Virus record (IMG/VR): IMGVR_UViG_3300047491_000422
Span: 1-42,766 of that record
Direction: 5' to 3' (one strand)
From: a virus
Length of the DNA stretch: 42,766 nt
Below, piece after piece: positions 1-42,766 of the stretch (within the stretch, counting starts at the first letter, position 1; each line of letters opens with the position of its first letter). Made by a program: the position numbers and the translations under genes. Below the pieces are notes generated by a model. The model was not told where the DNA came from. It worked only from the letters and a program-made list of their open reading frames with translations, and made no database searches.

Positions 1-66
1 CGCATATAAAATGCAAAAAAATTCTGGCTTTACCGTCAGGTACTTTTTTCAAGGAGGGAGCTTAGC

Positions 67-375
67 GTGGTAGAGAAGGTTCTTTTATTGGTAATAACAG
101 CAATAATCTCAGCATTAATTACTTATTTTATTACTTCTTTAGCAGGAAACAGTTCTTCTAAAAAACAAATTAAAGAAGCAATAGAAAACCATGAAAAACT
201 GTGGCACCAAGATAGTATGTATAAGTATGTCGATATTCAGCTTAAAGAGCATGTTAGCTCTTGCGGCATTGAGGGTGTAAAAGACGAGTTAAGTGCCATG
301 CGATCTGCTCTGATCTTCTTGGTTCTAAAGCAAGGTGGAAATCCAAAAGACTTCAATTTACTGAAAGAGGTGTAG
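67..375 (+). CDS. Small membrane-anchored protein, possibly lysis-related
   Basis: A 102-residue protein with a GTG start. AAGGAGGGAG lies about 7 bases upstream and decides the start. Residues about 4-26 form one hydrophobic transmembrane helix. The rest is charged and looks helical, so the likely topology is a single N-terminal anchor with a soluble tail. Another short membrane protein gene follows at 692, and phages often group holin, spanin and tail-fibre genes. I infer a lysis-accessory or spanin-like role, but there is no family signature. It could equally be an unrelated membrane protein. Confidence 0.6.
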   Translation: MVEKVLLLVITAIISALITYFITSLAGNSSSKKQIKEAIENHEKLWHQDSMYKYVDIQLKEHVSSCGIEGVKDELSAMRSALIFLVLKQGGNPKDFNLLKEV

Positions 376-376
376 T

Positions 377-679
377 ATGGCAGCTTGGAGCGGTGGTTCG
401 TTTGATGCTAATAAAGCTAGATACGAAGTAGTTATTGTTGGTAGCCCAACAAAAGTTACTGCTTCAGACAGTGCCCAAGTCACTGTTAGTGGAAGATACC
501 CACGAGGACTTTTAGTTAAAACGGCTGGTACAGTGACTCTTGTAGGCGTAGACGGCACTAAAGTTGATCTTGGTAGTTTGTCAGCTGGTGCGGTAATATA
601 CTGCACATATATAGGTGTGGCAGCGACTGCGGAGGATAACTCTACTTCAGTCACTGGTGCTATTCTAATGTTACCTTAA
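377..679 (+). CDS. Hypothetical protein, small beta-rich virion-type protein
   Basis: A 100-residue protein that starts one base after the preceding TAG stop; GAGGTGTAGT overlaps that stop and serves as the ribosome binding site. Composition is rich in Val, Thr, Gly and Ala with alternating hydrophobic residues, typical of beta-sheet phage structural proteins. There is no signal peptide and no cysteine-rich region. It sits between two membrane-protein genes, near the LamG-like tail protein. I infer a small tail or spike accessory subunit; the family is not recognised. Confidence 0.6.
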   Translation: MAAWSGGSFDANKARYEVVIVGSPTKVTASDSAQVTVSGRYPRGLLVKTAGTVTLVGVDGTKVDLGSLSAGAVIYCTYIGVAATAEDNSTSVTGAILMLP

Positions 680-691
680 ACGGAGGCTTCT

Positions 692-841
692 ATGTTAAAG
701 TCAAAGACTTTTTGGGCTGGGTTAGTTTCAGTGGTTTCTGGGATCGGCCTAGTGGTTCAAGGTGAGATGGCTGATGGTGCTCAGCTAATAGTTACAGGTC
801 TTTTAGCTATCTTTTTAAAAGATGCAATAAACAAAAAATAA
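692..841 (+). CDS. 49-residue holin-like membrane protein
   Basis: A short ORF of 49 codons plus stop, with ACGGAGG about 6 bases before the ATG. The protein begins MLKSKTFWAG and has two hydrophobic stretches (about residues 7-23 and 29-41) separated by a short polar turn containing Glu and Asp. It ends with a Lys-rich tail. A two-helix hairpin with a charged C-terminus fits the usual pattern of small phage holins. No endolysin is recognised next to it, so the holin assignment rests on size and topology only. Confidence 0.6.
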   Translation: MLKSKTFWAGLVSVVSGIGLVVQGEMADGAQLIVTGLLAIFLKDAINKK

Positions 842-850
842 GGGTCTACA

Positions 851-940
851 AGATGCGTTAAAGTCACCCTCATCAGAGAACACAGACATGTAAAAGACAC
901 CTCGTGTGTCGCAACTCTGAGCAAGGTAAAGAGCGCATCT
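851..940 (+). other. Nested inverted repeats, possible structured RNA
   Basis: The 127-base gap between the holin-like gene and the next CDS holds three nested stems. The outer stem is AGATGCGTT (851-859) with 932-940, nine pairs including one G-U. The middle stem is TCAGAG (873-878) with CTCTGA (915-920). The inner stem is GACAC (896-900) with GTGTC (906-910) around a 5-base loop. No T-run follows, so it is not a typical terminator. It could be a structured leader or small RNA; chance is possible for the shorter stems. Confidence 0.35.
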
Positions 941-968
941 AAATTTTAAACCACAGAGAGGTATTATT

Positions 969-1328
969 ATGGCATGGACACTACAGCAAGCGTATAATCT
1001 TGACAAAGAACTTGCACTTACAACAGCTGTGACAAACTGGCAAAAACTTGATGCATCAATGAAAAAACATTGTCAAGCTATACTTGAGGGTACAATAACC
1101 GAGACGCACGCCTCTTTTGTCGGTAAAGGCGTAACTGATAAACAGCTTATCGAATTCGCTAATAACTACCCTAGTGGTAAGTATAACGGGACATTGCGCC
1201 CAAGTTTAATACACAATGAGAGGTGGCCAGCTGATCCATATGGTAACATGACAGATGGGGCGCTTAATCTTATTGCTCTAGAAGCCATTTGGCCAACTTG
1301 CAATAAAATCGGCACAGGTGTAATTTAA
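969..1328 (+). CDS. Hypothetical protein
   Basis: A 119-residue protein starting ATG after CAGAGAGGTATTATT, which gives a GAGG ribosome binding site. It is soluble, mixed alpha/beta, with several Trp (positions 3, 24, and two near the C-terminus) and no transmembrane segment. The family is not recognised. It lies between the holin-like gene and the LamG-like putative receptor-binding protein, so a tail-fibre accessory or chaperone role is possible, but that rests on position only. Confidence 0.55.
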   Translation: MAWTLQQAYNLDKELALTTAVTNWQKLDASMKKHCQAILEGTITETHASFVGKGVTDKQLIEFANNYPSGKYNGTLRPSLIHNERWPADPYGNMTDGALNLIALEAIWPTCNKIGTGVI

Positions 1329-1340
1329 TAGGAGGTTCTG

Positions 1341-2414
1341 ATGGGTTTCCCTGTAGGAACAACCAAAATTGCCGCGGTTAAGGTTGCGGCAAATGCTGAC
1401 TACCCAAATACAACAAATAACTGCATAAATTTTGATTTGTCAAAATGTAGTGCAGCTTGGTGGGGCGCGGTCACGGCTTTAAGTGATATTGTCGTGTATG
1501 ACGCAGTGTCTGACACGTTACGGCCACGATACATTTGCCCGACATCCAGTATAGCAGGCAAAACAGGTTGGGGTGTATGTGATAGCGCAATCTCACCTCT
1601 TGGAAAAACGTTATATTTGTGTATCGTACCTGGGGCTGGCGCTGTTAACGCTGCTACCGCGCACACTAATAGTAATTGTTTTTCGGCTCATGGTTACGAT
1701 GTAGCGAGCGGTAATATTCCTGACAAGACAGGCGCGTATACCGGAACGGTGTCTAACTGTACATATAGCCAAGCTGGTGTGATTTGCAAATCATTACTTT
1801 TAAACGCCGCAAATTCGAGGGTTGACCTTGGAGTCATTACTCAAGTTAGTGGAGCAACCCAGTTTTCATGGGTTCTCCTATTTAGCAAAAACGTGATAGG
1901 GTCGGGTGGATCTTTTTTGTGGAGAGCAAGTGCTAGCTCTACCGATTATTTAAATATCTATTTTTCGGGCACGGATTTTGGGGTCACTATTAGAATAGGT
2001 GGTGTATCGTCATACGGAGTTGTCTCAAACTATCCATCATTTTTAACAGCCAACGTGTTTTCGTTGTTGACTATTCAATATGACGGTACACAGGTCAACG
2101 GTAACACTGCATTGCAAAACGCAGCAAGGTTAAAAGTTCAATTTGACAACTCTGCAAAAAGTATCACGTTTTCGGGTGCGGCTATACCTGCCGCGCTGCC
2201 AATTGTTACAGACTCTTCATACGCAGGTTACCCGACAACCAACTTTGAGGGTAAGTACGATGAAGACAGGTATTATAGCAGGCCAATATCGCTAAGCGAA
2301 GTTGCATTAATGTATAAAAATTTAAAAGATCACAGCAATTTTGCAACGTACAGCGATTATAGCTTATTACGTACACCCTATTCTTTTAACATGGGTATGG
2401 CTTATGTCTACTGA
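1341..2414 (+). CDS. Tail fibre or receptor-binding protein with LamG-like domain
   Basis: A 357-residue protein with AGGAGG eight bases before ATG. The N-terminal 130 residues are a beta-rich region containing several Cys. Residues about 145-350 look like a concanavalin A/LamG-type jelly roll: a region giving SLLLNAANSRVDLG, then FSWVLLFSKN, and near the end YYSRPISLSEVALMYKNLK, which resembles the closing segment of LamG domains in phage and bacterial surface proteins. The fold is established as carbohydrate- or surface-binding. I infer a host-receptor or virion-decoration role. Its stop overlaps the start of the small terminase gene. Confidence 0.6.
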   Translation: MGFPVGTTKIAAVKVAANADYPNTTNNCINFDLSKCSAAWWGAVTALSDIVVYDAVSDTLRPRYICPTSSIAGKTGWGVCDSAISPLGKTLYLCIVPGAGAVNAATAHTNSNCFSAHGYDVASGNIPDKTGAYTGTVSNCTYSQAGVICKSLLLNAANSRVDLGVITQVSGATQFSWVLLFSKNVIGSGGSFLWRASASSTDYLNIYFSGTDFGVTIRIGGVSSYGVVSNYPSFLTANVFSLLTIQYDGTQVNGNTALQNAARLKVQFDNSAKSITFSGAAIPAALPIVTDSSYAGYPTTNFEGKYDEDRYYSRPISLSEVALMYKNLKDHSNFATYSDYSLLRTPYSFNMGMAYVY

Positions 2415-3012
2415 AGAAATACATATTCCTAGAAAATATTTTATTGAGAGGGGTGGGTTTACTCAGCCAGATCTTACAACCTTTTTAAAACGTAATGATA
2501 TTACCTGCAACTCAGACGGTTTTTACCCTGTTATGAGGATAGTTGAGGCGCTAAACAGTGAAAGAAAAAAGAAAAGGTTTGATAGCGATGGCGATGATGA
2601 CCTAGAAATAGAATTAAAGAGAGAGAAGATTCAGAAGGAACGAATAATAAATCAGCAGAGACTGGGTAGATTAATCGAGAGAGACAGAGCTAAAGAAAGA
2701 GTTCGAATAGCTTTCTCTGCAGTAGCTAATAAGATAAGGTATTCGATTAAACTAGTAACGCCTAAACTTGTTCAATATGTTTGGGCTGTAAAGAATAGTG
2801 AAATACAAGAACCAAGCGCCCGAGAAATCGAGGCGCTATTGTCCAATGAGTATAATGGTGCAATAGAGTTGCTATACAGTGAGGTAAACAATGTCACCTG
2901 GGAACAAGACGGAAGTGAAGTTAAGCTCAGAAGAACTGAGTTGGCTGAAGATTCCGGAGAAAGTGTCACCTCTACAGGTAGTACCGAAGATACGAGTACC
3001 GCTGAAGAGTAA
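2404..3012 (+). CDS. Terminase small subunit, Nu1-like
   Basis: A 202-residue protein. An upstream ATG in frame exists, but the start at 2404 (MSTEEIHIPRK) fits better because it only just overlaps the preceding stop. Residues about 15-50 resemble a winged-helix segment used for DNA recognition. A long charged helix follows (ELKREKIQKERI to about residue 110), as in gpNu1-type subunits. The C-terminal 35 residues are Ser/Thr/Glu-rich low complexity and overlap the large-subunit gene in another frame. It recognises concatemeric DNA for packaging. The call rests on position directly before the gpA-like gene plus the helix pattern. Confidence 0.65.
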   Translation: MSTEEIHIPRKYFIERGGFTQPDLTTFLKRNDITCNSDGFYPVMRIVEALNSERKKKRFDSDGDDDLEIELKREKIQKERIINQQRLGRLIERDRAKERVRIAFSAVANKIRYSIKLVTPKLVQYVWAVKNSEIQEPSAREIEALLSNEYNGAIELLYSEVNNVTWEQDGSEVKLRRTELAEDSGESVTSTGSTEDTSTAEE

Positions 3013-4792
3013 CGTACTTGACAAAATAGATCTGACATTGACTCCTTACCTAAACGCTCCTATCTCTTTGATAGGAGACAGTAGGGTTAAGTGGCTTATA
3101 GCCATTGCTCCTACTCAGAGCGGAAAAACAGTTCTGTTGCAGGTATCTGTTGCGGATACAATAGATCAAGATCCCGGTCCTGGTTTATACCTTCTGCCAG
3201 ATCAAATCTCTAGTAAGAAAAACTTACAGGAGAAAATAATAAACATGATCACTTCGTCACCTGCGTTAGCTGCGCATATGACTGGCAGAGTAAGGGATAT
3301 ATCTAAGACTGAAATAGAATTAGATAACATGACAATATACCCTGGGTGGGCTGGTTCTCTTGGGACCACATCCTCCCTCCCGATGAAGCGAGTCTGGATT
3401 GATGAAGCACGACTTATGGGTCTTACCGTGGGCAATGAGTCAAACGCAATTCAAACCGGAGAGGATCGGCTCACTACTTATTTTAAAGCTGGCATAGGCC
3501 AAGGTATTATTGTTTCATCTCCTTCTGTCGTAGGAGATTTATTACATAGTCAGTTGGACGCAAAAGGTACCTCTATATGGGCCTGGGCAGTTCCGTGCCC
3601 AGCATGTCGTAAGTACCAGAGACTTGATTTCTTTAAGAATGTAAAAATTAAAGATGATGTAAAGTGTGTATGTAAGTTTTGTGGTGCTGGGTTTACTGAC
3701 TTAGATGACAAAAGAGAGTGGAATAATAAAGGCATGTATATGCGTCTGCTCTTAAATGATAATAATGAATTGGTGGAGACTGAGATTGATGAGGACGGTA
3801 ACGCAGAGTATCCTTTTGAAGTTACACCTCGTATGGCCTTTATGTGGGATTCTCTTGTTTCTCCGTTTAGAACTTTTTATGCTATAGGGCATAAATACTT
3901 AGAGACAAAGGATAAGCTGTATGACTATAAGCACTTTATTCAGTGCTGGTTAGCTCGTTTTTGGATTGACGATATTAGTAAAACAACAGTGACGAATTTA
4001 AAATCTCACTGTAAAGGGTATTCTAAGAAGGATGTTCCAGCTAAAGTAAAGGTCTTATTTACTGGTATAGATACACAAGACAATGGGTTTTATTGTGTGA
4101 CACGGGGACATGGAGCTAATAAATTCACTGCTTTAGTGGATGAATTCTTCTGCCCTTGTCCTATAGATATAGCCGATGAACGAGATATTATAAAAATAAT
4201 AACTCGTGACATAATGGATAGAGTCTATGTGGGTGAGAAAGGCGAGTCTTGGAAGATAGCTATGGCTGCTATAGATACAGGTGGCCACAGGACTAAGACT
4301 ATTTATCGTGTGGCTACGAATTTTCCTAAGCTGATAATGGTCAAGGGAAGAGATAATCAAAGTACAACTTATTCCTACAATAAGGAGTTGAATTTATACC
4401 TTGTTAGAACCAGTGAGTACTTGGAAGAGACAGAAAAGAAATGTGAGTCTCCTTCTTGGTGGTTGCCAGAGAATATAAGTACTGATTATCTTACTCAGTT
4501 TGTAGCTGTTAGAAAGATAAGAGAAAAGAATAAGAAGACTGGTACCGAGACGATCATTTGGAAGAAAATTGGTAAGACAGATTATCGTATGGCTGACATA
4601 CATACTTTCATACCTTTAGACATTCCAAGTGATGACTATGGTGTTTTACGTTCTCGTATAGAAGAAGATGTCTTTGTTTTAAACCCAGCTATGCAAGAAA
4701 AAAAGCAAGCTGAAATCCGGTCTGAGTCTTCTACAATGAACGTAGAAGAACAAGAAGACGACTTTGTAAACATTTCAGGAGGTTGGCTATAA
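2891..4792 (+). CDS. Terminase large subunit, lambda gpA family
   Basis: A 633-residue packaging motor ATPase/nuclease. GAGGTAAACA precedes the ATG. PYLNAP at about residue 53 matches the conserved PYL..P entry segment of gpA-type terminases. Walker A is APTQSGKT (about 73-80), followed by the acidic strand RVWIDEARL (Walker B, about 167-175). A zinc-binding segment has CPAC at about 236 and C..CGA about 30 residues later, typical of gpA. The C-terminal half holds the RNase H-like nuclease region with GIDTQD. It overlaps the small subunit gene by 122 bases, unusually long. Confidence 0.93.
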   Translation: MSPGNKTEVKLSSEELSWLKIPEKVSPLQVVPKIRVPLKSNVLDKIDLTLTPYLNAPISLIGDSRVKWLIAIAPTQSGKTVLLQVSVADTIDQDPGPGLYLLPDQISSKKNLQEKIINMITSSPALAAHMTGRVRDISKTEIELDNMTIYPGWAGSLGTTSSLPMKRVWIDEARLMGLTVGNESNAIQTGEDRLTTYFKAGIGQGIIVSSPSVVGDLLHSQLDAKGTSIWAWAVPCPACRKYQRLDFFKNVKIKDDVKCVCKFCGAGFTDLDDKREWNNKGMYMRLLLNDNNELVETEIDEDGNAEYPFEVTPRMAFMWDSLVSPFRTFYAIGHKYLETKDKLYDYKHFIQCWLARFWIDDISKTTVTNLKSHCKGYSKKDVPAKVKVLFTGIDTQDNGFYCVTRGHGANKFTALVDEFFCPCPIDIADERDIIKIITRDIMDRVYVGEKGESWKIAMAAIDTGGHRTKTIYRVATNFPKLIMVKGRDNQSTTYSYNKELNLYLVRTSEYLEETEKKCESPSWWLPENISTDYLTQFVAVRKIREKNKKTGTETIIWKKIGKTDYRMADIHTFIPLDIPSDDYGVLRSRIEEDVFVLNPAMQEKKQAEIRSESSTMNVEEQEDDFVNISGGWL

Positions 4793-5022
4793 TGGCTTTT
4801 ACAACTTGGGCGGCTATGCTATCTGATTTTAGAGACGCCATAGCCAATAGAAGAGTAGAACAGTGGTTTGTTAGCAGCACTGAAAATAATCGGGAAATGC
4901 GAACTACCTTCACAAAAATGCCTAACGTGATGGAGATGCATGACTGGTTAGAAGCAAAGGCTTCAGAAGAATCTGTAGGATTTTCAAGCGGTAACGTTCC
5001 TTTTTCAGTTGGAGGTTACTGA
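4792..5022 (+). CDS. gpW-like head-tail connector
   Basis: A 76-residue protein. AGGAGG is eight bases before the ATG at 4792, and the ATG overlaps the terminase stop. It begins MAFTTWAAMLSDFRDA and is mostly helical, with size and position (between large terminase and portal) matching lambda gpW, which completes the head for tail joining. The ATGA overlap with the portal gene suggests translational coupling. Sequence similarity to gpW is weak by eye, so the call is based mainly on synteny. Confidence 0.6.
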   Translation: MAFTTWAAMLSDFRDAIANRRVEQWFVSSTENNREMRTTFTKMPNVMEMHDWLEAKASEESVGFSSGNVPFSVGGY

Positions 5023-6569
5023 TGGCTATAGGTTTTAAGGCAGCAGAGAATAATGCCTACAATATGTCTTGGCAGGTATTACCAGAGATGACTCCCGACA
5101 GGGAGTTAGAGACTGGTAATGCCCTACAGACCTTACGTAGACGTTCTCGTCAGTTGCATAAGGATAATATCACTGTTGCGGGTATACAACAAGCCATAAT
5201 AAATGTTGTAGGCTCTCCTAATTCTGTGAAGGTCTTCTCCACGAATAGGATTCAACAGAAACAGGCTCAAGAAGTAATAGATAATTTTTTAAAATCTTCT
5301 GATTTTGAAGATAAACCTCTGTGGCAAATTGGAGACGAAATTATAAGTTCTGCCGTGCAGGATGGTGACGTACTTATTAAGTTACCGATAGACAGAAAAA
5401 AAGAAGGTGTAAAGACAGTCGTAGAAGTTGTTGAAGCTAATAGAATTTTGACTCCGGCAGAAAAGGCTAAAGATGATAATGTAAATCATGGTGTAAGAAA
5501 AGATTCTGAGGGCAGAATAGTTTCTTTTTATGTTAAAAAACATGATAAAGTCAATAACTATGGAAATAGTTTATCTTCCTTTGATGAAGTCTTTCGTAGC
5601 GTAAAGGGAAGAGATTTACCTGTTGCTGAGCTTTTTAAGGCACCACTGAACTCTAGACCCAGATCAGCTAGACAGTATCCTTTGGTAACTCCGGCAATAC
5701 CTTTAATAAAATTGTTGGATGACTACTTAGAAGCTGTTATCGTTGGCGCCAGAGTAGCTGCTTGTTTTAGTGCTTTTATAAAGACTAACAATCCAGCAGG
5801 AACGTTTCAAGGTTTTACTACCGATGCAGCGGGCAATGTAGTAGACCCACAAGATGCAAATGGTACTCGTAGAGTGCAGAAGTTGTTTCCTGGGCAGATA
5901 TTTTATTTAAAACCTAATCAGGACATAACCTTTGCTTCTCCGAATAGACCGAATGACAATGTTGATGCTTTTATTGTTAGAATACAGAAGATAATTGCAG
6001 CGTACTTAAGGATACCTTACCCTATTCTGTTTTTAGATTTGTCTGAAGTTAATTATTCTTCTTGGCGTGGCGGTGCTAATGAAATGAAAAAGTTCATTAA
6101 TCGTTGGCGTTGGTCACTGGAGAGAATATTTGAGTGGGTGTTAAAGGCAGTATTGTTGGAAGCTACCCTGCTCGGCAAAGTTCGCGGGGATGTAAAAGAT
6201 ATTAAGTTTACAATAAGATGGCCAAGCTTTAATATCCTAGATCCAGAGAAGGAAGCTAGAGCTAATAAGACAGCGTTGTTAAATGGCACTACTTCTGTTC
6301 AGAAGATTTGTGAAGAAGAAGGTACAGACTACGAGCAAGTTTTAGCGGATAAAGAAGAGCATGCCTTACGCATGCTAGAAATTGAGGCTAAAAAACTGGC
6401 TAAGAAAAAAGAACTGGAAACAAAATATGGGATAGTCTTTGATCCTGTAGACCCTAAATCCGAATCTGCGGACGGTAATGGTAAGAACAATAAACCTCGT
6501 CCAGGCGAAGGCGATGATCTGGATGAGGACGAAAAGAAAGAAAGGAGAAAAGACGATGGAAATTGGTAA
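5022..6569 (+). CDS. Portal protein, lambda gpB family
   Basis: A 515-residue protein that forms the dodecameric ring at the head vertex through which DNA passes. Early residues contain RELETGNALQTLRRRSRQL and a conserved N.....GIQQAIINVVG stretch, the pattern of phage_portal_2 proteins. A later SSWRGG segment (about 347-352) is the hallmark LN.SS.R.G motif near the clip/stem region. The C-terminal 60 residues are Lys/Asp/Glu-rich. It starts in an ATGA overlap and ends overlapping the S49 protease gene by 14 bases. Confidence 0.93.
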   Translation: MAIGFKAAENNAYNMSWQVLPEMTPDRELETGNALQTLRRRSRQLHKDNITVAGIQQAIINVVGSPNSVKVFSTNRIQQKQAQEVIDNFLKSSDFEDKPLWQIGDEIISSAVQDGDVLIKLPIDRKKEGVKTVVEVVEANRILTPAEKAKDDNVNHGVRKDSEGRIVSFYVKKHDKVNNYGNSLSSFDEVFRSVKGRDLPVAELFKAPLNSRPRSARQYPLVTPAIPLIKLLDDYLEAVIVGARVAACFSAFIKTNNPAGTFQGFTTDAAGNVVDPQDANGTRRVQKLFPGQIFYLKPNQDITFASPNRPNDNVDAFIVRIQKIIAAYLRIPYPILFLDLSEVNYSSWRGGANEMKKFINRWRWSLERIFEWVLKAVLLEATLLGKVRGDVKDIKFTIRWPSFNILDPEKEARANKTALLNGTTSVQKICEEEGTDYEQVLADKEEHALRMLEIEAKKLAKKKELETKYGIVFDPVDPKSESADGNGKNNKPRPGEGDDLDEDEKKERRKDDGNW

Positions 6570-7878
6570 TCTATTACTCAGCAAATTAGCAATAACACCC
6601 TGGTGTCTGCATAATGGAATGTTAGAGGTGTTTCAGAATGTATTTACTAACAAAGTAAACAACCTTCCTCTCAGTAAGCTAGAAAAAGCTGAGCCTGTGA
6701 GGGACAGGGATGCTTATATCAGTTATCAAGTTATCAATGAAAGGGCTATAATACCTATTCATGGTGTAGTTCTAAAAAAATCTATGGGTATGGAAGGCTA
6801 CTCCGGCATGGAGACAACTTTAAACATAGAAAACACTCTTTTACATGCTGAAGAGAATAAGGCAGTAAAAGAAATTATTATGGACTATGATACACCTGGC
6901 GGCAGTTCAGAGGGTATAGCTGAAGTGTCTGCTCTTATTCGCCGCATAAGGGAGACGAAGCCAATTTTTTCTATTGTTAATGATTCTATGTTTTCTGCAG
7001 GTTACTGGATGGGAGCACAGGGAAGTGCAATCTATGGCTGGAAGACATCTGGAGTCGGTTCTATTGGCGTTTACATGATGCACGTAGATCAGAGTGAACG
7101 TAATGCCAGTGAGGGCATAAAAGTTACCTATATAAAGGCTGGAAAATATAAAGCTATGGGTAACCAACATGAGCCTTTATCTTCTGAAGCTAAAGATGAA
7201 TTGCAGAGAATAGTAGATAGCACTTATTCTCTTTTTATTGAAGAGGTGGCTCTCGGTAGGGGTAAGTCAGTAGAGGACATAGTTTCCATTGCTGACGCGA
7301 AACTATTTTTTGGTCAGGAGGCCAAAGATGCAGGTTTAATTGATGAACTTAAAACTTTTCAGGACGTTATTTCTTATTCAAATACATACGGGTTCTTAAA
7401 ATCGAAAGGAGATCCTATGTTCGACAAAAAACTCAAAGATGCAAGTCTCGATGAGTTGAAAGCAGAAAGGTCTGATTTAGTTGCAGCCATTCAGGCTGAA
7501 GTTAAAGCAGAAATAAGCGCAGAGCTTGAAGCTCTTAAAGCAAGGAATGAACAAGCTTCAAAGATTCGTAAACTTGCTGCTAACCTTAACAAGCATGCTG
7601 AAGGAGAGGCCCTTATTAGCGAAGGTAAGTCTGTTGAGGATGCAGCTCTTTCTTTGACAGAAGCAAGTCAAGAAGAGCGTAAAGAAAAGCAGGAGATTTT
7701 TTATAAATCTGCTCCCGCTGCTTCTGGTTCATGTTCTGAGGGAAGTAAAGAAGACCTTTTAGAGCCACAAACAATGCAAGAGGCTTTTGAGTACGTAAAA
7801 AAGACCCAGGATGTCAAAAGTAAATCGGCTACCTGGAAAGCAGCAAGAAAAGAATTCCCACACATATTCCGAAACTAA
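6556..7878 (+). CDS. S49-family head maturation protease with scaffold domain, gpC-like
   Basis: A 440-residue protein; AAAGGAGA precedes ATG 6556, which is preferred over an in-frame upstream ATG inside the portal gene. Residues about 55-270 are a SppA/ClpP-type protease: DYDTPGGSSEG (about 110-120), nucleophile Ser147 in MFSAGYWMG, GSIGVYM (168-174), and candidate base lysines at 197/199 in AGKYKAMG. The S49 group uses a Ser-Lys dyad. The C-terminal third from residue 288 is a charged coiled-coil scaffold also made from an internal start. As in lambda gpC, the enzyme probably trims head proteins and itself. Confidence 0.9.
   Translation: MEIGNLLLSKLAITPWCLHNGMLEVFQNVFTNKVNNLPLSKLEKAEPVRDRDAYISYQVINERAIIPIHGVVLKKSMGMEGYSGMETTLNIENTLLHAEENKAVKEIIMDYDTPGGSSEGIAEVSALIRRIRETKPIFSIVNDSMFSAGYWMGAQGSAIYGWKTSGVGSIGVYMMHVDQSERNASEGIKVTYIKAGKYKAMGNQHEPLSSEAKDELQRIVDSTYSLFIEEVALGRGKSVEDIVSIADAKLFFGQEAKDAGLIDELKTFQDVISYSNTYGFLKSKGDPMFDKKLKDASLDELKAERSDLVAAIQAEVKAEISAELEALKARNEQASKIRKLAANLNKHAEGEALISEGKSVEDAALSLTEASQEERKEKQEIFYKSAPAASGSCSEGSKEDLLEPQTMQEAFEYVKKTQDVKSKSATWKAARKEFPHIFRN
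7417..7878 (+). CDS. Capsid scaffold protein from internal start, Nu3-like
   Basis: An in-frame ATG at 7417, inside the protease gene, has a perfect ribosome binding site (AAAGGAG at 7405-7411, five bases before the ATG). The 153-residue product begins MFDKKLKDASLDELKAERSD and is a Glu/Lys/Ala-rich coiled coil, which suits a transient scaffold. Lambda makes Nu3 the same way from within C. The strong internal site and the domain boundary just after the protease domain support a separate product. Confidence 0.82.
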   Translation: MFDKKLKDASLDELKAERSDLVAAIQAEVKAEISAELEALKARNEQASKIRKLAANLNKHAEGEALISEGKSVEDAALSLTEASQEERKEKQEIFYKSAPAASGSCSEGSKEDLLEPQTMQEAFEYVKKTQDVKSKSATWKAARKEFPHIFRN

Positions 7879-7889
7879 GGAGGAAGTAA

Positions 7890-8768
7890 ATGTCTATTCG
7901 AGCACAAGTAGGGGAACGGATTCTTCCGTTACAACTTACAGCAGCTTCGCAGTTGCTGATCAATCGTCTTGTAAAGCTCACCGCAGGCGTACCTTCATAC
8001 GCTACGTATGGTGAGGTTGTTGCAGGTGTTACCAGAGCTACTGGAGATGCAAATGATTATGTTGTCACGGCATTTCCACTTGACCAGATTAACACCACCT
8101 TTTTCGTGACTTTGGCGTCGTCCATAGCTGCTCACTCACCTCTCTTTGCTTCGGCAGATGGAAAAGTAAGAGGAGCCGCTTATACCTTTGTAGATCGATC
8201 TCAGAAAGATCGACCTTCTCCCAGTGCCAACGCTGTTTATATTGTGCCTGCAGGTGCCTGGGCAACAGGTGGTGCGACGGCTGGACAGATTGCTACATAT
8301 ACCCACGTTGGCACGTCTTGGGCATATGCCGATCCTGCTGCAGGTGCCCTTGGTTACATCACTGAAGAAGGTCGTTATATTGTTTATAACGGCTCTGCTT
8401 GGGTAGACGCAAAAATCGTTGCTTATGCTTGCGAGGAAGGTGTTGCCGGAGAAACGATTTCAGCCTACGTAATGAACAGAACTCGTCTCTTAACCAGAGA
8501 AGACTTCCCAACTTCGCTGGACCAGTGCGTAAGATTTGTTTGTGCCGGCAAGTCAACGTCTGAGACTGATGCAGATGCTTCAGTGGTTATTTCAGATGGG
8601 CGTATTGTTTCTGGCGATGCAGCCATAGTAACTGTTGTAGCCCAGGCAGGAACAGCTACAATACAAAAAGCTGTAGTCACTGCAGGTACTATTACTGTAA
8701 CACTTTCTGGCAACGGTGGAGCAGGTACTATTCTGTCTTACATCGTATTCCGTTCACTTGATGCTTAA
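7890..8768 (+). CDS. Head decoration protein with inserted DUF2793-like domain
   Basis: A 292-residue protein with AAGGAGG before the ATG, placed between scaffold and major capsid genes where lambda gpD lies. Residues 1-97 and 175-292 look like a capsid-decoration fold (DUF2190 or gpD type: GERILPLQLTA, and KIVAYACEEGVAGETISAY). Between them, residues about 98-174 carry a different module: NAVYIVPAGAW, IATYTHVGTSWAYADP and YIVYNGSAWVDA. That pattern is typical of DUF2793-like domains found in phage structural proteins. The inserted domain probably projects from the capsid. Function of the insert is unknown. Confidence 0.7.
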   Translation: MSIRAQVGERILPLQLTAASQLLINRLVKLTAGVPSYATYGEVVAGVTRATGDANDYVVTAFPLDQINTTFFVTLASSIAAHSPLFASADGKVRGAAYTFVDRSQKDRPSPSANAVYIVPAGAWATGGATAGQIATYTHVGTSWAYADPAAGALGYITEEGRYIVYNGSAWVDAKIVAYACEEGVAGETISAYVMNRTRLLTREDFPTSLDQCVRFVCAGKSTSETDADASVVISDGRIVSGDAAIVTVVAQAGTATIQKAVVTAGTITVTLSGNGGAGTILSYIVFRSLDA

Positions 8769-8783
8769 TAAGGAGAAATAACA

Positions 8784-9788
8784 ATGGCAGCAGCACAGAG
8801 AGGTACAAGCGTAACTCTTAGACAGGATCTTATCGATCTTGTTGAAGAGATTCAATTTGAGGATCTTAACTTAACAGCAGAACGTATTGCTCCGTCTATT
8901 TCGGTATCCGAGAGAGCAGCAGAATACCCAGTTCTGCCACGTGAAGCTAAGATGAAACTGTACAATGCCAGAAGAAAGTCTGATGGTGGGTATACTAGAA
9001 TCCAGTATGACTGGGGATCAGATACCTACATCTGCTACGAATATGGTGTTGAAGCAGTTGTTGACAACGTGAGCAAGTTGGAAAATGCTCGTTTTATTGA
9101 TGAAGAAGAGCAAGCAGCTAATCGAGTCTATGAAGGTCTTCATTTGGCCCGTGAGTCTCGTGTAGCTGAAGCTTTGTTAGATACTTCAGTCTTTACCGGA
9201 GCCACTAACACTTCAGCAATAACAAACGAGTGGGATGATGCAGCTAATGCAACGCCTAAAGCTGATATAGATGCAGCTTTATCTATTTTGCGCGGTAAGT
9301 GTGCTTATGGAAAGAAAATGTTCTCAGTCATTCTTTCTGATGACTTGGTAGACTATTTCTTTGCCACTACCGAAATCAAAAACATTACCCAGTATACGAG
9401 TTATGCTGGCTTAATGACTGCACCACGTGACGTAAGGGTCCGATGGATGGCTGAATACTTCGGTGTAAAAGAAGTGATCGAGACCAGTGCAATGTTTGAT
9501 ACTTCCAAGCTTAGTAATGCTGCAAGTATTGGAAAATTCTGGTCAAACGAATACATCTTTGTTGGAAAGTTGTGTCCTCCCGGCTCAAAAATAACAACTG
9601 AAGGTGTGGTCAAGCAGTTGAAATGGTCTTTGTATTCTGACGACTACATTATCGAGGATTACGAAGAACCTTCTTATAACCGAATGGTTTATAGGGCACG
9701 TGAGTATAGAGGTATTAAAGTCAACACTGACTACGGAGTGCTTCTGACTAACGCGAAGACAACTGTAAGTTCGTCCACTAATATCTAA
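8784..9788 (+). CDS. Major capsid protein, gpE family (HK97 fold)
   Basis: A 334-residue protein, the usual length for lambda gpE-type capsid proteins, with AAGGAGAAATAACA before the ATG. Features fit phage_cap_E: an N-terminal helix with LRQDLIDLVEEIQ, a long helix around LHLARESRVAEALLD, the segment FWSNEYIFVGKLCPPG, and near the end YRAREYRGIKVNTDYGVLLT. It assembles into the icosahedral shell. It is followed by the strongest terminator in the window, which suits a highly expressed gene. Confidence 0.93.
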   Translation: MAAAQRGTSVTLRQDLIDLVEEIQFEDLNLTAERIAPSISVSERAAEYPVLPREAKMKLYNARRKSDGGYTRIQYDWGSDTYICYEYGVEAVVDNVSKLENARFIDEEEQAANRVYEGLHLARESRVAEALLDTSVFTGATNTSAITNEWDDAANATPKADIDAALSILRGKCAYGKKMFSVILSDDLVDYFFATTEIKNITQYTSYAGLMTAPRDVRVRWMAEYFGVKEVIETSAMFDTSKLSNAASIGKFWSNEYIFVGKLCPPGSKITTEGVVKQLKWSLYSDDYIIEDYEEPSYNRMVYRAREYRGIKVNTDYGVLLTNAKTTVSSSTNI

Positions 9789-9794
9789 CAATAA

Positions 9795-9826
9795 GGGTAT
9801 ACTTGGCTAGCCAAGTATACCTTTTT
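9795..9826 (+). terminator. Rho-independent terminator after major capsid gene
   Basis: A perfect 26-base palindrome, with arms GGTATACTTGGC around a central TA, occupies 9796-9821 and is followed at once by TTTTT. It lies seven bases after the capsid stop codon. It may be a partial terminator that lowers tail-gene transcription relative to capsid, since no promoter is evident before the next gene at 9836. Confidence 0.9.
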
Positions 9827-9835
9827 GAGGTTTAA

Positions 9836-10447
9836 ATGGTAAAACTAAATGATAGGGCGCACCAGATAAGAGTAAAGAGACTCTTAAGAGAAGATCGAAA
9901 GATAGTGTTTAAAACAATATCAGATACTATAGATGCTATAAGATTTGACGCTGTATCAAACATTATCCCTAACATCGTGGGTAAGAAAATGTCACCTGCT
10001 CGTATGGCTAAGTTGCAGCCATCCGTGCCAGGTAAACTAACCGAACGAACCGGTAGACTGATAAAAATGTTGCAGAGTAAAGGGACATGGAATATAACTT
10101 CTCAGAGAGCTAATCTGACAACCAATTCTCTAAAGGGGATAGTTAAAGTTAGCTCAGGAAAAAATTTAGTCTCCGAACGATATGTGGGCACTCTTAGAGC
10201 TGCTGTGGATGACGCTAATCCTTTTATAGGCCAGGAGTTTGGAGCCATTCAAAGAAGAGACCCAGAGACTGGAAAAATAATAAATTTCTTTAGGCCTGTT
10301 ACAAAACAAAGCCTTGTTATGCGTTTTAAGTGGGAGACAGGAATAAGAGGAAAGAAGAGACAGTTTATAGATCCATCGGCTAAACGAAAAATAGCAGAGT
10401 TACCTCCACTCTTTGCAAGTAGGCTAGAAAGGTTAAAAACAATATGA
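9836..10447 (+). CDS. Head-tail joining / tail completion protein, gpZ-like
   Basis: A 203-residue basic protein; TGAGGTTTAA precedes the ATG. VPGKLTERTGRLIKML (about 63-78) and FFRPVTKQSLVMRFKW (about 145-160) match the pattern seen in lambda gpZ/HK97 gp10-like neck proteins, where a TGxL segment precedes a conserved hydrophobic core. Position after the capsid gene and before the gpU-like gene is the gpZ position. It probably completes the tail end that joins the head. Confidence 0.6.
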   Translation: MVKLNDRAHQIRVKRLLREDRKIVFKTISDTIDAIRFDAVSNIIPNIVGKKMSPARMAKLQPSVPGKLTERTGRLIKMLQSKGTWNITSQRANLTTNSLKGIVKVSSGKNLVSERYVGTLRAAVDDANPFIGQEFGAIQRRDPETGKIINFFRPVTKQSLVMRFKWETGIRGKKRQFIDPSAKRKIAELPPLFASRLERLKTI

Positions 10448-10905
10448 GTGCATTCAGTGATTTTCTCTTGCTGTTAGATGCAAAATTAAAAACGTGTAGT
10501 GTCATAACTTCTGCAGACAATGTTGTTTTTGGGGAGACAACAGACATTATGGGTCTACAAGACTCGTCTTTTCCTAGATTAGAGACTCTTATAGTTAAGA
10601 TTCCAGATGAGGGCTATCAAGCACAAACGGATAAAAAATGGAATCTTAGCATGGCCACAGCAGGATATATTAAACTGACAGAAGACAGTGATTTTGTTTC
10701 TGCTGCAGACTATTCAAGGATAATAGATATGGCGTATGAGGTTTCTACTCTTATAGCTTCGTTTAACGAGGACAAGCAAACAGGCCTCATTACGGTAGAT
10801 AGTTTCTTACAAGTTGGAGATTTTTCTGATATATTTATTGACAAAGAACTTATTCCGCAAACACTGTCAATGATGTTTGCTTACTCATTTGATTTTTATC
10901 TATAA
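10444..10905 (+). CDS. Tail terminator protein, gpU-like
   Basis: A 153-residue protein with its ATG in an ATGA overlap with the preceding gene. Its size, its location just before the tail-tube genes, and its beta-rich core with an internal helix all fit gpU-type tail terminators, which cap the growing tube and fix the joining surface. There is no decisive motif; the call is by synteny with lambda (Z-U-V order). Confidence 0.55.
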   Translation: MSAFSDFLLLLDAKLKTCSVITSADNVVFGETTDIMGLQDSSFPRLETLIVKIPDEGYQAQTDKKWNLSMATAGYIKLTEDSDFVSAADYSRIIDMAYEVSTLIASFNEDKQTGLITVDSFLQVGDFSDIFIDKELIPQTLSMMFAYSFDFYL

Positions 10906-10917
10906 AAAGGAGGCAGT

Positions 10918-11868
10918 ATGTCTGCTAAGGTATTAAAGAGACTGACAGCTCAATTACAGGCTGGAAGTACTTACGAGTCAAATGCGCCCATTGAAATTCC
11001 CTTTAAAACGGAAACGTTATCGCAGAAATATGACCCCATTAACGATGAGGCATATTTAGGCCAAGCTTTTGCGTCTTTGCCGCAACAAGGTAACCGGCAC
11101 ACAAAGGGATCTATATCTCAGAACTTGGATATAGTATCCTGTTTCCCTATCTTTGAAGCTGCTTTTGGGGCTAATTCTTCTGGAGTTTTTACCTTGGGGA
11201 GCAACAGCAAGAAGCTATCCATGTGTGGGCTGAACAGTGTTAATGCTTCTCAGTATGCTAATGTATACGTAACAAAGATAAAAATCTCTGGCTCTGCAGG
11301 TAACTTAATGTCTGTAGAGTATGATGTTATGTCTGTCACAGCCCAATCACGTCAAGCAACAAGTGCTTTTCCAGCTTCTCCAACTGCTCCAGGAATTCCT
11401 TTTACTTTCTCTGAAGCAGGAGGAACAGGGTATGTTAGAGTGGGGGACCAGGCCGATGCTTTAAGTGCCTCAGATGAGATTAATATTGAAGAGTTCTCTA
11501 TCGATATTACTACTGGTTTTGATGAACAGTTTTGTAACGAAGGCACTGGAACGTTGACACCTACTTTTGGTATGGTAACTCCTACCATTGAAGGTTCTTT
11601 TAAGCTGTCTAGGCACACTAACGATAACTTCCAAGCTTGGAGTGACAATGAGACAGCTCTTCAGATGGCAATAAGTCTGTACAAGAGTTCGACAGCTAAT
11701 ATTCTACTTGAGATTCCTAACTTTTTATGTACGGTAGAGCTTAGTGACGAAGAGCTAACTAAACCCACTGTCACCATGATGATAGGTAGAAATGGCGTAG
11801 GAACAAGTTACTCTAACTCAAACATGAGTTTTGTTTCTCCCTTGCGAATCACTGTAGACAACTCATAA
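10918..11868 (+). CDS. Tail tube protein (major tail protein), first copy
   Basis: A 316-residue protein with AAAGGAGG before ATG. It has a two-part layout: KGSISQNLDIVSCFPIFEAAFG (about 61-82) then VYVTKIKISGSAGNLMSVEYD (about 120-140), and a second half with FSIDITTGFDEQF and IEGSFKLSRHTNDNFQAW. This is the pattern of tail-tube proteins with two related beta-barrel halves. It probably polymerises around the tape measure. A second, larger tube-like protein follows at once, so which one forms the main tube cannot be settled by sequence alone. Confidence 0.65.
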   Translation: MSAKVLKRLTAQLQAGSTYESNAPIEIPFKTETLSQKYDPINDEAYLGQAFASLPQQGNRHTKGSISQNLDIVSCFPIFEAAFGANSSGVFTLGSNSKKLSMCGLNSVNASQYANVYVTKIKISGSAGNLMSVEYDVMSVTAQSRQATSAFPASPTAPGIPFTFSEAGGTGYVRVGDQADALSASDEINIEEFSIDITTGFDEQFCNEGTGTLTPTFGMVTPTIEGSFKLSRHTNDNFQAWSDNETALQMAISLYKSSTANILLEIPNFLCTVELSDEELTKPTVTMMIGRNGVGTSYSNSNMSFVSPLRITVDNS

Positions 11869-11879
11869 GGAGATAAATA

Positions 11880-13217
11880 ATGGCTGAGTCAGTAAAGGTT
11901 TTACAGACAGGCGCTTTCCAAATGGAAGCTGGTCAGGCTGGAGCGGGACAATCTCCTGGGTGGGGTCAGTCTGGCTCAGAAGAAACTTTAGGCACTAACA
12001 ATGCCTTTCCATATTTAGAACTTGGTAAAGGTAAGACTATTAATTATGAAAAGGACAACAGTGTAACAACTAATGCCTTCGAAGACCTCCCAAGAAAAGT
12101 AACTGATTATGTTGAGAAGTCTCTTTCTATGAACGCAAGAGTGGCCGACATTGATCAGTTTATGTATTGGGCTTTTGGTTTTGAGTTGCCTGTAGTAACT
12201 GTGGGTGTTTTTGTCCTTACTGCTCCGAGTGTAGAACCTGTTGCAGGAGCTACATACAGAGATACAGATTTAAACGATTTTACTTTCATGAGAAAAGAAG
12301 TAAATAGAACTACCACATACTACATATTTCGATGTGACGATTCTCATGTACCTACCCTTGCTACAGGTAATTTGACAAAGCAAGCCGGTACAGGGGGCGC
12401 AACACTGGCTTTTACAGCACACAGTGTTTTGATGTATGAGCATACTTTTGAACTTGATTCAAGAGAAAGGCATTTTACATCTTTTTGCTACCCTGAACAG
12501 ATAGCTGGGTATTCAGCAGGAGACAAAAAGAATCGTATGGCCACCATAGGAATTAAGATGGGCACTAACGATTATCGTTACAAAAACTCCATGTGCAAAA
12601 AGTTCAATTTTAAAAGCTCTGCAGCTCAGTTCGCTCAGATGGCTTTTGACTTTGTCGCACATTCAGAGGACAGAGGAGATTATAGTAGTTCCTCCTGGAC
12701 ATATCCCGCGGGTCTAACAGCCTCTGCCAACATCATAACTCATGCTCAGTTAAGAGTAGAGTTAGGCACAGCAGAAGGGTCTTTAACGGCAGTGGGAGCC
12801 ACTGATGTAGAAGTTGGGTTTGATGCTCCGTTAAAACTAGAGCAGGATACAAACAGTGGAGTATATCTTGCTGAGCCTCAGATGGAAGGCAAGTATGGGC
12901 TTACTTGTAACATTGTTTTATCTCGTTATGCTGCTGAAACTTGGCAGGGTTATCGAGACAATTGGACAACTGTTATAGGCCGAATATCGGCTGAGTACGG
13001 TTATTACAGAACAGAGTTTCTGGTAAATTCTGCTACTCTGCCTGAAGCAGGCCCAGATGATAGTGAGATAGCTAAGGAAAACTTAAGTCTAGTTGTTGGC
13101 TATAGTGCAACAAACAACTGGTCTTCCTGGCTATATGGAAATACTTTAGTTCACAAAAGTCCACTGATTATGCGGGTACGCAACCTGTCCAGCACTAATC
13201 AGATGTTTGCAATTTAA
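11880..13217 (+). CDS. Second tail-tube-like protein with inserted accessory module
   Basis: A 445-residue protein. AAGGAGATAAATA precedes its ATG. Order of elements matches the preceding tube protein: SLSMNARVADIDQFMYWAFG (81-100), CKKFNFKSSAAQFAQMAFDF, LRVELGTAEG, and KYGLTCNIVLSRYAAETWQ. This suggests the two are diverged paralogues. Residues about 104-181 are an extra module ending ATGNLTKQAGTGGATLAFTA. A similar module occurs in the 942-residue tail-tip protein. It may be an alternative or distal tube protein carrying a surface-exposed domain. Confidence 0.6.
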   Translation: MAESVKVLQTGAFQMEAGQAGAGQSPGWGQSGSEETLGTNNAFPYLELGKGKTINYEKDNSVTTNAFEDLPRKVTDYVEKSLSMNARVADIDQFMYWAFGFELPVVTVGVFVLTAPSVEPVAGATYRDTDLNDFTFMRKEVNRTTTYYIFRCDDSHVPTLATGNLTKQAGTGGATLAFTAHSVLMYEHTFELDSRERHFTSFCYPEQIAGYSAGDKKNRMATIGIKMGTNDYRYKNSMCKKFNFKSSAAQFAQMAFDFVAHSEDRGDYSSSSWTYPAGLTASANIITHAQLRVELGTAEGSLTAVGATDVEVGFDAPLKLEQDTNSGVYLAEPQMEGKYGLTCNIVLSRYAAETWQGYRDNWTTVIGRISAEYGYYRTEFLVNSATLPEAGPDDSEIAKENLSLVVGYSATNNWSSWLYGNTLVHKSPLIMRVRNLSSTNQMFAI

Positions 13218-13236
13218 TTTTAACCTGGGAGGGTTT

Positions 13237-13584
13237 ATGCCTTTTGTAGTTAATCCAATACGTAAGAAAACCTTTAAACGTGAAATCGACGGAGAGTCTT
13301 TTGAAGTTGATTTTGAGTTTGAGTGCCATGAGGATTCTGATTTCGAAGCCGTGATGAATAGAGAAGGGACTCAAATAAATACCTTCTATCTACGGCTAAG
13401 GAGATCTTTAAAAGCTGTTAGAGGTATAGTTGGTCCTGATGGTGAGCTGGACATGAAGAAGGAAGATGAGCAAAAAGCTGTCTTCGAATTCTTGACAACT
13501 TGTCCAGGGTTGTTGATTGAGATACAGGATGCTTATTTGGGATTAAACCCAAAAAACTCAAAATCTGGTGTGATGCAACAATAG
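13237..13584 (+). CDS. Tail assembly chaperone, gpG-like
   Basis: A 115-residue protein, beginning MPFVVNPIRKKTFKREIDG. The start at 13237 is preferred over an in-frame ATG at 13207 because TGGGAGGGTTT precedes it. It is acidic, and near its end carries the slippery heptamer A AAA AAC (13551-13557). Its position before the tape measure is that of lambda gpG, a chaperone for the tape measure protein. The zero-frame product ends at TAG 13582-13584 shortly after the slippery site. Confidence 0.75.
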   Translation: MPFVVNPIRKKTFKREIDGESFEVDFEFECHEDSDFEAVMNREGTQINTFYLRLRRSLKAVRGIVGPDGELDMKKEDEQKAVFEFLTTCPGLLIEIQDAYLGLNPKNSKSGVMQQ

Positions 13585-13892
13585 ATTGGAACTGGCAACC
13601 GTCTACGTGTAGCACATGCCAGAGTAACTGTTCTGGGTGTCCGTTCGTGCCAGATCAAACAATAGACCTTAAGAGGTTGACTAAGATATTTGGGAAGTTC
13701 TGGTCTATGTACATGACAATAGTGACAGTAAGCCCGTTAGACTCTAACGGGTTTTTAACTGCTTCTGCTGCTGGGGACGTCTTGATGACTTCCCCAGAAG
13801 TGTTTGAGTGGACACACTCAGAGTTCTGGAGAGCTCTTGGGTATACTTTAGATAGGCACAACACAAGATTAAAAATAAAGAGAGGTAAATAA
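13237..13892 (+). CDS. Tail assembly chaperone GT fusion by -1 frameshift
   Basis: The annotation is join(13237..13557,13557..13892), 218 residues. Ribosomes reading AAA AAC at 13552-13557 can slip one base back on A AAA AAC and continue as LKIWCDATIDWNWQ. The -1 frame is open without interruption to 13892. The T part contains CSTC and CSGC pairs, which could bind a metal, and then a helical region. In lambda and many siphophages the rarer GT product recruits tube subunits to the G-coated tape measure. A separate T protein from ATG/GTG in the T frame is less likely: no good ribosome binding site is seen. Confidence 0.78.
13551..13557 (+). promoter_or_regulatory. -1 ribosomal frameshift slippery site
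   Basis: The heptamer A AAA AAC is in the correct phase with the G frame (codons CCA AAA AAC). It is among the most efficient bacterial -1 slippery sequences. A stem, CTGGCA (13592-13597) with TGCCAG (13617-13622), with a small inner stem, lies 35 bases downstream. This is farther than the usual 5-9 bases, so its stimulatory role is uncertain. Confidence 0.8.
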
Positions 13893-13893
13893 C

Positions 13894-16536
13894 ATGGCAG
13901 GGTCATTAATCTTACAGATAGGCATAGATGATAAAGGCAATCCAGCTATAATGAAGCTCGGTACCAATGCAAAAAAAGCCAAGGGAGACGTGGCACCCTT
14001 AGGCGATGTCTTACAGAAGGTTTTTGCCTCTGCCGTTATGCTAAAAGGACTAGAAGTAATCAACACCCAGCTAATGGCCGCTGTTAAAGGTGCGCAGGAG
14101 TTTGAGTTAGCCATAAAGAAAGTATCTGCGATAGGTGGAGCTACTGGAGACGCCCTGTCTGCTGTTAGAGATACGGCTAAGCAGCTATCTGTGGAGACAG
14201 AACATAGCGCTGTTGCGTTGTCTAATTCTATGCTTGAATTAACTAAGATGGGTTATGAGTCTGACGATGTAAATAAAATGATAAAGCACACAGCCAACTT
14301 AGCTACGGCAGCGCAGGAAGATTTAGCTTGGTCTACTGTAAACACAGCTAACTTAATGAAGGCTTTTGGCCTAGGAGCTGCAGATACTGAAAAAACTGTA
14401 AATACTGTAGCTAATGCTTTAAACCTTACCTCTTTGAATCTTGAAGAGTATATGGATGCAATGAAGTACGTTTCTCCTATTGCGAAGACACTTAACGTAT
14501 CCTTTGAGGAAACGACTGCTTTACTTGGTCTACTCTCTGACAGGGGTATAAAAGGCTCTTTAGCTGGTACAAGCATAAAGAACATGATGTTAAAGCTAAT
14601 CGCCCCTACTGGGAATGTAGCTAAGGCGTTGCAGGACGTAAATTTTGAAGGTATGAACCTAACTGAAGTTATGGGAGTATTGCATGATAAGGGCGTCAAT
14701 ACTAGTTCTATGTTAAAGCAGTTCGATTTACGTGCCTTAACAGGTGCTTTGGCCGTAGGAGAGAATGCAAAAGAGGTAGCTAAATTAACGGCTATATTGG
14801 AAGGACAAGGTAAGACTGCTAAAGAAGTCGCTGACATTATACGTGAGTCATTTATCATGCAGCTAGCCGAATTAAAGAATACCGTTATGTTAGTGGGTAT
14901 AGAATTAAACGAGGCTCTTGGGAGTAATGGAGTTTCTCTTCTCCAGAACCTAAAAGGTCATTTAATGGAGGCAGTAACTTGGATAAAGGCAAATAAAGAA
15001 GAGTTGTCTGAAGCGGCAGAGAAGATATCCCAGATAGCTGACGCACTAATGAATGTTTTGCTCAACTCCCTTAAGGTCAATAAAACAGAAATACTGGCTC
15101 TAGGTAGTGCTTTGGCCGCTATAACAGCCGTTAAGACGTATACCAGTATAGTTAAAGTGGGTAAGGCTTTCACTGATTGGAAGTTAAAGACGTTGACAAC
15201 AGACGTTAAGGGTTTAGAGATGGCAATGCTTGCTGCTGTAGGTGTTGGGTTGACCTTACGCAGTATAATAATAGAGATGGCAAACAAAAAATTAGTTCAA
15301 GCAGATGCTAATGCTTTTGGTGCGGCCAATTATAGGACACAAGAACACCTCGATGCTCTAATGAAAATGGCTCCTCTGTATGAAGATATAAGAAAGAAAG
15401 AACAGGCTCTTGTAGATGTAGGAGTTAAAGCAGAAGATGCACACAAAGGTCTATTCGACGAGTATAAAAAACTTAACGATGCTTTAACCTCATACGAGCA
15501 GAAATGGGGTCGTGCCGGAAGAGACATGGTTGATACTTATAAGGAGTGGGCTGACACTGTAAAGACTTTAAATAAGTTGTTGCCAAAAGAGCTGACTAAG
15601 CCCGAAGGACCAAGTGCAAAACCTAAAGAAGGTCCAGGTTTTGGCAACAAAATAGACATGAATGAATTCTTGTATGATCAAAAATTATTGGAAATAGAAA
15701 GACAAAAAGAGTCAATAGATAGGACGAAAGCCGCTTTAAAGGCAAACAAATCTGAGATATCTAAATACGAAGGTATCGCTATAAAAGGAAGAAAAGGCGA
15801 AAAGGAAGCAGAAAAAGCTCTCAAAGAAATAGCTACATTTAATGCTAAGTCGAGAGAAATGGAACTAAAGTCCATTTCTGAGATCGGGGATGCTGGTGTA
15901 GATATCTATGCAAATATTCAAGAACGCATGTTCTCTAAATATGAGGAGAGAATAAATAAAGAATTAGAGTTACTACAAGCTTCAAGTGATGCTGAGTTAA
16001 CCTTGGCGGGTGACAATGCTTTTAGAAAGCAGATGATCCTAGACAAGACAGCCAGCAAAGAATTAGCTATAAAAAAGAAACTCGAGGCAGAGCGAAAGGC
16101 TTTTGAGAAAAGACAGGCTATAATAGATATAGCTAGAGCAACTGCCGATGCTGTTAGAGGTGTTGTCTCTGTTATGGCAGACACTAGAGGAGGGCTTGTC
16201 AGCAGACTTGCATCCGGTTTAGCTTATGGGGCTATCGCTGCTTCGTATGTTGCGCAACTTAGTGCAGTGAATTTCCGTTACGGTTCCAAAGAACCGATTA
16301 GAGGGAACGGTACATCTGATACTATACCCACTCTAATGAGTCCTGGTGAGCGAGCTCTTTCTGTAAATGAAATTGATCGTTTAGGAGGCAATCAGAACCT
16401 ACAAAAAATGATTGACAGGGGAGACAGCTATACCACTAATTCAAGCGTGAACGTATATATTAAACAAGTAGTAGGGCAAAAACAATATGTGAGGGATACT
16501 ATCATTCCTATTATTAAAAAGGAGATGGCTAGATGA
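13894..16536 (+). CDS. Tail tape measure protein
   Basis: An 880-residue protein, largest of the tail structural set by helical content. Residues about 60-300 match the TP901-type tape-measure core: AIKKVSAIGGATGDALSAVR, LSVETEHSAVALSNSMLELT, LNLEEYMDAMKYVSPIAKT, and LLGLLSDRGIKGSLAGTS. Residues about 590-780 are long charged coiled coil. The C-terminal region has a Gly/Ala-rich hydrophobic stretch (about 765-790) and ends with a basic tail. It sets tail length; at about 1.5 Angstrom per residue it would specify roughly 130 nm. It follows G/GT directly. Confidence 0.93.
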   Translation: MAGSLILQIGIDDKGNPAIMKLGTNAKKAKGDVAPLGDVLQKVFASAVMLKGLEVINTQLMAAVKGAQEFELAIKKVSAIGGATGDALSAVRDTAKQLSVETEHSAVALSNSMLELTKMGYESDDVNKMIKHTANLATAAQEDLAWSTVNTANLMKAFGLGAADTEKTVNTVANALNLTSLNLEEYMDAMKYVSPIAKTLNVSFEETTALLGLLSDRGIKGSLAGTSIKNMMLKLIAPTGNVAKALQDVNFEGMNLTEVMGVLHDKGVNTSSMLKQFDLRALTGALAVGENAKEVAKLTAILEGQGKTAKEVADIIRESFIMQLAELKNTVMLVGIELNEALGSNGVSLLQNLKGHLMEAVTWIKANKEELSEAAEKISQIADALMNVLLNSLKVNKTEILALGSALAAITAVKTYTSIVKVGKAFTDWKLKTLTTDVKGLEMAMLAAVGVGLTLRSIIIEMANKKLVQADANAFGAANYRTQEHLDALMKMAPLYEDIRKKEQALVDVGVKAEDAHKGLFDEYKKLNDALTSYEQKWGRAGRDMVDTYKEWADTVKTLNKLLPKELTKPEGPSAKPKEGPGFGNKIDMNEFLYDQKLLEIERQKESIDRTKAALKANKSEISKYEGIAIKGRKGEKEAEKALKEIATFNAKSREMELKSISEIGDAGVDIYANIQERMFSKYEERINKELELLQASSDAELTLAGDNAFRKQMILDKTASKELAIKKKLEAERKAFEKRQAIIDIARATADAVRGVVSVMADTRGGLVSRLASGLAYGAIAASYVAQLSAVNFRYGSKEPIRGNGTSDTIPTLMSPGERALSVNEIDRLGGNQNLQKMIDRGDSYTTNSSVNVYIKQVVGQKQYVRDTIIPIIKKEMAR

Positions 16537-16970
16537 TAACAATTACTTTGACTCAAGGTACCAACGCAGTATCGGTATCCGGCTCCTTGGTCTACGGTAG
16601 TGATTTCGTTCCTGTCCGGCTAAATCAAATAGAGCAGAAGGCTGCAGACGGTACAGATATTATAATAGATTTAGGTCCCACTGAAATAAGAGGTGCCCTT
16701 ATTATTAAGGGTGCTTCTTTAACGGATGGTGAGGCTCTTAGAACTTGGTTAGAGACTAAAACTGTCTTTGCCAAAGAGACCTTTACTATTTCTGGGGTCT
16801 CTGAAGTTAATTTGGGGAATGGTCCAGGTGTCGCTATATCGACAGCAGCTGAACCACTCCCTACTACAAGTAATGCGAGGTATAACGGAGGCCCTACGTT
16901 AGAAGGTGTTTTTGAAAAAGTAGCTCCAGGTGTTTTTAACATTAAACTCCCATACAGGTTTTTAAGATGA
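16533..16970 (+). CDS. Minor tail protein, gpM position
   Basis: A 145-residue protein starting in an ATGA overlap with the tape measure stop. It is beta-rich with repeated Val/Ile strands and a short helix (DGEALRTWLE), and has no membrane segment. It occupies the place of lambda gpM, a small distal tail protein, and ends in an ATGA overlap with the large tail-tip gene. No family signature is recognised; the call is by position. Confidence 0.55.
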   Translation: MITITLTQGTNAVSVSGSLVYGSDFVPVRLNQIEQKAADGTDIIIDLGPTEIRGALIIKGASLTDGEALRTWLETKTVFAKETFTISGVSEVNLGNGPGVAISTAAEPLPTTSNARYNGGPTLEGVFEKVAPGVFNIKLPYRFLR

Positions 16971-19795
16971 ACTATTCATATGTAGCAATATACCCTAATA
17001 GCTCAGATGACTGGACTACTACTAGCCCAGTCTCTGGTTACAATTTGTCGGGAGGCAAGACAGCTCTCGTGTTCGGTACTTTACCTTCAGATTCTTTCAC
17101 TAATTTTAAGCGTATCCCTGGAAAGCTCCTTAGTATGTCACCCAAGCACCAGTCAGTAGAGATCCTAACCAAACCTGCAAAGGGTGTAGGCGGTGTAGCC
17201 AAATCTTCTGACATGGAGATTACTTTGGCTATTACGGGGATAACAGCATCTGGGTTGATAGGCAGAGCTGCGAAGGTATTTATAGGGAGCGGTTCTGCGT
17301 TGTCTGAGTCTGCTAACTGCATACTCAGTGGTTCTGTTTTTGATATAGATAAGAGTAAGAATTCTCTGTCTTTTAACATTAGAGGTAATTCACAGCTATG
17401 GGATGCTGAGATAGGGCAGTTATCAGGATCAACTAATGATTTATATAAGAGTAAAATAACTCCTATTACCTACGGAGATTTTTCCGATTCGGCAGGTTTT
17501 ATGCCCATGGTTTTGACAGATGAGTTTTCTAACTCTCCTCAGTTAAAAACTTCAGCCAGGGAGTTGTCTGAGATAACTGACGTTGTTTGTTGGGATGAAG
17601 AAGGTAAGGTAGCCTACCAAGCCTTTCACGGAAGCAATATAGTTATATCTGCAGACAACACTATCTTAACTTTAGCTGCTTCGTCAGACGTAAAAGTAGT
17701 CGAAGCCACCGGAACAGTATCATCGATAAAGATATGGAATCCTCGTAAGGTAATTATGTCGTTAGATGGTGAACCTTCCTTGGATACGACATCTGTATAC
17801 CACATAACAGGAGACTCTGACCCTTTTCACAAATTCCGATTTATAGAGGTTAGCGGAGGGTTCTATATATTCGCTGTTGTCCGAGACTGGACAACTTTAG
17901 GGGGGGTAAGTTCGGGAGAGCTAACTAAAGATTCAGGAACCGGAGACGCTACAATAGATTTTACTTGGATTAGCAACCCACAACCAGATTCTTTTTATCT
18001 AGAGGGTGCTTTTGAAGAATACCCAGACGTTACAGATTCTCTTATAGGAATAATACCTAAACCTTGTGTCATAAAGATAGATAGTGAGCAGATATTAGTG
18101 CATTATATGGTAGACAGGACAGACTCAGATGTAGGTTACGAATACACTGAATGTTTATGTGTAAGAGGTTATAATGGATCTACATCTGCAAACCATGCTA
18201 TAGACGCACCTGTTTTTTATTCTGATCAGGTGACAGGGTCTAAGTGGTTAGTTAAACATACGTTCTTTCCTTCGGACCTGTCTGGTATAACTTTCTTAAC
18301 TTTTTCAAAGCCAGGGGTAGAACTGTGGTATTCTGACTATGCGAGATATACCGATTTTAGTACCTTAGGGAACTTGGTGGCTGCCTATAAAAATAAGTTA
18401 ATTTTGCCTCAGAAATATTCTGGCGCGTTAGATGACTATGAGGCCACAATAACGTTAGATGCCGCAGGGGCCGCAGATGACTCCTTGATTGGCGATGCTC
18501 TTCTTCTTATTGGACTTGTATTCCCCAAAATATCTGTGCAAGGCGATATAGCAGCCATGTACATGCAAGGGTCTTACAATGTTATTGCCACGAATGTAGG
18601 AGATTATCAGCTAGGTATAGGCATAAGTGTCGGGCCAAGACCCATACCTCAGTTTGTTGATAGCTCAGACGACGCCGATGTCTTGGGCACCTGTGGCTCT
18701 TATAGAAAAAAACCTTGGAATAGCGAAGAGGTGACATTGATTGAAGAAGGTGGTTTAGCAAATAGAAGCGTGGTCTTTGGCCTACAGGACAAAATTATAA
18801 GTCTTGATGCTGCTAGGGGGTGGGACGATGAAGATACCTTCACACTAGATCACTCTGACTTGAAAAGAAATGGGTTGCTTAGCAAATTGGATGAGTTGAA
18901 TACTCAGAGGATAACTTTAGCTTGTCTAGGTAGCTGGCAATATTCCAAACCGATCGGAAAGGTGGTTTGGAATATAGCAGCACCAGGAATATTGATTTAT
19001 TTCTACGTGGACCCTACTAAGAACGTATTTTGGGCGAGAGGTAAAGGTGTTGTTGATGGAACAAGTACCTTAATAGAGAACCCTGTTTATGTAATAAAAG
19101 ATTTATTGTCTGAGGAAGGAGTAGTTCCTGTGGGATCTATAGAGACTCCTGCTTCTTCTATATCGGAGAGGGCTGGGTGGAAAGTAGCTTTGTCTTTACA
19201 TGAAGATCCTGTTCAGGCTCAAGAAGTTTTAGAGCAGATATCTAGAGAGCATGGATTAATTATAATGGAAACCAATTCCGGGGAACTTAGCATAAAAACA
19301 TTGGATATACCTTCGAGAGCTTCGGTAGATCATCTTATAAACAACTACAATATTTTAGGAGATGGTTCAGAAATATCTTGGGTGGAGAGCTATACTTCAA
19401 CAGATTATTTGATTACGGAAATTGAAGCTAAATACAAGAAGAGACTGACTGATAAGGTCTACACTGCTACTGAAGCAGACACATACACTGTGGAGTCTCT
19501 GGACCTAGATAGAAAAGCTGTCCTATCTTTAGAAACAATAAGAGACCGGACGACGGTACAGAATCTTCTTGGTTTAATGGAGTCTTATTATACGCAACCT
19601 ATGAGGGTGGGTGAGTTAGTTGTAGACTTAAGCAAATGGGAGATAGAAGTTGGCGACTGGGTAGGCCTTACTTCGGATACTTACATACCTAACGTATCGA
19701 CTAAAGTGTTCTTGGTGCTGGAGACTGAATTAACTCCACCGTGTTTAGATAATGAGCCTGGTCTCAAATTAACTTTATTGGAGGTTCCAACATGA
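16967..19795 (+). CDS. Large tail-tip/baseplate-hub type protein
   Basis: A 942-residue protein in the place where siphophages encode distal tail or tail-associated proteins. Residues 1-200 are beta-rich (SDMEITLAITGITASGLIGR). Residues about 262-334 hold a module ending SSGELTKDSGTGDATIDFTW, similar to one in the second tube-like protein. The C-terminal third contains alternating strands and helices with ISREHGLIIMETNSGELSI and a closing region GDWVGLTSDTYIPNVS, resembling hub proteins that bind a modified lysin domain. No peptidase motif is visible. The start is in an ATGA overlap. Confidence 0.6.
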   Translation: MNYSYVAIYPNSSDDWTTTSPVSGYNLSGGKTALVFGTLPSDSFTNFKRIPGKLLSMSPKHQSVEILTKPAKGVGGVAKSSDMEITLAITGITASGLIGRAAKVFIGSGSALSESANCILSGSVFDIDKSKNSLSFNIRGNSQLWDAEIGQLSGSTNDLYKSKITPITYGDFSDSAGFMPMVLTDEFSNSPQLKTSARELSEITDVVCWDEEGKVAYQAFHGSNIVISADNTILTLAASSDVKVVEATGTVSSIKIWNPRKVIMSLDGEPSLDTTSVYHITGDSDPFHKFRFIEVSGGFYIFAVVRDWTTLGGVSSGELTKDSGTGDATIDFTWISNPQPDSFYLEGAFEEYPDVTDSLIGIIPKPCVIKIDSEQILVHYMVDRTDSDVGYEYTECLCVRGYNGSTSANHAIDAPVFYSDQVTGSKWLVKHTFFPSDLSGITFLTFSKPGVELWYSDYARYTDFSTLGNLVAAYKNKLILPQKYSGALDDYEATITLDAAGAADDSLIGDALLLIGLVFPKISVQGDIAAMYMQGSYNVIATNVGDYQLGIGISVGPRPIPQFVDSSDDADVLGTCGSYRKKPWNSEEVTLIEEGGLANRSVVFGLQDKIISLDAARGWDDEDTFTLDHSDLKRNGLLSKLDELNTQRITLACLGSWQYSKPIGKVVWNIAAPGILIYFYVDPTKNVFWARGKGVVDGTSTLIENPVYVIKDLLSEEGVVPVGSIETPASSISERAGWKVALSLHEDPVQAQEVLEQISREHGLIIMETNSGELSIKTLDIPSRASVDHLINNYNILGDGSEISWVESYTSTDYLITEIEAKYKKRLTDKVYTATEADTYTVESLDLDRKAVLSLETIRDRTTVQNLLGLMESYYTQPMRVGELVVDLSKWEIEVGDWVGLTSDTYIPNVSTKVFLVLETELTPPCLDNEPGLKLTLLEVPT
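17750..17968 (+). other. Accessory module shared with the second tube-like protein
   Basis: Codes for residues about 262-334 of the tail-tip protein. It aligns by eye with residues about 104-181 of the second tube-like protein (12189-12422): a YxDT/DTTxxY start, a central FxF strand and a YYIF or FYIF strand, and a nearly identical ending G-x-L-T-K-x-(A/S)-G-T-G-x-A-T. DNA identity is low, so the exchange was not recent. Confidence 0.55.
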
Positions 19796-20847
19796 GTCAT
19801 ATAATAAGAAAGAAGTCTGCTAGCACTACTTATGGTCCTGAGTGTATTTGCTATGATGGTACATATTTTTGGGGCGTTGCTGCCACTGGTACTAGCACTA
19901 CTTCAATAATAAGATATTCAGTCAACGCTACTACATATGCAGTAACAGCTACACGGTATACTGTCTCAGGAGCTAACTCACTGAACTCCTTTGACGGTGT
20001 TGTTGCAGACGGTACCTATTTATATGCTGTAATAGTTTCTGTCGGTCAAAGGGTGTTACATATTTTTGATAAAAGCTCTACTCCTGTACACGTAGCTAGT
20101 TACAATATTGGAGGCGACTATGACTATGGTTGCGATATTGTCCTAGACACCCAGGGCTATATCATTATAATTAACGGAGATTCAGGCACTCCAAGCTGGA
20201 ATCTCAATATTTATTCTTTTGACGGTAGTAATATTGCAATGGTGCTTGAAAATACTTATACGTTATGCATAACAAAAGGTGCCTTGTGGGATGGCCAAGC
20301 TTTTATTTTTAACTGTAATCCTTACTCTGGAGGTGCTTGGCAAGCCGGTACTTTAAGACGTGTTACGTTCATTGGAGGTACTCTGTCCTTTACAGATACT
20401 AAAGCCTATGGCGTAGCTAACTCCTCTGACGCAGCAGGGGTGTGCACGGATGGACAATATTATTTCGCTGCGCAATATAGAACTATTTACGCTGTTGATT
20501 ACGCTGAGGGGGGCTTTACTGCTGCCTTAGCTTCGGCCACCATAGATGAGGAAATAAGTGATGTGAGATGTGATGGAGCATATATTTATGTTCTATCTAG
20601 TGAAACCTCGCTGCAGAACCTGTACGTATACACCTTTGATGGGACGGCTTTTACTCGCGTAAGCTTCTGCCAGGGTGCGTATGGCTCAACAGCACTAAAT
20701 AGACATAGAATGGTTTTCTCAGACAAGGTTATAGCTGTCACTAGTGCTAGTGGAGTTGAATTCTTTCACTTAGACGTAGTAGCTCAGTTTAATGCAAACA
20801 GGCTGACTGGTAGAGCACCCTTAACTGTAGAGTTTACAGCTATATGA
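19792..20847 (+). CDS. Beta-propeller tail protein with truncated C-terminal PKD domain
   Basis: A 351-residue protein starting in an ATGA overlap. Seven repeats of about 48 residues each carry a strand with a DG-x-Y/F signature: residues about 22 (DGTYFWGVA), 73 (DGTYLYAVI), 119, 167 (DGQAFIFN), 220 (DGQYYFAA), 261 (DGAYIYVLS) and 311. This suggests a seven-bladed propeller. The last 23 residues (AQFNANRLTGRAPLTVEFTA) are the opening strands of a PKD domain that stops abruptly; the rest of such a domain begins in the next ORF in the -1 frame. It is likely a receptor-binding or tail-tip component. Confidence 0.65.
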   Translation: MSHIIRKKSASTTYGPECICYDGTYFWGVAATGTSTTSIIRYSVNATTYAVTATRYTVSGANSLNSFDGVVADGTYLYAVIVSVGQRVLHIFDKSSTPVHVASYNIGGDYDYGCDIVLDTQGYIIIINGDSGTPSWNLNIYSFDGSNIAMVLENTYTLCITKGALWDGQAFIFNCNPYSGGAWQAGTLRRVTFIGGTLSFTDTKAYGVANSSDAAGVCTDGQYYFAAQYRTIYAVDYAEGGFTAALASATIDEEISDVRCDGAYIYVLSSETSLQNLYVYTFDGTAFTRVSFCQGAYGSTALNRHRMVFSDKVIAVTSASGVEFFHLDVVAQFNANRLTGRAPLTVEFTAI

Positions 20848-22448
20848 AGACAATAGTGGCATGGGATTGGGATTGGGGAGATGGTAGTCCTCACGCATAC
20901 ACGGAAACAGCAGAGCATACATATACCTTGCCAGGAACATATGTGGGCTCTTTAACTGTTGAAGACAATGAGGGTGACATAGCTACATCTTATTTTACTA
21001 CTGTTGTTGCTAACACGTTAAGTGCTGTTTCATGGGATTGGGATTGGGGAGATGGTAGTCCTCACGCATACACGGAAACAGCAGAGCATACATATACCTT
21101 GCCAGGAACATATGTGGGCTCTTTAACTGTTGAAGACAATGAGGGTGACATAGCTACATCTTATTTTACTACTGTTGTTGCTAACACGTTAAGTGCTGTT
21201 TCATGGGACTTGGGAGATGAAACAGAAGATACGGGAGCAGAAGTAACCCATCTATATGCGTCGGCTGGGGTATATCCAGTGGTTCTAACTGTAGAGGACT
21301 CTTTAGGAAATACTGCTACCAGAGAAATGAGTATTGTTGTAACCGAATTAAATAGTGTAGTTTCCCACTCTTGGTCTTGGGGCGACGGGTCTACTCCAGG
21401 AGTGGGAGATACCCTTAATCACATATACTCGACGTCTGGTATATTTCCTATTACTCTCTCCGTTATAGACAATAGGGGAGAGACGGCTTCTACACAGAGT
21501 TTTATTACCTCTCGTTTGCCTGTAGACGATGCTACATTTTCTTGGGATTTTGGTAACGGGCAGATTAGCAGTGAGATAAATCCAGTAGTTATTTATGACT
21601 CTGCTGGAACTTATACTGTTTCTTTGGTCGTAACTACTCCAGACGGAATAGAGACAACAGAAACTAAAGTTGATTATATTGTCGTTCTCAGTTCTGTAGG
21701 GTTGCATACTATAGTTAATGGGTGTCTTGTCAGAGCTATAAAGAAAACAATTTCAAATGGGAATGTATATGTTAAAGATGACTCGACTATGCTGTTTAAC
21801 CCGGGCAGAAAAGTTTTATCCTTTTATCAGGAAAGTATTACTTGTTATTTTGACCCTATTTCTTTTGACAGCGGTATCTTTAGCATGTTATTTAGCTCTG
21901 GCACAATATACGTCAACAATTCACAAGTAGTGTATAAATATGCTAATTGTGTCATAACAGAAATGAGCATTTCTTGGAGTACAAACAATAGTATAAAAGT
22001 TAGTCTGAGCTTTGTTTCTCCAACAAGGACTCAAGAAGACCCAGTTGCTTATACTGAATATGGCGATAGAGTGAGCAAGTTCGATTTGTACTTAGGAGAT
22101 ATTAACAGTGAGCTGACAACAAAGATATTGGTTAACACCTTCGATCTAAAGATAAATAACACTGTTGATGTATCACACCACAGCGAAGGGAGTGACATCT
22201 CGTGGGTAAGAAGCACTATTGAAGGAGACCTTACTGTTATGAAATACACCGATACTCTTTGTAAATGGAGGGACGATGAGGAGGTATTGCAGATGAGTCT
22301 TAATATGGGGAGTTACGTCATTCGACTACCTTCGATTTTAATACGGAGTGTAGAACCAGGAGCATTAAATGCAAAAATTGGATTTGTGGCAGGAATAAAC
22401 AGGTTAAATCCTTACATGTCCTCTTTTCCAATTATTACTTCAACGTAA
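20844..22448 (+). CDS. PKD-repeat tail protein
   Basis: A 534-residue protein overlapping the previous stop (ATGA). Residues about 4-283 contain five PKD domains with WDWDWGDGS or variants (WDLGDE, WSWGDGS, WDFGNG) and H-x-Y....G-x-Y/F strands. The first two are identical over 57 residues. The first lacks its opening strands, which sit at the end of the preceding ORF. Residues about 290-534 are a separate beta-rich domain, ending in STIEGDLTVMKY and LNMGSYVIRLPSILI, that looks tail-tube-like. PKD domains usually act as extended spacers in surface proteins, so this is likely a tail fibre or adhesin arm. Confidence 0.72.
   Translation: MKTIVAWDWDWGDGSPHAYTETAEHTYTLPGTYVGSLTVEDNEGDIATSYFTTVVANTLSAVSWDWDWGDGSPHAYTETAEHTYTLPGTYVGSLTVEDNEGDIATSYFTTVVANTLSAVSWDLGDETEDTGAEVTHLYASAGVYPVVLTVEDSLGNTATREMSIVVTELNSVVSHSWSWGDGSTPGVGDTLNHIYSTSGIFPITLSVIDNRGETASTQSFITSRLPVDDATFSWDFGNGQISSEINPVVIYDSAGTYTVSLVVTTPDGIETTETKVDYIVVLSSVGLHTIVNGCLVRAIKKTISNGNVYVKDDSTMLFNPGRKVLSFYQESITCYFDPISFDSGIFSMLFSSGTIYVNNSQVVYKYANCVITEMSISWSTNNSIKVSLSFVSPTRTQEDPVAYTEYGDRVSKFDLYLGDINSELTTKILVNTFDLKINNTVDVSHHSEGSDISWVRSTIEGDLTVMKYTDTLCKWRDDEEVLQMSLNMGSYVIRLPSILIRSVEPGALNAKIGFVAGINRLNPYMSSFPIITST
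20861..21202 (+). repeat. Perfect 171-bp tandem duplication in PKD gene
   Basis: Copy one is 20861-21031 and copy two is 21032-21202; they appear identical at every base. The unit is 57 codons, one PKD domain. The third domain begins with ATGGGA at 21203 and then diverges. Identity, including silent positions, shows a recent duplication, or ongoing homogenisation, or a read-assembly duplication. Confidence 0.95.
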
Positions 22449-22558
22449 CATCCGTACCACTAGATCTTGATTTACGTGCAAGGCATGATGGTGGCTCTTC
22501 AGCTGACATAACTGTAACGTATGCTAATTTAAATGTCTTATATGTCGGGGAAACTTAA
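22449..22558 (+). pseudogene. Orphan coding fragment in -1 frame after PKD gene
   Basis: After the PKD-gene stop, the -1 frame continues to TAA at 22556-22558 and reads VPLDLDLRARHDGGSSADI then TVTYANLNVLYVGET. This has strand-rich, non-random character like the end of a tail-fibre domain. No start codon or ribosome binding site is seen for it, so it is likely the remnant of a longer C-terminus lost by a frameshift, or reached by recoding. No clear slippery heptamer lies near the overlap. Confidence 0.4.
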
Positions 22559-22563
22559 GAAGA

Positions 22564-22584
22564 CCTCTCCTTCCACAGGAGAGG
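22564..22584. terminator. Bidirectional terminator between converging genes
   Basis: CCTCTCC (22564-22570) pairs with GGAGAGG (22578-22584) around a 7-base loop. It lies between the end of the plus-strand tail operon and the end of the minus-strand exonuclease gene. On the minus strand the stem is followed by TCTTCTT. A long T-run is absent on the plus strand. Confidence 0.65.
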
Positions 22585-22591
22585 CCATTAT

Positions 22592-23146
22592 TTACCTTCT
22601 GATTAAATCAATACAAGCCTTGTAGACCTTAAGTGACAAGGATGCATCATGTAGAGCCTTATGATGTCCCTCAGAGTGCAGTATATTAAAATGCGTTGCT
22701 GCAGCTCTGAGGCTACCTCCCACTGTCTTAGGGATTAAACCCACATCCTTACACATAGCTATGGCTTTACTACTATCACGTGAATGATAATCAAAAAGCT
22801 TGTCATACCAATCTCCGAGCCACAATTTTAAAAACTGCAAGTCAAAAGCATCGTAGTTGTGCCCTAAAGGATATAGTTTTTCATCGCCGAATATTTCTTC
22901 CTTCCAATGAATGAATAGACTTCTTACCTGAGAAGGAGATGGCAATCCTTCTCTGTAAACAAATCCATTAACTTCTAATGCCTTGGCCTGGGTTAAGAAT
23001 GGCTTTAAGGGTTTCATCTCAGACTCAAAAGTTAATTTGGTCTCTAGTAACGTCTCTTCGTCAAAGACAACTAAACCTATTTCCACTATCTCATGGACAT
23101 TGTGTAACAAGCCAGTGGTTTCCAAATCTACGGCTACATTAATCAT
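22592..23146 (-). CDS. DnaQ-like 3'-5' exonuclease (DEDDh)
   Basis: A 184-residue protein. Exo I is AVDLETTGL (Asp7, Glu9), Exo II is PLGHNYDAFDLQFL (about 93-106), and Exo III is HHKALHDASLSLK (about 160-172) with the His-x4-Asp spacing of the DEDDh subgroup. It removes 3' nucleotides and could proofread or trim DNA. The ATG overlaps the stop of the upstream primase-helicase gene by four bases, so the two are likely translated together from one minus-strand operon. The phage polymerase also carries its own exonuclease domain, so this may be a repair or RNA-processing nuclease. Confidence 0.9.
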   Translation of the reverse strand: MINVAVDLETTGLLHNVHEIVEIGLVVFDEETLLETKLTFESEMKPLKPFLTQAKALEVNGFVYREGLPSPSQVRSLFIHWKEEIFGDEKLYPLGHNYDAFDLQFLKLWLGDWYDKLFDYHSRDSSKAIAMCKDVGLIPKTVGGSLRAAATHFNILHSEGHHKALHDASLSLKVYKACIDLIRR

Positions 23147-25800
23147 TTCATCCTCCGTTGAATTCTACCGTTTGTGTCTGTGTAAAGTTCCCATATCTCG
23201 TCCTTAGCAGCAGGATCAAGAGATACATTTCCCAATACTGTAGTGCTTTCAGTCCCTGTCTTACCTTTACAGTATGGTCTTTGTTTTGGATAATATCTGC
23301 TTACCTTGCTCTTACTCCATTTTCCTCTTTCCTCCGGTGACAGATAGGCTATAAAAGTTGAATAAAAATCATCAAAGGTAACTTGATGCCCCATTACGAC
23401 CTTAACATTGTCCAACATAAATTGCTCTAGTTCACTGCTATTGTACCTCTCTACTTCAGTCTTTTCTTCTGTAGTTAAACATGGAAGAGCTAGACGACCT
23501 TCTGGGGCGGGTAGCTCTATGTTTAAAACATAGTATAGAAATGCAGCAGCTTCAGATTCTAAAGCAGTGAATAGTTCTGCTTTAGGTATTTCTTTGCTTG
23601 GCATATCTACACGACATAAAACTATTCGTGTATCTCCGGGCAGTATCGGACAAAAAGAAGGATCGTTAGCACACTGAATCCAGTGAGTCGTGTTAGGTAT
23701 ATCGTAAGCCGTTTTAAACAGGTCTCTTATACATATTGTCCTGCCAGTAACCCAGTCTTTGATTCTATTAGCTGCTTCCTTATTTTTGTTTAAATTAGTC
23801 TCCTCTACTACACACAAAACAGCACCCTCTAACTCTCCGTTGAAACTACCGACACTTGTTAGGGCTTGGTCTGCCCTAGCATACCCTTTTATCATAAGTC
23901 TGTTTAGTGCCTCATGCAGAGTACTTTTTCCGCAGTTTTGTGGGCCTACAAAAAACAGATATGGTAATGGCTCCGTTGGTCGTTGAAACAGATTAGCTAT
24001 CCAACAGATAAGATACTCTGCACCCGTGTGAATAGCATTAGTTTGACACCAGGAATTGTTCTCAACCACACTATTCAATGAGTGGCCACAGTGCTCTATT
24101 ATACTGGACCATGTGCCAAAGTCACCCTCGACAGGTGACACAGCTATTTTGGCAGCGTCTTTGTTCCAGCAACGATCTCCTGGATACTCGTCAGAAAAAG
24201 GTATAGAGACTAACTCCCAAGGGTTTAATATACACTTCCCTATCAAGAGTTCAACGTCATACTTAGTTACTGCATCCTGTTGACTAAGTAACACTGTCGT
24301 GACGTTGCTTTTGTTCTGCTCTATCCACTTCTTTCTAGTGTATATCCACCAACCCGCTTCAGCATTATTAACGATGACGTGCCTTATGAGATAGTCTGGT
24401 GAATATATTTCCCTTCGTTGTTTAGGAATGTATATTACCCTCTCCCACATATCGCCTTTCTTGTTTGGCAAGAATCCTTCTAAAGCAGGGTCAGAAGAAT
24501 CCCTATCAATATTTATTATTATGCGTCCTTCCTCCTTTTCTTTAATGGTCATGTTTCTAACTTGTATTCGTTCTGGTAGAACTATTTCTGTTGCGCCCGC
24601 ATCCATCAAGGCTTTTATACCTTCACGTGCAGTAGAAAACACATACTCTCCTTTTGCATTCTCTATGCCAAGATTCGCTCTGGCACATGACGGTAGTTCT
24701 GCTATTGCATTAAACACACAACGAGTCCAGCCAGACGGATCGGCAATCCACATAGGGTGTTCTTTAACGCCCATCGAGTGGCGCCTAACTACCCAACTAC
24801 CATTTTCTGTAGGAAAGGCATAACAGTTTTGAGGTGTCGAGCCAGTAGAATTAGTTTCGAAAATACCTCTAAGTCCAAGTTCAACATGGACTCTTTTTAA
24901 ATCAAGTGTATGGCACACAAGCATGTTATTATCTTGATCCCACCAGGAATCTCTGCCTACGCCAGTATTGGATGAGAACCACTTTAATACTTTTCTATGT
25001 CCGTCGTCTAAAGTTAATTGTTTCTGTGCTGAAGTGAGTTCTTCAAACAATAATGTTTCAGTAGAAACAGACTTTATTTTTCTTCTCCTGCCGCTAGTCA
25101 CCTCTATATGGCTTCTCCAGTTAGCAGGTATCTTATGTAGAGGAAACGGATCTCCCTTCTTTAAAAGACTTAAACCATCTGTTCCTTCTTGCTTCTTGTG
25201 GTAGACCCACAAAACCATACCGCAGCAGTCAACAGAATTAAAGAAGTTATAGCCCGTGTCCATCGTTAGGACCGATAGAATTGATCTGGCTAAAGCTGCA
25301 TGCTCTGTGTGTGTCTTAGTTGGTACTGGGTTCTCTAAATGGATATAGAGATGATATCCTTTACCAGAGGTGCTCTTGACTAAAGTAACGTATGGCAAAG
25401 AGAAAAGAACCTCTTTAATCTCATTTAATTCTGCATCGCTTAGTCCAGCTTTATGGTTAGCTAGACTATCGAAGTCAAAACCTACCCATATACTTTGTTG
25501 CTTAGCCCAGTTCCACCCTGTTAAACCTATTCCATCTACATGCTCAGACAGATCGAACCTAAGTTCAGTATCTGTATAAGTAGGAGAGCTGTCAGCTTGC
25601 CAGGGTATTCTAAATGACTTCCACGTAGTATTTCCGTCGGTCCAACCAACCCAACGCTTTCCTTTGTAGGTGTCAGATATACGCTTGCCCTTGCCTTGAG
25701 CTACATTTACCTGAACCTCCATTTCCTCGCTGTACAGTTGTGCCAAGTGAAGGTTGTCACAATACTTGAGGAACTCTTTTAGAGCTTCGGTTTTTGTCAC
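23143..25800 (-). CDS. Primase-polymerase fused to SF3 helicase
   Basis: An 885-residue replication protein with a GTG start after AAAGGAACGTAA. The N-terminal primase-polymerase (AEP-type) has VGFDFDS (Asp109, Asp111) and the S-x-G-K-G-Y-H-L-Y motif (about 144-152, His150). A C-terminal SF3/D5-type helicase has Walker A GPQNCGKST (619-627), an acidic Walker B CVVEETN (663-669), motif C WIQCAND (707-713), and an arginine finger region PGDTRIVLCR (721-730). Such fusions both make primers and unwind the origin. The iteron region immediately upstream is the likely target. It is transcribed leftwards, opposite to the other early genes. Confidence 0.9.
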   Translation of the reverse strand: MTKTEALKEFLKYCDNLHLAQLYSEEMEVQVNVAQGKGKRISDTYKGKRWVGWTDGNTTWKSFRIPWQADSSPTYTDTELRFDLSEHVDGIGLTGWNWAKQQSIWVGFDFDSLANHKAGLSDAELNEIKEVLFSLPYVTLVKSTSGKGYHLYIHLENPVPTKTHTEHAALARSILSVLTMDTGYNFFNSVDCCGMVLWVYHKKQEGTDGLSLLKKGDPFPLHKIPANWRSHIEVTSGRRRKIKSVSTETLLFEELTSAQKQLTLDDGHRKVLKWFSSNTGVGRDSWWDQDNNMLVCHTLDLKRVHVELGLRGIFETNSTGSTPQNCYAFPTENGSWVVRRHSMGVKEHPMWIADPSGWTRCVFNAIAELPSCARANLGIENAKGEYVFSTAREGIKALMDAGATEIVLPERIQVRNMTIKEKEEGRIIINIDRDSSDPALEGFLPNKKGDMWERVIYIPKQRREIYSPDYLIRHVIVNNAEAGWWIYTRKKWIEQNKSNVTTVLLSQQDAVTKYDVELLIGKCILNPWELVSIPFSDEYPGDRCWNKDAAKIAVSPVEGDFGTWSSIIEHCGHSLNSVVENNSWCQTNAIHTGAEYLICWIANLFQRPTEPLPYLFFVGPQNCGKSTLHEALNRLMIKGYARADQALTSVGSFNGELEGAVLCVVEETNLNKNKEAANRIKDWVTGRTICIRDLFKTAYDIPNTTHWIQCANDPSFCPILPGDTRIVLCRVDMPSKEIPKAELFTALESEAAAFLYYVLNIELPAPEGRLALPCLTTEEKTEVERYNSSELEQFMLDNVKVVMGHQVTFDDFYSTFIAYLSPEERGKWSKSKVSRYYPKQRPYCKGKTGTESTTVLGNVSLDPAAKDEIWELYTDTNGRIQRRMK

Positions 25801-25942
25801 TTACGTTCCTTTCTTAGTCTGAAAGTAGACCTTTTTAAAATTTCTACGTACGTACGTTCGGTACATACTTACTTATTACGACTGAAATCTCTGTACTATT
25901 GCCTATGTAATAAAATAAAAAAATATATATTATATAATATAC

Positions 25943-25970
25943 ATTATGACTCAGTCAGTAAGCAAGACAA
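25943..25970 (-). promoter_or_regulatory. Leftward promoter for primase-helicase operon
   Basis: On the minus strand TTGTCT (25970-25965) and CATAAT (25948-25943) are spaced by 16 bases. That is four and five of six matches to the bacterial -35 and -10 boxes. An operator-like repeat (25971-25984) abuts the -35 box, so a bound regulator could act directly on this promoter. The prediction is by eye. Confidence 0.5.
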
Positions 25971-25971
25971 T

Positions 25972-25983
25972 TTAAACGATTAA
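25972..25983 (+). promoter_or_regulatory. Operator-like site 1
   Basis: TTAAACGATTAA, within a longer T-TTAAACGATTAA-GTTACC context. The same 12 bases, in one orientation or the other, occur at 25993-26004, 26127-26138 and 42038-42049. Arms TTAA and TTAA are symmetric about an ACGA centre, as expected of a dimeric regulator site. Confidence 0.6.
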
Positions 25984-25992
25984 GTTACCCAC

Positions 25993-26004
25993 TTAAACGA
26001 TTAA
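25993..26004 (+). promoter_or_regulatory. Operator-like site 2
   Basis: TTAAACGATTAA, an exact copy of site 1 in the same orientation, with its start 21 bases after that of site 1. That spacing is about two helical turns, so two dimers could bind on the same face of the DNA. Confidence 0.6.
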
Positions 26005-26067
26005 ACATATAAAAATAAAATAATATATATTTGCAATTATCCTGCCATGATATATATTATATAGTAA

Positions 26068-26116
26068 GTAAAGAGTATTTTGTAAAGAGTATTTTGTAAA
26101 GAGTATTTTGTAAAGA
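26068..26116 (+). repeat. Iterons: three 14-bp direct repeats plus a partial
   Basis: GTAAAGAGTATTTT occurs three times back to back (26068-26081, 26082-26095, 26096-26109), followed by GTAAAGA. Short tandem repeats next to AT-rich DNA and a replication initiator gene are typical of iteron-type origins. Confidence 0.8.
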
Positions 26117-26126
26117 TAAGGGTGGC

Positions 26127-26138
26127 TTAATCGTTTAA
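26127..26138 (-). promoter_or_regulatory. Operator-like site 3
   Basis: TTAATCGTTTAA, the reverse complement of sites 1 and 2. It shares the following AAGTTACC with site 1. It lies between the iterons and the first rightward gene, so it could control rightward early transcription. Confidence 0.6.
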
Positions 26139-26196
26139 GTTACCGTTAATATTTTAACATTTAAGTTTTAAAATTTAAACACAAGGAGACCTGCAA

Positions 26197-26373
26197 ATGT
26201 GTGACCTACCAGATGGCGAATACGATATTAAGGTATTACGCAAAAGAAAATTCCCAAGAAAAGATGTGTATTTATGCAAATGCATGATTTTAGACCCACC
26301 GCAGTACAGAGGTAAAATAATCTCTGTAACAGAGAAAATTGAGGACAACAACGGAGGTAAGAAAAATGTATAG
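26197..26373 (+). CDS. Small hypothetical early protein
   Basis: A 58-residue ORF; AAGGAG lies eight bases before the ATG. It begins MCDLPDGEYDIKVLRKRKF and contains CKC near position 27. It is the first rightward gene after the probable origin. Its stop overlaps the next start, and the next gene's ribosome binding site (GGAGG) lies inside its end, so the two are coupled. Function is unknown. Confidence 0.6.
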   Translation: MCDLPDGEYDIKVLRKRKFPRKDVYLCKCMILDPPQYRGKIISVTEKIEDNNGGKKNV

Positions 26374-27208
26374 TTATTCCTTTGGTACTAAATACGGTAA
26401 GACGGTAAGAGAAGATGTTCCCTTTAATGTTTTATTATCAGACACTGAGTATCTTGTTGAGGAAGGGGACAAGCAGGCTTTTCAGGGTCACTTTGTTGGA
26501 GCATTGCTTATGTTGGCTAGAGAGTTAAATCTTGACGTTGAGCACCTTAACCTAACAAGGATATTAAACATATTGAGAGACAGGCCAACTGATGTAAAGA
26601 AAGCTGTAGATCGTTTGTGTACTGTCGGGTGTATTGATACGGCAGATAAAGGTTTTACTCTTGTAAAAAATAAAGAGGTAAATATGACTGAATCTGTATC
26701 TAAAGTAAAACAATGCATTTTTGGCGCCCTTCCGCTTAGTGCTCTGGGTGTAAATGAAGCCTTTATATTAAAAAAAATAGGTAAAAAATTGGGTGTTTTT
26801 TCAGACACTCAGAGCACTAAAGAGTTAGTGGAGGTAATACAGTGTGTTAGTGTTTACAGAATTAACCTAGCTGCTGCTATAGTAGAAAATGGAGAAGCCA
26901 TACTGGATCTTAAAAGGTCCTATGATTCCCTTATAAAAGCAGCTCAGGGCAATGCTTTTGAAGAGCTTTGCCCAACTTTTACCCGTATCTACGTGAGTGA
27001 AAAAAATAGATTGGAGGCAGTTAAAATCAATCAGGTAACAGATCAATTTAACCTAGATAGGAACAAATTAAAACAGGAGAGAGAGAAGCTCCTTGAACTT
27101 GTTAAAGGTACGGCCTTTGCAAGTGAATGCGTAGACAGAATCGACACTGTCTACAATAAGGAGAAATCAAAGATCTATAAATGTTATATGGGAGGTGACA
27201 AAGACTAA
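26366..27208 (+). CDS. Hypothetical early protein, possibly replication-associated
   Basis: A 280-residue protein. The start at 26366 (MYSYSFGTKYGK) has GGAGG seven bases upstream and is preferred over an earlier in-frame ATG. Residues 1-105 form an alpha/beta region; the rest is mostly helical, with a coiled coil (about 225-255: NLDRNKLKQEREKLLELVKG). An internal ATG at 26684 has GAGGTAAAT before it, so a shorter 174-residue form may also be made. No family is recognised. Position next to the origin suggests a role in replication or its control. Confidence 0.6.
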   Translation: MYSYSFGTKYGKTVREDVPFNVLLSDTEYLVEEGDKQAFQGHFVGALLMLARELNLDVEHLNLTRILNILRDRPTDVKKAVDRLCTVGCIDTADKGFTLVKNKEVNMTESVSKVKQCIFGALPLSALGVNEAFILKKIGKKLGVFSDTQSTKELVEVIQCVSVYRINLAAAIVENGEAILDLKRSYDSLIKAAQGNAFEELCPTFTRIYVSEKNRLEAVKINQVTDQFNLDRNKLKQEREKLLELVKGTAFASECVDRIDTVYNKEKSKIYKCYMGGDKD

Positions 27209-27273
27209 AGTTTAAGGCCCACATTTAAATTTTAAATTTTAAATTTTAACATTTAACATTTAGGAGTAAGCTT
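27209..27273 (+). other. W-rich spacer before the ParB-like gene
   Basis: The spacer contains repeated ATTTAAATTT and TTTTAACATTTA units. TTTTAACATTTA also occurs at 26153-26164 before the first early gene. Similar A/T-only runs lie at 28298-28331. They may be unwinding elements, promoter spacers or translation leaders; no consensus promoter is clear. Confidence 0.45.
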
Positions 27274-27381
27274 ATGTCCAATAATTTAAAAACATGTTTA
27301 GAAAGGTATTCTAATGAAAACGTTAATTATCAGCCCTATGTCACTTGTATTCCCTCCTGCAGACCTTGGCCTCCGCCCTGA
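27274..27381 (+). CDS. Possible 35-residue upstream ORF overlapping the ParB-like gene
   Basis: TAGGAGTAAGCTTATG gives a strong ribosome binding site. The ORF starts MSNNLKTCLERYSNENVNYQ and ends with a Pro-rich PWPPP. It overlaps the first 68 bases of the ParB-like gene in a different frame, whose own site (AAAGG) is weaker. It may be a leader peptide coupling translation of the downstream gene, or a chance ORF. Confidence 0.35.
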   Translation: MSNNLKTCLERYSNENVNYQPYVTCIPSCRPWPPP

Positions 27382-28297
27382 ACCTCTTCCGTCTGATAAA
27401 GATTGGGAGACTGAGTTTCTACCTTTGCTCGACAACGTTAGAGCAAAGGGTCTAGACAACATCTTCTCCGTTGTTGAGCGTGGAGACGGTGTGTTCATGG
27501 TATGTGACGGTTCTCGTCGGGCAAAGGCATGCATTATGTTGTGCGAAGAAGGTCATCCAGACTTTCAAAGCATCACTGTTCAAGTTCAGACACTTGAAGA
27601 AATTGACATGCTTGAGAAACAGGTTGCAGGTAACGCGACACAAAAGAAAACGACAGGCGCACAATACATTAAGGCTCTTCAAAAGATCCTTATTGTCAAG
27701 AACTACACCACAGCTCAACTTGCGGAAGTTGCCGGTATGAGTGAAGGTTATGTTAAAGAGTTGTTGAAAATCAATAATCTTCCTAAAGTTGTTGGACGCA
27801 TGATTGAAGAAGGTGATCTTTCTCTTGTCAATGCCATTCAGCTTAACAAGCTTCCAGAAGAGCTTATTACTGATGAAGTGTTGGCAGCAGCTCATTCGTT
27901 GCCAAATAATGCCTTCACTACAAAGGTATCAGAGACTCTTAATAATTACAAAAAGGCTCTTCGGGCAGCAAAAGATCCTGAAGAAGCAAAGGTATTCAAA
28001 CCTAACCAGAAAATCGTTAGCAAGGAGGCACTGGCAAAACTGTTACAACAAGCTGAAACCGCTTATTCTATTGAACCTTCTGAATACAATCAAGGTCAAC
28101 TTGAAATGATCAAGAAGGTTTGGTCAATCGATGAAGAATCTATCGCTATTCAGAAAGCTGAATATGAAAAGAAACTTCAGCAGGCAGAGATAGAAAAAGA
28201 GAAACGCAAAGCAGCGAGGGATGCAAAGGCTGTTGAAGAGGCAGTCAAGACCCTTCAGAAACACAACATTAACGTAGAAATGCCAGAGATCGCTTAA
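27314..28297 (+). CDS. ParB-like protein with KorB-type HTH
   Basis: A 327-residue protein. Residues about 45-80 carry the ParB/sulfiredoxin-like nucleotide-binding motif: FSVVERGDGVFMVCDGSRRA. Residues about 125-165 form the DNA-binding HTH (TTAQLAEVAGMSEGYVKELL). A Lys/Glu-rich coiled coil (about 270-315) ends the protein. ParB family proteins hydrolyse CTP and bind DNA as clamps. No ParA is present, so it is more likely a DNA-organising or regulatory protein than part of a segregation pair. An in-frame TAG just upstream fixes the start at 27314. Confidence 0.85.
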   Translation: MKTLIISPMSLVFPPADLGLRPEPLPSDKDWETEFLPLLDNVRAKGLDNIFSVVERGDGVFMVCDGSRRAKACIMLCEEGHPDFQSITVQVQTLEEIDMLEKQVAGNATQKKTTGAQYIKALQKILIVKNYTTAQLAEVAGMSEGYVKELLKINNLPKVVGRMIEEGDLSLVNAIQLNKLPEELITDEVLAAAHSLPNNAFTTKVSETLNNYKKALRAAKDPEEAKVFKPNQKIVSKEALAKLLQQAETAYSIEPSEYNQGQLEMIKKVWSIDEESIAIQKAEYEKKLQQAEIEKEKRKAARDAKAVEEAVKTLQKHNINVEMPEIA

Positions 28298-28332
28298 GTT
28301 TAACTATTTACTATTTAACCTTTAATTTTTAA

Positions 28333-28364
28333 GAGCGGGCTTAATATTGGCCCGTTTCTTTTTA
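28333..28364 (+). terminator. Rho-independent terminator after ParB-like gene
   Basis: GCGGGC (28335-28340) pairs with GCCCGT (28350-28355), ending in one G-U, around an AT loop, then TTTCTTTTT follows. It lies between the ParB-like gene and the next early gene, so it could reduce transcription into the polymerase genes. Confidence 0.75.
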
Positions 28365-28376
28365 AGGAGTTTTGTT

Positions 28377-29102
28377 ATGAATGAAGTTACTACGCCAATC
28401 AATCCCCTTGCAATAGCTAACGAAGGTCTAGGAAGCCCTGCAACATCTGCCCTCTCTGAAGTGGCTCCTATTAACTGGATACCCAGTTTAGCCGTTTGCT
28501 ACCCTACACATGAAGCCTTCAAAAAAGGTTTGGCTAAGTTAGGAGAATTTATTCTCAGCGGTCAAACTTCTCTTGGAAATAGTTTGGAGGTAATAGTCTT
28601 TGACTATCGAATTCATTCCAGAGTGAAGAGTACCATTGATTACAAAACCATTCTTGAATTCTTTGTACCCAGCAGTTACAGAGGTACGCTTGATGACCAT
28701 GAAGAGTATCAGGCTTTTATAGCTCAAGAGTGCGGAAAAAATGAAGAGATTGAAACTGGTTCAGATCTTTTCATGTACATTCCCAGCCAAAATACCTTTG
28801 CTACCATGTTCTTTAAAAAGACTGCTGCTAAGGATGCAGAGCCTATTTATAACCTTAGTAAGCCAGGTGCAAGGGTTGTTCGGATACATACCGTGTATGT
28901 GGAGAGTCCAAAGAACAAAACACGTTCATGGTACAACGTGTGTGCTACACCCACAAATCGAGCAATGGTCGGCAGTGGGTTACCTGATGTCGATGCTTCG
29001 GTACCTGTTCCGACAGATCAGTTTTCTAAGTTTTACACCCTCTTTACAGTGCCGCCTAAAGGCGCAGAAAGAGCCGATGAGGCTCCTTCGTTGGCAAGAT
29101 GA
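28377..29102 (+). CDS. Hypothetical early protein
   Basis: A 241-residue protein. The start at 28377 has TTAAGGAG eight bases upstream and is preferred over an earlier in-frame ATG. It is mixed alpha/beta with no membrane segment, and a mid-region (RVVRIHTVYVESPKNK then SWYNVCATPTNRA) looks strand-rich. It stands first in a tightly overlapping operon that contains the SNF2 helicase and DNA polymerase. This suggests a replication accessory protein such as a single-strand DNA binder, but no family motif supports it. Confidence 0.6.
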   Translation: MNEVTTPINPLAIANEGLGSPATSALSEVAPINWIPSLAVCYPTHEAFKKGLAKLGEFILSGQTSLGNSLEVIVFDYRIHSRVKSTIDYKTILEFFVPSSYRGTLDDHEEYQAFIAQECGKNEEIETGSDLFMYIPSQNTFATMFFKKTAAKDAEPIYNLSKPGARVVRIHTVYVESPKNKTRSWYNVCATPTNRAMVGSGLPDVDASVPVPTDQFSKFYTLFTVPPKGAERADEAPSLAR

Positions 29103-29479
29103 GACTGATTAGTAGCGTTACCCTAGACATAGAGGCTTTTCCTCTATGTCTTCCTTCAGCAGATAACCTCAATAGCGGAGGTTATCTGCTCCCTAACTCT
29201 ACTTACGCCTACAGTCCAATAGACCTTCTTATAGCTGGACTAGAGGCGGATAGATTGGGTTTAGTTGTTTCCAACTTAGCCAACTTTTATGACAAACATC
29301 GTTTTATTTTAGCTGATACGTGGGTATACTTAACTCTTGAAGACAAAGATGTCGTAAAACATCTATCTATTTGTGCAATAAAAACATCGATTTTAGAAGA
29401 GCAGAATTCAACTTGGCTAAGAGTGATGCAAAGAAACGCACCTTTATCTTTTAAATTTATACGTTTAGGAGAAATATGA
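29099..29479 (+). CDS. Hypothetical protein
   Basis: A 126-residue protein, starting in an ATGA overlap with the preceding gene and ending in another with the next. It has a helical middle (DLLIAGLEADRLGLVVSNLA, about 43-62) and no recognised motif. Tight coupling to its neighbours suggests co-regulation with the replication genes. Confidence 0.55.
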   Translation: MRLISSVTLDIEAFPLCLPSADNLNSGGYLLPNSTYAYSPIDLLIAGLEADRLGLVVSNLANFYDKHRFILADTWVYLTLEDKDVVKHLSICAIKTSILEEQNSTWLRVMQRNAPLSFKFIRLGEI

Positions 29480-29676
29480 AAAGAAAAAATTATGAATCCA
29501 TGCAGGAATATAGGGCAAGGCGGGCGGAAGATAAAGCAAAAACAGATACTAAGTTACAGGGTAAGTTTATTTGGCTGTCCAGTAGATTTGCTCCTACATC
29601 TGAGGAAAACCCTGTATTGCAGCATAAAAAGATGCAAGGAACATATATTAAAAGAGAGCACGGAGAATTAAAATGA
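29476..29676 (+). CDS. Small basic hypothetical protein
   Basis: A 66-residue, highly charged, Lys/Arg-rich protein (MKRKNYESMQEYRARRAEDK at the start). AGGAGAAAT is before the ATG, which overlaps the previous stop. It may bind nucleic acid or protein, but that is only inferred from charge. It overlaps the helicase start by ATGA. Confidence 0.5.
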   Translation: MKRKNYESMQEYRARRAEDKAKTDTKLQGKFIWLSSRFAPTSEENPVLQHKKMQGTYIKREHGELK

Positions 29677-31331
29677 AATATGTTCTCATGGCTTGGTTTG
29701 GCAGATTTAAGGTGCCTGTTGACGTAGAGGTACAGGGAAAGCATCTAATACTATCTTTTCCTTATCATAAAGAGCTTGTAGCTGAAGTAAAAGGAATGGA
29801 AAAAGATTCCGACTCCTGGGATCCTATAACCAAGAAATGGAGGGTGTTGAACAATAAAAGAAATCTATTCGCTCTTTCCATTCTGACAAAGAAGGGTGGA
29901 GTTGAGACGTATTTAAAACCTTATGAATGTAAAAGCATTGAAGGTTTGTGGCAACATCAATGTGAAATGTTTTCATTTAGTGCAGCACGAAAGAGATGTA
30001 TTCTTGCAGCAGAAATGAGAACAGGTAAGACTTTACCGATAATGCGCCTGATAGAACAGAGCGATTGGCCCTACGCCCTATGGGTATCTCCTCTTAAGCC
30101 AATCTTAGGTTTGCAAAGAGAAAGGTTTAAGTGGGGAATAACTAAAGAGATCAGGTTTATGACTTACGAGCACTTTAGAAACAATATCGAAGAGTGCATA
30201 GAAAAAAATGGTGTTCCTGGTTTTGTTGTTTTTGATGAGTGCCATAGGTTAAAAACACCTTCAGCTGAAATGAGTCAAGTAGCTAGAAAAGTTACTGATC
30301 TAATGGAAGATACCCACGAAGGCACGGAATTTGTCTTAGGCTTGTCTGGTACACCCGCACCAAAGGATCCCACAGACTGGTGGAATATCTGCGAAATCGT
30401 TAGGCCAGGTTTCATTAGAGAGAGTAGTAAGAATGCTTTAGGCAGAAGGTTAGGAGTCTGGGAACAGAGAGAGGGTGCCGTAGGCAACATGTATTGGCAT
30501 CTAGTTAAATGGAAAGAGAATGAAGTGCATAACATGTATGCTAGACTTTCTCCGCTAGTGCAGGTACATTTAAAGAAGGACTGTTTAGATCTGCCTCCAA
30601 TTCGGTACGAGATAGCTGAATTGCAACCGAGTAAAGAGATGCTAAGGGTAGCCAAAATGATAACAAAAACAGAGATCGGTGCACTAGTAGTATCTCAAAA
30701 GTTACGACAGTTGTCAGATGGGTTTATGTACATTAAAGGGTATAATGAAGAAAAGAACAGAGAGGAGAGAGAAACAAAATTTGTTGGTACGCCTAAAATA
30801 GATAGGCTTAAAGATGACCTTGACTTGCACGAAGATGTTGGTCGATTAGTTGTGTTCACAGGTTACCAGGGTTCTGTAGACATTATAACTAAGACATGTC
30901 TCGAGAAGGGCTGGGTCGTTTTACAGGTAGACGGTAGAGGTTGGCAAGTCTTTAAACCGGAAGGAGAGGATAGAGAAATTACTGTTGACATGTGCCTAAC
31001 AGAAATTGATAGATCTTCTGATACACACACAATAGAGAAATTAGTTATATCTGGTCAATCTGACACACAAGAAGGTCTAGAATACTCTGCATCACCTACG
31101 ATCATTTATTACAGTAACAGTAATAAGGGAGCTAGTAGGATGCAGTCTGAAGCAAGGGCACACTCTAACAATATGGACAAGCAACGCGGTTTAACGGTGA
31201 TAGACTACTGTTTATTACCCTCAGACAAAAAGATACGAGACAGCCTAATGCTTAAAAAAGACTTGCAGTCATTAAGCATGGGAGAATTAATATCATGTTA
31301 CCAAGATATAGAAACGGAGGATAAATCATGA
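29673..31331 (+). CDS. SNF2-like SF2 helicase/ATPase
   Basis: A 552-residue protein. Walker A is AEMRTGKT (113-120), the DExx box is VVFDECHRLK (185-194), motif III is LGLSGTPAP (222-230), and a motif VI-like segment QSEARAHS lies near residue 490. The order fits the SNF2/RapA branch of superfamily 2. The first 80 residues form a small extra domain. Such phage proteins remodel DNA-protein complexes or help replication and transcription; the exact role is not shown. It lies between small genes and the DNA polymerase gene. Confidence 0.88.
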   Translation: MKYVLMAWFGRFKVPVDVEVQGKHLILSFPYHKELVAEVKGMEKDSDSWDPITKKWRVLNNKRNLFALSILTKKGGVETYLKPYECKSIEGLWQHQCEMFSFSAARKRCILAAEMRTGKTLPIMRLIEQSDWPYALWVSPLKPILGLQRERFKWGITKEIRFMTYEHFRNNIEECIEKNGVPGFVVFDECHRLKTPSAEMSQVARKVTDLMEDTHEGTEFVLGLSGTPAPKDPTDWWNICEIVRPGFIRESSKNALGRRLGVWEQREGAVGNMYWHLVKWKENEVHNMYARLSPLVQVHLKKDCLDLPPIRYEIAELQPSKEMLRVAKMITKTEIGALVVSQKLRQLSDGFMYIKGYNEEKNREERETKFVGTPKIDRLKDDLDLHEDVGRLVVFTGYQGSVDIITKTCLEKGWVVLQVDGRGWQVFKPEGEDREITVDMCLTEIDRSSDTHTIEKLVISGQSDTQEGLEYSASPTIIYYSNSNKGASRMQSEARAHSNNMDKQRGLTVIDYCLLPSDKKIRDSLMLKKDLQSLSMGELISCYQDIETEDKS

Positions 31332-31786
31332 GTATTCTTTTAAAAGACGGTAGAAAAGTTATTGCAAGTAATTTCACTGAAGATGGTAGTGTAGAAGTTA
31401 GAGAAGTTGGTTGTTGCGATACCTTCATCATAAAAGCAGACGAAGTGAATGGGTCAAGTGGGTTACTTAACCCTATGGAAGTATTAAAGGGTTTGGAGTC
31501 TGGGCTATCTAAGGGTGGGTCGATAGAGGAACTGACTACTTTTTTAGTCAAAGAAGCTAGATTTATTTCTATGGTAGGGGTCCAAGGCAGTCTAAAAGAC
31601 ATAGTAACATTGCTTTCTATGTATAAAAACATGCTCAGTGTTTTTAATAGAGAGTTAGCTAATTATTGCTGTTTGTTGGAAAGTAAAAAGTTATCCAACA
31701 TGGCAGCAGGAGACGATGAAGGTGTTGCTTACTGGCAAGAATGTATATCAGAAATAGGGCGTATACAGGAGAAGTTTACTTTATGA
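31328..31786 (+). CDS. Hypothetical protein
   Basis: A 152-residue protein in an ATGA overlap with the helicase gene, followed by an ATGA overlap with the polymerase gene. The N-terminal 40 residues are beta-rich; the rest is helical, with a hydrophobic stretch (LKDIVTLLSMYKNMLSVFN, about 88-106) that is probably buried rather than membrane-spanning. Its position directly before the polymerase suggests a processivity or accessory factor, but this rests on position only. Confidence 0.55.
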   Translation: MSILLKDGRKVIASNFTEDGSVEVREVGCCDTFIIKADEVNGSSGLLNPMEVLKGLESGLSKGGSIEELTTFLVKEARFISMVGVQGSLKDIVTLLSMYKNMLSVFNRELANYCCLLESKKLSNMAAGDDEGVAYWQECISEIGRIQEKFTL

Positions 31787-34059
31787 TCTACACAGACACT
31801 GAATCAATAGGGTTCTTTGGCCCTACTGTGTTGATTCAGTGGGCAAAGGATTATGGAGAGATTAATCTCCATAACCTTTGGACTCAACCTGCTGGGGTTA
31901 GCACAGATCTTATAGAAATGATAATGGAGCATGAGGTATGTACCTTTAATGGTAGTCACGACTCTTACCATTTTAATCGTACATACAATATTCTTAAAAA
32001 GTTACCGAGGTCTCTTGTCCCAACGATACTGGACTACAGGGATGTTGAGCAGGAGGAGGGTATAGATAAGTACTGTATTAAACCCAGATCTCACTTAGAT
32101 CTTCTGATCTACGGTAGAAAGAATCAGTTTCAGTCTACATTGAACCAGAAAGATATAGTTATTAGAAAAGTTCCTAAAATCCTTGCTGATCTTTTAGTGG
32201 AAGAGCTGGTGAGCAAGGTTGAGATACCTTCAATTTATTTTGCTAAAAGTAAGGTGGGGTACCATTGGTTAGTGCAGAAGCTAAGTAAGATTACCGGTAG
32301 AGAGCTTGGTCAATCGGACGATGAAGAAGATCCTGATTGGGTTAATTTACGTCTTTCTTTTAATCCTTCTGCTGCATTAAAAGTCATTATTGAAATGATA
32401 ACAGGAAAAAAACCACCTTCAATAGATGACCTTAGGCCCTTGCCTAAAGTTGAAGAACATGGTTGGTTTCCTACTTACGGAGGTTGGACTTATGTTGCCA
32501 GACACCATATACATGACTGGACTTATGACACTGAAAGACTCAAGTACGCCAGTGACGATGTTAAATACCTTCGTATCGTTAGAGAGTATCTTGGGAATCC
32601 ATTGGCGGGTGATAATGATTGTCAGTTGGCTTGGGCTGTTGGTGCTATGTTTTGGCGCGGATTCACTGTTGATTTGGTTGCTGCAAAAGCTCAACTCGCT
32701 AAAATGAAAGAGAAGGTTTCTAACTGCCCTGTGAATGTTAACGCCCCTAAACAAGTTCTACACTATCTGCAAGAAAGTTGTAGTGAAATGGAGAAGCTTG
32801 TTCTTTGTAATACGAAAAAAGAGACTTTACAAAGTATTGTAGAAGATTGGGGAGAAGATAATCCAGAACTGTGTAAGAGAATAACATTTATTCAGGAAGC
32901 TAGACGAGCATATAGGGAAATAGACCTTCTTGAAAAACTGCTAGTAGCTAAAAAGATGCATGTTAATTTTAAAATTAGCGGTACTAAAACTAACCGTGCT
33001 GCAGGAGGCAGTGAAGGTTTTGTATCTAAAGGCGGTAGTATAAACCCACAAGGGATTAAAAAGGGAAACGATATAAGATCTATTTTCACTTTAGCCAGAG
33101 AGGATGAGGAGCTAGATGGGGGTGACTTTGATGCGTTTGAAGTTTCTATCGCTGAAGCAGAATATAATGATCCAGGTCTACGAGAAGTTCTTTTATCTGG
33201 CCAGAAAATACATGGTTTGTTTGCAGAGGAGATTTATAAAGTAGATTGTGAACAGAACCCAGATAAATATAAAAGCCATCCAACTCCTCTGACATACGAT
33301 TACATTCTTTCTTTTTCTAAGTCCAATGAGAACGACTTTACTGGGTGGTATGGGAGAGGAAAGAAAGGTGTTTTTGCTTTTATGTACGGTGGACAGGCAC
33401 TAAAGATATCTCAGTGTATGCTAGTTACCGAAGAGATTGCGTATGAAGGTATACAAAACTTGTCCCATAGATTTCCAGGGATAAAACGTAGTCAGGAGAT
33501 AATATATGAAGATTTCGCAGCACTTAGGCAACCTGAAGGTCCAGGCACACAAGTTATGTGGAAAGATCCAAAGTGTTATGTTGAGTCTTTTCTTGGTTTT
33601 CGTCGTTATTTTGATCTTGAATTTAGGATTGTACGTGTTCTATTTGATATGGCGAATGATCTTCCTGATTCTCTTGTAGACGCAGGTAAAAGATTAAAAG
33701 TCAAACGACGTGAGAGAATACAAACTGGACAAGGTGCCGTTCGTAGTGCTTTATATGGAGCAGCCTTTGGTTTACAGAGTGCTGTGATGAGAGCAGCAGC
33801 TAACCATAAAATTCAATCTCCTGGAGGTGACATAACAAAGTATACACAAGCTAAAATATGGGAAGTGCAACCGCACGGGTGTGGCCAGTGGTTGGTTATG
33901 CCAATGAACATACATGATGAGATAGAGACACCTTGCCATCCTTCTGTTGCAGAGAAGGTAGAGAAGGCAGTCTATTCTAGTATAGAACATTTTAGAGAAA
34001 AAGTACCGTTAATAGGTATGTCGTGGAAAAGAAACATGAAAAACTGGGGTGAGAAATGA
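31783..34059 (+). CDS. Family A DNA polymerase with 3'-5' exonuclease domain
   Basis: A 758-residue replicative polymerase. The start at 31783 is preferred over an upstream in-frame ATG because of its ATGA overlap. The exonuclease domain has Exo I YTDTES (Asp5, Glu7), Exo II NGSHD (Asp60) and Exo III YASDD (Tyr255, Asp259). In the polymerase domain motif A is GDFDAFE (Asp448, Glu453), motif B is KKGVFAFMYGG (about 527-537), and motif C is IHDE (Asp712, Glu713). Motif A has Asp where Ser is usual at the third position. No 5' nuclease domain is present. Confidence 0.93.
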   Translation: MIYTDTESIGFFGPTVLIQWAKDYGEINLHNLWTQPAGVSTDLIEMIMEHEVCTFNGSHDSYHFNRTYNILKKLPRSLVPTILDYRDVEQEEGIDKYCIKPRSHLDLLIYGRKNQFQSTLNQKDIVIRKVPKILADLLVEELVSKVEIPSIYFAKSKVGYHWLVQKLSKITGRELGQSDDEEDPDWVNLRLSFNPSAALKVIIEMITGKKPPSIDDLRPLPKVEEHGWFPTYGGWTYVARHHIHDWTYDTERLKYASDDVKYLRIVREYLGNPLAGDNDCQLAWAVGAMFWRGFTVDLVAAKAQLAKMKEKVSNCPVNVNAPKQVLHYLQESCSEMEKLVLCNTKKETLQSIVEDWGEDNPELCKRITFIQEARRAYREIDLLEKLLVAKKMHVNFKISGTKTNRAAGGSEGFVSKGGSINPQGIKKGNDIRSIFTLAREDEELDGGDFDAFEVSIAEAEYNDPGLREVLLSGQKIHGLFAEEIYKVDCEQNPDKYKSHPTPLTYDYILSFSKSNENDFTGWYGRGKKGVFAFMYGGQALKISQCMLVTEEIAYEGIQNLSHRFPGIKRSQEIIYEDFAALRQPEGPGTQVMWKDPKCYVESFLGFRRYFDLEFRIVRVLFDMANDLPDSLVDAGKRLKVKRRERIQTGQGAVRSALYGAAFGLQSAVMRAAANHKIQSPGGDITKYTQAKIWEVQPHGCGQWLVMPMNIHDEIETPCHPSVAEKVEKAVYSSIEHFREKVPLIGMSWKRNMKNWGEK

Positions 34060-34138
34060 GGTAAAGACAAAATATTCAGTAGATCCTGTTTTTGAAGGAT
34101 TTATGACCGCTAAACTTAGCCGTTTTAAAAAGAAATGA
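34049..34138 (+). CDS. Possible 29-residue basic peptide
   Basis: A GTG-start ORF overlapping the polymerase stop. It reads MRNEVKTKYSVDPVFEGFM and ends with a Lys-rich tail. It fills most of the 104 bases before the zinc-finger gene. The ribosome binding site is weak. It may be coupled to polymerase translation, or it may be a fragment. Confidence 0.35.
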   Translation: MRNEVKTKYSVDPVFEGFMTAKLSRFKKK

Positions 34139-34163
34139 GAGATATCTTAACATGGGGCGAGAA

Positions 34164-34382
34164 ATGAGTGAGAAGATTATAATTTGTCCGGATTGCAAAG
34201 GTAGTGGAAAGTATGTTTGCAGTAAAAGAATTGACGACCACAAACGTTGGGACATTGAGTGGGACGAAGTTTGCAAAGAATGCGGTGGCACAGGCAGGTT
34301 GGTTGAGACTATAAAGACTACTTATCGTAAGTTAACCCCTGAGGAACTTTCTTTGAGGCTAAAACCAAGAGGAGTTGAGTAA
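34164..34382 (+). CDS. Small zinc-finger protein, DnaJ-type CxxCxGxG repeats
   Basis: A 72-residue protein. The start at 34164 is preferred over an ATG 12 bases upstream because GGGGCGAG lies just before it. It has CPDCKGSGK near the N-terminus and CKECGGTGR about 29 residues later, the CxxCxGxG pairs of the DnaJ cysteine-rich zinc domain. Such isolated domains occur in many phages, where they may bind protein or nucleic acid. No J domain is present. Confidence 0.75.
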   Translation: MSEKIIICPDCKGSGKYVCSKRIDDHKRWDIEWDEVCKECGGTGRLVETIKTTYRKLTPEELSLRLKPRGVE

Positions 34383-34580
34383 ATGAGACACGTTATAGTT
34401 GTTGAGCACGATCATGTTACCGTAGGAATTAAAAATTTTGATCCTGGGTATTGTGTAATATCCGCATCGCCAGGAGGAAGTCTTCTCCTAATTGACACCT
34501 CTCTTAAAATACCACAACTGGTGAACATTAGGGGTGTACTAGACGCAATAAGAGTACCCGAGGTGACAAATGAAATTTAA
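34383..34580 (+). CDS. Hypothetical protein
   Basis: A 65-residue protein with AGAGGAGTTGAGTAA before the ATG. It is beta-rich, with VIVVEHDHVTVGI at the start and PGGSLLLID in the middle. No family is recognised. Its end overlaps the start of the cytosine methyltransferase gene by 11 bases. Confidence 0.5.
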   Translation: MRHVIVVEHDHVTVGIKNFDPGYCVISASPGGSLLLIDTSLKIPQLVNIRGVLDAIRVPEVTNEI

Positions 34581-35481
34581 ACTTGTATCATTGTTTTCTG
34601 GTGCAGGTGGAGCTGATTTAGGTTTTCACCAAGCTGGGTTTCAAACGGTCTTCGCTAACGATATAGACCCTGTGGCGGTGGAGACCTTTGAAAAGAATTT
34701 TGACATTCCTGTTTGGCCTGCAGCAATACAGTATACGCCATCGACAGTCATTCCAGACTGTGATGTAATAATTGGTGGGCCACCTTGTCAGTCATTTTCT
34801 AATGCCAGAACAAGTGCTAAGGAAACTTTTCGCACCTGTTCAGGGTTGACTAACCTTAACCACATGAAAAGGATAGTAGATGCTAAAAAGCCAAAATTCT
34901 TTGTTTGCGAGAACGTGGCGACTCTTTTAGACCTTACTATGCTGCCAGCCTATACCGAATTTAAATACTGGCCAGGGTATAATACAGTGGTGTATAGGTT
35001 AAATGCAGAGAATTTTGGTATACCGCAAAAGAGGGTAAGATTGTTTTTTATAGGTGTCAGAGAAGATATTAATGCATACGTACATTGCCCTTCTGGAACA
35101 CATTGGAAGCACTTATACTCTGGCTGGGCGGAATTCTTGGGGCTGCCTCCAGTAGGTCACCTGCTTAAGAGGTCTAATGGCAAGGAGAGAGTTGGGCCAA
35201 CAGAAGCCTTTTATACTCTCACAGGTGCTGATAACCCTGTGTGGAGATACGACGGTGACAATAAAGGTTTACCTCTCATGACACAAGTTCGAATAGCGTT
35301 AGGAGTGAAACAAAGATATCTAACTCACAGGGAAAAGGCTAAGTTGCAAGGTTTCCCAGACGACTTTGAGTTCTGCGGAGGTTCTCAAGATATCAATCGA
35401 CAGATCGGTAATGCCTGGTGCGTCCCTGTTGGACGAGCCATAGCTATGGAATTAAGAAAACATTTAGTCAGCGTGTCCTGA
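34570..35481 (+). CDS. DNA (cytosine-5) methyltransferase
   Basis: A 303-residue C5 methyltransferase that transfers methyl from SAM to cytosine in duplex DNA. Motif I is FSGAGGADLGF (9-19), motif IV is GGPPCQSFS with catalytic Cys73, motif VI is ENV (114-116), motif VIII is QKRVR (153-157), and motifs IX and X are RYLTHREKAKLQGFP and GNAWCVPVGRAIA. The target recognition region (about 170-245) is short. No restriction enzyme is adjacent, so it is an orphan; protecting phage DNA from host restriction is the likely role. A strong terminator follows. Confidence 0.93.
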   Translation: MKFKLVSLFSGAGGADLGFHQAGFQTVFANDIDPVAVETFEKNFDIPVWPAAIQYTPSTVIPDCDVIIGGPPCQSFSNARTSAKETFRTCSGLTNLNHMKRIVDAKKPKFFVCENVATLLDLTMLPAYTEFKYWPGYNTVVYRLNAENFGIPQKRVRLFFIGVREDINAYVHCPSGTHWKHLYSGWAEFLGLPPVGHLLKRSNGKERVGPTEAFYTLTGADNPVWRYDGDNKGLPLMTQVRIALGVKQRYLTHREKAKLQGFPDDFEFCGGSQDINRQIGNAWCVPVGRAIAMELRKHLVSVS

Positions 35482-35512
35482 TACGTTAATCAGGAAAGAA
35501 TGACATAACAAG

Positions 35513-35547
35513 ACCCCGGCATAATGTACGATGCGGCCGGGGTTTTA
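35513..35547 (+). terminator. Rho-independent terminator after methyltransferase gene
   Basis: ACCCCGGC (35513-35520) pairs with GCCGGGGT (35536-35543) around a 15-base loop, followed by TTTATT. It divides the early region into two transcription units. Confidence 0.85.
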
Positions 35548-35606
35548 TTAAACAGTAGCATCAAACAGCGAGTTGGTGGAAATGTTTTGCTTTATGCCGA
35601 GAGGAC

Positions 35607-35729
35607 GTGCAAAAAGTAGCAATGTATAATGCTGCACAGGCTGCCGATGCTTGTGACCATGCAGCAGATACTATACTGCTGCAAGTTGCTAATGGAGAGT
35701 TGAAACAACTAGAATCGAGGATAATGTGA
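35607..35729 (+). CDS. Possible 40-residue peptide
   Basis: A GTG-start ORF (GAGAGGAC directly before, with close spacing), or ATG 35622. It reads VQKVAMYNAAQAADACDHAA and ends LKQLESRIM. Its Ala-rich helix is not random in appearance. Its last 27 bases are the first copy of a direct repeat found again at 35968-35994. Function is unknown. Confidence 0.4.
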   Translation: MQKVAMYNAAQAADACDHAADTILLQVANGELKQLESRIM

Positions 35730-35994
35730 CTCTACTATCTCAGACCACAGCAAAATACCATCTTCATTATAATGGAATTATGCCTTTTGGTAAATACAAA
35801 GGACACCCGGTGAAAAATATAATGTCTAACCACCCAGGGTATCTGCAATGGGCGATGTATAAGGGTATCGTTACCCTGGGGCCGGTCGTAAAGGAAGCAA
35901 TAGAAAATTATTCGCCGAGCAGTGATTCCCCTTCAGATGACTATGAAAGGTATTCGGAATGGCTGTAAAACAACTAGAATCGAGGGTAATGTGA
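35703..35994 (+). repeat. 27-bp direct repeat carrying an initiation region
   Basis: AAACAACTAGAATCGAGG followed by (A/G)TAATGTGA occurs at 35703-35729 and 35968-35994, one mismatch between them. Each copy holds the GAGG ribosome binding site and GTG start of the gene that follows it (35726 and 35991), so the same initiation cassette drives two adjacent genes. Confidence 0.85.
35726..35968 (+). CDS. DUF3820-like small protein
   Basis: An 80-residue protein with a GTG start preceded by CGAGGATAAT. Residues 19-50 carry MPFGKYKGHPVKNI then PGYLQWAMYKG, the pattern of DUF3820 and of the C-terminal domain of exodeoxyribonuclease X. That domain is thought to bind DNA or a partner protein; no nuclease residues are present here. 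The C-terminal tail is Ser/Asp-rich. Confidence 0.7.
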   Translation: MTLLSQTTAKYHLHYNGIMPFGKYKGHPVKNIMSNHPGYLQWAMYKGIVTLGPVVKEAIENYSPSSDSPSDDYERYSEWL

Positions 35995-36374
35995 AAAAGA
36001 TAAAGAGACCTAGACTAGGTGAACTAGTCTTTGTAACAAAGCATGATAGAAAAGACCTTCAGCAACGTTGGAGGGTGGGGCATGTAGTTGAACTAGTAGA
36101 GACAGTGAAGGGCGTTAGAGTTAAGCTTAGCAACTCTATCAGTAAATGGAGTCATGTTTATAGAGGAACACCAGATGAGATGAACGGAATTCTTTTTAAC
36201 GGTAAATATATCCCTGGTGCCTATCAACCAGAGAATGAACAGGAGGTAGACCTAATTAAAAAGTGTGGGTGTTCAAGAGTCGGCATAGTGACGAAGGATC
36301 AAGATACTGTTCTTGTTGACGGTATAAACTACACTAGGACAGGTGAAAAAACTTTTAGAGAGGTTGTGCTATGA
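35991..36374 (+). CDS. Hypothetical protein
   Basis: A 127-residue protein. The GTG at 35991 preceded by CGAGGGTAAT is preferred because the whole initiation region is a copy of that of the preceding gene. It is rich in beta strands (ELVFVTKHDRK, WRVGHVVELVETVKGVRVKL, CSRVGIVTKDQDTVLVDGI), suggesting a small barrel. Function is unknown. Its stop overlaps the next start by ATGA. Confidence 0.6.
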   Translation: MKKIKRPRLGELVFVTKHDRKDLQQRWRVGHVVELVETVKGVRVKLSNSISKWSHVYRGTPDEMNGILFNGKYIPGAYQPENEQEVDLIKKCGCSRVGIVTKDQDTVLVDGINYTRTGEKTFREVVL

Positions 36375-36505
36375 GAAAATTTATTCAGGTAGAGAAACAC
36401 ACGTACAAAGAGGCCTACTTATCTGGGTATAAAAGAGGGCATAATGATGATGATTATGCTCCAGAGGCATCCTTAAATCTTTGGCTGGAGATACAACAAT
36501 CATGA
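36371..36505 (+). CDS. 44-residue hypothetical protein
   Basis: A short ORF with an ATGA overlap at each end, between the previous gene and the DNA ligase. It begins MRKFIQVEKHTYKEAYLSGY and contains an acidic HNDDDY segment. Perfect coupling on both sides supports a real gene. Function is unknown. Confidence 0.6.
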   Translation: MRKFIQVEKHTYKEAYLSGYKRGHNDDDYAPEASLNLWLEIQQS

Positions 36506-37440
36506 TTGGAATGAAAGCACACAATGGTGATCTAAATTACCTCGAAGGTTATATAGGTTGGTATGCATCCAGAAAGCTGAATGGTTATGCAGCTTTATGG
36601 GATGGAGGGGTCACAAGAGGAGTATGTGCCAAGAAAATTTCTTGGTATAATGAAGGAGGGGACTGGAGAAAGAAACATCAGGTAATTTCGACGGGTCTGT
36701 GGACTCTAGATGGTAAGGTAATTATGGCGCCAGATAAGTTTTTAGACCGTTTGCCACTTAAAGTTCCTCTACATGGCGAGTTGTGGTGTGATGACAACAA
36801 GAGCGTTGTGGCTGTTTCTCGTTCACACAACGTGACAGATTCTCGGTGGAACAATATTACCTTTATGGTCTATAACATTAAGCCTTATGAGCTGTGGCCA
36901 TTTAGTTCAAACATGGGCTATAATTTACCTTGGCTACAAAGAATGGAGCACGCCAAAGGAATTAGTGGCGGAGAGTGGGGCTCTTTTAAATACCTAGAAC
37001 AGAACAAAGTAACATCTGTAAAAGAACTGACCGGATTTATCGAAGAAAGCAAGAGGAGAAATTGGGAAGGTATAATGTTAATTAATCCCTATTCTTACTA
37101 TGAGTGCAAACGAAGTCATAACTTGGTTAAATTTAAGCCGACATATGACTACGAGGGAATTGTTTTAGGTTACAATGCTGGAACTGGAAAACATCTAGGC
37201 CGCATGGGGAGTTTAGAAGTTAAAGTTACCTGGGATGATAATGTGCTATCTATGCACGGTGGAACGGCTGACATGGTCGGTAAGACAGTGTATTTTAAGG
37301 TGGGCGGAGGTTTCTCTGACGAGCAGAGAGAGTGGTCGTATGTCAGTTCCATGTGGCCAGTAGGGAAAGAAATCACCTTTAACTTTCAAGAGATAGGAGT
37401 GAATGGATGTCCTCCAACAGCTATTTGCGCAGAGATATAA
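36502..37440 (+). CDS. ATP-dependent DNA ligase, minimal
   Basis: A 312-residue nick-joining enzyme. The start is ATG 36502, in an ATGA overlap; an in-frame TTG 21 bases earlier is less likely. The adenylation motif is SRKLNGYAALWDGG, where Lys25 would be the AMP-accepting residue. It reads KLNG, with Asn in place of the usual Asp of KxDG. Motif III is LHGELW (Glu93), motif IV is EGIML (189-193), motif V is LVKFKP (Lys210, Lys212). An OB-fold follows to the C-terminus. It would seal nicks during replication with the phage polymerase. Confidence 0.88.
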   Translation: MIGMKAHNGDLNYLEGYIGWYASRKLNGYAALWDGGVTRGVCAKKISWYNEGGDWRKKHQVISTGLWTLDGKVIMAPDKFLDRLPLKVPLHGELWCDDNKSVVAVSRSHNVTDSRWNNITFMVYNIKPYELWPFSSNMGYNLPWLQRMEHAKGISGGEWGSFKYLEQNKVTSVKELTGFIEESKRRNWEGIMLINPYSYYECKRSHNLVKFKPTYDYEGIVLGYNAGTGKHLGRMGSLEVKVTWDDNVLSMHGGTADMVGKTVYFKVGGGFSDEQREWSYVSSMWPVGKEITFNFQEIGVNGCPPTAICAEI

Positions 37441-37799
37441 AATATTTTCTTCTCAATCTTTGGAGGTGGAAAATAGGGGAGGGGGAGAGAGATATTAGCC
37501 CTGATTTACCGGATAACTTAGAGGAAACGGAATGGAACCAAGAATGTGAAAACGCACGACGTGCGAGATACGTGATGGGAGCTTTTCGATACGGTCTAAG
37601 AAGTGGGTGCCACTCTGACAAATATGATTTAATTACTAATGTTGAGAAAAGAATACAAGCGTATAGAAAGGACGGTAACCTTGAACACATAATAGATTCT
37701 ATGAACGTGCTAGAATTAGAGTTCTGTAAGCAGAGAAGAAAGGGAAAAAGAATACACCCTATCGATGACGGAATACATGCGGAGAAGTTATGCGACTAA
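37407..37799 (+). CDS. Conserved phage protein of unknown function
   Basis: A 130-residue protein with AGGAG before the ATG, overlapping the ligase end by 34 bases. Its middle holds NARRARYVMGAFRYGLR, then GNLEHIIDSMNVLELEF, and ends HPIDDGIHAEKL. This order (an ARYVMGAxRYG helix, a GNxEHxxDxxNxxxLEF helix and a DDGxHA tail) resembles a recurrent phage family without a known function. It looks all-helical and could belong to a MazG-like group, but the metal-binding Glu pattern is not clear. Confidence 0.6.
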   Translation: MSSNSYLRRDIKYFLLNLWRWKIGEGERDISPDLPDNLEETEWNQECENARRARYVMGAFRYGLRSGCHSDKYDLITNVEKRIQAYRKDGNLEHIIDSMNVLELEFCKQRRKGKRIHPIDDGIHAEKLCD

Positions 37800-37984
37800 A
37801 AGATCAAATGGAAATATACAAAGATGAGTTTAACAGGCTCCGATGTCTGGTTAATGTGGGTGCGCAACTCGAGTTAGTTATACCCAGACTATCAGAAGAG
37901 GAGAGAACAGAAGTTGAAGACCATTTCTCTGCAGGGGATATGGCTTGGTTAAAAAAATATATTGCTATTCTTAGGAGGTACTAA
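37790..37984 (+). CDS. Hypothetical small helical protein
   Basis: A 64-residue protein that overlaps the preceding gene by 10 bases. It begins MRLKDQMEIYKDEFNRLRCL and is charged and helical throughout. The next gene starts on its final base. Function is unknown. Confidence 0.5.
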   Translation: MRLKDQMEIYKDEFNRLRCLVNVGAQLELVIPRLSEEERTEVEDHFSAGDMAWLKKYIAILRRY

Positions 37985-38217
37985 TGATCAATACCCGTAT
38001 CAAAAACTTAGTTCTAAGTTCTGTTAGAAAGAATCTGACTCCAGAGATTCAGAAGATTGTCGAAGATTGCGGTAATCCTTACGTAGTAGGAAAAATTCGT
38101 GAGGAGTTAAATACCCTCACTGTCCTTGCCACTGAGGACGATGCTCGACGAGCTTACGAACATATTGCAACTTTAGCCGTGAATGGAGCGGCATTATGCG
38201 TCAAGAAGAAGGGTTAA
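37984..38217 (+). CDS. Hypothetical small protein
   Basis: A 77-residue protein whose ATG overlaps the previous TAA by one base; AGGAGG is seven bases before. It is helical with a basic C-terminal KKK. It overlaps the nuclease gene by 22 bases. Function is unknown. Confidence 0.55.
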   Translation: MINTRIKNLVLSSVRKNLTPEIQKIVEDCGNPYVVGKIREELNTLTVLATEDDARRAYEHIATLAVNGAALCVKKKG

Positions 38218-38561
38218 AAATCGTTGATCCACTCACTGTGTATCTTACACACAAGGGATGGTATGTTAAAAAGATGCACGGTAATCAATTTCAAGAAGGT
38301 GTGCCAGATCTGTTAATCAGCCATCCTAACTACACTATGCGTTTTGTAGAGTGTAAGATATCTGGTAGACCTTTTACTCGATCTCAGATAATTGAATTTC
38401 CAAAAATGATTCTGCACGGAATAGGCATTTGGTTAATCGAAGGTGTAGACTTTAGAGGGGAGAAAGGAAAACCTGAGCTTTTACGCGCATACTCAAAACT
38501 TTTTCAACCTGCAAATTGTGCTTATTATCTTTTACCAGAAAACCGGAGGCTAAAAATATGA
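38196..38561 (+). CDS. VRR-NUC-like nuclease
   Basis: A 121-residue protein. NQFQEGVPDLLISHPN (about 30-45) followed by FVECKISGRPFTRSQ (about 49-63) matches the PD-(D/E)xK core of VRR-NUC domains (G-V-P-D-L, then E-x-K and Q). These small nucleases act on branched or flapped DNA, for example at recombination junctions. Its length is near that of stand-alone phage VRR-NUC proteins. Confidence 0.8.
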   Translation: MRQEEGLKIVDPLTVYLTHKGWYVKKMHGNQFQEGVPDLLISHPNYTMRFVECKISGRPFTRSQIIEFPKMILHGIGIWLIEGVDFRGEKGKPELLRAYSKLFQPANCAYYLLPENRRLKI

Positions 38562-38737
38562 AAGAAGGGTTAAAAGAGGTGTTGATGCGTCGAGATGGGA
38601 AGACAGAAGAAGAGGCAAATAACGCTATCGAGCTGGCTAAAGCCTTTGCTGCTGAATGTACCTGTCTAGGTGAACTTGAGGAATATGTAGCAGACGAATT
38701 TGGACTTGAACCAGATTATGTGGACGAATTATTATGA
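38558..38737 (+). CDS. Small acidic conserved-type phage protein
   Basis: A 59-residue protein starting in an ATGA overlap with the nuclease gene; CCGGAGG lies about ten bases before. It reads MRRDGKTEEEANNAIE then FGLEPDYVDELL at the end, a pattern common in short phage proteins with no known function. Composition is acidic. Confidence 0.6.
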   Translation: MKEGLKEVLMRRDGKTEEEANNAIELAKAFAAECTCLGELEEYVADEFGLEPDYVDELL

Positions 38738-38967
38738 ACGAAGAAACAATGATAGCTTTGCAGAAATGCATAAAAAAGTATTTTAAGTACGAGGAAATAG
38801 CAAGGATTACCAAGGAACCTATAAACGCTACAAACAAAGAATATTTTGGTATCTGTTTAGGTTCATGTAACTGTGATTATTGTAATTGGACCAATCTTAT
38901 ATACCGTGTTGAGGAGTTTAAAAATATGAAAGAAGCTGCAGACATGGCAGCTAACATTGAAATCTAA
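38734..38967 (+). CDS. Hypothetical protein with Cys cluster
   Basis: A 77-residue protein in an ATGA overlap with the previous gene. CLGSCNCDYC lies near residues 41-50 (four cysteines) and may bind a metal. The flanks are helical. Function is unknown. A long hairpin follows its stop. Confidence 0.55.
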   Translation: MNEETMIALQKCIKKYFKYEEIARITKEPINATNKEYFGICLGSCNCDYCNWTNLIYRVEEFKNMKEAADMAANIEI

Positions 38968-38976
38968 CCAAACGAA

Positions 38977-39010
38977 ACCTGCACTTTAAACTTTCGTTTA
39001 AAGTGCAGGT
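38977..39010. promoter_or_regulatory. 15-bp perfect hairpin before the XRE regulator
   Basis: ACCTGCACTTTAAAC (38977-38991) pairs perfectly with GTTTAAAGTGCAGGT (38996-39010) around loop TTTC. The T-run after it is poor (CTCTATACTTTT), so it is a weak terminator at best. TCGTTTAA (38994-39001) is shared with operator-like sites 3 and 4. It lies about 12 bases before the XRE gene ribosome binding site, so it may be an autoregulatory operator or a combined terminator/operator. Confidence 0.7.
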
Positions 39011-39032
39011 CTCTATACTTTTAGGAGTGAAG

Positions 39033-39326
39033 ATGAAAATAAATAACTTTTCTTTTAAGGAAAAAAGAAGGGCTAAAGGTCTCTCACAGCAGGACTTAGC
39101 TAAATTGCTAGGCTTATCCCAAGGAATGATTTCACTTCTTGAGCGAGGATCTAGAGGTGTTCCTGTGCACCTTGTAACTAAGTTATGCCAAGTCCTTAAC
39201 TGTGATGTAAAAGATATTGTATTTGAAAATACATTACTTATACGTAGTAGACTAGCCTTAGAACATGTAGCAGAAAAGGATTTAGGAATGGTTACTTTTT
39301 TTCTTGAACGTTTAGCTAGGAAATGA
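39033..39326 (+). CDS. XRE-family transcriptional regulator
   Basis: A 97-residue protein. AGGAG before the ATG at 39033 selects this start over an upstream in-frame codon. A single helix-turn-helix lies at about residues 8-60 (RRAKGLSQQDLAKLLGLSQG then MISLLERG), followed by a short C-terminal helix for dimerisation. It is the only recognised transcription regulator in the window. The hairpin upstream, and repeats related to its core at the origin and right end, are candidate targets. Its size fits a Cro- or anti-termination-type repressor more than CI. Confidence 0.85.
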   Translation: MKINNFSFKEKRRAKGLSQQDLAKLLGLSQGMISLLERGSRGVPVHLVTKLCQVLNCDVKDIVFENTLLIRSRLALEHVAEKDLGMVTFFLERLARK

Positions 39327-40174
39327 AAATGAAAATCAGTTTGTTTGATCAAAGTGTGTCCAAAGTGAATCAACTAGACCCTTATAGCAAGATTGAGTAC
39401 TGTGGTCGAGTGGCCTATCAAAGCGATCCACGAGGGGAGCCAGAAAAATTTATTCGGAAAATTATTGAGCGTGGGCATGAAAGTGTTTTAGAACATTTCT
39501 GGTGCGAAGTTCAGACTTTTGGTTTCATGCCAGGGTTAGGAAATAAGTATACCTTGCCCACAGCCGTTGGAGTGGCTGGCAATATTCGCGCTTGGCGTGA
39601 CTCAATTAAGCAGGGATATATTAATCGTGCCACGTGGTCAATAACTCAGGAATACCCAGTCTTTTTCGAAGATTTGGCAGACTATTTTAAGGCTTACAGT
39701 GGAAACCCATTGCCTGTAACAGAGTGGGATGATTACACGACATTAGACTGTATTACAAACAGAGGTGTTTCACACGAACTCGTTCGGCATAGAGATCTAT
39801 TCTCTTACACTCAGGAGAGTACAAGATACTGCAGGTACTACGGCGTTCTACGTGTCATCAGACCGAGCTGGATCGATGTTTATTTAGGAGAACACGATGA
39901 GTCTACCCTAAAAAGTCTTACTGGTGCTGATTATGTATGGGTAAAAAATATGTTGGTTAGCGCGACAGCTTATGAAGAACTGCTAAATGCAGGGCAGATT
40001 CCACAACAGGCTAGAGATGTGTTGCCAAATGCTCTTAGAACGCAAATAGTGGTAACAGCACCAAATAAGCAGTGGCAAGGTTTCTTAGACCTAAGAGACT
40101 GCCCAAAAGCGCATCCTCAGATGCAAGAACTAGTAGTTAAAATGAAAGAGGCAGGTTTATTATGCAAAGCTTAG
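39323..40174 (+). CDS. thyX: Flavin-dependent thymidylate synthase
   Basis: A 283-residue ThyX that makes dTMP from dUMP with FAD and methylene-tetrahydrofolate. The signature lies at about residues 151-165: LVRHRDLFSYTQESTRY. The family pattern is RHR-x7-S; here there appear to be eight residues between RHR and the Ser of ESTRY, an apparent one-residue insertion. ERGHESVLEHFWCEVQ (about 49-64) and the C-terminal FLDLRDCPKAHPQMQ (about 254-268) are also typical of ThyX. It supplies thymidylate to phage replication. The start is in an ATGA overlap with the regulator. Confidence 0.92.
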   Translation: MKMKISLFDQSVSKVNQLDPYSKIEYCGRVAYQSDPRGEPEKFIRKIIERGHESVLEHFWCEVQTFGFMPGLGNKYTLPTAVGVAGNIRAWRDSIKQGYINRATWSITQEYPVFFEDLADYFKAYSGNPLPVTEWDDYTTLDCITNRGVSHELVRHRDLFSYTQESTRYCRYYGVLRVIRPSWIDVYLGEHDESTLKSLTGADYVWVKNMLVSATAYEELLNAGQIPQQARDVLPNALRTQIVVTAPNKQWQGFLDLRDCPKAHPQMQELVVKMKEAGLLCKA

Positions 40175-40530
40175 TATTTTCGGCAGGGCATCTGTATTTA
40201 ACACAAGGCATAAACTGTCTTATGTTAAATAAGTTAGGGTCAGACATTAAGGTTTTTCAAAACTCACACCTATGTACATTGCAGAGCGGTGAGAAAGTAA
40301 GACTTCTTGGTTGTTCAGTTCTGCCAAGAGCAGATCTAGTAAAATACCGAGAGGGAGATAAGTTACATCCTGACGCTTTTTTTGCCATTAAGGTGTACTT
40401 TTGTAAGGCTCGATTAGTCTCCTTGGCTATGTCTTACAATGAAAACAGTGTTAACAGACAATCAATCTTTAAAATCATTGGCTTATTAGAGCCAGTATTC
40501 CTTGGGGGTAAAAATAATGAGGTCGCCTAA
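40162..40530 (+). CDS. Hypothetical protein
   Basis: A 122-residue protein overlapping the ThyX gene end by 13 bases and the next gene by 14. It is beta-rich, with a mid-region HLCTLQSGEKVRLLGCSVLP. No family is recognised. Position between ThyX and a nuclease suggests early expression. Confidence 0.5.
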   Translation: MQSLVFSAGHLYLTQGINCLMLNKLGSDIKVFQNSHLCTLQSGEKVRLLGCSVLPRADLVKYREGDKLHPDAFFAIKVYFCKARLVSLAMSYNENSVNRQSIFKIIGLLEPVFLGGKNNEVA

Positions 40531-41407
40531 GTTTCTATCGCCTAGTAGTTTATCAGCTATCGAGAATATGCCTAATACCTATGTTCTGGAGAAGATGATG
40601 GACGATCCTAAGAAAAGAGACCCGCAGACAATGCAAATGGCTGTTGGTTCTTCTTTCGACTACTTCGTAAAAAAATATATTGCAGAAAAAAAGGGAATTG
40701 ATCTTAAAGATAAGCTGTTAAAAGGTATGTTTAGTGAAGAGGATCGCGAGAAATATAAAGACGATACAGGAGAACAGATTCTCTGGAAACAGAATGTTGA
40801 GCCGCAGAATAGAAAAGAAGCAGCACCTGCAGGGCTTTATCTTTTTACACAATATCTCGAAGCAGGCTTACTAAAGGACCCAGCTTTTTTTCGGGATGTT
40901 GAGATAAGAAGAAATTTCGTTCTTTTGAACTATAATGTACCTTTGTTTGGCATTCTCGATGCAGAGTATTATGTTAAACACGATGATGCCATACCCTTTG
41001 ACTGGAAAATTTCGGGATATGGTTCAGATTCTGGAGCCAGCCCAAAAAAGTTTTACGTTAATAGTTGGTCAGAAGGTAAGGAACTCGGGCCCCACAAAGA
41101 ATACGTCAAAGACGTACCTTTTCATCACATTGATGAGGGTTGGGCAACTCAAGGTTGCACTTACGGATGGATGATGGGAAAACCTGTGGGCATTCCTTTC
41201 GAATTCATGATAGATATGTTTGCGATTAGGCCTAAATCTGTTAAGGTTGCAAGGTATCTTGGAGTGATTACAAAGGAGTTTCAAGAATCCGTTGCCTTAA
41301 GATATTTTAAAGCATGGGAAGAAGTGAAAACCGGCAGCATTTTTAAACGAGTTGGGTGTACTCGACTCTGGATGGAGATCTTGGCAGCTAACGAACGGTG
41401 GTACTAA
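40517..41407 (+). CDS. Cas4/RecB-like PD-(D/E)xK nuclease
   Basis: A 296-residue protein. The start at 40517 follows TTGGGGGT. It begins SPKFLSPSSLSAIENMPNTY, the Ser-rich opening of many phage RecB-type nucleases. The core is FGILDAEYY (about 141-149) and then IPFDWKISGY (about 157-166), matching the G-x-x-D and D-x-K motifs of the PD-(D/E)xK fold. A later Q-x-x-x-Y helix (WATQGCTYGWMM) fits the RecB-family motif. It probably processes DNA ends for recombination or replication. No clear Fe-S cysteine set is visible. Confidence 0.8.
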   Translation: MRSPKFLSPSSLSAIENMPNTYVLEKMMDDPKKRDPQTMQMAVGSSFDYFVKKYIAEKKGIDLKDKLLKGMFSEEDREKYKDDTGEQILWKQNVEPQNRKEAAPAGLYLFTQYLEAGLLKDPAFFRDVEIRRNFVLLNYNVPLFGILDAEYYVKHDDAIPFDWKISGYGSDSGASPKKFYVNSWSEGKELGPHKEYVKDVPFHHIDEGWATQGCTYGWMMGKPVGIPFEFMIDMFAIRPKSVKVARYLGVITKEFQESVALRYFKAWEEVKTGSIFKRVGCTRLWMEILAANERWY

Positions 41408-41434
41408 TTTCGGGCACTTAAAAACTTTTAGTCT

Positions 41435-41463
41435 AGGACAAAAAATCTTTTTATGTATATACT
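41435..41463 (+). promoter_or_regulatory. Promoter-like element upstream of the broken gene
   Basis: AGGACA (41435-41440) and TATACT (41458-41463) are 17 bases apart; these match four and five of six consensus positions. A start near 41470 would place the transcript 5' end right at the AGGAGG of the gene remnant. The transcript would run to the terminator at 41827, about 400 bases. Confidence 0.5.
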
Positions 41464-41483
41464 ATTATATAGGAGGTAAATAA

Positions 41484-41750
41484 ATAATCTTAGCTTACAT
41501 ATTTCCTAGAGATTCTACATAGTCTAGGAGTAGTTATTTATATAAATATAAATCAAAAACCTTAGGTAAGTTTTTGAAATATAGTTGTGTTGAAGAAGAT
41601 AACTTAATAATTCTTGTTGAACTTCCTTTGACTACAGAATACAAAATAAAAATGCAGGAGGAGTTTTTAGAGTTGGATTTAAAAAAACTGAAGATCAGAG
41701 AAATTGAATTCCCATCTAGATTTAAGAAGAGGGTAAGAGAAATACTTTAG
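41484..41750 (+). pseudogene. Broken gene: ATA in place of a start codon and an internal TAG
   Basis: AGGAGG (41471-41476) is seven bases before ATA at 41484, in the position expected of ATG. The frame then reads ILAYIFPRDST, a TAG stop (41520-41522), and continues open for 75 codons as SRSSYLYKYKSKTLGKFLKY and on to IEFPSRFKKRVREIL. It ends TAG 41748-41750. The second part could start at TTG 41574. TAG is a normal stop elsewhere in this window, so suppression is unlikely as a general rule. It reads as a recently inactivated small gene, or as one that starts at an ATA codon with a short product. Confidence 0.45.
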
Positions 41751-41826
41751 ATCTCTGGAATGAATTCTGTGAGAGTTAAATTAATTTTTTTAATTTTTTT
41801 AATTCTAAATTTTTAAATTTAAAGGT

Positions 41827-41880
41827 AAGCTCCAAGAGTTTTTGTCACCTGTACAAAAATTTTTTGGAGCTTTTTTATTT
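41827..41880 (+). terminator. Strong Rho-independent terminator
   Basis: AAGCTCCAA (41827-41835) pairs with TTGGAGCTT (41864-41872) and the interior TTTTTGT/ACAAAAA also pairs, giving a long hairpin followed by TTTTATTTT. It ends any transcript from the promoter at 41435. Confidence 0.9.
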
Positions 41881-41982
41881 TAAAATAAAATTAAAATTTA
41901 AGAAAAAAATTTCTGCTACTAAGGAACCTCGTAAAGCGGGAGGAAACAAAACTCTCAAAACTTGCCAAATCGGAAATCCCAC

Positions 41983-42163
41983 TTGACTGTTGCTCGTCAA
42001 TTGACAAACCGCACACATTTTTCTTTGTCCAGCTGGTTTAATCGTTTAAACCCTTGACGGGCTTTTGTCAAGCTTGACATATAAGCTTGACAGGTGATTT
42101 GTAAACTGCATGGGTGAAGAGCTTGACATTATTTGTAAATTGCACCGGTAAAGCACACTTGAC
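41983..42163. repeat. Cluster of TTGAC half-sites
   Basis: TTGAC occurs on the plus strand at 41983, 42001, 42054, 42074, 42087, 42123 and 42159, and as GTCAA at 41996 and 42067. Two pairs form palindromes: GTCAATTGAC (41996-42005) and GTCAAGCTTGAC (42067-42078). The last three are exactly 36 bases apart, with CTTGACA and ATTTGTAAA partly repeated. Confidence 0.75.
42035..42052 (-). promoter_or_regulatory. Operator-like site 4
   Basis: GGTTTAATCGTTTAAACC, arms GGTTTAA and TTAAACC around a short centre. Its core TTAATCGTTTAA is identical to site 3 and the complement of sites 1 and 2, about 16 kb away. It sits inside the TTGAC cluster. Confidence 0.6.
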
Positions 42164-42247
42164 AGGTGATTTATCTCCTGCCGTGTATTATAGGATACGT
42201 GATACACTATATATGGGAATTAAAACCGTAAAATTTCCAATAAACTT

Positions 42248-42333
42248 GTCGGAAAATTTTACATGTACGTAAGTCATTATATACCATAGACTTATAACAA
42301 TTACACTTTTATACTGTCGGAAAACCTTACAAG
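42248..42333 (+). repeat. Two copies of GTCGGAAAA-N2-TTACA
   Basis: GTCGGAAAATTTTACATG (42248-42265) and GTCGGAAAACCTTACAAG (42316-42333) share 15 of 18 bases. The first also forms an inverted repeat with GTAAAATTTCC at 42229. They look like regulator sites upstream of the small tandem genes. Confidence 0.6.
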
Positions 42334-42435
42334 GTGCTATCGCAGACTTGCGAAACTGCTATTGCATTAGCCATTTATCGTTTGGCATGGTAGTTGCGAT
42401 ATTATATAGGCATAACAATAACGAAGGGAACGAAA

Positions 42436-42618
42436 ATGAAAAGTTTATGCGTGGGAGTAGAGTTTAGGCTAAAAAAACTACGAGTCAATCCCAGGCTTTA
42501 TCAGTTTGGGATACGCAAGGAAAAAGTGCGCCATATTATGGTATGGGGGATAACAATATATTGTTATAAAGTTGTTTTCGGATATGCAATCCGAAAAAGA
42601 ACCGTAGGGGGGAACTAA
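42436..42618 (+). CDS. Small basic protein, first of a tandem pair
   Basis: A 60-residue Lys/Arg-rich protein starting MKSLCVGVEFRLKKLRVNPR. The start at 42436, after AAGGGAACGAAA, is preferred over an upstream in-frame ATG because the copy downstream has the same start context. Between the copies the first 10 codons differ by one in-frame three-base insertion, one silent change (TGC/TGT) and one Val/Thr codon change; this supports protein coding. Function is unknown. No transmembrane segment is certain, although ITIYCYKVVFGYAI is hydrophobic. Confidence 0.6.
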   Translation: MKSLCVGVEFRLKKLRVNPRLYQFGIRKEKVRHIMVWGITIYCYKVVFGYAIRKRTVGGN

Positions 42619-42766
42619 AATGAAAATCAGTTTATGTACGGGAGTAGAGTTTAGGCTAAAAAAACTACGAGTCAATCCCAGGCTTTATCAGTTTGGGATA
42701 CGCAAGGAAAAAGTGCGCCATATTATGGTATGGGGGATAACAATATATTGTTATAAAGTTGTTTTC
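42453..42766 (+). repeat. Tandem duplication at right edge
   Basis: 42453-42579 and 42640-42766 are identical over 127 bases, offset 187. The second copy runs into the window end, so the real repeat is longer and more copies may follow. Within each copy are inverted repeats (ATCCCA/TGGGAT, CCATATTATGG, and an 18-base perfect palindrome ATAACAATATATTGTTAT). Confidence 0.95.
42620..42766 (+). CDS. Small basic protein, second copy, cut by window end
   Basis: Begins MKISLCTGVEFRLKKLRVNP, a paralogue of the preceding gene; it follows GGGGGGAACTAAA. 49 codons are visible and the frame is open to the last base. From the eighth codon onward it is identical in DNA to the first copy. Confidence 0.6.
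   Translation, partial: MKISLCTGVEFRLKKLRVNPRLYQFGIRKEKVRHIMVWGITIYCYKVVF

Follow-up and report, generated by a model that had tools for sequence, protein, structure and literature searches.

A tandemly duplicated small open reading frame at the right end of an unfinished tailed-phage contig

Introduction

Small ORFan genes occur as tandem duplications in tailed phages. The array described here resembles such duplications in having a short unit with its own leader, neighbors that run in the same direction and a product that lacks known relatives. It differs from them in that the contig ends within the second copy and in its atypical codon usage. The comparison is a general one, and no specific family was matched. 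Phages also carry repeated RNAs, among them the ToxI-like tandem-repeat RNA antitoxins, whose repeat unit is about 36 nt. Stem-rich tandem units are common to these RNAs and to the array, but the unit of the array is far longer (187 nt), matches no family in Rfam and has no recognized toxin gene adjacent to it.

Repeats can also determine where assemblies stop. In metaSPAdes and other de Bruijn assemblies, contigs are broken at repeats and keep terminal sequences as long as maxK, with k values of up to 127 in use (PMC10914622). The contig under study is like the contig-end overlaps used by COBRA (PMC10914622) in that its end falls at a repeat and the final 127 bases recur. The difference is that the matching sequence is found 187 bases earlier in this contig and not at the end of another one. 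The window, that is, the whole stretch of DNA analyzed, is the complete IMG/VR record IMGVR_UViG_3300047491_000422 (42,766 bp, classed as linear).

Results

The record is an unfinished tailed-phage genome. It encodes a terminase large subunit with 20-25% identity to phage terminases, and its other genes include those for ThyX, an ATP-dependent DNA ligase, a cytosine methyltransferase, a ParB-like protein and a helicase. A second record, L002, is nearly identical in the left arm (99.99%) and reaches 116 bases further left than the window, which indicates that the phage genome extends past the contig. This left extension had no match at the right end of the window, and a scan for more left-extending records returned only that of L003 (77% in the terminase). 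The tandem repeat was absent from both left-arm relatives. When relatives of right-arm genes were sought for an equivalent locus in another phage, none was found for the gene at 40502 or for ThyX, and the polymerase-like gene at 31774-34056 had relatives at 35-38% only. A search of genomes for the host by means of the terminase found none, and the matches returned by a distant DNA search were short and at chance level.

The array is preceded by an AT-rich (31% GC), mostly non-coding region (41408-42435) that may hold one small ORF, a 58-codon frame at 41574-41750 with a TTG start and a good codon score (0.17). The weak in-frame resemblance of this ORF to the array product (alignment p 0.005 before correction for selection) was considered as a sign of paralogy and is not relied on. 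Four CTTGACA boxes, at 42073, 42086, 42122 and 42158, are clustered in about 90 bases (42073-42165), partly within repeats of about 34-36 bp, and are candidate regulator or replication sites. Close upstream of the array there is also a direct repeat, TGTCGGAAAA-NN-TTACA, in two copies 68 bp apart (42247-42331).

Copy 1 is a plus-strand ORF of 60 codons and a stop (42436-42618, MKSLCVGVEFRLKKLRVNPRLYQFGIRKEKVRHIMVWGITIYCYKVVFGYAIRKRTVGGN), with a predicted product of net charge +12. Copy 2 lies on the same strand (42620-42766), and a single base separates its start from the stop codon of copy 1, with a junction that reads TAA-A-ATG. The original prediction spoke of two 60-residue genes; the first is an ORF of that length, but only 49 codons of the second are visible before the open contig end and the rest was extrapolated. 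A purine-rich, ribosome-binding-like leader spans, together with the start of copy 1, positions 42426-42439 of the plus strand (GGGAACGAAAATGA). A like leader (GGGAACTAAAATGA, 42610-42623, plus strand) precedes copy 2 and also provides the stop codon of copy 1, and the two ATGs share the upstream motif GGGAAC(G/T)AAAATGAAA. The locus consists of adjacent same-strand copies, each with a start codon, a leader and an open frame, the second being incomplete. Comparison of the copies confirmed the frame-preserving insertion of 3 nt and the silent TGC/TGT change reported near the starts. The adjacent change of GTG to ACG (two substitutions, Val to Thr) was omitted from the original prediction. The N-terminal differences, one inserted codon, one silent change and one replacement codon (GTG/ACG), show no purifying selection and are too few for dN/dS.

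The two copies share an exact direct repeat of 127 nt on the plus strand, in which positions 42453-42579 are identical to 42640-42766 and the second occurrence reaches the final base of the contig. The second match begins 187 bases after the first, and the repeat unit measures about 184-187 bp. The terminal 127-mer of the contig is found twice and the terminal 128-mer once, and the contig stops exactly 127 bases past the last difference between the copies. Since 127 is a usual largest metaSPAdes k-mer, copy 2 probably ends at an assembly breakpoint. Most likely, the assembly path re-entered a 127-mer that had already been used and copy 2 was cut there; the record names no assembler, and both the assembler and k = 127 are inferred. 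The repeat itself is likely to have caused the assembly to stop. With a break at k = 127, both the length of 127 bases and the count of two would reflect the assembly, and two is a lower bound for the true copy number. The 127 identical bases of the original prediction are exact, but their number may be an assembler constant rather than the length of a biological repeat. The differing 5′ contexts of the copies give good support to a tandem duplication of two copies or more.

A second exact repeat in the contig, of 178 bases, was assembled through. It belongs to another tandem duplication (20860-21208) with a period of 171 bp (57 codons, in frame), within an ORF that appears PKD-like by eye. 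That this repeat was resolved and the array was not weakly suggests that the array is harder to resolve, perhaps with more copies. Elsewhere, an AT-rich intergenic region at 26068-26116 contains 3.5 copies of a 14-bp unit, GTAAAGAGTATTTT, with no mismatch.

The evidence for coding is divided. When the 215-nt stretch was shuffled, 0.4% of the versions had an ATG ORF of at least 60 codons on the strand of copy 1. The insertion of 3 nt between the copies also favors coding, as it preserves the frame, and frame 0 has the top codon score among the six frames. Nevertheless, the codon score of copy 1 is -0.082 (synonymous part, -0.084). Scores for 17 other short ORFs, presumed genes by their layout on the contig, range from 0.055 to 0.315, all above copy 1, and of 32 minus-strand ORFs presumed to be spurious, 81% outscore it as well; the entries at 682 and 2348, which had been read out of frame, were left out of this comparison. 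Copy 1 does not show genome-like codon usage, and this lowers the odds that it is coding, although small or foreign genes can also deviate in this way. The G+C content of the array (39%) is close to that of the genome (40%). A protein search of the 60-residue product, as had been proposed, revealed no relative in any collection searched: matches in Pfam, PHROGs, NCBIfam, PADLOC and PDB were not beyond chance, and no homologue appeared in IMG/VR (peptide patterns and two degenerate DNA patterns), in GTDB genomes or by tblastn against phages and plasmids, where the pattern searches detect close relatives only. The single-sequence AlphaFold2 model of the product was poor (pLDDT 60) and unusable, and the hydropathy of the product peaks at 1.55, no unusual value given its composition (p 0.11). 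That the unit codes for a protein is plausible by ORF length, leader and stop-start coupling; codon usage stands against it, and the claim is unproven.

All three inverted repeats named in the original prediction were located by inverted-repeat scans. ATCCCA-13-TGGGAT (42488-42512) would form in RNA, by folding, a stem of 10 pairs including G-U pairs. The perfect palindrome of 18 nt, ATAACAATATATTGTTAT, is at 42550-42567 and was also detected by the repeat scan, and TTTTCGGAT-ATGCA-ATCCGAAAA is at 42575-42597. The description of the shared part as dense in inverted repeats was too strong: the repeats exist, but their density is only moderately unusual, as 6% of the 183-nt windows of the contig reach the same perfect-arm length. 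The longest palindrome was not significant under codon permutation (p 0.086) and gave p 0.01 against frequency-weighted synonymous versions. A 26-nt perfect palindrome, possibly a terminator, lies elsewhere in the contig (9796-9821), directly after an ORF ending at 9788.

As RNA, the array folds with lower energy than its codon-permuted versions (p 0.008), but it is no outlier within the genome. The genome is structured in general (mean z-score -0.9, sd 1.4, n = 280 windows), and the array, with a z-score of about -3.5 to -3.6, ranks about 14th of 280, with ranks that are rough at 15 shuffles per window. It does not fold clearly above the rest of the genome. The single-stranded DNA fold z-score is -5.5, a figure without a genome-wide baseline. 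The TGCGT/ACGCA stem seen in copy 1 is lost from copy 2, where the sequence reads TGTAC; all other stems are identical between the copies, with no covariation. A search of Rfam with E values up to 1 matched no family to the array. The top RNA-folding window of the contig is at 29033-29216 (z -7.0), where several strong hairpins lie across the junction of two successive ORFs, the second of which starts at 29099.

Discussion

The reading that we prefer, and to which we give about an even chance, is a local tandem duplication of a small ORFan gene with a ribosome-binding leader. A segment of about 184-187 bp, one small ORFan with its leader, would have been duplicated in tandem to give at least two copies, downstream of a putative tailed-phage control region. 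The duplication may have originated by local recombination and may act through gene dosage. The copies would be translated in succession into nearly identical small proteins that are strongly basic (net +12) and may contain a single membrane-spanning stretch at about residues 34-52. The hairpins would be mostly incidental or could tune mRNA stability.

Alternatively, the unit could be a non-coding structured element, either an RNA or a hairpin DNA tied to replication or control, with an accidental 60-codon frame. This is a tentative and somewhat unlikely explanation. The poor codon usage of copy 1, the location beside an AT-rich, repeat-bearing, mostly non-coding region and the folding values, of which the one for single-stranded DNA has no genome comparison, are consistent with it, whereas the unexceptional rank of the RNA folding, the absence of an Rfam match, the loss of one stem in copy 2 with no covariation in those that remain and the improbability of such an ORF by chance argue against it. 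A more far-reaching version, in which a many-copy array of a hairpin-rich 187-nt unit at the phage end is a hitherto undescribed element, either a structured RNA or DNA linked to replication, that perhaps also encodes a peptide, is quite improbable. The atypical codons together with an intact ORF and leader would be accounted for, with true coding function, if the tandem genes had been acquired horizontally, either from another phage or from the host; this special case of the ORFan duplication, whose probability overlaps with it, is doubtful, as the G+C content equals that of the genome and no donor was found in genome, plasmid or viral collections with pattern searches that reach close relatives only. 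We regard as very unlikely that the phage has one copy and that the second is a chimeric join of strain variants or low-k contigs. The metagenomic origin of the assembly, the coincidence of the contig end with the boundary of the 127-base repeat and the confinement of the differences to the vicinity of the starts would fit such an artefact. To rejoin the same 127-mer, however, the path must leave copy 1, cross 60 unique bases (42580-42639) and reach a different second 5′ end, and a true tandem repeat is the simplest source of such a sequence.

The original prediction offered a multicopy small-protein locus, a structured RNA or both. What stands of it is the tandem duplication, with a protein product that is plausible and unproven, while the RNA reading is tentative, the array being no folding outlier within this genome and matching no Rfam family. 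Each notable feature of the locus either follows from assembly or stands out only moderately from the genome background, and duplication of a small ORFan is a modest, so far ordinary finding. It carries the caution that, near the edges of short-read contigs, the assembler can dictate how long a repeat is and how many copies are counted. An array longer than the visible part would make this a small amplified phage locus and a worthwhile target for finishing by long reads.
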